A DNA stretch of 43,313 nucleotides, taken from assembly GCA_001512745.1 (NCBI GenBank), contig LFSM01000102.1, positions 1 to 43,313 of the forward strand, given 5' to 3'. The notes under the pieces are model-generated. The model had not been told where the DNA came from. It made no database searches and saw only the letters and a list, made by a program, of their open reading frames with translations. The position numbers and the translations under genes are program-made. Numbering within the stretch: position 1 is the stretch's first letter; each line of letters opens with the position of its first letter. Below, one piece after another: positions 1 through 43,313 of this stretch. The stretch is from Clostridiales bacterium DTU032 (GTDB lineage Bacteria; Bacillota; Clostridia; Saccharofermentanales; DTU023).

Positions 1-1
1 T

Positions 2-382
2 GTGGGTCTTAATGAGCCGATCAGGATGGACGGACGTGCAGTTTTTCGTTTTGCAGTAAGCAGGATGTCCGATTGCATTCGCGATGTGCTGGAAAAGGCT
101 GACCTTGCACCTGATGAGGTGGACTATTACCTCCTGCACCAGGCAAATCAGCGGATCAACGATGCCATCATGCGTGATCTGAAGCTGACTGCGGAGAGCT
201 TTCCTTCAAATATTGCCAGCGTCGGAAATACCTCATCTGCGAGTATCGGCATCCTGATGGAAGAGCTATACAGGTCAGGACAGCTTGCAGGCAGCAAGAC
301 TATTTGTCTGGCAGGTTTTGGCGGCGGGATGTCCTGTGGTGCACTTCTGATGAAAGGACATGAGATGCATGTGGTTGGATGA
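2..382 (+). CDS. fabH: 3-oxoacyl-ACP synthase III (FabH), C-terminal part, truncated by window edge
   Basis: DYYLLHQANQRI and GNTSSASIGI motifs typical of the KAS III C-terminus; followed by fab genes. Confidence 0.93.
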   Translation: MGLNEPIRMDGRAVFRFAVSRMSDCIRDVLEKADLAPDEVDYYLLHQANQRINDAIMRDLKLTAESFPSNIASVGNTSSASIGILMEELYRSGQLAGSKTICLAGFGGGMSCGALLMKGHEMHVVG

Positions 383-1274
383 GACATTTGATCTGAAATA
401 TCCGCTTTTACAGGGCGGAATGGCCTGGGTAGCTACGGCAGAGTTCGCAGCAGCGGTAAGTGAAGCGGGTGCCCTGGGTCAGATAGCTTCCGGCTCGATG
501 ACAGCGGACATGGTACGTGCCTCGATCAGGCGCGCGCGCGAGCTGACCGACCGTCCTTTCGGTGTCAATCTTATGCTGATGAATCCGGAGGCGGACGCGA
601 TCGCCCGGGTTCTGGTGGAAGAGCGTGTCCCTCTGGTGACGACCGGTGCCGGTAGTCCGGGAAAATACATTGCCATGTGGAAAGAGGCGGGCAGTATCGT
701 TATTCCGGTAGTTTCATCTCTTTTGCTGGCCCAGCGTATGGAGCGTCAGGGCGCTGACGCGGTGATTGCAGAAGGTCAGGAGGCTGGCGGCCACATAGGC
801 GAGCAGACTTCCATGGTCCTGTGGCCTTTAGTGGCGGAAAATCTGTCGATTCCGATGATCGCCGCAGGCGGCATCGGCTCTCCCAGGCAGATAAAAGCAG
901 CGATCGCACTTGGAGCAGAGGGTTTTCAGCTGGGAACACTCTTTCTCTCGGCGGAAGAATGCCCAATACATCCGGCCTATAAGGAGGCAGTGATCAAGGC
1001 GACCGATACACAGATTTCCGTAATGGGACGTGTTGGCGGCGTGCCTTGTCGTGTTTTGAAAAACAAATTCTGCCGCGACTATATGTCTTTGGAACGTGAA
1101 GGAGCGGAAAAAGAAGTATTGGAAGAGATGCTGGGCGGTTCGCTGCGTCAGGCTGTCCAGGAAGGTAACAGCGAAAAGGGTGCTTTCATGATGGGGCTGG
1201 TGGCAGCCGGCATCAAGGAAATAAAACCGCTAGATCTGCTGCTCGCGGATCTCTTCGAAGGTGTGGATGCATAA
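360..1274 (+). CDS. fabK: Enoyl-ACP reductase II, FMN-dependent FabK type
   Basis: PLLQGGMAWVA, AGSPGKY, EGQEAGGHIG and AAGGIGSPRQI motifs of the FabK/nitronate monooxygenase family; overlaps the fabH end; start could be the ATG at 369. Confidence 0.92.
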   Translation: MRCMWLDETFDLKYPLLQGGMAWVATAEFAAAVSEAGALGQIASGSMTADMVRASIRRARELTDRPFGVNLMLMNPEADAIARVLVEERVPLVTTGAGSPGKYIAMWKEAGSIVIPVVSSLLLAQRMERQGADAVIAEGQEAGGHIGEQTSMVLWPLVAENLSIPMIAAGGIGSPRQIKAAIALGAEGFQLGTLFLSAEECPIHPAYKEAVIKATDTQISVMGRVGGVPCRVLKNKFCRDYMSLEREGAEKEVLEEMLGGSLRQAVQEGNSEKGAFMMGLVAAGIKEIKPLDLLLADLFEGVDA

Positions 1275-1284
1275 TTCGGTGCCA

Positions 1285-1317
1285 TGCATAATTCGGTGCC
1301 AGGCACCTTTCTATGCA
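1285..1317. repeat. Palindromic intergenic element, core GGTGCCaGGCACC with TGCATA/TATGCA outer arms
   Basis: Inverted repeat TGCATA-attc-GGTGCC-A-GGCACC-tttc-TATGCA read directly. Confidence 0.8.
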
Positions 1318-1332
1318 CGAAAGGATGGATGA

Positions 1333-2307
1333 ATGAACAAGCAGAATGAATGGGTTTTTCTTTATGGTGGGCAGGGCTCACAGTTGGCGGGTATGGGACT
1401 TGATTTTGCCCGCGCTTTCCCTGAAGAAAGCTATTACTCTAATTGCTATTGTAGCGAGGAGGAGTTGGACTACCTGCTCGATCCTGCCTTTGATCGTTTA
1501 AACGAAACCCGCTATGTTCAACTGGCGTTGACGGTTTTCTCGCTGACAATAACGAAAGTTTTGCAAAAAACGGGTATAGAGGCTGATGCTGCCCTGGGTC
1601 TGAGTGCCGGCGAATTCCCGGCCCTGGCTTTGGCAGGCGTTTATTCAGAAGAAGCAGTTCTCAATATTATTCGTCAGCGCGCTAACTTAATGGCAAGACG
1701 CATGAAGCAAAGACGACAGGACGGTTTTGATGACGGCATGCTGGCTGTGTTGGGTCTGGAGGAAGCAGAGCTTCAGGAACAGCTGCAGAATTATCCGGAC
1801 CTGTCCCTGGCCAATAAAAACTCTGAAACTCAAATGGCTGTTTCCGGCAGCATCAGTGAATTGGAACTTTTGATGCAGGATGTACTGGAAGCCGGTGCCA
1901 AACGGGCAGTCTTTTTAGAAGTTGAAGGAGCCTACCATAGCAAGGTTTTTACAGCTGATGTGCCTGAATTGCGTGCTGCTCTGCTGCAAGAGGAAGCGGA
2001 GGAAGCACAGATTGATCTGGCTCTTAATATTTTGGGCAAGGCTGCCCGGCCTCTCCGCCGGGACGGAGAACGAAGAGAAGTCTACGCGGATTTGATGTCG
2101 CGGCAGATGTCCAATCCGACTCGTCTGGATGACTGCTTCACTTATCTTTTAGACCGCGGCTATAGGAACTTTATCGAGATAGCACCTAAAGCTGTGCTGA
2201 CGCCGCTTCTGCGCCGGCGCGACCGCAGTTTGAATTTAAATCACATAGGCGATATGGAATCATTCGAAAAATTCCTGTCCCACTCTTTAGCAAAGACGCG
2301 TCGTTAG
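1333..2307 (+). CDS. fabD: Malonyl-CoA:ACP transacylase
   Basis: YGGQGSQLAGMG, GLSAGEFPALALAG and GAYHSKVF motifs; operon context. Confidence 0.92.
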   Translation: MNKQNEWVFLYGGQGSQLAGMGLDFARAFPEESYYSNCYCSEEELDYLLDPAFDRLNETRYVQLALTVFSLTITKVLQKTGIEADAALGLSAGEFPALALAGVYSEEAVLNIIRQRANLMARRMKQRRQDGFDDGMLAVLGLEEAELQEQLQNYPDLSLANKNSETQMAVSGSISELELLMQDVLEAGAKRAVFLEVEGAYHSKVFTADVPELRAALLQEEAEEAQIDLALNILGKAARPLRRDGERREVYADLMSRQMSNPTRLDDCFTYLLDRGYRNFIEIAPKAVLTPLLRRRDRSLNLNHIGDMESFEKFLSHSLAKTRR

Positions 2308-2313
2308 TTTTCC

Positions 2314-2350
2314 AGTGCATCATTTGGTGCCAGGCACGAAATGATGCACT
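2314..2350. repeat. 37-bp near-perfect palindrome of the same GTGCCaGGCAC family
   Basis: AGTGCATCATTT-g-GTGCC-A-GGCAC-g-AAATGATGCACT: 12-bp outer arms and 5-bp inner arms are exact reverse complements. Confidence 0.88.
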
Positions 2351-2406
2351 GAATGCAGCACGGAAGGCAGCAGCAAAAATTGCAGTTTGCAAAACAGGAG
2401 GATTTG

Positions 2407-3147
2407 ATGTCACAAAAACAAGTAGTTCTGGTGACAGGAGGCGGACGCGGTATCGGAAGAGCCATTGTTCGCGCTTTGGCCTCGCCGGAACGTTTTCTCT
2501 ATATACATTACTCAACATCTGAAGATAGTGCAAAAGCCCTGTCGGAGGAACTGGCGCAGGAGGGCAAACCGTCACGCACAATTCAGGCGGATCTCTCTGA
2601 CTCAGAGGCTGCCAAAGCTTTGATCAGCGAGATTGTCGAAGAGTCCGGCCGACTCGATATTTTGGTGAATAATGCCGGTCTGACCCGCGATCAGTTGACG
2701 GTGCGGATGAGTGATGAGGACTACGACGCGGTCATTCAGGTCAACCAGAAGGCTCAGTTTATCCTGATGCGGGAAGCGGCGAAAATTATGATGCGCAAGC
2801 GCTGGGGACGCATCATAAGTATTAGTAGTATTGTCGGACTTAAAGGCAATGCCGGCCAGATCAACTATGCCGCCAGCAAGGCAGCTGTTATCGCCATGGG
2901 TAAATCGCTGGCCCAGGAGCTGGCCACGCGCAATGTGACCGTTAACGCTGTCGCACCCGGTTTTATTGAGACGGACATGACAGCTGTGCTTGCGGAAGAC
3001 GTGCGTGAGCATTATCTGGCGACCATACCCATGCGCCGATTGGGCAAGGCGGAAGACGTAGCTGCGGCAGTGGCCTTTTTGGCCGGTGAAGAAGCTAACT
3101 ATATTACCGGTCAGACAATTTCAGTCGATGGAGGCATGAATCTCTAA
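2407..3147 (+). CDS. fabG: 3-oxoacyl-ACP reductase
   Basis: VTGGGRGIGRAI, NNAG, YAASKAA and ITGQTISVDGGM motifs; RBS aggagg before ATG 2407 (ORF track start 2353 is probably too far upstream). Confidence 0.95.
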   Translation: MSQKQVVLVTGGGRGIGRAIVRALASPERFLYIHYSTSEDSAKALSEELAQEGKPSRTIQADLSDSEAAKALISEIVEESGRLDILVNNAGLTRDQLTVRMSDEDYDAVIQVNQKAQFILMREAAKIMMRKRWGRIISISSIVGLKGNAGQINYAASKAAVIAMGKSLAQELATRNVTVNAVAPGFIETDMTAVLAEDVREHYLATIPMRRLGKAEDVAAAVAFLAGEEANYITGQTISVDGGMNL

Positions 3148-3178
3148 AGCAGGGAAGACGGAGGTTTTATTTACTAAT

Positions 3179-4426
3179 ATGAGCAACAAAAGACGTGTTG
3201 TTATCACAGGAATCGGCATGCTGACTCCTCTGGGACTTGATACTGAAAGCAGTTGGCAGGCAATCAGGCGGGGAGAGATCGGAATTGCCGAACTGACCCG
3301 TGTACAAAGAGAAGAGCTGGATATTGCCCTAGCTGCTGAACTGAAAAATTTCAAAGTAACAGAGTATATCGAAGGCAGATCTGCCCGGCGCATGGATGAA
3401 GTAACACAATACGGTCTGATCGCCGCGCGCGAGGCTTTTCTGCAAAGCGGGCTGCAGGCGGGAGAGTTCGACTCCAACCGCGCCGGCGTGATTTTTTCGA
3501 CCGGTATCGGCGGTATTAATACCTTTGAGCGTGAGAAACAGGCAGGTATTGAAAAGGGCTACAATCGAGTTTCTCCTTTCTTTATTCCCTTAACAATAGC
3601 AAACATGACTGCCGGCACAGTGGCCCAGAATCTGGGCCTGCACGGTCTGTCCACTGCTGTTATTACCGCCTGCGCCGCATCCACCAACGGTCTGGGTGAA
3701 GCTTTACACAAGATCCGCGACGGCTATCTGGACATAATCGTAGCCGGAGGAGCTGAAGCGGCTATAACTCCGATGGGTGTGGGTGGTTTTTCCGCTATGC
3801 GGGCGCTCTCTAAATCGACCGACCCCAAGCGGGCCTCAATTCCTTTCGACGCTGAACGTGATGGCTTTGTCATTGGCGAAGGAGCAGGGGCACTTATTCT
3901 CGAAGACTATGAACATGCAAAAAAACGAGGTGCAAAGATCCTGGGTGAAGTCGTCGGCTATGGCTCGACATCAGATGCCTACCATATGACTGCTCCCGAT
4001 CCCGAAGGCATACAGGCAGCACGCTGCCTGCAGCTGGCAGTGGAGGACGCGGGTATTAAGCCTGAAGACATCGGCTATATTAATGCGCACGGAACTTCTA
4101 CCGAACTCAATGACGCTAGCGAAACACACGCAATCCGCAGAGTATTTGGCAACCACGCCAATAAACTGAAGGTCTCTTCGACCAAGTCCATGACCGGTCA
4201 CTTACTAGGGGCCAGCGGAGTCGTAGAAGCAGCCTTCTGCGTGCTGGGCCTGAAAGAACAGTGGGTACCGCCAACCATGGGCCTGGAAAAACCCGATCCG
4301 GACTGTGACCTGGATTATGTTGCAAATGCCGGCGAAGACTTCAGCTACGCTTATGCCCTGAAGAACTCATTGGGTTTTGGCGGACATAATGCCAGCATAG
4401 TTTTGAAACGTTACATAGCTGAATAG
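3179..4426 (+). CDS. fabF: 3-oxoacyl-ACP synthase II
   Basis: RRVVITGIGMLTPLG, TACAAST, NAHGTST and KSMTGHLLGASG motifs. Confidence 0.96.
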   Translation: MSNKRRVVITGIGMLTPLGLDTESSWQAIRRGEIGIAELTRVQREELDIALAAELKNFKVTEYIEGRSARRMDEVTQYGLIAAREAFLQSGLQAGEFDSNRAGVIFSTGIGGINTFEREKQAGIEKGYNRVSPFFIPLTIANMTAGTVAQNLGLHGLSTAVITACAASTNGLGEALHKIRDGYLDIIVAGGAEAAITPMGVGGFSAMRALSKSTDPKRASIPFDAERDGFVIGEGAGALILEDYEHAKKRGAKILGEVVGYGSTSDAYHMTAPDPEGIQAARCLQLAVEDAGIKPEDIGYINAHGTSTELNDASETHAIRRVFGNHANKLKVSSTKSMTGHLLGASGVVEAAFCVLGLKEQWVPPTMGLEKPDPDCDLDYVANAGEDFSYAYALKNSLGFGGHNASIVLKRYIAE

Positions 4427-4457
4427 GGCTCAACTTTTTTAAAGTCAGGAGATTTAC

Positions 4458-4895
4458 ATGCAACTGGAATATACGGACATTCAAAAAATACTACCGCATC
4501 GCTACCCTTTCCTGCTGGTCGACCGTATCACAGCAATGGAACCTGGCCTAAGTGCTGAGGGAATCAAGCAGTTAAGCGGCAATGAGATTTTCTTCCAGGG
4601 ACATTTCCCGGAAGAACCGGTCTTTCCCGGGGTTTTGCAGATTGAAGCTCTGGCCCAGGTCGGCGGTGTGGCCCTGCTCTCATTAGAGGAAAACCGGGAC
4701 AAACTCCCGCTTTTCGCCGGTGTGGACAAGGTCCGCTTCCGCGGCGTAGTCCGGCCGGGCGATACCCTCCACCTGTCAACGAAGATCACCAAGAAACGTG
4801 GCGATTTTGGCTTTGGCACAGGTGTGGCAAAAGTCAACGATGAAATTGTGTGCGAAGCCGAGCTGATGTTTGCTTTAATAGATAGTGAAGAGTAA
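4458..4895 (+). CDS. fabZ: 3-hydroxyacyl-ACP dehydratase
   Basis: [14 protein letters not shown] and [20 protein letters not shown] motifs. Confidence 0.96.
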
Positions 4896-4944
4896 TATTT
4901 ATATAAATCTTTTGAAGTATTATTGAACATAGGAGGTGAAAAGT

Positions 4945-5436
4945 ATGCTGGAAGACAATCTACATGACATATATTTAAAACTTAAGCTCTACTATTATCG
5001 CCGGATCTTCCGCAAAATCTCTGACAGTGAGGCTGATTCCCTGACGGCGCTGGAGGCGTTCTGTGCCGAAGCCATCTATGCCCTGGGCCAGCCGACTCTA
5101 ACGGAATTTGCGAATTTTATCAATGTGTCTCAACCCAATGCTGCATACAAAGTAGCCAATCTTGAGAGGAAAGCCTATGTGAAAAAAACCAAGTCCAGCG
5201 AAGACGGGCGTCTTGTCCACTTAAGCGTCACGGACAAGTTTCTGCAGATTTACGGCAGCAGTGAACGTTATGTATCCATCCTGGCCAATCGCATGAAGAG
5301 AAAATATACAGAAGAGGATCTTGAGAAATTTTCTGCGATTATGCAGGATATCTCTGATAACATGATGACTGAAGTAAATAAATATCTGCGAAATAAGGCC
5401 GAATTACCGGAGGGAACTATCCCAGTGAAAGACTAA
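4945..5436 (+). CDS. MarR-family transcriptional regulator (possible FabT-like role)
   Basis: winged-helix segment FANFINVSQPNAAYKVANLERKAYVKKTKSSEDGRLVHLSVT; RBS aggaggtg; last gene of the fab run. Confidence 0.75.
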   Translation: MLEDNLHDIYLKLKLYYYRRIFRKISDSEADSLTALEAFCAEAIYALGQPTLTEFANFINVSQPNAAYKVANLERKAYVKKTKSSEDGRLVHLSVTDKFLQIYGSSERYVSILANRMKRKYTEEDLEKFSAIMQDISDNMMTEVNKYLRNKAELPEGTIPVKD

Positions 5437-5483
5437 GCTGGATCTCCGTTGCCTGAATCTTTGACAGACCAAGAGGAGAGCAA

Positions 5484-6311
5484 ATGCTGAACTTCACGAT
5501 TGAATCAGATTCTAATAATTCTAAAAGAAATAAGGACAAGAAATTCAGTTCCGCACGAATTAAGAATGCTGCCGGCTGGATCCTGTGGATAACTCTCATC
5601 CTATCCATTGGCTATTCAATTTATCGCATCATAATAACTCCTGCTGATGCCGTTCCACCCGCGACCCCTCGCACTTTGCCTGACTATTTCCTGATGTTGG
5701 TATCATGCATTGGGGGTCTGATCGTTATGGCTCTGCCCGCCCTTATAGAAAAAAAATTCAAGATTATCATCCCGGATGGCCTGACCATTGCCTATTTCAT
5801 TTTTCTCTTTGCCGGGGTTTTTCTGGGTGAGGTACGGAATTATTTTCACGTTTTTAAATATTGGGATGTCCTGCTGCATTCCTTCAGCGGTGCCATGCTT
5901 GCAGTTTTAGGTGTCAAGCTGATCAGTGTTCTCAATTCCTGGGAACGCCTGGACCTGCATCTGTCTCCCTTCTTTGTTGTTCTTTTCGGCTTTTGCTTTG
6001 CTGTTACTGTCGGTGTCATCTGGGAAATTTATGAATATTCAGCCGACACTCTGCTAGGCATGAACATGCAAAAATATATGACAGAGTCAGGCCAACTCCT
6101 GATCGGCCAGGAAGCATTGCGAGACACCATGGAAGATTTTATCGTAAATGTTATCAGCGCCCTTGCTGTATCTGTCGGGGCCTTTTTCTCTGTAAGAAAG
6201 AAGCAAAGAATATTCCATAATGAAGTAGCTGCTTCGCCTGAGCTTCTGACAGAAGAAGTTATTACTGCTGTACAGAAAAGATATAACTCTCAGGAAGAGG
6301 CAAGTGACTAG
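5484..6311 (+). CDS. Multi-pass membrane protein, DUF2238/YjdF-like
   Basis: several hydrophobic helices, WDVLLHSFSGAML and VGVIWEIYEYSAD. Confidence 0.55.
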   Translation: MLNFTIESDSNNSKRNKDKKFSSARIKNAAGWILWITLILSIGYSIYRIIITPADAVPPATPRTLPDYFLMLVSCIGGLIVMALPALIEKKFKIIIPDGLTIAYFIFLFAGVFLGEVRNYFHVFKYWDVLLHSFSGAMLAVLGVKLISVLNSWERLDLHLSPFFVVLFGFCFAVTVGVIWEIYEYSADTLLGMNMQKYMTESGQLLIGQEALRDTMEDFIVNVISALAVSVGAFFSVRKKQRIFHNEVAASPELLTEEVITAVQKRYNSQEEASD

Positions 6312-6346
6312 AGCTGTTTTCTTGTGCTTTCTAAAGGAGAATGATT

Positions 6347-7738
6347 ATGGAAAAACAACAAGACAAAGACCACATGATCCGCGAAAAATTCGAGATTTGC
6401 CGCCGGTTTTTTGACAGCGACAAGACCCGTTCCTATGAAGCGAGACGTCAGCAGCTGCTTCTGCTGCAAGCAAGAATCAAAGAGCTGACACCCGAAATAG
6501 AAGAGGCCCTGAAGGAAGACCTGAACAAGAGCCCTTTTGAAGGCTACATGACGGAGATTGGCTTGGTGGCGGATGAAATCAGCTACGCGCTGAAGCAGCT
6601 TAAAGGCTGGATGAAGCCCCGGCGCTCGAAAATTGCTCTAACACAAATGCCAGGCCGGGTGAAAAGATACCCCGAACCCTACGGTGTGGTTTTGATCATG
6701 TCGCCCTGGAATTATCCCCTCCAGCTTTCTCTCAATCCGCTGGTCGGTGCAATTGCAGCCGGCAATACAGCGGTCCTGAAACCGTCCGCATACAGTCCCG
6801 CCACAACAGAAATCCTGGCTAAAACCCTCTCTGTCCTGGAGCCGGGCTGGGTCGAGCTGGTCACGGGCGGCCGTGAAGAAAACCGGAATCTTTTGCAGCT
6901 TAACTTTGATTATATATTTTTTACCGGGTCGCCTGCGGTAGGTCATGAGGTAATGAGGCAGGCCTCAGAAAATCTGACCCCTGTCACCCTCGAACTGGGC
7001 GGCAAGTCACCGGCCCTTGTCTGCGCAGATGCTGACCTGAGATTGGCAGCCCGCAGAACAGCTTTTGGCAAACTGGTTAATGCCGGGCAAACCTGCATCG
7101 CTCCCGATTACGTTATTTGCGAAGAAACAGTTAAGCAAGAGTTTTTGCAACTGCTGCAAGAAGAGTTCTCCCAAGTGAGCCGGGACGGGAAATATTTCAG
7201 TGAAAATTTTCCTAAGATCATTAATGAAAAACATTTTGACCGCCTGCAAGGCTATTTGCAGGAAACTCCAGCTATTTTTGGTGGCAAGATTGACCCTGAA
7301 AGCAGGCAAATTTCGCCGGCCATTATTGATTCACCACCTCTGGACAGCCAAGTAATGCAGGATGAGATCTTTGGACCGATCCTCCCTGTAATCTCCCTTC
7401 CTGATCTTGACAGTGCTGTTCGCCATATCCGCCAGCGACCTAAACCACTGGCACTTTACATTTTCTCGGAGAAAAAGGAGACACAGGACCAACTGCTTGC
7501 TGCAATTTCTTTCGGCGGCGGCTGTATTAATGACACGCTTGTTCATATGTCTTCGCCTTACGTTCCTTTTGGCGGTGTCGGCAACAGCGGTATGGGACAA
7601 TACCACGGAAAATTCAGCTTTGACAGCTTCAGCCATTACAAGACAGTGCTCAAAAAGTCTCGTTATGCTGATTTATCTCTGCGCTATCATCCTTATCGCG
7701 CAAGCGATAATGAAATAATTCGTAAAATGCTTAAGTAA
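6347..7738 (+). CDS. Aldehyde dehydrogenase, class 3-like
   Basis: MSPWNYPLQLSLNPLVGAIAAGNTAVLKPS, VTLELGGKSPALV, NAGQTCIAPDYV and YVPFGGVGNSGMGQYHG motifs. Confidence 0.93.
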   Translation: MEKQQDKDHMIREKFEICRRFFDSDKTRSYEARRQQLLLLQARIKELTPEIEEALKEDLNKSPFEGYMTEIGLVADEISYALKQLKGWMKPRRSKIALTQMPGRVKRYPEPYGVVLIMSPWNYPLQLSLNPLVGAIAAGNTAVLKPSAYSPATTEILAKTLSVLEPGWVELVTGGREENRNLLQLNFDYIFFTGSPAVGHEVMRQASENLTPVTLELGGKSPALVCADADLRLAARRTAFGKLVNAGQTCIAPDYVICEETVKQEFLQLLQEEFSQVSRDGKYFSENFPKIINEKHFDRLQGYLQETPAIFGGKIDPESRQISPAIIDSPPLDSQVMQDEIFGPILPVISLPDLDSAVRHIRQRPKPLALYIFSEKKETQDQLLAAISFGGGCINDTLVHMSSPYVPFGGVGNSGMGQYHGKFSFDSFSHYKTVLKKSRYADLSLRYHPYRASDNEIIRKMLK

Positions 7739-7783
7739 GACAAGATATGGCTTTGAATTTCCAGGGAGGTTTTGAATAAAAAA

Positions 7784-9139
7784 ATGGGCAGCTTATTAAT
7801 TAAAAATATAAAAAAGCTGATCAGCTGTGCTGCTGATGACAAGCTTTATGACCGGGTCAATATCTTTTGTGAAGACGGTCTGATCACAGATATCAGCAAG
7901 GATATACACCAGGCCGATGAAACAATCGACGCAACAGACATGCTTTGTTTTCCAGGTTTTATCAATACCCATCATCACCTCTACCAGATATTTACTAGAA
8001 ATCTGCCGCAAACGCAGAACAAAGAGCTCTTTGAATGGCTCAGGATAAACTATGAAATCTGGAAGCAGCTGGATGAAGATACGGTTTATCTCTCCTCCAA
8101 AGTGGGTATGGCAGAGTTGATGAAAAACGGCTGTACCACTGTTTCGGACCATCATTATGTTTTTCCCAAAGACAGTGGTGATTTAATAGGTGCGCAAATC
8201 GCTGCTGCCGATGAGCTCGGTATCCGCACACACTTTACCCGCGGCAGCATGGACCTTTCAGTTAAAGACGGAGGCCTGCCCCCGGATTCAGTAGTCCAGA
8301 CTGTTGATGAAATACTCAGAGACAGTGCCGGCCTGGTCGAGCAATACCACGACAGCTCTTTTCAGGCCATGCACCGGCTGGCCCTGGCCCCCTGCTCACC
8401 TTTCTCCGTTTCAGATACTTTATTGCGGGAAAGTGCTAAACTGGCGCGTGAACTGGGTGTTCGCCTGCACACACATCTGGCCGAAACCAGAGATGAAGAG
8501 AATTACACCCTGCAGCACTTTGGCATGCGGCCGCTGGAATATATGGAAAGCCTGGGCTGGGTGGGTGACGATGTCTGGTATGCACACGGTATCCATTTCA
8601 ACAGCGAAGAGCTGCAGTTATTAGCTGATACAGGCACCGGAGTCTGTCACTGCCCGACTTCCAATATGAGCTTGTCTTCGGGCGTTGCCCCTATTCCTGA
8701 AATGATGGCTTTGGACATTCCGGTCGGCTTAGGTGTAGACGGATGCGCAGCCAACAATGGCATGAGTTTATTGGAAGAGATCCGCACAGGCTATCTGATG
8801 CATCGCCTGAATTCGCCTGACAAGGGTGTTAGCGGCTACGATATGCTGAAACTGGCCACGATGGGGGGTGCCCGCGTCCTGGGACGCCAAAGGGAGATCG
8901 GCTCAATAGAAGTGGGCAAATGTGCAGACATCATTTTGCTGGACGTAAATCGTCTGGATCTGGTGGGGGCTTTTTACGATCCCATGTCCATTCTGGCTAC
9001 TGTCGGCATCAAAGGCTATGTGGACTACACGATTATCAACGGCAAGCTTACAGTGCGTGAAGGCAGGCTTGTTGATCTGGATGAAGAAAAACTTATTGCC
9101 GAAGCCAATCAGGAAGTAAGAGAATTTTTGCAAGTATAA
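7784..9139 (+). CDS. Amidohydrolase, 8-oxoguanine deaminase / hydroxyatrazine hydrolase-like subgroup
   Basis: PGFINTHHHLYQIFTRNLP metal site, HTHLAETRDEE, CPTSNM and LGVDGCAANNGMSLLEE; specificity not resolvable by eye. Confidence 0.8.
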   Translation: MGSLLIKNIKKLISCAADDKLYDRVNIFCEDGLITDISKDIHQADETIDATDMLCFPGFINTHHHLYQIFTRNLPQTQNKELFEWLRINYEIWKQLDEDTVYLSSKVGMAELMKNGCTTVSDHHYVFPKDSGDLIGAQIAAADELGIRTHFTRGSMDLSVKDGGLPPDSVVQTVDEILRDSAGLVEQYHDSSFQAMHRLALAPCSPFSVSDTLLRESAKLARELGVRLHTHLAETRDEENYTLQHFGMRPLEYMESLGWVGDDVWYAHGIHFNSEELQLLADTGTGVCHCPTSNMSLSSGVAPIPEMMALDIPVGLGVDGCAANNGMSLLEEIRTGYLMHRLNSPDKGVSGYDMLKLATMGGARVLGRQREIGSIEVGKCADIILLDVNRLDLVGAFYDPMSILATVGIKGYVDYTIINGKLTVREGRLVDLDEEKLIAEANQEVREFLQV

Positions 9140-9175
9140 AGAAGAAATCTGAGTTTATAAAAAAGGAGCCAAATT

Positions 9176-10294
9176 ATGCAGAAGGAAAAAGAAAGCAGAC
9201 CATACCTGTCCTGGGAACTTGTTGGAAATTTCATGGAAGACGCTTTTGTAGCCTACGGTGTCCCACGTGAGGATGCCAAGATATGTGCAGATGTCTTGAT
9301 GGAAAGCGACCGCCAGGGAATTGAAAGTCACGGCAGCAATCGTTTCAAACCGATTTATCTTGATCGGATTAAAGCAGGCATTCTTAATCCTGTAACCGAC
9401 TATGAAATTGTGAAGGAAACCCCGAGCACCTTAGTTGTGGATGCTCATGACGGCATGGGTATGGTTGCCTCCTACCGAACAATGAAAAGCTTAATTGAGA
9501 AGGCCCGGACCAATGGTATTGCAATGGCTGCTGTCCGTAATAGCTCTCATTACGGGATTGCCGGCTATTGGCCTTTAATGGCAGTCAGAGAAGGAATGAT
9601 CGGCATTACCGGCACAAATGCACGTTCCAGTATAGCGCCGACTTTCGGTGTGGAAAATATGCTGGGCACCAATCCCCTGACTTTCGGAATGCCGACGGAT
9701 GAGGATTTTCCTTTCATGCTGGACTGCGCAACGAGCATAAGCCAGCGCGGTAAAATCGAAGTTTACGCCCGTACGGGCAAAGATGCTCCTGAAGGTGTTG
9801 TCATCGGGCACGACGGCGTGGCCATGACTGACAGTGGGGAGATTCTGAAAGGGCTGACTGACGGTACCGCCGCCCTGACACCTCTCGGTGGAATCGGCGA
9901 AGAGCTGGGCGGCTATAAGGGCTACGGATATGCCACTGTCGTTGAGATACTCTCAGCTGCCCTACAGGCAGGCAGCTTTCTGAAGCTGATCACAAATGTC
10001 GACGAAGCAGGCAATAAGCGGCCTTATCATCTGGGACATTTCTTTATTGTTATCGATCCGGAGGCTTTCTGTGGTCTGGATACTTTCAAGAAGATAGCCG
10101 GAGATATTCTGCGCGATTTGCGTGCCTCCAAAAAAGCACCGGGCCAGGATCGGATTTATACAGCTGGTGAGAAGGAGTGGCTTGTCTGGCAGGAACGCAA
10201 GGACAAAGGTGTGCCGGTCGGTTCAGCAGTTCAGAAGGAATTTATTGCAGTAAGAGATGAGACCAAGCTCTCCTACCGCTTTCCCTTTGAATAA
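9176..10294 (+). CDS. Ldh2 family malate/L-lactate/ureidoglycolate-type dehydrogenase
   Basis: SDRQGIESHGSNRF, RNSSHYGIAGYW and GTNPLTFGMPT motifs. Confidence 0.88.
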   Translation: MQKEKESRPYLSWELVGNFMEDAFVAYGVPREDAKICADVLMESDRQGIESHGSNRFKPIYLDRIKAGILNPVTDYEIVKETPSTLVVDAHDGMGMVASYRTMKSLIEKARTNGIAMAAVRNSSHYGIAGYWPLMAVREGMIGITGTNARSSIAPTFGVENMLGTNPLTFGMPTDEDFPFMLDCATSISQRGKIEVYARTGKDAPEGVVIGHDGVAMTDSGEILKGLTDGTAALTPLGGIGEELGGYKGYGYATVVEILSAALQAGSFLKLITNVDEAGNKRPYHLGHFFIVIDPEAFCGLDTFKKIAGDILRDLRASKKAPGQDRIYTAGEKEWLVWQERKDKGVPVGSAVQKEFIAVRDETKLSYRFPFE

Positions 10295-10312
10295 AAAATC
10301 TGACTCACATAA

Positions 10313-10340
10313 AACAGGCCTCTCTCAAGAGGGGCCTGTT
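10313..10340 (+). terminator. Stem-loop, probable weak intrinsic terminator
   Basis: AACAGGCC...GGCCTGTT inverted repeat after the CDS; poor U-tract. Confidence 0.5.
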
Positions 10341-10383
10341 GCTTCTGTACGACTTGCCCAAATTTATCTTAAAATATGATCAA

Positions 10384-10410
10384 TTGACTGGCTATATTTC
10401 ATGGTATAAT
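10384..10410 (+). promoter_or_regulatory. Putative sigma-A promoter for the nucleoside importer operon
   Basis: TTGACT, 15-nt spacer, TATAAT; spacer is short. Confidence 0.45.
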
Positions 10411-10573
10411 CACTATACAGCAACAAAGCAATGTTCTTATGTTGTTTATTTTTGTATTACCTGGGATAAGTGTGTGTTACCACGCTTTTGAATAAATGGA
10501 CCTCTTTCGAATGCGGCGCGGATCCCGACAAGAAGACCCGCGAGGGACCTTCAGAAGAAAGGATTGACGGACC

Positions 10574-12106
10574 ATGAGCAATAATGTCATAGAGATGGAT
10601 CACATCACAAAGCGTTTCGGCAGCTTTACAGCCGTAGATGATGTGTCATTCCATCTAAGACAGGGAGAAATCCATGCCTTGCTGGGCGAGAACGGCGCAG
10701 GAAAAACCACCCTGGTGAACGTGCTCTTCGGGCTTTATGCCCATGAAGAAGGCACAATCAAAATCAAGGGAGAGCCGGCAACCCTGAATAACCCGAATGA
10801 TGCCAATGACTATGGTATCGGCATGGTGCACCAACACTTTATGCTAGTACAGAACTTCACCGTTTTAGAAAGTATTATTCTGGGTGATGAACCAACTAAA
10901 GCCGGTATCATCAATAAAAGTAAGGCACTGGAGAAAGTCCTTGAAATCTCAGAACGCTATAAGCTAGCTATAGAGCCGGATGCTGAAATTCGTAATATCA
11001 CAGTCGGTCAGCAGCAGCGTGTAGAGATTCTAAAAATGCTTTTCCGTGAAAACGAGATTTTGATTTTTGATGAACCGACTGCTGTTCTTACCCCTCAGGA
11101 AATTGATGAACTGATGAGTATAATGCGCAATCTGGCTGATGAAGGTAAATCCATTATCTTTATAACTCATAAGCTAAATGAGATTCAGAAGGTTGCCGAT
11201 CGCGTGACTATTCTGCGCAAGGGAAAACATATCGTGACCCTTGATGTAGCTGATACTACAGCAGAAGAGATGTCAGAACTGATGGTTGGCCGTGCGGTTG
11301 ATTTTGATGTTGATAAAGCTGAGATTGCAAGAGGGGATGTGGTTTTTTCCTGTGAAAACATTACCGTCAAGCGCGAGCACTCTACTAAGAACGCAGTACA
11401 TGATGTTTCACTCGAGGTTCATTCAGGTGAGATTGTTTCTGTAGCAGGTGTGGACGGCAATGGACAGTCCGAGCTGGTCTATGCACTGACAGGAATTACC
11501 CCTCCAGATGAGGGGCGCATTTTTCTCAATGGCCGTGATATCAGCAAAAGCAGTATCCGGGAACGCACAGAATCCGGTATGGCTCATATTCCTGAAGACC
11601 GCCAGCGCTTTGGCATGATTCTGGATCTTAGTCTTGCTAATAATCTTGTCTTACAAACTTATTATTTGCCCCGCTTTCAAAAACGTGGCTTTATGCGCTT
11701 CGATAGTATCAGAGGCTATGCGGATGAGTTGATCGGCCGCTTTGATATCCGCAGCAGTGAAGGTGCGAACAGTATGGGGCGGGCCTTGTCCGGAGGCAAC
11801 CAGCAAAAAGCAATTGTCGCCAGAGAGCTGGACCGCGATGCAGATATTATCATAGCAGTACAGCCGGTGCGCGGCCTCGACGTAGGCGCTATCGAATACA
11901 TTCATGGTCAATTGCTGGAGCAGCGGAACCAGGGAAAAGGCGTTTTGCTGATTTCTTTTGAACTTGACGAGGTCATGAACCTTTCTGATCGTATTTTAGT
12001 TATGTATGAAGGTGAAATCGTTGCTGATCTGGATCCGGATCAGACTGACGAGCGTGAACTCGGCCTCTATATGGCTGGAAAGAAGAAGGAGGTCGGGCAT
12101 GTCTGA
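10574..12106 (+). CDS. BMP-family (nucleoside) ABC transporter ATP-binding protein, two ATPase domains
   Basis: GENGAGKTTLVNVLFG, MVHQHFMLV, VGQQQRVEILKML and second domain VDGNGQSELVYALTG. Confidence 0.92.
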   Translation: MSNNVIEMDHITKRFGSFTAVDDVSFHLRQGEIHALLGENGAGKTTLVNVLFGLYAHEEGTIKIKGEPATLNNPNDANDYGIGMVHQHFMLVQNFTVLESIILGDEPTKAGIINKSKALEKVLEISERYKLAIEPDAEIRNITVGQQQRVEILKMLFRENEILIFDEPTAVLTPQEIDELMSIMRNLADEGKSIIFITHKLNEIQKVADRVTILRKGKHIVTLDVADTTAEEMSELMVGRAVDFDVDKAEIARGDVVFSCENITVKREHSTKNAVHDVSLEVHSGEIVSVAGVDGNGQSELVYALTGITPPDEGRIFLNGRDISKSSIRERTESGMAHIPEDRQRFGMILDLSLANNLVLQTYYLPRFQKRGFMRFDSIRGYADELIGRFDIRSSEGANSMGRALSGGNQQKAIVARELDRDADIIIAVQPVRGLDVGAIEYIHGQLLEQRNQGKGVLLISFELDEVMNLSDRILVMYEGEIVADLDPDQTDERELGLYMAGKKKEVGHV

Positions 12107-13340
12107 TTCAGGCAAGAATAAGGATCATGAGTTCAAAAATAAGCCTTTAGTGGATGCAGGCAGGCAGGCAGTTCCGGAAGAAGAATTGTCTCTGTCCCAT
12201 CAGGCACGTACTAAAGGTTTTTACAGCTTTTTCGCTTCTCTGATGGCAATAATAACGGGACTGCTTGTGGGAGTTATTATCCTCCTGATCGCGAATCCTT
12301 CCCGGGCCGGTCGAGGCTTGTTAACTATTCTCAAAGGGGGCATGACCGGCAGCCCAACTCAGTTCGGACAGGCGATTGCTACTGCTATTCCCATAATTAT
12401 GACCGGCCTCAGTGTTGCTTTTGCCTATAAGTCAGGCCTTTTCAATATAGGAGCTTCGGGACAATTTATGGTCGGAGGTGTCTGTGCTGTCTTTGTTGCG
12501 ATAAAAGGCACAATGATTCCTGCATCAGTACTCTGGCTGGTCTGTATGCTGGCTGCCATAGTCGGAGGAGCGGTCTGGGGTTCGGTTCCGGGCATACTTA
12601 AAGCATATTTTAAGGTCAATGAGGTCATCACTTCGATCATGATGAACTATATTGGCATGTATCTGGTAAAAATAATAATAGAACAAACGATTTATGATTC
12701 CCGCTATGCGAGAGCGCAGAATGTCCCAGTGCGTGCTGAAATTCCAACCCTTGGACTTGACACCGCATTCCCGGGTACAAATCTTAATATCAGCCTTGTG
12801 CTTTGTTTCATATTCTGTCTGATTATTTTTATTATTTCTTCCCGCACAGTGTTTGGTTACGAACTTACAGCAGTTGGTCTGAACCCTGATGCTTCCCGTT
12901 ATGCAGGAATTAATTCTAACCGCACCGTAATTACGGCAATGATCATTGCCGGAGCTTTGTCAGGTATTGGCGGCTTTATGATGTACCTGGGCGGAACAGG
13001 CGTTTATATGGAAACAAACGAAATTGTTGCCTTGCAAGGTTTCAATGGTATTCCGGTTGCTTTACTGGCCATGAATCATCCGATAGGAGTTTTCCTGTCC
13101 GGTTTATTTATCGGCCAAATCACGATAGGGGGAGAAAACCTGCAGCTGCATGGTTACTCGAAAGAAATCATTGACATGATCATTGCTGTCATCATCTACT
13201 GTGCTGCCTTCTCTTTGATTTTCAAGCAAATGCTTTCTCGGATTGTCAGTGGTATAAAAAAGAACAGAAAGCGAGCCGGAGGAAGACGGCAGGGACCTGG
13301 CCGAAATGTGCGGGCTGATGAATCGGAGGTATCCTCATGA
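12099..13340 (+). CDS. Nucleoside ABC transporter permease
   Basis: hydrophobic; LFNIGASGQFMVGG and NEVITSIMMNYIG motifs of BMP-type permeases; ATG 12099 overlaps the upstream stop. Confidence 0.9.
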   Translation: MSDSGKNKDHEFKNKPLVDAGRQAVPEEELSLSHQARTKGFYSFFASLMAIITGLLVGVIILLIANPSRAGRGLLTILKGGMTGSPTQFGQAIATAIPIIMTGLSVAFAYKSGLFNIGASGQFMVGGVCAVFVAIKGTMIPASVLWLVCMLAAIVGGAVWGSVPGILKAYFKVNEVITSIMMNYIGMYLVKIIIEQTIYDSRYARAQNVPVRAEIPTLGLDTAFPGTNLNISLVLCFIFCLIIFIISSRTVFGYELTAVGLNPDASRYAGINSNRTVITAMIIAGALSGIGGFMMYLGGTGVYMETNEIVALQGFNGIPVALLAMNHPIGVFLSGLFIGQITIGGENLQLHGYSKEIIDMIIAVIIYCAAFSLIFKQMLSRIVSGIKKNRKRAGGRRQGPGRNVRADESEVSS

Positions 13341-14290
13341 AAACTATTGCCTTTATAGTGCAACAGACCATGATCTTTTCTATACCGCTGCTTGTAGTTG
13401 GCATGGGCGGTATGTATTCAGAACGCAGCGGTGTTATTAACGTTGGTCTGGATGGCGGTATGATCATGGGAGCCTTCACCGGCACTCTCTTTATCAACCG
13501 GATGCAGGGGGTTATCTCCGGTCAGGGCCTGCTCCTGCTGGCGCTGCTGGTGGCAGGATTGTCAGGCTTCATCTTTACAATCTTTCATGCCTTCGCTTCG
13601 ATCAATCTCAAAGCAAATCAGGTTATCAGCGGTACCGCCATGAACATGTTCGCTCCTGCCTTTGCTATCTTTGCTGCTCGTCTGGTCTTCGGAACCCAAC
13701 AGGTACCCTTCAGGGATACTTTTTTTATCCGAAGAATACCGCTATTAGGAGATATTCCTATTATCGGACCGCTTCTGTTTCAGAATGCCTATCTTACGAC
13801 CTACATTGGATTTCTGATCTTCTTCATTGCCTGGTTTGTGATCCAAAGGACTCCTTTCGGCCTTCGCCTGCGGGCCTGCGGTGAGCATCCGGGTGCTGCA
13901 GATACAGTTGGTATTGATGTCCAGCGCATGCGCTGGGCCGGTACCCTGATTTCAGGTTTCCTTGCCGGTATCGGCGGCCTGGCTTTTGTCGTCCCGACCT
14001 CGACCGAATCCAATGCCACAGTTTACGGCTACGGCTTCTTATCGCTGGCAGTGATGATTTTCGGTCAGTGGAGATCGCAGAAAATCCTGGGAGCTGCTTT
14101 TTTCTTCGGTTTAATGAAGACAATCGCTTCTGCTTATTCGGCAATTCCGGGTATAAAGGACCTGCCCATTCCGGCAACGGTATATAAGATGATTCCTTAC
14201 ATTGCCACTTTGATCGTCTTGATCTTTATGTCTAAACGTTCTCAGGCACCGGCAGCGGAAGGAATACCATATGAGAAAACAGGGCGTTAA
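13337..14290 (+). CDS. Nucleoside ABC transporter permease
   Basis: hydrophobic; MYSERSGVINVGLDGGMIMGAF and LRACGEHPGAADTVGIDV motifs; translationally coupled. Confidence 0.9.
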   Translation: MKTIAFIVQQTMIFSIPLLVVGMGGMYSERSGVINVGLDGGMIMGAFTGTLFINRMQGVISGQGLLLLALLVAGLSGFIFTIFHAFASINLKANQVISGTAMNMFAPAFAIFAARLVFGTQQVPFRDTFFIRRIPLLGDIPIIGPLLFQNAYLTTYIGFLIFFIAWFVIQRTPFGLRLRACGEHPGAADTVGIDVQRMRWAGTLISGFLAGIGGLAFVVPTSTESNATVYGYGFLSLAVMIFGQWRSQKILGAAFFFGLMKTIASAYSAIPGIKDLPIPATVYKMIPYIATLIVLIFMSKRSQAPAAEGIPYEKTGR

Positions 14291-15624
14291 TGAGAATATA
14301 CGATTTAATTAAGAAAAAGCGTGATGGCGGCACTCATAGCAAAGAGGAGCTTCGTTTCATTATTGATTCTTATGTGAGTGGAAATATTCCAGACTATCAG
14401 ATTTCCGCCTGGCTGATGGCTGTCTATTTTCAGGGCATGAGCAGTGAAGAAACGCTGGAATTTACGCAGGCACTGGTGCAATCGGGAGATCAGGTGGACT
14501 TATCCGCCATTGATGGTGTCAAGGTGGATAAGCACTCGACCGGCGGGGTTGGTGATAAGACTTCTCTCATTGTGGGACCAATTGTCGCAGCCTGTGGTTT
14601 GAAATTAGCAAAAATGAGTGGGCGCGGTTTAGGCCACACAGGTGGAACCCTTGACAAGCTGGAGGCCATACCCGGCCTGAGCACGGAGCTGTCTGAGCGG
14701 GAATTTATCGAACAGGTTCAGAAGATCGGCCTGGCGATTATCGGCCAGACTGCAGATTTGGCGCCGGGCGACAAGAAGCTGTATGCACTGCGTGACGTAA
14801 CGGCTACAGTGGATTCCATACCTTTAATTGCCGGTTCCATTATGAGCAAAAAACTGGCAGCCGGAAGTGACATTATCGTCCTGGATGTTAAATGCGGCAG
14901 CGGTGCTTTTATGAAAAATGTAAAAGATGCAGTAGAGCTGGCACAGACGATGGTTGATATCGGTGAGGGAGCCGGACGCAAAACGGCAGCCCTGGTCACA
15001 GATATGGATCGTCCCCTGGGTCAGTGTATTGGCAATGCAATTGAAATAACTGAAGTTATTCAGGTCTTAAAGGATGAAGGCCCGGAAGACCTGCGGGAAT
15101 TATGCTTTGTACTAAGTTCGGAATTACTTAAGCTGGCAAATCCGGAATCAGGACAAGATTACGACGCACTTGTCCGGGAAGCCGTTTCTTCAGGCAAAGC
15201 ACTGGACTGCTTTGCTCAAATGGTAGCAGCACAAGGCGGCGATCCCCATATTACACAAGATATCAGCATTTTACCGCAGCCAAAATATTCGGCTGAAATC
15301 ATAGCAGTACAAGACGGCTGGATCAGCCATATGGATACGGAGACCTGCGGCATAGCATCATCTATGCTAGGCGCAGGGCGTTTGAAAATGGATGATCAGA
15401 TTCAGCCTGCAGCAGGAATCAGACTTCACCGCCGCAGCGGTGAACAGGTAAAGAAAGGTGAAATACTGGCGGAACTCTATACTGATGATGAGACACTGTT
15501 GGCTGCTGCAAAATCGAAGTTGGAGTCAGCCTATGTGTTTACTGAAGAGAAAGCAGAAAGCAAAGCTCTTATTCTTGCACGTGTATACGCCAAGGATAAT
15601 AGCAAAACAGGTTTGGATGTCTGA
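14290..15624 (+). CDS. pdp: Pyrimidine-nucleoside (thymidine) phosphorylase
   Basis: MRIYDLIKKKRDG, KHSTGGVGDKTSLIVGP, KMSGRGLGHTGGTLDKLE and DVKCGSGAFM motifs. Confidence 0.94.
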   Translation: MRIYDLIKKKRDGGTHSKEELRFIIDSYVSGNIPDYQISAWLMAVYFQGMSSEETLEFTQALVQSGDQVDLSAIDGVKVDKHSTGGVGDKTSLIVGPIVAACGLKLAKMSGRGLGHTGGTLDKLEAIPGLSTELSEREFIEQVQKIGLAIIGQTADLAPGDKKLYALRDVTATVDSIPLIAGSIMSKKLAAGSDIIVLDVKCGSGAFMKNVKDAVELAQTMVDIGEGAGRKTAALVTDMDRPLGQCIGNAIEITEVIQVLKDEGPEDLRELCFVLSSELLKLANPESGQDYDALVREAVSSGKALDCFAQMVAAQGGDPHITQDISILPQPKYSAEIIAVQDGWISHMDTETCGIASSMLGAGRLKMDDQIQPAAGIRLHRRSGEQVKKGEILAELYTDDETLLAAAKSKLESAYVFTEEKAESKALILARVYAKDNSKTGLDV

Positions 15625-15664
15625 CACAGGCTAAAGGCCAAGATCAGACCTTAGGAGGTAGAAA

Positions 15665-16798
15665 ATGAATAGAAAGAAGATTTTTGCACTTATGCTGGTA
15701 CTGGTGATGATGCTAGGCGTCATCTCTGCCTGCGGCAACGGAAAAGAAAAAGATTCACTGCACAAAGAAGGTAAACAGGATGCACAAGGCAATGCGGAGA
15801 TTGCATTGATCACTGACGTAGGTACCATAGATGACAAGTCATTTAACCAGGGTTCCTGGGAGGGCGTCGTACAATACGCCATCGACAATGACAAAACCTT
15901 TAAGTACTTCCAGCCAACAGAAAAGTCTGACGCAGCTTACATCAACTCCATAAATCTGGCCATTGAAGGTGGAGCCAAAATTATAGTAACGCCGGGCTTC
16001 CTTTTCGAAGGACCGATTCATACAGTACAGAATCAGTTCCCGGATGTTCATTTCATCCTGCTGGATGGCTATCCTCATTCGGGCGATTATGTTCCGGATA
16101 TTTCGGATAATGTCGTCGGCATTCTCTATGCTGAGGAAGAATCAGGCTATCTGGCCGGCTATGCGGCAGTCCGCGATGGTTATCGCGATCTTGGTTTCAT
16201 GGGCGGCATGGCAGTCCCGGCGGTTGTCCGTTTCGGTTACGGTTTCCTCCAGGGCGCTGACGACGCTGCTGCTGAACTGGGTCTGGCAGCCGGCGATGTT
16301 AAGGTGAAATACACCTATGTAGGCAACTTTGATGCCAGTCCGGAGAATGAATCAAAAGCAGCTTCCTGGTTCCAGGAAGGCACGGAAGTGATCTTTGCCT
16401 GCGGCGGTGCGGTCGGCACCTCAGTGATGAAGGCTGCAGAGAAGGCTGATGCTAAAGTTATCGGTGTTGACGTCGACCAATATGCTGAATCAGATACAGT
16501 CATCACCTCAGCCATGAAGAACCTGAAGAAATCAGTTAATGACGCTATCACAAGTATCTATGACGGGACCTGGGAAGGCGGCAAGATATTAACGCTCGAC
16601 GCCACTCAGGGATACACCATGATTTCCATGGAAAATGCCCGTTTTAAGGAATTCAAACAGGCGGACTATGATGCTGTCTATGCGAAACTGGTTGCCGGCA
16701 GCATTGATATCACTAAAGATCAGGATGCAAGCGGTGAACAGATTCTTGAGCCGACAGATCTTGAATTGTCTCTCGTTGCTGTTGAAAACATTAAGTAA
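15665..16798 (+). CDS. BMP-family nucleoside-binding lipoprotein
   Basis: lipobox LGVISACGN; DVGTIDDKSFNQGSWEG; importer operon context. Confidence 0.92.
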   Translation: MNRKKIFALMLVLVMMLGVISACGNGKEKDSLHKEGKQDAQGNAEIALITDVGTIDDKSFNQGSWEGVVQYAIDNDKTFKYFQPTEKSDAAYINSINLAIEGGAKIIVTPGFLFEGPIHTVQNQFPDVHFILLDGYPHSGDYVPDISDNVVGILYAEEESGYLAGYAAVRDGYRDLGFMGGMAVPAVVRFGYGFLQGADDAAAELGLAAGDVKVKYTYVGNFDASPENESKAASWFQEGTEVIFACGGAVGTSVMKAAEKADAKVIGVDVDQYAESDTVITSAMKNLKKSVNDAITSIYDGTWEGGKILTLDATQGYTMISMENARFKEFKQADYDAVYAKLVAGSIDITKDQDASGEQILEPTDLELSLVAVENIK

Positions 16799-16824
16799 AA
16801 CTTGCTGAAAAGCTAAGCAAAGTA

Positions 16825-16858
16825 AAAAGGCCCCGGATATGATTGTCTGGGGCCTTTT
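16825..16858. terminator. Bidirectional intrinsic terminator between convergent genes
   Basis: AAAAGGCCCC-N14-GGGGCCTTTT. Confidence 0.88.
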
Positions 16859-16878
16859 GCGTGGTGTGATGCGGGTGG

Positions 16879-18975
16879 CTATGATTTTTGCACACTGTCA
16901 TCGTGGAGTTTTTCGATTTTCTGCAAATGAGGGATGTGGAAGATGCGGAAACAGTTGAGGATAACTAAGAGGGTTACTCCGACATCAGCGAAAACTGCCA
17001 GCCACATAGGCATATAGCCGATTGCTGCCAGGAGAAGGAAGAGGAACTTGACTCCCAGGGCGAAAACAATGTTCTGGCGGGCAATATTCATAGTTTTTTT
17101 CGAAATAACCAGGCCCTTCAACAGAGCTGACAAGTTATCCTGCATCAGTACCACATCGGCTGCTTCTATGGCGGCGTCACTGCCCAGTCCCCCCATTGCT
17201 ACGCCGACATCAGCTGTCATCAGAACAGGTGCGTCATTGATACCGTCACCGGCAAAACCGGTCTTGCCATTTTTTTCATCAGCAAGCACTTCTTCCATCC
17301 AGGCAACCTTGTCCTGTGGCAGCAGAGAGGCATGTATCTCATCTATGCCGGCCTCCTTAGCCACCTCACGTGCAAAAACTTCGTTATCTCCGGTCAGCAG
17401 GGCCATGCGGTCCACGCCTTCTGCACGCAAGGCTGCGATGGTTTGAGGAGCTTCTGCCTTTAACTCATCGCGGATCACGATATGCCCCAGGTAACGAATG
17501 TCAGTTGCAGGCGGATCTGCCTTAACTTCCTCGTAAGAACGCTTGTCTCTGAAGTTCGGCACGATTGCCACGTGACTCATGGTCCAAGCCTGGCCTTCAC
17601 AGCCATCAGCAAGAGCGCTTTCGTGCAGTCCCAGCATCTTCATTAAAGCGGCATTGCCCAGATAAACAGTTGCCGGCAGTTCAAGGGGGAGTCTGAGTCC
17701 GTTGGACTTGTCGATTACGCCGCGAACTCCGTGTCCCGGAACAGAGATGATATCCGAGAGCCCTTCTGAGGACAGGCTGATACCGAGGGATTTGGCATGG
17801 GCGACAATGCTCTGGGCGATCGGATGAGTGAAGCTTTGCTCCATGGTAGCTGCCAGAGCAATAAAAGCTTTCTCGTCAACATGATCTTCGGCGTGACTTG
17901 CGATCACACTGAACTTGCCCTCAGTGAGCGTACCGGTCTTATCAAAAGCCAGTGTCTTCAACTTGGACAGATTTTCCAAATCTGTGCCTCCCCGCACTAA
18001 AACACCGTGGCGTGAGGCCATACCGATGCCAGAGACGAAGGTGAGGGGGACTGAAATGACGAAGGCGCAGGGACAGGAGACTACAAGAAAGATCAGTCCC
18101 CGGTAGACCCAGTTAGAAAAACTCTGATCTAAAAGCAAGGGCGGAAGGACTGAAATCAGGACAGCCAGCAAGACGACAATGGGTGTATAGACTCTTGAAA
18201 AACGCCTGACCAGTGTTTCAGTGTGTGCCTTGCGCGAAGAAGCCTCAGTAACCATGTCCATAACGCGGCTGGCTGTAGACTCTGCGTAAACCGTTTCGGC
18301 TTTCATGCGCAAGAGGCCGTCGCCATTAACACTGCCACTCAGAACCTGACTGCCTTCTTCTACTTCCACCGGTAAGGACTCACCACTTATGGCTGCTGTG
18401 TTTAGGCTGCTTAAGCCGCTTACAATCAGCCCGTCAGTGGGGATAAGTTCTCCGGGCTGAATTTCCAGAATATCTCCCACTTTAATATCTGCCGGGTCAA
18501 TCTGCCTGACACCTTGATCAGTGACCAGGTTGGCGTAAGGGGCGGCAATGTCCAGCAAGTCACTAATGGATTGCTGCGATTTGCCGACAGCATAATGCTC
18601 CAGATTTTCACCAATCTGGTAAAGAATCATGACCAGGGCGGCTTCAGGATATTCGCCAAGGATGACTGCACCCACAGTGGCCACCGACATGAGAAATTCT
18701 TCATCCATAATAAAACCGGATAAGAGCTTTTTCACAGCGTTGACCATGACTTTGAAACCGGCCAGAAGCCAGGCGGCTATCATAAGAATTATGAAGACAG
18801 TTCCTGCAGCAAAGACATATTTCGCAATGAGGCCGCAGATGAAAATTGCAATGGAAATAAAAAGTAGAATGAGATTAAGTTTTTCTTCTTCCTCACTTCC
18901 GTGATCGTGACCGTGATCGTGACCGTGATCGTGACCGTGATTATGATCGTCTTTTTTTAAAACGTTTTTGCTCAT
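16879..18975 (-). CDS. Heavy-metal P1B-type ATPase (Zn/Cd/Pb-like) with His-rich N-terminus
   Basis: SCPCAFVISVP, DKTGTLTEG, FTHPIAQ, GDGINDAPVL motifs; N-terminal HNHGHDHGHDHGHDHG; no N-terminal CxxC HMA domain visible. Confidence 0.93.
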   Translation of the reverse strand: MSKNVLKKDDHNHGHDHGHDHGHDHGSEEEEKLNLILLFISIAIFICGLIAKYVFAAGTVFIILMIAAWLLAGFKVMVNAVKKLLSGFIMDEEFLMSVATVGAVILGEYPEAALVMILYQIGENLEHYAVGKSQQSISDLLDIAAPYANLVTDQGVRQIDPADIKVGDILEIQPGELIPTDGLIVSGLSSLNTAAISGESLPVEVEEGSQVLSGSVNGDGLLRMKAETVYAESTASRVMDMVTEASSRKAHTETLVRRFSRVYTPIVVLLAVLISVLPPLLLDQSFSNWVYRGLIFLVVSCPCAFVISVPLTFVSGIGMASRHGVLVRGGTDLENLSKLKTLAFDKTGTLTEGKFSVIASHAEDHVDEKAFIALAATMEQSFTHPIAQSIVAHAKSLGISLSSEGLSDIISVPGHGVRGVIDKSNGLRLPLELPATVYLGNAALMKMLGLHESALADGCEGQAWTMSHVAIVPNFRDKRSYEEVKADPPATDIRYLGHIVIRDELKAEAPQTIAALRAEGVDRMALLTGDNEVFAREVAKEAGIDEIHASLLPQDKVAWMEEVLADEKNGKTGFAGDGINDAPVLMTADVGVAMGGLGSDAAIEAADVVLMQDNLSALLKGLVISKKTMNIARQNIVFALGVKFLFLLLAAIGYMPMWLAVFADVGVTLLVILNCFRIFHIPHLQKIEKLHDDSVQKS
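18901..18936. repeat. Three exact tandem copies of GTGATCGTGACC encoding the His/Asp repeat
   Basis: direct reading. Confidence 0.9.
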
Positions 18976-19011
18976 TTGCTGACAATTTGCTCCTTCTTAA
19001 AGACTTAGACA

Positions 19012-19374
19012 TTATTCGTTAACGTGCCCTTTTCCAACATCGTATATCTCGATCACGTGATTGTCGGAAAGGCTATAGTATATGTATTTTCCATCCCGGC
19101 GTGCTTTGACCAGATTGCTCTGACGCAAGATGCGCAGCTGATGAGAAATTGCTGAGTCAGACAGTGATAAAAGCAGAGCCAGATCACTGACACAAAGCTC
19201 GCTCAGGCGCAAAGCCGAGATGATCTGAACACGCGTATTGTCGCCCATGACAGAAAAAAGATCAGCAAGCTTGGACATTTCATCTTTTCCGGGCATTTGT
19301 TCTCTGATTTCAGGCAAATCACAGCGACATTTAGCTTCTTCTTGTGACATAGGACCCTCCACAAATAATATCAT
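19012..19374 (-). CDS. ArsR/SmtB-family metal-responsive repressor
   Basis: ELCVSDLALLLSLSDSAISHQLRILRQSNLVKARRDGKYIYYSL; C-terminal D-x-H-x10-H-x2-E (DNHVIEIYDVGKGHVNE) like the SmtB alpha5 site. Confidence 0.92.
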   Translation of the reverse strand: MILFVEGPMSQEEAKCRCDLPEIREQMPGKDEMSKLADLFSVMGDNTRVQIISALRLSELCVSDLALLLSLSDSAISHQLRILRQSNLVKARRDGKYIYYSLSDNHVIEIYDVGKGHVNE

Positions 19375-19404
19375 TTAGACAATTGAACAAGTATCAAAAT
19401 GATA
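19369..19404. promoter_or_regulatory. Candidate ArsR operator
   Basis: interrupted inverted repeat TATCATTT-N20-AAATGATA at the repressor start codon and upstream. Confidence 0.45.
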
Positions 19405-19449
19405 ATAGGAGAAGAGAACAGTATTGTCAAGGGGAAAACCTACATTTGC

Positions 19450-19478
19450 TTGACGGTCTCTGGGGGAAAATCTATACT
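19450..19478 (+). promoter_or_regulatory. Sigma-A promoter of the cobalamin riboswitch operon
   Basis: TTGACG, 17-nt spacer, TATACT. Confidence 0.65.
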
Positions 19479-19519
19479 TTAGGCACAAGGTCAATCGTGA
19501 AAATGGATTGACTCTATAG

Positions 19520-19685
19520 GGTACAGATTATAGTGGAAGCTATATGGGAAACAGGTGCAAAACCTGTGCGGTGCCGCCGCTGTAAGTGACTAATTAACTC
19601 CGGGCCGAGGCCAGCCACTGACCTGAGTCGGGAAGGCGGAGTTAAGGGGGAAAACCCGGTCACAAGCCAGAAGACCGATCTGTTA
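19520..19685 (+). ncRNA. Cobalamin (adenosylcobalamin-class) riboswitch
   Basis: aacaggtgcaaaacctgtgcggtgccgccgctgtaagtgac ... gggccgaggccagccactg ... gtcgggaaggcgg ... gtcacaagccagaagacc: B12-box GCCACTG and terminal CAAGCCAGAAGACC match the class. Confidence 0.95.
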
Positions 19686-19747
19686 CTCTCACAGAAGGAT
19701 AACAACGGACCATTGTTTCCCCTGAGCATATAAGAAATGTGTAAACG

Positions 19748-19777
19748 GCTACATCTCTCGTATTTGTAGCTTTTTTT
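19748..19777 (+). terminator. Intrinsic terminator, expression platform of the cobalamin riboswitch
   Basis: GCTACA-N11-TGTAGC followed by TTTTTTT, between aptamer and first ORF. Confidence 0.85.
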
Positions 19778-19826
19778 ATTTCTCGGGAAAGTTGGGAGAC
19801 AACTCATTAACTCGGAGGAGGTATTA

Positions 19827-21740
19827 ATGAAAAAGTACAGGAAAAAACTAGTAGCTCTATTTATTAGTTTATTAGTCATCACCAGCATCTTCCCGGTGCA
19901 GGCTCTTGCATCTGAACAAGATGATATTATTCTGACAGCATCGGCAGATGTAGTCAGTGGAAGCTTCATTCTTGTCGGATCCTATCTGAATCCGGCGCCT
20001 GAAGAAAATCCATATGAAATATGGTTGGAAGTCCCCTTCAGCGAAGCTGCCGGTATCAATGCCCAGGAGCTTACCGACAGCATTCTGGCTGCCAATAACT
20101 ATAGCGTGTCCTATAAAACTTCTGATTTTGGAGATTATCTGAACAAGATTACCCCTCCTGCAGAGGAAGCGACACAGTTCGAGTTAGAAGGAGGAGTGAC
20201 AAATGGCAGCGCTTCCGGCTGGATGTGGTCATTAAATGATGACTGGGCACCGACCGGAGCAAGCGAATATATTGTGCAGGAAGGTGATGAGATCCGCTGG
20301 TATTTTATTAATGACTGGCAGCAAGACTACAATGGCCATCCCGATAAATTTATTCCTGCTGAAGAAAGCAGTCCGACTCTGATTAACCCCGATGCCTATG
20401 CAGCGAGGCCTTCTCAGCTGACATCATGGTGGCCTGCATTTGCCGGGTCGATGGATCATAACAGTGTGAAAGAATTGGATTTAGAAATTGACGGCTTTGT
20501 TAAGGGCGAGACTTTCACCTTCCAAAAAGAAGGCGGCTGGATGGATTCCTTCTCCGATCCCCTACAGGTCGGTGACTGGATTTATATAGTTTTTTCAGAC
20601 ACCCTCTATAAACTCAACAAGGACGGCTCAGTCAATGCAACGGCCAAACTTGAGTTCATGATTGATTCAACTTCCCGCCCAGCCTATGCTGACGGTCTGG
20701 TCCTTGTACCGATGAAGTATGGTAAAGTTCAGGCACTCACCGCTGACAACTTGACCACCGTCTGGATATCGGAAGCGCCGGAGCAAATTCTCTTGCCAAA
20801 TCCTGATAGTGACGAGATGGAGGCTCAAGATCAGCAGTCATTGACGACTCTTACGGCTGCAAAGGGTCTGCTCTACCAGGGAACTTGTACAGTAGGTTGG
20901 ACCCCACGCTCTTATGGCGGCTCTTTCCGTGCCCTTAACCTTGCTGATGGCAGCACTGTCTGGGAATACTCTTCAACAGAGACCGGATTTTATTGGAGTG
21001 GTGGCGCTGTGCTAAACGGAGTTGTGGTGGTTGGCAACGATATGGGTGAGGTATTCGCCTTTGATGCTGCAAACGGAAACATAGTGGACAAGATAACTTT
21101 GCCTCTTGCCGCTGACGGTTTAGCTCCCGCGATTCGTACGACAATGGTCCCCTCAGCTAATCGACTTTATTTCATATCACAGCAAGACGGTGCCCTGCAT
21201 CGTCTGGATATTAACTCGGATGGCAGCTTCGGAGCTTTGAAGACTGTAAACTTCTCTGCAGGAGGCAGTACAGCCACTCCTGTGATTGCAGATGGAAAAG
21301 TATATGCAGCTGGCCCCGGTACCATATCAATAATTAACGCAGATACTTTGAAAGTTGAAAAGACCTACGACATAGATGGCACAATTCAGGGAACACCACT
21401 TGTTGTAAAAGACAAGAGCGGAAGCACATATGTGTTTTTCACTATTAACAAGGAGCCCGGTGCCTTGTACGGATTATCGACTGACAAGGATACGGTCCAT
21501 ACAATTTATACGCCGATCGAGTCTCAACAGAACTGGTGCATGGCTTCCGTGTCCATATCTGCTGACGGCAATCTGTACTATAGTAACGATTCACATACTT
21601 TCTTCGCAGTAAAACTGGCAGAAAAATTGCCTGCAACCGGCGAATACAATTCATCGCAGCTCCTGCTTAGCAGTTTTCTCTTCCTTCTGGCAGCTTCAGC
21701 GCTGCTGATTCGTTCTAAGCGCAAGAGAGAAAATGAATAA
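19827..21740 (+). CDS. Secreted sortase-anchored protein: DUF4430-like domain plus PQQ-like beta-propeller, predicted cobalamin-capture protein
   Basis: signal peptide; SGWMWSLNDDW DUF4430-like motif; repeated beta-propeller blades (FRALNLADGSTVWEYSSTETGFYW, VFAFDAANGNIVDKI); LPATG + hydrophobic helix + RSKRKRE; behind a B12 riboswitch. Confidence 0.8.
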   Translation: MKKYRKKLVALFISLLVITSIFPVQALASEQDDIILTASADVVSGSFILVGSYLNPAPEENPYEIWLEVPFSEAAGINAQELTDSILAANNYSVSYKTSDFGDYLNKITPPAEEATQFELEGGVTNGSASGWMWSLNDDWAPTGASEYIVQEGDEIRWYFINDWQQDYNGHPDKFIPAEESSPTLINPDAYAARPSQLTSWWPAFAGSMDHNSVKELDLEIDGFVKGETFTFQKEGGWMDSFSDPLQVGDWIYIVFSDTLYKLNKDGSVNATAKLEFMIDSTSRPAYADGLVLVPMKYGKVQALTADNLTTVWISEAPEQILLPNPDSDEMEAQDQQSLTTLTAAKGLLYQGTCTVGWTPRSYGGSFRALNLADGSTVWEYSSTETGFYWSGGAVLNGVVVVGNDMGEVFAFDAANGNIVDKITLPLAADGLAPAIRTTMVPSANRLYFISQQDGALHRLDINSDGSFGALKTVNFSAGGSTATPVIADGKVYAAGPGTISIINADTLKVEKTYDIDGTIQGTPLVVKDKSGSTYVFFTINKEPGALYGLSTDKDTVHTIYTPIESQQNWCMASVSISADGNLYYSNDSHTFFAVKLAEKLPATGEYNSSQLLLSSFLFLLAASALLIRSKRKRENE

Positions 21741-21757
21741 GGCAGAGATCAATAAGC

Positions 21758-21784
21758 TTAAGCCCGCTGTTCAAGCGGGCTTAA
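21758..21784 (+). other. 11-bp intercistronic stem-loop without U-tract
   Basis: TTAAGCCCGCT-gttca-AGCGGGCTTAA directly before the next gene's RBS. Confidence 0.8.
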
Positions 21785-21796
21785 GGAGTCATAGAG

Positions 21797-22570
21797 ATGG
21801 ACTTTAATAAAAGTATGAAAATTAAGGCAAAAATAATCCTTGCCCTGATCCTGGCTTTTAGCATGAGCCTGCTATTTTTGAGTGCCTGTGCTATTGAAGG
21901 TGATAATCAAGCGCCTGTAGTTGAAGATCAGACAAGCCGGGCAGAAGAGCTGGTATCAGATAAGGAAACTAAGCTGCCTGAAAGCGACAAGGCGGATCTG
22001 ACCGGCAGCAGTGATAAGACTGATGCCGGTAAGGCCAGTACAGAGCGGACAGGAATTACGCAAGAGAGCCCGACGGCTGAGACAGGCAGTTCAGCTGCGG
22101 CTACAGGTCAAGCCTCCAATATAACGGTTGTAACAGCAGAAAGCACTTCAGAAAAAACAAGTGAAGTACGGACAGAGGCAAAGACAAGCAGCGGCAAAAT
22201 AGTAGTCTCTCTGTCAGTTAATTGTGTAAATGCAGTAAAGGCTAATGTACATTCAGCGGCGGGATATGCACCGGATGGAGTGATGCTGTTCCATAAGGAG
22301 ATTGTCCTGGATCCAGGCAGCACAGTATTTGATGTCCTTAAAAAAAGTGATTATGTAATTAATGCCAGCAATAATCTTTTTGGCACATATGTGTCGGCAA
22401 TTCAGGGAATTAGCGAGGGAGCAGCCGGAGGGGGCAAGGGTGGCTGGGTTTACTCAGTAAACGGAGTATTTCCCAACTATTCGGTTTCAAGTGTGAAGGT
22501 CGAGACTGGTGATGAGGTATCCTTTCACTACACGGTGACTCCGGGCGATGTGCCGGGATCACCTTTCTAA
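21797..22570 (+). CDS. DUF4430-like lipoprotein, predicted cobalamin-binding
   Basis: lipobox LFLSACA; Ser/Thr/Glu-rich linker; FDVLKKSDYVI and GGWVYSVNGVFPNYSVSSVKVETGDEVSFHYT. Confidence 0.8.
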   Translation: MDFNKSMKIKAKIILALILAFSMSLLFLSACAIEGDNQAPVVEDQTSRAEELVSDKETKLPESDKADLTGSSDKTDAGKASTERTGITQESPTAETGSSAAATGQASNITVVTAESTSEKTSEVRTEAKTSSGKIVVSLSVNCVNAVKANVHSAAGYAPDGVMLFHKEIVLDPGSTVFDVLKKSDYVINASNNLFGTYVSAIQGISEGAAGGGKGGWVYSVNGVFPNYSVSSVKVETGDEVSFHYTVTPGDVPGSPF

Positions 22571-22599
22571 AAAATGGGCCAGGATAAAAATGTGGAGCA

Positions 22600-25320
22600 G
22601 TGTTATTGAAGCATGCTAAGAGAAAATTTATAAATTTGCGAGCGACACACCCGTCGCTGTTACTTCTGTACTTTTTCTCGGTATTGATCTTTTCCATGCT
22701 AACGCTGAACCCGGCCTATCTGCTGCTATCCTTTCTCGCGGCACTGACTCTGAACATTTATCTGGAAGGTGCAGCTAAACTGCTGCGTTTTTTCCGCTCT
22801 TTCATTCCCCTGCATCTTCTGATTGTCCTGGCCAATGGACTTTTCAGCGGCAACGGCCTCACGGTTCTCTTTTATCTGGGCCTGCGGCCCGTGACTTTGG
22901 AAAGCATAATCTATGGCTTTGCGGCCGGCATGATGCTGCTGACAATCCTGCTTTGGTTCCGCGCCTATCAGGAAGTTTCCAGCTCCGATCAGCTCTTGTC
23001 TGTGGGCGGCAAGCGCTTTCCCGTAACAAGCCTGCTCCTGGGCATGGTTTTGCGCTATGTCCCTGACACGATTGAGCATGGACATAAGGTTAAGATGAGT
23101 CAGAATGCGCTCCTGGGTGAGGAGAAAATGCCGCGCAGGGAAAGCCTCGCTTTTTATACACGTATGTCATCGGTGCTGATGAGCTGGAGTATGGAAAATG
23201 CACTTGATACAAGCATCGCCATGCGGGCCAAGGGTTATCCTTCTGACCGGCGCAGTACATATAAGCGTGATCGCTTCAGTGTTTATGATGCAGGCGGTAT
23301 CGTTTTTCTCCTCTTGATGATTGTCTTGCAGATAGTAGGATTTGCCACAGGGACGCACTCTTTTCAGTACTATCCAAGTCTGGCACTGCCGGCAGATCTT
23401 CCTGCACTATCCTGGCGTCTGCTAACATTAGTTTTTTACGCATTATATTTATTCTTTCCCTTTTATCTTGAACTAATGGAATGGTGGGGCAGAAAGAAAA
23501 TACTGCGTGCGGAAAGTCAGTTCAGCGGACAGAGCAAATCCGGCCTTTTATTGGACCGGGAAACAGATCTAAGAAAGCCCGAAGTGAGAAATATGAATCA
23601 GAAGAATAATCCGGCAGCCGGTCCGGGAAGCCAATATCAGGCGGACCACTACAATCCGGCCTTTGCTGCAGAATTGAAGGACTTATCTTTTGCTTATCCG
23701 GGTGCAGTTTCAAAAGCACTCGATGAGCTTTCTTTAAGTTTTGAACGCAGCAGTCTTACCCTGCTTACAGGTGCCTCTGGCAGCGGCAAGACAACGCTCT
23801 TGAGAATGTTATCTCCTGTTCTTACTCCAGCTGGAGACCTCAGCGGCAGCAGAATTATTTATGGAAAACCCGGCTCAGCTTATGAAACCGCAGATAAGGC
23901 AGTACAGATAGGTTTTGTGCAGCAGAATCCGGACAATCAGATTATTCTTGACAGTGTCTGGCATGAACTTGCTTTCGGTCTTGAGAATCAGGGACTGGCC
24001 AGTCAGGATATAGAAAGGCGCTTGGCAGAAACCTCGACCTTTTTTGGTATCAGCGACTGGATGGACCGCAAGGTATCTGAATTATCCGGTGGTGAAAAAC
24101 AGATTCTCAATCTTGCCTCCAGCCTAGTCATGCAGCCTGACTTGTTGCTCCTGGATGAGCCGATGGCCCAGCTCGATCCCATCGCACGCAAACGCTTTCT
24201 CTCCATCCTGGGACGTGTCAACGATGAGACAGGTACCAGCATAATTATTTCTGAGCATATTATTGATGACATCCTGCCGCTGGCGGACAAAGTTATTTTT
24301 CTTGAAAAGGGCAAAGTGAACTTTTGCGGCAATGCGGAAAGTTACGTGACCAATCTGCTTGAGAAGGATGACAAATTTCAGATATCAATTCCACTAGCTG
24401 CACGCATGGCAGCAGCAAGTGAGGTCAGAGCAAGGTCAAGTGAGATCAGTCTGCCTTTAACCGTGCGTGAGGGCAGGCAGTATCTGCTCACCCGGCAGGA
24501 TATTCCGGCAGAAAATAGAAATATAACTGATCCCGCTACGGCCGGACCCAACGAAGCTGAGACTGTTCTGGCGGCGCGGGATATCTGGTTCCGCTACGAA
24601 AAAGATGCGCCCTTTGTTTTGCGCGGGGCGTCTTTAAGTATAAAAAAAGGCGAACTGCATGCGCTTCTGGGTGGCAATGGTTCCGGCAAAAGCACCTTGA
24701 TGTATATTCTCAGCCGCAGCCTGCCGGCCTTGCGAGGCAAGATTCAAAGAGCCGGGAATCAGCAAGTGGCCATGCTGAACCAAAATCCCATGGCGGTGTT
24801 TTCACAAGACACAGTCCGGGATGAATTAATGGAATTTCATCAGCGCTTTGCTTATGACACTACAGAGGCTGAGAAAATAATGGAAAGATTGAAGCTGAGT
24901 CATCTGAGTAGCCGGCATCCTTATGATCTTTCCGGAGGTGAAATGCAGAAGACTGCGCTGGCAAAAGCACTCCTGACTAAACCGGATCTGCTTTTGCTGG
25001 ATGAACCGGTGAAAGGTCTGGATCCTGTGGCCAGACGGGAGCTGGCGGCAATTTTAGAAGAGTTAAAGCAGACCGGCATGACAATGCTCCTGATCACGCA
25101 CGATCTGGATTTTATTGCGCAGCTGGCTGACCGCTGTTCCATGCTTTTTGACGGACGTGTTGAGGGCAGTGCTCCGACCAGAGAGTTTTTTGTCGGAAAT
25201 GCTTATTTCACCACAACAGCCCACCGCCTGAGCAGAGGTATTTTTCCCGCACTTGTGACGGAAGAAGACCTGCTAAGCTGTGTGCGTTCAATGAAGTCAA
25301 AGGAAGAAATTAATGACTGA
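22600..25320 (+). CDS. Single-chain ECF transporter energizing module, EcfT-EcfA-EcfA' fusion
   Basis: N-terminal CbiQ/EcfT-like membrane region (~300 aa), then two ATPase domains: GASGSGKTTLLRML/LSGGEKQILNLAS/LLLDEPMAQLDP and GGNGSGKSTLMYILS/LSGGEMQKTALAKAL/LLLDEPVKGLDP. Confidence 0.92.
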   Translation: MLLKHAKRKFINLRATHPSLLLLYFFSVLIFSMLTLNPAYLLLSFLAALTLNIYLEGAAKLLRFFRSFIPLHLLIVLANGLFSGNGLTVLFYLGLRPVTLESIIYGFAAGMMLLTILLWFRAYQEVSSSDQLLSVGGKRFPVTSLLLGMVLRYVPDTIEHGHKVKMSQNALLGEEKMPRRESLAFYTRMSSVLMSWSMENALDTSIAMRAKGYPSDRRSTYKRDRFSVYDAGGIVFLLLMIVLQIVGFATGTHSFQYYPSLALPADLPALSWRLLTLVFYALYLFFPFYLELMEWWGRKKILRAESQFSGQSKSGLLLDRETDLRKPEVRNMNQKNNPAAGPGSQYQADHYNPAFAAELKDLSFAYPGAVSKALDELSLSFERSSLTLLTGASGSGKTTLLRMLSPVLTPAGDLSGSRIIYGKPGSAYETADKAVQIGFVQQNPDNQIILDSVWHELAFGLENQGLASQDIERRLAETSTFFGISDWMDRKVSELSGGEKQILNLASSLVMQPDLLLLDEPMAQLDPIARKRFLSILGRVNDETGTSIIISEHIIDDILPLADKVIFLEKGKVNFCGNAESYVTNLLEKDDKFQISIPLAARMAAASEVRARSSEISLPLTVREGRQYLLTRQDIPAENRNITDPATAGPNEAETVLAARDIWFRYEKDAPFVLRGASLSIKKGELHALLGGNGSGKSTLMYILSRSLPALRGKIQRAGNQQVAMLNQNPMAVFSQDTVRDELMEFHQRFAYDTTEAEKIMERLKLSHLSSRHPYDLSGGEMQKTALAKALLTKPDLLLLDEPVKGLDPVARRELAAILEELKQTGMTMLLITHDLDFIAQLADRCSMLFDGRVEGSAPTREFFVGNAYFTTTAHRLSRGIFPALVTEEDLLSCVRSMKSKEEIND

Positions 25321-26032
25321 GTTTGAGCAAAGAACAAAACAGACAAAGAGGGCAGATATGTATTTGCCTGCCATCTTTTCATTGATCTTTTTGCCGCTTG
25401 TGCTCTTACTTTTGGCCTACTATCAGCCGGAACAGACAGCTCTCTTGTCTTTTGTAGCAGTAATTCTAGCCTTGCTGCCCTTTTTTATCAGTTTTGAAAG
25501 ACGCAGCTGGCAAGTGCGCAATCTGCTGCCGATAGTTGTAATGGCAGCTCTGGCTACTGCCGGCCGTCTGCTCTTCGCTGCTGCTCCTAGTTTCAAACCC
25601 GTCCTGTCAATAATTATTGTAACTGCGATCTCCTTTGGCCCGGCCAGCGGTTTCATGACCGGAGCCTTAACAGCCCTGGCCTCTAACCTGTTTTTTGGTC
25701 AGGGTCCCTGGACTCCCTGGCAGATGTATGGCTTTGGCCTGGTGGGTTACCTGGCGGGCCTGCTGCAGCAGCGGGCAGCCTTTAAACGTCCGTTATTTGT
25801 CTATGTTTACGGCTTCCTTTCCGCTTTTCTCTACGGTATTATTCTTGACACCTGGCATCTTATCAGCTTCCTGCGACCTGTAACCTGGCAGGGTGCCTTG
25901 CTCATTTATGGACAGGGCGCTATTTTCAATTTGTTGCTGGCTATAGCTACAGTGGTCTTCCTCATCCCGATTCGCGCACCGTGGACGCGGCAGCTGGACC
26001 GCATTAAAGAAAAATTCGGTCTTATGGCCTGA
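25313..26032 (+). CDS. ECF transporter S component (predicted B12-related)
   Basis: hydrophobic; ISFGPASGFMTGALTALASNLFFGQGPWTPWQM S-component signature; overlaps the fusion gene stop. Confidence 0.87.
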   Translation: MTEFEQRTKQTKRADMYLPAIFSLIFLPLVLLLLAYYQPEQTALLSFVAVILALLPFFISFERRSWQVRNLLPIVVMAALATAGRLLFAAAPSFKPVLSIIIVTAISFGPASGFMTGALTALASNLFFGQGPWTPWQMYGFGLVGYLAGLLQQRAAFKRPLFVYVYGFLSAFLYGIILDTWHLISFLRPVTWQGALLIYGQGAIFNLLLAIATVVFLIPIRAPWTRQLDRIKEKFGLMA

Positions 26033-26210
26033 TAAGATTCTGCTATAATAGATATTCACTTTTACAGATCATGATTAGCCTTACAGCTCAAAGTGCGCAA
26101 ACAGCACATTTACTACACGTTTGCCCGGGCTAACGTGCTAAAATAGTTTTGAATCTATCTAGATATGTTCAGCTTGATTTAAATAGCTCTGCTTTGAAAT
26201 AGAGAAACAA

Positions 26211-27590
26211 GTGGAAGGAGATATTATCCTGATGAAATTACAGGCAAAAAGAATTAAACGCCACATGGTGAGAACTTATGAATTTTGGCAGATGAATTTA
26301 CGTCTTTTAGTTATCGCAGAAGATCAGAAGAAATTGCTGGAGGATTTTTCAGCTAAGTTGCCGCCCAGTGATAGTGGTTATCTGGCTTTTTCATATCTGG
26401 ACAAGGATCTTCGTATCGCATTTCTCGGAGTTGCTGATGACGAAAACGATGAGTATGAGTTTTTTGATGCCAAGGAAATAGTGAATATACCCGCTTCAGC
26501 TGTACCTAATCTCCTGGTTAGAATAGTGAAACTGAATGAGCAGCTGGCAGAAAATGCTTTTATCCAACAGGTTCTGCAAGACCAGGCCAATAATGCTCTG
26601 GCAATGAGCACGCTGACAATTCGCGCACTTGATTCCCGGCGTGACCCTCAGCTGCCGACCCGCCTGAAAGCCTGGCGCATTGAGGATGAAGAAAGAATTA
26701 CTGAACTGATAGAGCTGCAGGCTTTACGCCAATCTGCTCTGGAGGAAGCCAAAGAACAGGCGGCAGCAGCTGCCAAAAAGGATAAAAAGACTAAAAAGAA
26801 AGATCAGGAGCCGGCGGAAGAGACAGGCGAAGAAGCTGATGAAGACGATGAAGAGCCGGAAGGAATCTATGCGGATAATAGTCTTTCGCCTGAGATCAAT
26901 ATTTCAGATGAACTGGCAAAAGCATTGCAGGAGCTCTGGATTTATGATTTGACACCGGCAAATAACAAGAGCTGGCGTGCTAAGCTGGAGGCGGATCTTC
27001 CCGCTTCCAAACTTAAGGCAGGTGATTTGGTCCCTGTTGAGCTGCGCTTTGTCGAACTGGACGGCGAAGAAATAGCCCTGGTTTTTGTTGTTCCTGAGGC
27101 CCAAGTCGAAGATGTCAAAATCGAAGTGTCTTCTTATCGCGCAAACAGACTTCCCTGGCGCAAAGCATATGAGCTGGAATGTCTGACAAATCATGACTTC
27201 CATGAAACCTATTATCTGGGTCGAAATGGAGAAGACAGTAAGCTTTTTAATAAAATCATAGCTGATATCCGTTACGGGCGTCTGGATCCGGCAATGTATC
27301 TTGATCTGGTTCAAAAAGATGATGCTTGCCTGGATTTCTCAAGAGAACTCTATCGCTGCCGTCACTGCGGAGACCTGCATGTAACCAGACGCTTGCGTTT
27401 AGTTACGGAGGACAGTTCCATGTCAGAACCCTACTACTGTCCCAAGTGCGGTGAGCGTTCATCTTATGTCAAGCGTGTACACATTGCTTCCTTGAATTGT
27501 CCTAAGTGCCATAGACCCCTGGATATGAAACCGGAAAAGGTCTGGTATGCGTCTGATGAAGAGGATGACAGCATACTTCTGGAGGACTAA
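26211..27590 (+). CDS. Uncharacterised protein with acidic/basic linker and C-terminal zinc-ribbon-like region
   Basis: long ORF; KKDKKTKKKDQEPAEETGEEADEDDEE linker; CRHC, CPKC, CPKC motifs; start could be ATG 26232. Confidence 0.65.
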   Translation: MEGDIILMKLQAKRIKRHMVRTYEFWQMNLRLLVIAEDQKKLLEDFSAKLPPSDSGYLAFSYLDKDLRIAFLGVADDENDEYEFFDAKEIVNIPASAVPNLLVRIVKLNEQLAENAFIQQVLQDQANNALAMSTLTIRALDSRRDPQLPTRLKAWRIEDEERITELIELQALRQSALEEAKEQAAAAAKKDKKTKKKDQEPAEETGEEADEDDEEPEGIYADNSLSPEINISDELAKALQELWIYDLTPANNKSWRAKLEADLPASKLKAGDLVPVELRFVELDGEEIALVFVVPEAQVEDVKIEVSSYRANRLPWRKAYELECLTNHDFHETYYLGRNGEDSKLFNKIIADIRYGRLDPAMYLDLVQKDDACLDFSRELYRCRHCGDLHVTRRLRLVTEDSSMSEPYYCPKCGERSSYVKRVHIASLNCPKCHRPLDMKPEKVWYASDEEDDSILLED

Positions 27591-27595
27591 GTAAA

Positions 27596-28648
27596 ATGCG
27601 TTTCCTGCTGCTCAACACCGGAGGTACAATTTCATCTGTCAACAGCAGTAAGGGCAAAAGACCCGAGCTGACAAGTGCTGACCTGCTGCGCCGGGCACGG
27701 CCTGTTAACAGCAAATATTCAATTGATGCCATGGATGTTTTGCAGCGTGACTCAACGGATATTGGTCCCAAAGAGTGGCGGCAGCTGGCACAAAAGCTCG
27801 TTGATTCTGACCGTCATAAAAATTACGATGCTTACATCATCCTGCACGGTACGGACACCATGGCTTATACAGCTGCAGCTTTGTCTTTCCTCTTACGTGA
27901 TTTTCCGAAAACAGTCTTTCTGACGGGAGCGCAACGGTCTGCTGATGAAGCTGATTTTGATGGTATCGACAATATCGGAGATGCTATTGTTGCGGCACTG
28001 GAAATGTCAACTGACTATGCCGGAGTCTTTCTGGTCTTTGCAGGCAAAGTAATCCACGGTTGTCATGCAGTAAAAACTGATACTAAGAGCTTTGAAGCTT
28101 TTTCATCCATTGGCGCTCCTCCGGTCGCAGAAGTGCAGGCTGCTAAGCTGACTTCTGTGAACAGCAGCTGGCAGCAGAAGCTGACAGAGCGCAGAAGGCT
28201 GACCCGGCGTCTGTACGATTTGGATGCAGACCACTTTCTGATCGATCCTCTGGATCCTCATGTTTTAGTAATTCAAATGACCCCGGGTCTGGATCCGCAG
28301 CTGCTGCCTCAACTGGCGCGCGGCAACTGGCCGCTGCGGGCTTTAATCTTGGAAGGATTTGGCAGCGGGGGCATTCCTGTGTCGCCGCGCGACTACTATC
28401 CCTACCTCAAAGAATTAATCAATGAGGGGGTCCTTGTCATTTTGGGAACGCAGGTTTTATCAAAGGACGAAGATCTGAAAAGGTATGAGGTGGGACAGAG
28501 AACAGAAGGTCTTGGCCTGATTGCTCAAGGCGGCCTTAGCACTGAAGCCGCTGTTACTAAAACGATGTGGATTTTACCCCAGGCAAGAGACCGCGCCATG
28601 CTGGCCGCTTTATATGAGGAAGATTTCGCTTTTGAGCATCCCCTATAA
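27596..28648 (+). CDS. L-asparaginase, type I-like
   Basis: LLNTGGTISS, ILHGTDTMAYTAAALSFLL and GFGSGGIP motifs. Confidence 0.87.
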   Translation: MRFLLLNTGGTISSVNSSKGKRPELTSADLLRRARPVNSKYSIDAMDVLQRDSTDIGPKEWRQLAQKLVDSDRHKNYDAYIILHGTDTMAYTAAALSFLLRDFPKTVFLTGAQRSADEADFDGIDNIGDAIVAALEMSTDYAGVFLVFAGKVIHGCHAVKTDTKSFEAFSSIGAPPVAEVQAAKLTSVNSSWQQKLTERRRLTRRLYDLDADHFLIDPLDPHVLVIQMTPGLDPQLLPQLARGNWPLRALILEGFGSGGIPVSPRDYYPYLKELINEGVLVILGTQVLSKDEDLKRYEVGQRTEGLGLIAQGGLSTEAAVTKTMWILPQARDRAMLAALYEEDFAFEHPL

Positions 28649-28674
28649 GGCCGGAATGTTCGGGTAAAGCAAGT

Positions 28675-29895
28675 TTAGCGCGGTATGCTCACGTCACCTT
28701 CTGCAATAATATCCATAACATTTTCGATGGAGGCGATTTGGTCCTCTCCAATGTCACTTGCGTAATCTTCGACTGTAATTAATCCTTCCTTCACCCCGCA
28801 GTAAATTGTATCAGCAGGCAGATCACCACTGCGGAAAAGTTCGTAAGCATAAAGATAAGCTTCAGCCTGCTTGAGCAATACTTTAATGCTGGCAGGATCA
28901 TATAAATTCGGATCATTTTCATTGATAGTGCTTCGGGTCGCGCCGGGAGACCAGGCTACTGTAGTCGTCGTTGTCGGAACGGGAACAGTAGTGCTTGTGG
29001 TAACTGTTTCGTCGTCAGTAGCTGTTTCCTCAGGCTCAGTAGCCTCAGTTACAGGGCTGAGCAGCTTTATCCCGCTTTCCGCACTGACAATTTTCAAACC
29101 GGACTTGCGGGCAGCAGACATGGCACTCTCAGAGGCGCTTCCGGCTATGACGGCTAGTATGGAGGGATTATATCTGTCGATTAATTGTTCAGTTTGAATA
29201 GAAGCGTCATTTTGCTCAGGGTCCAGGACAAAACTGCGAACGACAGCCGCCGGGTTGACGTATTTAGCACCGGCTTCAAAAGCTTCTGTTAAGACTGTTT
29301 CACTGACTTCCGGATATTTAGCAATGAGCCCGATACTGTCTTCAGGAGTAAGCAGCGCCGCTACTGCACCCAGCAGAAAATTCTGTTCTTCATCTCTGAA
29401 AGCAATATTCACCAGGTTATCTCTCGTGCTGCTGCCATCGACCACAAAAAACATAATATCAGGGTTCTTTTTTGCTATATCTGAAGCGATTTCGTCAAAA
29501 ACCGGAGAATCAAAGAATATGACGTTATATCCGGCCTTGATTAGTTTTTCAGCAATGTCGTAAGCAGCGGAAACGGTAACATTCTCAACATACCTGCTCT
29601 CTGCATTAGCAGCAGAAATCAGCTGCAGTCCCTGATATGCATTCTTGCCGTAATCACTCGTGATAGAACTACCCAAAATGAAAGCCACATGATCCCGTTC
29701 GCCGGGCTCAAGTCGACCGGGCGGAAGAGCATTTGTTGTCGTCTTAGTGTCCGTCTGGCCGGGCTTCTTATTATCATCACATGCTGAAAAGGTCAGCATA
29801 GAAAATACCATTAAGAAAAGCAGAAGAAATACACTCCACCGGATGTGCTTATTTCCTGCCTGCGATACTATATTATTTTTCGAATTTTGCATCAA
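28675..29895 (-). CDS. BMP-like substrate-binding lipoprotein with Thr-rich insertion
   Basis: lipobox MLTFSACDD; HVAFILGSSITSDYGKNAYQGLQ fold-like segment; TATDDETVTTSTTVPVPTTTTTV insertion. Confidence 0.7.
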   Translation of the reverse strand: MMQNSKNNIVSQAGNKHIRWSVFLLLFLMVFSMLTFSACDDNKKPGQTDTKTTTNALPPGRLEPGERDHVAFILGSSITSDYGKNAYQGLQLISAANAESRYVENVTVSAAYDIAEKLIKAGYNVIFFDSPVFDEIASDIAKKNPDIMFFVVDGSSTRDNLVNIAFRDEEQNFLLGAVAALLTPEDSIGLIAKYPEVSETVLTEAFEAGAKYVNPAAVVRSFVLDPEQNDASIQTEQLIDRYNPSILAVIAGSASESAMSAARKSGLKIVSAESGIKLLSPVTEATEPEETATDDETVTTSTTVPVPTTTTTVAWSPGATRSTINENDPNLYDPASIKVLLKQAEAYLYAYELFRSGDLPADTIYCGVKEGLITVEDYASDIGEDQIASIENVMDIIAEGDVSIPR

Positions 29896-30139
29896 AAATT
29901 ACTCCTGACCTGATACCTTCTTTATCAATCCAATGAAATTTTAGCACAGCTTTGTAAGAAGAAAAGAAGAGATAGCTACATTTAAATCAATAATAGGGTA
30001 TTTGTCTGAAATTAATATCTCAATTCCATGAACATTTGGAATATAATTGTGTTATAAATCATTGTTAACTCTTTGCCTGGCTGATAAAAACGATAAGTGT
30101 TTTGGAAGATAAAAGAAATACAGGAAGGGAGGTTCCCAG

Positions 30140-31495
30140 ATGGAAAAAAAGAAACTAGGCCTGCTGGACAGCACTGCAGTACTGATAGGCGGAATGACCG
30201 GAAGTGCAATCTTTGCCCTCTCCGGCCTTACAATTGTGCAGGCGGGAGTTGCAGCGATACTATCGTGGATTATAGCCGGCTTGATTCTGTTCGGCTACGG
30301 TTTGTTGAATGCTGAGCTGGCTACAAAATATCCGCAGTCAGGCGGGGTTTTCATTTTTCCTGCAAAAGTTCTTGGAAAAACTGAAAAGAGCAGCCGTCTC
30401 TGGGGCTGGATTTCAAGCTGGGCTTATTTGTTCGGTTGCTGGGGAGGTGCAGCCTTTTCCGCAATCTTCGTCAGCGTTTATCTGGGCGTTGCCTTCCCTG
30501 CCTTCAATAATTATCAGGCGCTTATTGCTGTAATCACAATACTTTTCTGCGGTGTCCTTAATATCTTTGATATTTCCGTAACAGGCAAGGCGAACACACT
30601 GCTGACTACACTTCTTGTCCTGGCACTGCTTGTTTTTGCCGCTGTCTCCTTCGGCTCAGGCGAGTGGAGCGGAGAATTGTTTACTCCCTTCTTTACACAA
30701 GGAGCGGGCGGGGCAAGCGGCTGGATCAGTGCTATCCCGATCGCAATGGCAGCTTATGGCTCAGTTGTTGCTGTAGCCTTCATGGTTGGTGAAATCAGGG
30801 ATCCGGACAAGAATGTTCCCCGGGCTACTTTTCTGGCCATGGTCATTGTGGTCGCTCTTTATGTCCTGGTCATAGTTGCTGTGCTGGGACTTGTTTCTAC
30901 ACAATATTTTCTGGAAAACCCTGACATGGCTTATATACCCTTGTATGCAGCTGCCTACGAGAAGCTGATGGCAAGTCCCTGGATTGTGCCCCTGATCTCA
31001 ATTGTAGCGGTATTGGCTCTTATCACAACCATCCTGATTTTGATAACCTTGTCCGCCAGAACCATTCAAGCTGCAGCCATTTCCGGAATCTTGCCAAGAG
31101 GTCTTGGCAAGAACCACAAGAAAACAGCTGTACCGGTTAATGCGACCACCCTGATTACAGTATTGTTTGGAGCACTTGCAGCTTTTCCGTCTGCTGTAAA
31201 TGAAATAATTAAACTTGGAGTCTTAAGCAACGCTCTGGTAGTGGCAATTATCTGCATAACAGTTATTGTTTCCCGTAAAAAAGAGACAGGTCTTAAGTAC
31301 TTCAGGGCACCCGGAGGAAACCTTCTGCCAATTGCCATGCTGCTTATCATCGTGGGCAGCTATGTACCTGATGTGCTTAGCGGAGGCTGGCAGCTGTGGG
31401 CAGTTACTGCTGCTTACTTTGCAGTGGGTATGATTGTTTACTATGCCGGAACAAAATACAGAGAGAAAAAAGACCCTGTCTCAGGGTCCGCATGA
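30140..31495 (+). CDS. APC-family amino acid permease
   Basis: LLDSTAVLIGGMTGSAIFALSGLTI; about 12 hydrophobic segments. Confidence 0.88.
   Translation: MEKKKLGLLDSTAVLIGGMTGSAIFALSGLTIVQAGVAAILSWIIAGLILFGYGLLNAELATKYPQSGGVFIFPAKVLGKTEKSSRLWGWISSWAYLFGCWGGAAFSAIFVSVYLGVAFPAFNNYQALIAVITILFCGVLNIFDISVTGKANTLLTTLLVLALLVFAAVSFGSGEWSGELFTPFFTQGAGGASGWISAIPIAMAAYGSVVAVAFMVGEIRDPDKNVPRATFLAMVIVVALYVLVIVAVLGLVSTQYFLENPDMAYIPLYAAAYEKLMASPWIVPLISIVAVLALITTILILITLSARTIQAAAISGILPRGLGKNHKKTAVPVNATTLITVLFGALAAFPSAVNEIIKLGVLSNALVVAIICITVIVSRKKETGLKYFRAPGGNLLPIAMLLIIVGSYVPDVLSGGWQLWAVTAAYFAVGMIVYYAGTKYREKKDPVSGSA
31466..31488 (-). terminator. Minus-strand terminator embedded in the permease 3' coding end
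   Basis: minus-strand GACCCTG-AGA-CAGGGTC followed by TTTTTT. Confidence 0.75.
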
Positions 31496-31512
31496 AAGAA
31501 GTGAAGACTCAT

Positions 31513-32679
31513 TTATGGCAGGACCGCGGAGATCACCTGTTCAGCATCCTCTGTATCGAGCCAGGCCAGAAGTAAATCAACAACACCTCCATAGCTTTTC
31601 ACTCCCTCTGTTTCGCGATTAGCTTTGAGATAGGCATCATTAATTTGGGTAGATACCTGGGCGACCGGTGTTTCATAAGCTTGCCAGTAAAGGGATTCAC
31701 TTTTCAGGTCATGCGCCATTGCTGCAGTTACTGTATCCGCATATACCTGACTCCAAAGTTCACGGTCTTCAGCTGCCAGCTTGCGGGACAGATCTTTCCA
31801 GGCACTGATAAGACCGGAATACTGCCAGACCGGGTCCGGATGAAGGAAGCAGCTGAGCAGACCGGCGAAATCCGTATCATCCTCACGGGCAAAACCACGG
31901 GTATGGGCTAGTTCATGTGCAGTAGTGGCGGGTATCATAAAGGCAGGCTGATCGATGTTAATATTTGCCTCGACCAGCATTGGCAGATACATTCCGACAA
32001 TATTCGTATAAGACCAATACTTTGAAAGCAGGACCCCCTTGGGTCTGCTTCGAACAGTACTGTCCAATGCCGGCCAGCGTTTTCCGGCGATTTCCCAGCC
32101 CAGATGAGCAGCTTGCTGAAGGTCTCTTTTTGTGCCGGTGAGAATGTCGCCGGAGGCATCCTCCGGAAGATTATCCCTGACTGCTGCAGCTGCTTGCCCC
32201 AGCGTGCGCATAGCAGCTGCCAGCTCATCGACAGAGCGTTCCTTGATCTCCAGCTTCATCGTATCTGCTAAAGGGGAACGGGCGTAATTAATGCCATGAA
32301 AAACGATGAAGAGTGAAAAAATAGTGAGCGCTACAGCCGCCACTATACAGCAAATTCGCAAAAAACGAATTCCGCGGGATGATTTGTTTTTCAGCAGACG
32401 AACAAGGCCATAAACAAGAAATACCAGCAAAACAGGTAGACCCAGTACTACAAAAAATTCCGTAAGAGAGAAGGGCAGAAGGCTTGTAAGCCAGGTCAGG
32501 GCTGTCGCCAGCGGTGTGAAAATTCTGGCAGTATAGAAGTCTGCGACATGACTGTTATGAAAAGCAATTGCACGCAAAATGAGCAAGACAACAGTGAGCA
32601 AAGCAGCTATTGATGAAAATATCAAAGAGCTCCTAAGCTGAGCTTTCGAATTATGGGATGATTGTTTCTTTTTCCGCAC
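31513..32679 (-). CDS. DUF3810-like membrane protein, putative zinc metallopeptidase
   Basis: N-terminal hydrophobic helices and TTAHELAHTRGFAREDDTDF. Confidence 0.75.
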   Translation of the reverse strand: MRKKKQSSHNSKAQLRSSLIFSSIAALLTVVLLILRAIAFHNSHVADFYTARIFTPLATALTWLTSLLPFSLTEFFVVLGLPVLLVFLVYGLVRLLKNKSSRGIRFLRICCIVAAVALTIFSLFIVFHGINYARSPLADTMKLEIKERSVDELAAAMRTLGQAAAAVRDNLPEDASGDILTGTKRDLQQAAHLGWEIAGKRWPALDSTVRSRPKGVLLSKYWSYTNIVGMYLPMLVEANINIDQPAFMIPATTAHELAHTRGFAREDDTDFAGLLSCFLHPDPVWQYSGLISAWKDLSRKLAAEDRELWSQVYADTVTAAMAHDLKSESLYWQAYETPVAQVSTQINDAYLKANRETEGVKSYGGVVDLLLAWLDTEDAEQVISAVLP

Positions 32680-32850
32680 AGGAGGCCCACTTCTAAAACT
32701 TTTTTCCCATTATTGCACAGATCGGCCCTGCAGGTCCAAAAAATGCTTTTATTTCTCCGGAAGATTGCTGCCTGTTGCTGCCTTGGATCTGCAAGTTTAT
32801 GATATCCTGATATCACTAAATTAAAAAGCCCGACAGGGTCGGAGGCAAAG

Positions 32851-34137
32851 GTGAAAGAAAGTTATTATTTGCAGCAGCTTGAAGATGAGCTGATTATTGC
32901 ACTAGGTTGTACGGAACCGGTAGCTGTCGCTTATGCAGCAGCTTTAGCGCGCAAGGAAGCGGGTTACGATGCGATTGAAAATATAGTTGTCTCCGCCAGT
33001 GTTAACATTTTTAAGAATGCAATGGGTGTAAAAATTCCCGGTACAGATGAAATGGGAGTTGCTATGGCGGCAGCTCTGGGAGTAGTTGCCGGAGATTCCG
33101 ACCGCTCTTTGCAGGTACTGGAAAATCTGCAGGAAAAAGATGTTGAGGCTGCCCGCAGTTTGATTGAATCAGAAAAAGTAATGCTGGAAGTTTCAGGTCA
33201 TGATCCGGTTCTTTATATAAAAGTTTCAGTTAAGACTGCTTCCGGCAGCGGATCCGCAGTGATTGCCTATAAACATGATTTGGTTCTTGAACTTACCCAG
33301 GATGACAAGCTTGTGTATAAGAATGATATGCAGCTCAATCAGGACCTGGAGGACACCCTGGTAGAAGACGATATCGCTAATATCTGGGAGTTTGCTCAGA
33401 CTGTTGACCTGGAAAAACTGGGTAAAATCAAGGATGCCTTAGACCTGAATATGAAAATTGCTGATGCCGGTCTGAAAGAAGGATATGGCATCGAAGTCGG
33501 GCCATCGATCAAAGAGCAAATTTCCAGGATGTCATTGTCGGATTACTGTGCCTCGCGGACGGCAGCAGCTGCCGATGCCCGCATGGCAGGCGCTATGTAT
33601 CCTGTTATGGGAAATTCAGGCAGTGGCAACCAGGGTATTACTGCAACGGTGTCTGTGGCAGCGGCTGCAGAGTATTTAAACAGCAGCAGAGAGTCAATGT
33701 TACGTGCTGTCGCACTCAGCCATTTGCTGGCTATCCATGTAAAAAAAGCTTTTGGCCGTCTCTCGCCCCTCTGCGGTGCAGTCCCTGCATCTATCGGAGC
33801 TGCCGGAGGTATTGTAATGCTGATGGGTGGCGGTATGGAGGAAGTAGTAGCTGCTGCTCAGAATATGTTTGGCACCTTGACCGGTATGATCTGTGATGGA
33901 GCCAAAGCCGGCTGTGCCCTCAAGGTATCAATCTGCATTTATGCAGCAGTACAGGCAGCTGCGGTTGCCATGCAAGGCAACTCCATCAAAATGACCGACG
34001 GAATGATAGGATCTGATGTCGAAGAAAGCATGATGAATATGAAGTACATATCCAAAGAGGGTATGGCAGACATGGACAGTACCTTGCTGAAAATTATGAT
34101 GAGCAAAACTCCAAAGAAGGATATTGAAACAAGTTAA
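32851..34137 (+). CDS. UPF0597 family (L-cysteine desulfidase / serine dehydratase alpha-like)
   Basis: ALGCTEPVAVAYAAALA and GNSGSGNQGITATV motifs; GTG start. Confidence 0.85.
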   Translation: MKESYYLQQLEDELIIALGCTEPVAVAYAAALARKEAGYDAIENIVVSASVNIFKNAMGVKIPGTDEMGVAMAAALGVVAGDSDRSLQVLENLQEKDVEAARSLIESEKVMLEVSGHDPVLYIKVSVKTASGSGSAVIAYKHDLVLELTQDDKLVYKNDMQLNQDLEDTLVEDDIANIWEFAQTVDLEKLGKIKDALDLNMKIADAGLKEGYGIEVGPSIKEQISRMSLSDYCASRTAAAADARMAGAMYPVMGNSGSGNQGITATVSVAAAAEYLNSSRESMLRAVALSHLLAIHVKKAFGRLSPLCGAVPASIGAAGGIVMLMGGGMEEVVAAAQNMFGTLTGMICDGAKAGCALKVSICIYAAVQAAAVAMQGNSIKMTDGMIGSDVEESMMNMKYISKEGMADMDSTLLKIMMSKTPKKDIETS

Positions 34138-34194
34138 AAATTAAGATATACTTCTAGGAGCCGCTCAGCAGGTGCGAGAACTTCATTTGCATAT

Positions 34195-34268
34195 GTGGGT
34201 GTAGTTCAATGGCAGAACATCAGCTTCCCAAGCTGAATATGGGGGTTCGATTCCCCTCACCCGCTCCA
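34195..34268 (+). tRNA. tRNA-Gly (CCC)
   Basis: cloverleaf: GTGGGTG/CACCCGC acceptor, anticodon loop TTCCCAA, TTCGATT T-loop, encoded CCA. Confidence 0.93.
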
Positions 34269-34297
34269 GATAAGAATGCGGACACATTTTAACAAAT

Positions 34298-34373
34298 GCC
34301 TTCTTAGCTCAGTAGGTAGAGCGCATCCATGGTAAGGATGAGGTCAAGGGTTCAATTCCCTTAGAAGGCTCCA
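34298..34373 (+). tRNA. tRNA-Thr (GGT)
   Basis: cloverleaf: GCCTTCT/AGAAGGC acceptor, anticodon loop ATGGTAA, TTCAATT T-loop, encoded CCA. Confidence 0.93.
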
Positions 34374-34377
34374 GTAG

Positions 34378-34412
34378 GCCTCTGTGATGTAAACATTGCA
34401 GAGGCTTTTTTT
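34378..34412 (+). terminator. Intrinsic terminator after the tRNA pair
   Basis: GCCTCTG ... CAGAGGC followed by TTTTTTT. Confidence 0.9.
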
Positions 34413-34496
34413 ATGATAGGGTAGAATTATGAGGAGAAGCCGGAGGCTTGCATCCGGACAAGTTAAGTATCAGCAGCTTGTGTTTATGAGGTGAGT

Positions 34497-35327
34497 ATGG
34501 GTAATAATTTCAGTTATGATTTTTTTAAAACAAGTGCAGATTACGTCCTTTCCAGGACCGGATATCAAGTGGATCTGGCTCTGATATTAGGTTCATCCCT
34601 GGGATCGTTGTCGGAAGAGATCAAGAAGCCCATTGTAATAGACTATGCGGACATACCGAATTTTCTGGAAACAACCGTTGATTCGCATGCCGGCAAATTG
34701 ATTATTGGTGATTTGGGCGGTAAAAAGCTAGCGTGTATGTCCGGCAGGTTTCACTATTACGAAGGTTATGACTTTGAGCAGCTGGTAGCTCCGATCCGAC
34801 TCTTTCAGCTTCTGGGAGCGAAGACTGTTATTTTGACCAATGCTGCCGGCGCAGTGAACAGTTCGTTTCATGTGGGCGATATCATGTTGATAGAGGACCA
34901 TATAAAAATTATGGGAGCCAGTCCCCTGAGGGGACAGAACATTCCCGAATTCGGACCCAGATTCTTTGATGTATCAAACATGTACAGCAAGGACTTAAGG
35001 GAACTGGCCAAAAAATGCGCCAGTAGAATTGGCATGAGCCTGCGCGAGGGAGTATATTTTTATATGAGCGGTCCGCAATTTGAAACACCTGCTGAAATCA
35101 GGGCAATCAGAGCTTTGGGCGGCGACGCAGTAGGAATGTCTACAGTATATGAAGCGATAACAGCTGCCCACTGTGGTATGAAGGTTCTGGGATTATCTTT
35201 GATGACAAATATGGCTGCCGGTATGCTGGATCAGGCGGTAACAGCTGAAGAGGTTGACGAAACTGCCAGTCTGACATCAGAGAGATTCAAAAGCTTAATT
35301 AGAGAGATTATTGAGGAGATAAGTTAA
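34497..35327 (+). CDS. Purine nucleoside phosphorylase, classical low-mass trimeric PNP type
   Basis: LILGSSLG, SGRFHYYEGY, TNAAGAVN, GPQFETPAEIRAIRALGGDAVGMSTVYE and LSLMTNMAAGML. Confidence 0.93.
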   Translation: MGNNFSYDFFKTSADYVLSRTGYQVDLALILGSSLGSLSEEIKKPIVIDYADIPNFLETTVDSHAGKLIIGDLGGKKLACMSGRFHYYEGYDFEQLVAPIRLFQLLGAKTVILTNAAGAVNSSFHVGDIMLIEDHIKIMGASPLRGQNIPEFGPRFFDVSNMYSKDLRELAKKCASRIGMSLREGVYFYMSGPQFETPAEIRAIRALGGDAVGMSTVYEAITAAHCGMKVLGLSLMTNMAAGMLDQAVTAEEVDETASLTSERFKSLIREIIEEIS

Positions 35328-35337
35328 AGGGAACTTT

Positions 35338-36390
35338 ATGGAAAGATGTGATCAGGACTTAGCCTTTTTATTGAGATATGAAAATGTGGCCTGGTATGAA
35401 GATGCTCAGGTCCGCATACTGGACCGCAGGGTTTACCCGGTCCAACTTTCCTATGTCATTTGTGATACTCATCAGGAAGTTGCTCAGGCAATAGCAGATA
35501 TGGTTACACAAAGTGCCGGCCCCTATACAGCGGCTGGTATGGGTATGGCTCTGGCAGCGCATGAATGCAGGAACATGAAGGAAGCAGATAAAAGAGCTTA
35601 TCTGGCAAAGGCAGCGGATACTCTTTCCCGGGCCAGACCGACTACCGCCAGCAGAATGGAGCAGGTCACTGCCGGCTGCCTGGCTGCAGCTGATCAAGCC
35701 TTGGCAACAGGCCAGAAACTTGATCAGGCAATATTTGCCCATACCGTGAATTCTCTGAACCGCAGATATTCCACCATGGAAAAGGTGGGAAAGTATCTGG
35801 TAGATATGTTTCCTGACAAGGGCAATGTGATGACCCAGTGTTTTGGAGAGACTATCGTCGGCATGATGCTGCGCACCGCCAAAGAAAGAAATAAAGAAAT
35901 CACCCTTTACGTGCCGGAGACAAGGCCATATTTTCAAGGCTCACGCCTTACCGCCAGCCTTGCATACGAGCAGGGCTTCGATACCTACGTTATTACGGAT
36001 AATATGCCGTCATTCGTAATGGCGACAAAGGGGATTGATCTTTTTACCTCAGCTGCTGATCTTATCTGTCTGGATGGACATATAGTCAACAAAATCGGTA
36101 CTTATCAGATGGCAATTGCAGCCAACTATCATGCTATTCCCTATTTTGTCACAGGCTTGCCTGACGCAGCGCATCCCGTGATTGATACGGTAAAAATAGA
36201 AGAACGGGATCCGGCCTTAGTACTTGAAGCAGCCGGCATTAAGCATACTCTTAAAGGCGTCAAAGGTTATTACCCCTCCTTCGACATTACTCCTCCTCAT
36301 CTCATCAGTGGTGTTGTCACAGATAAAGGCATCTATTCACCCTATGACCTGGGGCGCTACTTCGACAGCAAAGTCGAACAGTTTTATTAA
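35338..36390 (+). CDS. MtnA / ribose-1,5-bisphosphate isomerase / eIF2B-alpha family sugar-phosphate isomerase-like protein
   Basis: GNVMTQCFGETIVG, VPETRPYFQGSRLTASLAYEQGFDTYVITDNM and NKIGTYQMAIAANYHAIPYFV. Confidence 0.85.
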   Translation: MERCDQDLAFLLRYENVAWYEDAQVRILDRRVYPVQLSYVICDTHQEVAQAIADMVTQSAGPYTAAGMGMALAAHECRNMKEADKRAYLAKAADTLSRARPTTASRMEQVTAGCLAAADQALATGQKLDQAIFAHTVNSLNRRYSTMEKVGKYLVDMFPDKGNVMTQCFGETIVGMMLRTAKERNKEITLYVPETRPYFQGSRLTASLAYEQGFDTYVITDNMPSFVMATKGIDLFTSAADLICLDGHIVNKIGTYQMAIAANYHAIPYFVTGLPDAAHPVIDTVKIEERDPALVLEAAGIKHTLKGVKGYYPSFDITPPHLISGVVTDKGIYSPYDLGRYFDSKVEQFY

Positions 36391-36402
36391 AAACGGGAAT
36401 CT

Positions 36403-37017
36403 TTACTTGTCAGATGCCGGGCACAGATACTGGTCCATGACCGAATCAAAGAGGCGATCCAGCTTAACCTGCTGTTCCTGAACTGAAGGGGTATCTTCAC
36501 CGGTCCACTGAAACAGAGTAATAAAATGAATACCCATCAGCAGATCGACTAGTATATCTGTACTGACTTCTGCTGTAAGGTAACCATCCGCCTGCGCTGA
36601 TGCAACCAGCTTGTGCAGGAGAGCTTTAATTTCGCTCAAAGTGCCGTACAAGGTACTGCTTCGATTGGAATTGAGAAATACAATACGACGAGTCAGATCC
36701 GGATATTGGAGACTGGCAAAGACCAGTTCTGCCAGAACTCTGCGGACCCTGTCTAAGGCATTTGTCTCGGCAGAAAGCTCGTTTTCCAGATAATCCTCAA
36801 TATTTTCCTCGACTTCTTCGACTATGCCGATAAGCAGACTATCCTTATCGGGGAAATAATTGTAGACAGTAGCTTTGGAAACTTCGGCAAGATCAGCAAT
36901 ATCTTCAATAAAAGTCTCGTCATAGCCCTGGACGGAGAACAATTTTCGCGAAGCTTTAAGTATGCTTCTGCGAGATCTTTCTTTATTTAGTGTTCTTCTA
37001 GAATGCTTCATGCACAT
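36403..37017 (-). CDS. TetR-family transcriptional regulator
   Basis: RRSILKASRKLFSVQGYDETFIEDIADLAEVSKATVYNYFPDKDSLLIGI; the ORF track start at 37113 would run through the promoter, so a start near 37017 is likely (approximate). Confidence 0.9.
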   Translation of the reverse strand: MCMKHSRRTLNKERSRRSILKASRKLFSVQGYDETFIEDIADLAEVSKATVYNYFPDKDSLLIGIVEEVEENIEDYLENELSAETNALDRVRRVLAELVFASLQYPDLTRRIVFLNSNRSSTLYGTLSEIKALLHKLVASAQADGYLTAEVSTDILVDLLMGIHFITLFQWTGEDTPSVQEQQVKLDRLFDSVMDQYLCPASDK

Positions 37018-37044
37018 AGTATACACAAAAACTGCCTTAGAAAT

Positions 37045-37082
37045 AACTATACTTGACACTAAACTTAGAGACAAGTATAGTT
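37045..37082. promoter_or_regulatory. 38-bp dyad operator overlapping two convergently overlapping (face-to-face) sigma-A promoters
   Basis: AACTATACTTGacaCTAAacTTAGagaCAAGTATAGTT; plus strand TTGACA-N17-TATAGT, minus strand TTGTCT-N17-TATAGT. Confidence 0.85.
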
Positions 37083-37167
37083 GAAAATAACAATAAATAC
37101 GCATAATGGCCAAGAAAAGTTAGTCAATCAGACTATGTCGTCAGACAATTCAGGAAGGCGGAACTTT

Positions 37168-38712
37168 ATGAAAGTGATTGCTTATGATGTAGGAACCACG
37201 GGTCTGAAAACGTGCCTCTTTGAGATCATCGTAGGTGAAAACATCCGGTTTTTGGCCGGAGAAGTAGGTGAGTACTCCCTCACAATCCTGGAAAATGGCG
37301 GTGCCGAGCAGGATCCTGATGAGTGGTGGCAGACAGTTTGCCAAAGTACGAGGAATCTGATTGCTCATACAGGAATTGATCCCGAAGAAATTAAAGGCTT
37401 AGCCTTTTGTTCGCAGATGCAGACTGTTGTGCTGGTTGATGAAGAAGGCAATCATTTAAGACCAAGCATGAGCTGCATGGATACTCGCGCGCAAAAACAG
37501 TTCGAGGAAAATATGTGCAGGGGTCTCAAGGTCGAAGGCCTGAATGCCCTTAAAATTTTGCGCTATCTGAGCATTACGGGTGCCATATCTGCAAGTGCCA
37601 AGGACCCTGCCTGGAAATATCTCTGGGTCAAAGAAAACGAGCCTGAACTTTATTCGAAAATCTATAAATGGATTGATGCTAAGGAATACCTTACCTTCAG
37701 AGCAACCGGTAATCTAAAGGCGACTAAAGATGATGCCAACCTTACCTTCCTTTTTGATGTAAAGAAGTCTCAGTGGAGTGAGAGTCTTTGCCGGATGATC
37801 GGAGTAGATATGGACCATCTGCCTGAAATATGTGAAGCCACAGATGTAGTTGGCGGACTTAAAGCTGACTCAGCACAGGAATTAGGACTTCTTGAGGGAA
37901 CTCCTGTATTCGGCGGCGGCGGAGATGTCAGCCTTTGTCAGATAGGCGCGGGTTGTGTCGAAGTAGGCGATGTCAACTTTTATTCAGGAACTTCCGGCTG
38001 GGTCTGCACTACAGTGGACAGAATGCACCTGGATATAGGAAATCTGGTGGCAGGTGTTATCGGCGCCGATCCGGAGACATACAACTATATCGCTGAGCTG
38101 GAAACAGCAGGCAAGTGTATTGAATGGGTGAAAGAACGTCTCAGTCACACTCCGATGGAGGAGTATGACGAACTCTTTGAATATATTAAAGATACTCCGG
38201 CGGGGAGCAATGGAATCGTCTTCTCTCCCTGGATGCACGGCAACCGCTGCCCCTTTGAAGATAGTTATGCCCGTGGCGTCTTCTTCAATGTAGATGTCAG
38301 CAGTCGTGGCAGCGACCTGATCAAGTCTGTCATCGAAGGTGTCTGCCTTCACATGCGCTGGATGCTTGAAGCGACAGAAGAGACCTTTGCTACAAGCCCT
38401 GTTGTGCGCTTTACCGGAGGCAGTTCAATGTCACCCATGGTTTGCCAGATCTTAGCAGATGTTTTGGGCCGTGAGCTGGAAACCATTGAAAATCCACGTT
38501 ATGTAGGCGCCATGGGTGCCGCCGGTGTTATGTCAGTCGGACTCGGACTTTCAGATAATATTAAGGAAATAAAGAAGATTATCCGGGTAACAGATAAGTA
38601 TAGTCCAATCCCGGAAAATACCGCTGTCTACGACAAAATATATCCAACCTTTAAAAATCTCTATTTCGATAACAAAAAATCATTTAGTGCCCTTAACAGT
38701 GAGGGTTGTTAA
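37168..38712 (+). CDS. FGGY-family carbohydrate kinase, xylulokinase-like
   Basis: MKVIAYDVGTTGLKTCLFE, AEQDPDEWW, FYSGTSGWV and RFTGGSSMSPMVCQILADVLGRELE; RBS ggaaggcgg before ATG 37168. Confidence 0.92.
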   Translation: MKVIAYDVGTTGLKTCLFEIIVGENIRFLAGEVGEYSLTILENGGAEQDPDEWWQTVCQSTRNLIAHTGIDPEEIKGLAFCSQMQTVVLVDEEGNHLRPSMSCMDTRAQKQFEENMCRGLKVEGLNALKILRYLSITGAISASAKDPAWKYLWVKENEPELYSKIYKWIDAKEYLTFRATGNLKATKDDANLTFLFDVKKSQWSESLCRMIGVDMDHLPEICEATDVVGGLKADSAQELGLLEGTPVFGGGGDVSLCQIGAGCVEVGDVNFYSGTSGWVCTTVDRMHLDIGNLVAGVIGADPETYNYIAELETAGKCIEWVKERLSHTPMEEYDELFEYIKDTPAGSNGIVFSPWMHGNRCPFEDSYARGVFFNVDVSSRGSDLIKSVIEGVCLHMRWMLEATEETFATSPVVRFTGGSSMSPMVCQILADVLGRELETIENPRYVGAMGAAGVMSVGLGLSDNIKEIKKIIRVTDKYSPIPENTAVYDKIYPTFKNLYFDNKKSFSALNSEGC

Positions 38713-38775
38713 GGACCGCTATAAAGAGAAATTTGACTATTAAAGATAAAAAACAAAGAAAAAGGAGAAGAAACG

Positions 38776-40218
38776 ATGAAACAAAATTATGGCGTTTCCA
38801 AATGGCCTGACATCGAGGAAATCAACTCCAAGATGGACAAGCTGCTACAAGCAGATATTCTGCATCTTAAAGCAGATGCCAAGGCCCGTTACATGGATTA
38901 CTTTGACACAAAGTGCAAGCGTTCAAAGGAGATAATTGCTGAGGCCCGTCAGTTTATTCCGGGCGGTGTACAGCATAATCTGGCTTTTAACTTTCCTTTC
39001 CCACTTGCAGTCGACCGTGCAGAAGGAGCTTACCTTTATGATGTTGACGGCAACCGCTATGTAGATTATTTACAGGCCGGCGGCCCCACTTTACTGGGAA
39101 GCAATTATAAGCCGGTAACTGATAAAGTTATTGAGGTAATCCAAAAACATGGAGCTGTAACCGGTTTATTTCACGAATACGAGCTCAAACTGGCAAAAAT
39201 CATTAATGAATGTATGCCCTGGGTAGAGCAATATCGCTGCTTCGGCAGTGGTACAGAAGCTTGCATGGCTGCCATTCGCGTGGCCCGTACTTTTACCGGT
39301 AAAAAGAAGGTTATAAAAATGGGCGGAGCTTATCACGGCTGGAGTGACCAGCTGGTGTATTCCCTGCATATTCCATATACCAAAACCTTCGAGGCTCACG
39401 GCATACCCAAAGAGTGTGTAGCAAATACCACTGAATGTGCGCCGGGGGATATCGATTCCTTGCGTAAAGTATTAGAAGAAAATGAGAAAGACGGTGGTAC
39501 GGCTTGCTTTATTCTGGAAGCTTTCGGCCCGGAAAGCGGCACCCGCATGATGCCTTTAGATTATTGTGCTCAGGCGCGCGAATTGTGTGACGAGTTTGGC
39601 ACTTTGCTCATCTTTGACGAAGTTGTAACTGCTTTCCGTATAGGTCCGGGCGGAGCAGCCGGTTTCTTAGGTGTCAAACCTGATTTAACGGTTATGGGCA
39701 AGATTGTTTCCGGTGGTTTCCCAATGGCTGGCGGAGTCGGCGGTCGCGCGGACATCATGAGCTGCATGGCAGCCGGTGTCCAGTCAGGAAAACAGCGCGC
39801 TTATGTCGGAGGCACACTCACAGCCAACCCACTAAGCTGTGCAGCAGGTTATTATGCCATCAAGGAAATAATTGAGCAGGATGCAGCCCGCAAAGCCGGC
39901 GAGAATGCTGACAAGCTTTGTGCCGGACTCCAGTCCTTAATCGACAAATACGAGCTGCCCTTTGTAGTTTGGAATACAGGTTCAATTATTCATTTTGAAG
40001 TCTCAGGTGTTATGTATCTGTCTGTACAGGATCCTGAAATATTCAACAAGATATCCGAACGCAAAAAGAGTATGGAAGAATTTGGTGCAGCTTTAACAGC
40101 CAACGGTGTTATAACTCTGGCTGGCAGCCGTATTTATACAAGTATGGCAGACAATGATGAAACATTAGCTGAAACCCTGACCGCTTTTGAAGAAGTATTC
40201 AGCAATGTAGAAAGATAG
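38776..40218 (+). CDS. Class III aminotransferase / GSA 2,1-aminomutase-like PLP enzyme
   Basis: FIPGGVQHNLAF, FGSGTEACMAAIRVARTFTGKKKVIKMGGAYHGW, LIFDEVVTAFR and MGKIVSGGFPMAGGVGG (PLP lysine). Confidence 0.92.
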   Translation: MKQNYGVSKWPDIEEINSKMDKLLQADILHLKADAKARYMDYFDTKCKRSKEIIAEARQFIPGGVQHNLAFNFPFPLAVDRAEGAYLYDVDGNRYVDYLQAGGPTLLGSNYKPVTDKVIEVIQKHGAVTGLFHEYELKLAKIINECMPWVEQYRCFGSGTEACMAAIRVARTFTGKKKVIKMGGAYHGWSDQLVYSLHIPYTKTFEAHGIPKECVANTTECAPGDIDSLRKVLEENEKDGGTACFILEAFGPESGTRMMPLDYCAQARELCDEFGTLLIFDEVVTAFRIGPGGAAGFLGVKPDLTVMGKIVSGGFPMAGGVGGRADIMSCMAAGVQSGKQRAYVGGTLTANPLSCAAGYYAIKEIIEQDAARKAGENADKLCAGLQSLIDKYELPFVVWNTGSIIHFEVSGVMYLSVQDPEIFNKISERKKSMEEFGAALTANGVITLAGSRIYTSMADNDETLAETLTAFEEVFSNVER

Positions 40219-40230
40219 CAGGAGGTCTTT

Positions 40231-41547
40231 ATGATTAAGAAGTTGGATATAGAAAACCTGACTCATGCCTTTCCGGAAGTAGCCTATGATGAGGATTATG
40301 TCATTGCGACTTTCCAGATACGGGCAGAGACCAAGAATATGGAAAAGCTGGCCCTGGCAATTGCCAGTGAGCAGGCCACGGGTACCTGGATTAAAGTTAG
40401 CGGAGATTCTCTGGAAAAACAGAGAAAGCACGGCACTAAGGTCGTCGCTATCTATGAAGTTCCTGATTGGGGCGCTGACAGGGTTGAGGACCTGCCATCC
40501 TTATACATCGTACAGGTTGCTTTCCCCATGGCAAATTTCGGCGACAGCATACCGATGATGCTAACATCAGTTTTCGGCAACATTTCCGCTTCCGGTATGT
40601 TGAAGTGGATAGACGTAGCCTTCCCTAAAAAATATATAGATAAATTTAAGGGGCCAAAATTTGGTGTACAGGGACTAAGAGACCTGCTTGGAGTTCAGGA
40701 CAGGCCTCTCCTGAATGCAATGATCAAGCCGAATATCGGCTGGACACCGGATGAAGGCGCAGAAATCTTCTATCAGGCAGCTAAAGGAGGTGTCGACATC
40801 ATCAAAGATGACGAACTCCTCCCGGCAGATGAAAGCTTTTGCCCTCTGGAAGAACGTGTAACAAAATTCATGGCTAAGGAAAAGCAGGTCTATGAGGAAA
40901 CAGGGGAGCATACACTTTATGCTGTCAATATTACAGACCGCACAGAAAAGATCAGGGACAATGCTCTGCGAGCCATTGACAAAGGTGCGAACTGCCTGAT
41001 GCTTAACGTTTATACGTCAGGCCACGGTGCACTTCATATGCTGGCGGATGATCCCGACATCAATGTCCCCATCCTCGCACACGTCGACTTTGTCGGAGCC
41101 TATGCGGGTTCAACTTACACCGGTATTTCAGCTCCGCTGGTGATTGGAAAACTCACACGTCTGGCAGGAGCGGATTTCCAGATCAACGGTCATCCCTGGG
41201 GAAAATTTCCGGTCCCCTTTAAAACTTTCTACCGCAGCTTCAAGTTCTTTACCCAGCCCTGGTGGCATATTAAGCCAATGATGTACGCTGTTTCCGGCGG
41301 TACAACTCAGCTGGTAGTGAGAAATGCGGTGGATGCAGTCGGCACAGATATTATTCTGGCAGCAGGCGGCGGTGTGCATGGCCATCCGGACGGCAGCTGT
41401 GCCGGTGCCAAGTCAATGCGTCAGGCAATAGATGCAGCAGTTAAGGGAATAGACCTGATCGAGTATGCTAAATCTCATGAGGAACTCATGCGCATGGCTC
41501 AGATGTTGGATCCTGATGTGCTGAAAAACTTTGATTTGTTAAAGTAA
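40231..41547 (+). CDS. RuBisCO-like protein (form IV RuBisCO superfamily)
   Basis: NAMIKPNIGWTPDE, GGVDIIKDDELL, LYAVNITDRT and LAAGGGVHGHPDGSCAGAKSMRQA. Confidence 0.93.
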   Translation: MIKKLDIENLTHAFPEVAYDEDYVIATFQIRAETKNMEKLALAIASEQATGTWIKVSGDSLEKQRKHGTKVVAIYEVPDWGADRVEDLPSLYIVQVAFPMANFGDSIPMMLTSVFGNISASGMLKWIDVAFPKKYIDKFKGPKFGVQGLRDLLGVQDRPLLNAMIKPNIGWTPDEGAEIFYQAAKGGVDIIKDDELLPADESFCPLEERVTKFMAKEKQVYEETGEHTLYAVNITDRTEKIRDNALRAIDKGANCLMLNVYTSGHGALHMLADDPDINVPILAHVDFVGAYAGSTYTGISAPLVIGKLTRLAGADFQINGHPWGKFPVPFKTFYRSFKFFTQPWWHIKPMMYAVSGGTTQLVVRNAVDAVGTDIILAAGGGVHGHPDGSCAGAKSMRQAIDAAVKGIDLIEYAKSHEELMRMAQMLDPDVLKNFDLLK

Positions 41548-41551
41548 AAAT

Positions 41552-42184
41552 ATGTACGATACGATTTTATTTTTAGATTTTGACGGTACTATTACCAGTG
41601 AAGACACTTTGGAAGGATCGATGCAGCTTTGCATCGACCCTTCCATTTATGAAGAAGAGAAGAAGGCATTGACTGCCGGAGAACGCAGCCTGTCTGATAC
41701 CCTGCATTTGGCTTTCAACATGATTCCTTCCAGCAAAATTGATGCTATTCTTGACTATGTTGATCAGGTGGCTTTGCGCCCCGGCTTCGAAGAACTGCTG
41801 GATGTAGCAGATGGCCTGGGCATCCCGGTTGTTGTCATTTCCGGTGGTCTGGAAAGCTATATTGAGAGAAAACTAGCCCCCTACAAAGATAAGATACTTG
41901 ACTTTCACGGTGTAGGAGTCGATCTCAGCGGTGAACATATCAAGCTTATATCAGCCTATGAAACTAAGGGCGAACTGGTGCAAAAAACTCTTATCATGGA
42001 CCAGTATGAATACAAAAAGGCTATATCGGTCGGTGACAATATTACCGATTATCGCATGGCTCTGGCCTCTGATCAGGTTTTTGCACGCGATACACTGGCT
42101 GCGATCATGGAGAAAAACAAACTGCCCTTTACTCCCTGGGAAGATTTTTATGATGTAGCCCGTTCGATCAGCAGTTCCAAATAA
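41552..42184 (+). CDS. HAD-superfamily phosphatase, MtnX-like
   Basis: LDFDGTITSEDT, VVVISGGLESYI, SVGDNITDYRMA and VFARDTL...LPFTPWEDFYDV, resembling MtnX. Confidence 0.85.
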   Translation: MYDTILFLDFDGTITSEDTLEGSMQLCIDPSIYEEEKKALTAGERSLSDTLHLAFNMIPSSKIDAILDYVDQVALRPGFEELLDVADGLGIPVVVISGGLESYIERKLAPYKDKILDFHGVGVDLSGEHIKLISAYETKGELVQKTLIMDQYEYKKAISVGDNITDYRMALASDQVFARDTLAAIMEKNKLPFTPWEDFYDVARSISSSK

Positions 42185-42726
42185 GACTTCCTCGTAAGAT
42201 TTGCACGGGGAATGCCAAGCAGATCCAGAAGGGAAAGCAGTCGGTCACGAATGCTTTCCCCTTCTTTTTGGCTGATATCACTTTCCGCACAGTACTCGAT
42301 TTCGATGAAAGAACCAAGACCGGCAAGTTGGTCCAGGCAGATATTAACCTGTGAGAACTCAGCGGTTCCCCGAAATTCTCTTCTCTTCTTTTCAACAGTA
42401 AGCACTGATTTATAGCCCAGAGAATTGAGTATTCTCTGCATGTCAGCTGCATTGCTGATTTTTGTTTCTATTTCAACACGGGTGTTGGATAGCGGATCCA
42501 CTTTGGCACCCTTATAGGTAAGCATGGTCTGTTCTGACAGTCCGCTGCGCTGTTCTCTAATTCTCAGAGCCTCATCACTTTCAGCAAAGTTGCGGTCGGG
42601 AGCGTTAAAGTAATGGTCGCTTTCTTCAAGCATCTGAACAAAGTAAAAATTCTGTGCCAGAATCTTTTTTTCCAGATCCTGAAAAAATTCAGTGTCGACA
42701 AAGGCCTTTAGTTCTATTTCCAGCAT
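42148..42726 (-). CDS. CYTH-domain protein (CyaB / triphosphatase-like)
   Basis: MLEIELKAFV; YFNAPDRNFAESDEALRIRE; VEIETKI; VEKKRREFRGT. Confidence 0.85.
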   Translation of the reverse strand: MLEIELKAFVDTEFFQDLEKKILAQNFYFVQMLEESDHYFNAPDRNFAESDEALRIREQRSGLSEQTMLTYKGAKVDPLSNTRVEIETKISNAADMQRILNSLGYKSVLTVEKKRREFRGTAEFSQVNICLDQLAGLGSFIEIEYCAESDISQKEGESIRDRLLSLLDLLGIPRANLTRKSYLELLIERATS

Positions 42727-42740
42727 GACAGTGTGTCTCC

Positions 42741-43313
42741 TTACTGCTTCTTTTTCAGAAGTATCTCAGCATCTTTCATATTAGCAGCAGCCAGCTCCAA
42801 ACGTTCATCCATAGACATTTCACTGTCAAAATCGTTGATCAGCAGCTGGCTGCCAAGGAGAGACTTGCTGCGCCAGCTGACAGCGTGGACGAATTCCTCT
42901 GTCTCCTTCCAGAGATAAGGAGTGGGCAGAAAACCGGCAGCGAAGATTTTATAAAAACCTTCTGCGCTATAGAGATCAGGATAGTTCTTTTCCAGAAAAT
43001 CAACAAGCTGTCTGGAGTCCCGATATAGTTTGCCTTCCCGCTCAGAGACTTCATCATTTTTGCTCATGTCGTCAAACAGACCGCTTTGTTTTGCCCGGCG
43101 GTACTCTTTCAGCGTGTGCAGGGTGATGCGGATACTTTCGTCAATCACGTCCGGTGTTGCCAGATGAGATGCCTCGGAGTAGCTCACAACATGGATAAGC
43201 TCAGGGCTTGAATTATTCCGGGCTTCGATGTCATCCATGAGACAGCTGACCGCAGCCAGCTGGATCTTTGCCTGATGCGGATCAGCAAGGAAGTACTCCA
43301 GTCCGGCGCGTGG
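42741..43313 (-). CDS. Uncharacterised protein, truncated by window edge
   Basis: open frame continues upstream of the listed ATG to the edge (AGLEYFLADPHQAKIQLAAVSCLMDD...). Confidence 0.5.
   Translation of the reverse strand, partial: PRAGLEYFLADPHQAKIQLAAVSCLMDDIEARNNSSPELIHVVSYSEASHLATPDVIDESIRITLHTLKEYRRAKQSGLFDDMSKNDEVSEREGKLYRDSRQLVDFLEKNYPDLYSAEGFYKIFAAGFLPTPYLWKETEEFVHAVSWRSKSLLGSQLLINDFDSEMSMDERLELAAANMKDAEILLKKKQ

Follow-up and report, generated by a model that had tools for sequence, protein, structure and literature searches.

What reaction is catalyzed by a RuBisCO-like protein (RLP) that keeps most, but not all, of the active-site residues of Rubisco? The question is raised by a gene near the end of the window, which is the whole 43,313-nucleotide stretch analyzed here (contig LFSM01000102.1 of Clostridiales bacterium DTU032). 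To our knowledge, few RLP reactions have been characterized, namely those of methionine salvage and apionate breakdown, and the operon in which this gene lies makes a candidate addition to them. Moreover, a protein that combines the loop-6 lysine, E60, and the SGG motif with loss of the second phosphate site offers a natural test of which residues serve enolization and which serve carboxylation. The features discussed are collected in Table 1.

Table 1. Genes and active-site features of the RLP operon; bracketed equivalents are in spinach RbcL numbering.
Feature	Position	Strand	Basis
TetR-family regulator, divergent, position conserved	36403..37113	-	profile match and neighborhood comparison
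FGGY carbohydrate kinase, XylB-like, below xylulokinase cut-off	37168..38712	+	profile match
Class III PLP aminotransferase (AT3), GSA-aminomutase-like, below GSA-aminomutase cut-offs	38776..40218	+	profile match
RuBisCO-like protein (RLP), 438 aa	40231..41547	+	ORF, Pfam, predicted structure, tree
KPN motif: K166 (=K175), P167, N168 (=K177, replaced by Asn)	40726..40734	+	alignment
KDDE, residues 192-195: K192 (=K201), D194 (=D203), E195 (=E204), metal ligands	40804..40815	+	alignment
K325 (=loop-6 K334)	41203..41205	+	alignment, model, covariation
S355-G356-G357 (=S379-G380-G381), intact	41293..41301	+	alignment
G379-G380 (=G403-G404)	41365..41370	+	alignment
HAD phosphatase, closest to MtnX (PDB 2fea), below MtnX cut-off	41552..42184	+	profile and structure match

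A clostridial RLP with most of the Rubisco active site

The open reading frame that the first-pass annotation had assigned to an RLP was correctly located, and its product is a form IV member of the RuBisCO superfamily with the N-terminal and TIM-barrel domains. It matches the Pfam families RuBisCO_large (PF00016, E=2.6e-51) and RuBisCO_large_N (PF02788, E=6e-13), and in a Foldseek search of the PDB its predicted structure (pLDDT 86.6) lies nearest to MtnW, the C. tepidum RLP, and form III Rubisco (TM 0.8-0.9), with similarity also to the Photo-type RLPs 1tel and 2qyg (C. tepidum RLP and R. palustris RLP2). Comparison with a relative of 97% identity gives a dN/dS of 0.04, which indicates strong purifying selection on the gene. 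In the maximum-likelihood tree, the protein falls within a clade of eight full sequences (support 100/100), hosted by gut and digester anaerobes, that is nested in a wide clostridial RLP radiation and stands apart from MtnW (100/100), Rubisco (forms I and III; 100/99), and OiaX together with the RLPs of acid-sugar-kinase operons (100/100). The RLP is therefore not a copy of any characterized subgroup compared, and on sequence grounds it belongs to a real, well-conserved, uncharacterized clostridial subgroup.

Active-site residues were aligned with those of spinach RbcL (identical to PDB 1ir1), form III Rubisco, MtnW, and approximately 60 relatives, and spinach numbering is used here. The RLP retains E60, T65, W66, N123, K175, P176, K201 (the lysine that is carbamylated in Rubisco), D203, E204, H294, K334, S379, G380, G381, G403, and G404. 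The only catalytic positions altered are K177 (Asn), R295 (Val), and H327 (Ile), of which the latter two are ligands of the P2 phosphate in Rubisco. All eight full members of the clade share N177, V295, I327, and S379, while RLPs neighboring the clade mostly carry C177 and G379. As aligned, the residue set amounts to a nearly complete Rubisco complement from which K177 and the ligands of the P2 phosphate are missing. The first-pass annotation had called the site mixed, and its motif readings stand in part: the KDDE motif is kept, and KPK has become KPN with its first lysine preserved. Its reading of SGG as AGG (LAAGGGVHGHP), however, arose from a misalignment, as that stretch corresponds to spinach G403-G404-G405 and the intact S379-G380-G381 is found in VSGGTTQ; the retention of N123, H294, E60, T65, and W66 and the loss of R295 and H327 had been overlooked. 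The aromatic-rich stretch to which it had drawn attention (FYRxFKFFTQPWWHIKPM) is present and is kept throughout the clade.

The lysine of GHPWGKF, proposed from the outset as the loop-6 lysine, can be equated with K334 because three lines of evidence agree. The two proteins align here without gaps (DHIHSGTVVGK in Rubisco, DFQINGHPWGK in the RLP), and in the model K325 does not lie away from the active site but in the beta6-alpha6 loop, between a strand at 316-320 and a helix at 330-341. The third line is covariation with position 60, which touches residue 334 across the subunit interface in Rubisco. Among 61 sequences, an acid at 60 is accompanied by Lys or Arg at 334 in 48 of 48, and of the 13 without such an acid, which carry Gly60, a base occurs at 334 in only 1 and is lacking in 12 (Fisher p=7e-12, a nominal value because the count ignores shared ancestry). 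MtnW has Ser at position 334, in keeping with the first-pass statement that it lacks a lysine there.

An operon in which the RLP alternates with a class II aldolase

Upstream of the RLP gene stand the FGGY kinase and class III aminotransferase genes, and downstream of it a HAD phosphatase gene, with successive gaps of 63, 12, and 4 bp; the TetR gene in front of them is divergently oriented. The start of the kinase was set at MKVIAYDVG, the mechanical open reading frame beginning at 37081. The phosphatase has MtnX as its closest solved structure but scores well short of the MtnX models (100 bits against a cut-off of 292, and 89 against 303). As the kinase, the aminotransferase, and the phosphatase all fall below every specific family cut-off, none of them pins down the substrate. 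No description of this operon was found in our literature searches.

The order TetR-FGGY-AT3-RLP(-HAD) is kept in ten-odd genomes, with RLPs that are 64-97% identical, and its carriers include Mageeibacillus, Anaerovorax, Christensenellaceae, and other metagenome-assembled genomes (MAGs); one host is a named strain, Anaerovorax odorimutans SL.3.17 (L004). The functions recur even where the proteins differ, since one genome with a divergent RLP (G206; RLP 48%, AT3 62%) still has a kinase, though a different one, the aminotransferase, and a phosphatase from another HAD subfamily, and the kinase in the same slot at L004/L005 is just 31% identical. There is no phosphatase beside the RLP at L003 and L008/G037, so this enzyme may be dispensable or encoded elsewhere. 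Some operons carry a transporter distantly like D-galactonate carriers. In a Mageeibacillus MAG (UBA5439), two open reading frames (L002:6857-8485) make up the FGGY kinase, the result of a frameshift, decay, or assembly error, and two genomes (L089 and L092) have another FGGY kinase, 43% identical, immediately before the cluster.

A search with the aminotransferase brought up, in the genome from which the window comes (G000), a paralogous operon on contig 65 (L147:7229-12229) comprising a TetR regulator, an FGGY kinase, a class III aminotransferase, and a class II aldolase. More widely, the AT3 subfamily with its FGGY kinase comes in two versions, having either a class II aldolase or an RLP (12 genomes). 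At RLP-less loci with an AT3 at least 52% identical, the partner is a class II aldolase in 14 of the 14 that could be assessed, a count that leaves out L150, cut by a contig end, and L157, where AT3 is only 47% identical and an FGGY kinase is present with neither aldolase nor RLP. The kinase is visible at 12 of these 14 loci, the aminotransferase lying near a contig start at the other two. Five of the 14 came from an independent genome draw (phylum), in which 5/5 adjoin the aldolase; additional genomes of the class likewise have the aminotransferase and aldolase side by side. In the AT3 tree a single branch (100/97) splits the RLP-linked from the aldolase-linked set, and the long rows L073 and L157 join near the root. 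Since one aminotransferase subfamily is found with either enzyme, the RLP and the aldolase look like alternative next enzymes, an arrangement that makes the substrate searchable. Fuculose-1-phosphate-type aldolases and known RLPs both use ketose-1-phosphates. The aldolase operons, which as far as we found are also uncharacterized, share with the RLP operon the kinase, the aminotransferase subfamily, and often the TetR regulator, and differ in having a fuculose-1-phosphate-type aldolase where the latter has the RLP and phosphatase.

A proposed enolization of a mono-phosphate

Metal-dependent enolization of a mono-phosphate is the likely mechanism class, judging from the residues, with which it is consistent because the metal, general-base, P1-phosphate, and loop-6 residues are kept (bar K177) and the P2 ligands R295 and H327 are lost. 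In the proposed pathway, the FGGY kinase would phosphorylate an imported polyol or sugar, and the aminotransferase, assumed to act before the RLP, would remove or relocate an amino group, yielding a 2-keto-1-phosphate that resembles a ketose-1-phosphate. The RLP would hold the single phosphate of this substrate in its P1 site and, with Mg2+ bound at a presumably carbamylated lysine, would abstract the proton next to the ketone, the enediolate being stabilized under the closing loop 6. The product would be an isomer, epimer, or enol of the intermediate, from which the MtnX-like phosphatase would then take off the phosphate; in the sister operons, the same kinase and aminotransferase pair would feed the class II aldolase, which would cleave the intermediate. 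We give roughly even chances to the RLP being a ketose-1-phosphate-type enolizing enzyme that replaces the aldolase in a pathway, so far undescribed, for an amino-polyol or amino-sugar. That the reaction is also new to the superfamily, acting in place of the class II aldolase on a mono-phosphate made by the kinase and aminotransferase from an amino-polyol or amino-sugar, is put forward more tentatively, at somewhat below an even chance.

Alternative reactions

Several alternatives draw on two genes that lie upstream of the cluster as a unit (34491-36390) and encode a purine nucleoside phosphorylase (PNP) of the inosine/guanosine type and an MtnA-family isomerase. These were considered as pathway members and rejected: the MtnA-family gene also turns up in genomes that lack the RLP, elsewhere it lies on different contigs, and in G002 approximately 11 kb separates the pair from the RLP cluster, with a nucleoside-type ABC transporter between MtnA and the cluster. 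The MtnA-family protein of the window may isomerize ribose-1-phosphate or deoxyribose-1-phosphate; a second homologue, 32% identical, is encoded on contig 11.

The first alternative is a DeepYkr-like isomerase of ketose-1-phosphates (MTRu-1-P or 5-deoxyribulose-1-P) in anaerobic salvage of 5'-deoxynucleosides. DeepYkr RLPs act on MTRu-1-P (PMC5893883). An enzyme like the MTRu-1-P 1,3-isomerase of R. rubrum and R. palustris (RLP1) would suit a ketose-1-phosphate substrate in the absence of O2, and the kept P1 and lost P2 sites, the upstream PNP-MtnA unit, and the transporter in G002 point the same way. Compared by operon and reaction rather than by sequence, however, the two systems differ: the MTA-isoprenoid shunt of R. 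rubrum has no role for a kinase or an aminotransferase, its methylsulfurylase cupin gene was not recognized beside the RLP cluster, and PNP-MtnA is not conserved with that cluster. This reading is unlikely.

A divergent MtnW-type enolase is unlikely. Under this explanation PNP, MtnA, kinase, aminotransferase, RLP, and HAD phosphatase would imitate MtnP-MtnA-MtnK-MtnE-MtnW-MtnX, and a similar layout is found in Bacillus (mtnE-mtnW-mtnX-mtnB). MtnW (YkrW clade, the 2,3-diketo-5-methylthiopentyl-1-phosphate enolase) shares with the RLP its fold, 35-37% identity, KDDE, a mono-phosphate substrate (proposed for the RLP), and a neighboring MtnX-like phosphatase and aminotransferase; the closest PDB sequences to the RLP are MtnW, and its top NCBIfam model is PRK09549. 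Against this, that match reaches 341.8 bits where the cut-off is 409, and TIGR03332 gives 304 bits against 513.6. The RLP has Asn (N117, at spinach N123) in place of Lys98, which we take to be the catalytic base (GkMtnW) and which is Lys in all MtnW rows, and its E60, K334, P176, and SGG are those of Rubisco rather than MtnW. With its placement outside the MtnW clade, these differences led to the rejection of MtnW identity. The pathway itself also differs, with an FGGY kinase instead of MtnK. Methionine salvage is unlikely because the genome yielded no match to ARD (MtnD) and none to MtnB above its cut-off, although at 88% genome completeness these absences are not final; the sole MtnB-like match was to the AT3-linked aldolase, at 68 bits where the cut-off is 137.

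Also unlikely is an OiaX-like decarboxylation of a 3-keto acid phosphate, in which K334 would hold the carboxylate; OiaX is the 3-oxo-isoapionate-4-phosphate decarboxylase of apionate breakdown. In the breakdown of carbohydrates OiaX, too, follows a sugar kinase, the RLP keeps K334, K175, and the metal site, and there is the D-galactonate-carrier-like transporter of some operons. However, identity with OiaX is ruled out by score (197 bits, cut-off 700) and by its distant clade, and the operon kinase is of the FGGY type, not the four-carbon acid-sugar kinase of OiaX-type operons.

Most improbable is a genuine carboxylase, with PNP, an R15P-isomerase-like protein, a kinase, and Rubisco forming a nucleoside pentose-bisphosphate route: despite the upstream unit and the many residues shared with form III Rubisco (Pyrococcus horikoshii, 2cwx/2d69), which has the RLP's E60, T65, W66, N123, K175, K201/D203/E204, H294, K334, S379-G381, and G403-G404, carboxylation is unlikely because K177, R295, and H327 are missing, replaced in every full clade member, and the form III Rubisco model (280.6 bits, cut-off 497), the R15P isomerase model (125 bits, cut-off 314), the separate Rubisco clade, and the FGGY-aminotransferase-phosphatase operon all weigh against it. 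The earlier suggestion that the protein fits neither carboxylases nor, in any obvious way, DK-MTP-1-P enolases, and that its reaction may differ, is supported by residues, tree, and gene context.

Other RLPs were seen in different surroundings. Those of another clostridial group, approximately 50% identical and with C177 and G379 (L078, L079, L080, L084, L085, L107, and L108), adjoin genes for a PEP_hydrolase-like protein (PF09370), UPF0261, and a 2-phosphosulfolactate-phosphatase-family protein. The RLPs of L082, L087, L105, and L106 neighbor galactitol-type PTS genes, a SorC-like regulator, and a class II aldolase, which suggests sugar catabolism. At L099, L100, L102, and L103, where the RLPs are mostly without K334 and without E60, the neighbors are RpiB, triosephosphate isomerase, a class II aldolase, UPF0261, and ribose-type ABC transporters, a set reminiscent of tetrulose-phosphate pathways. 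On plasmids, the RLPs examined were either MtnW or had four-carbon acid-sugar kinase or OiaX-type genes as neighbors.
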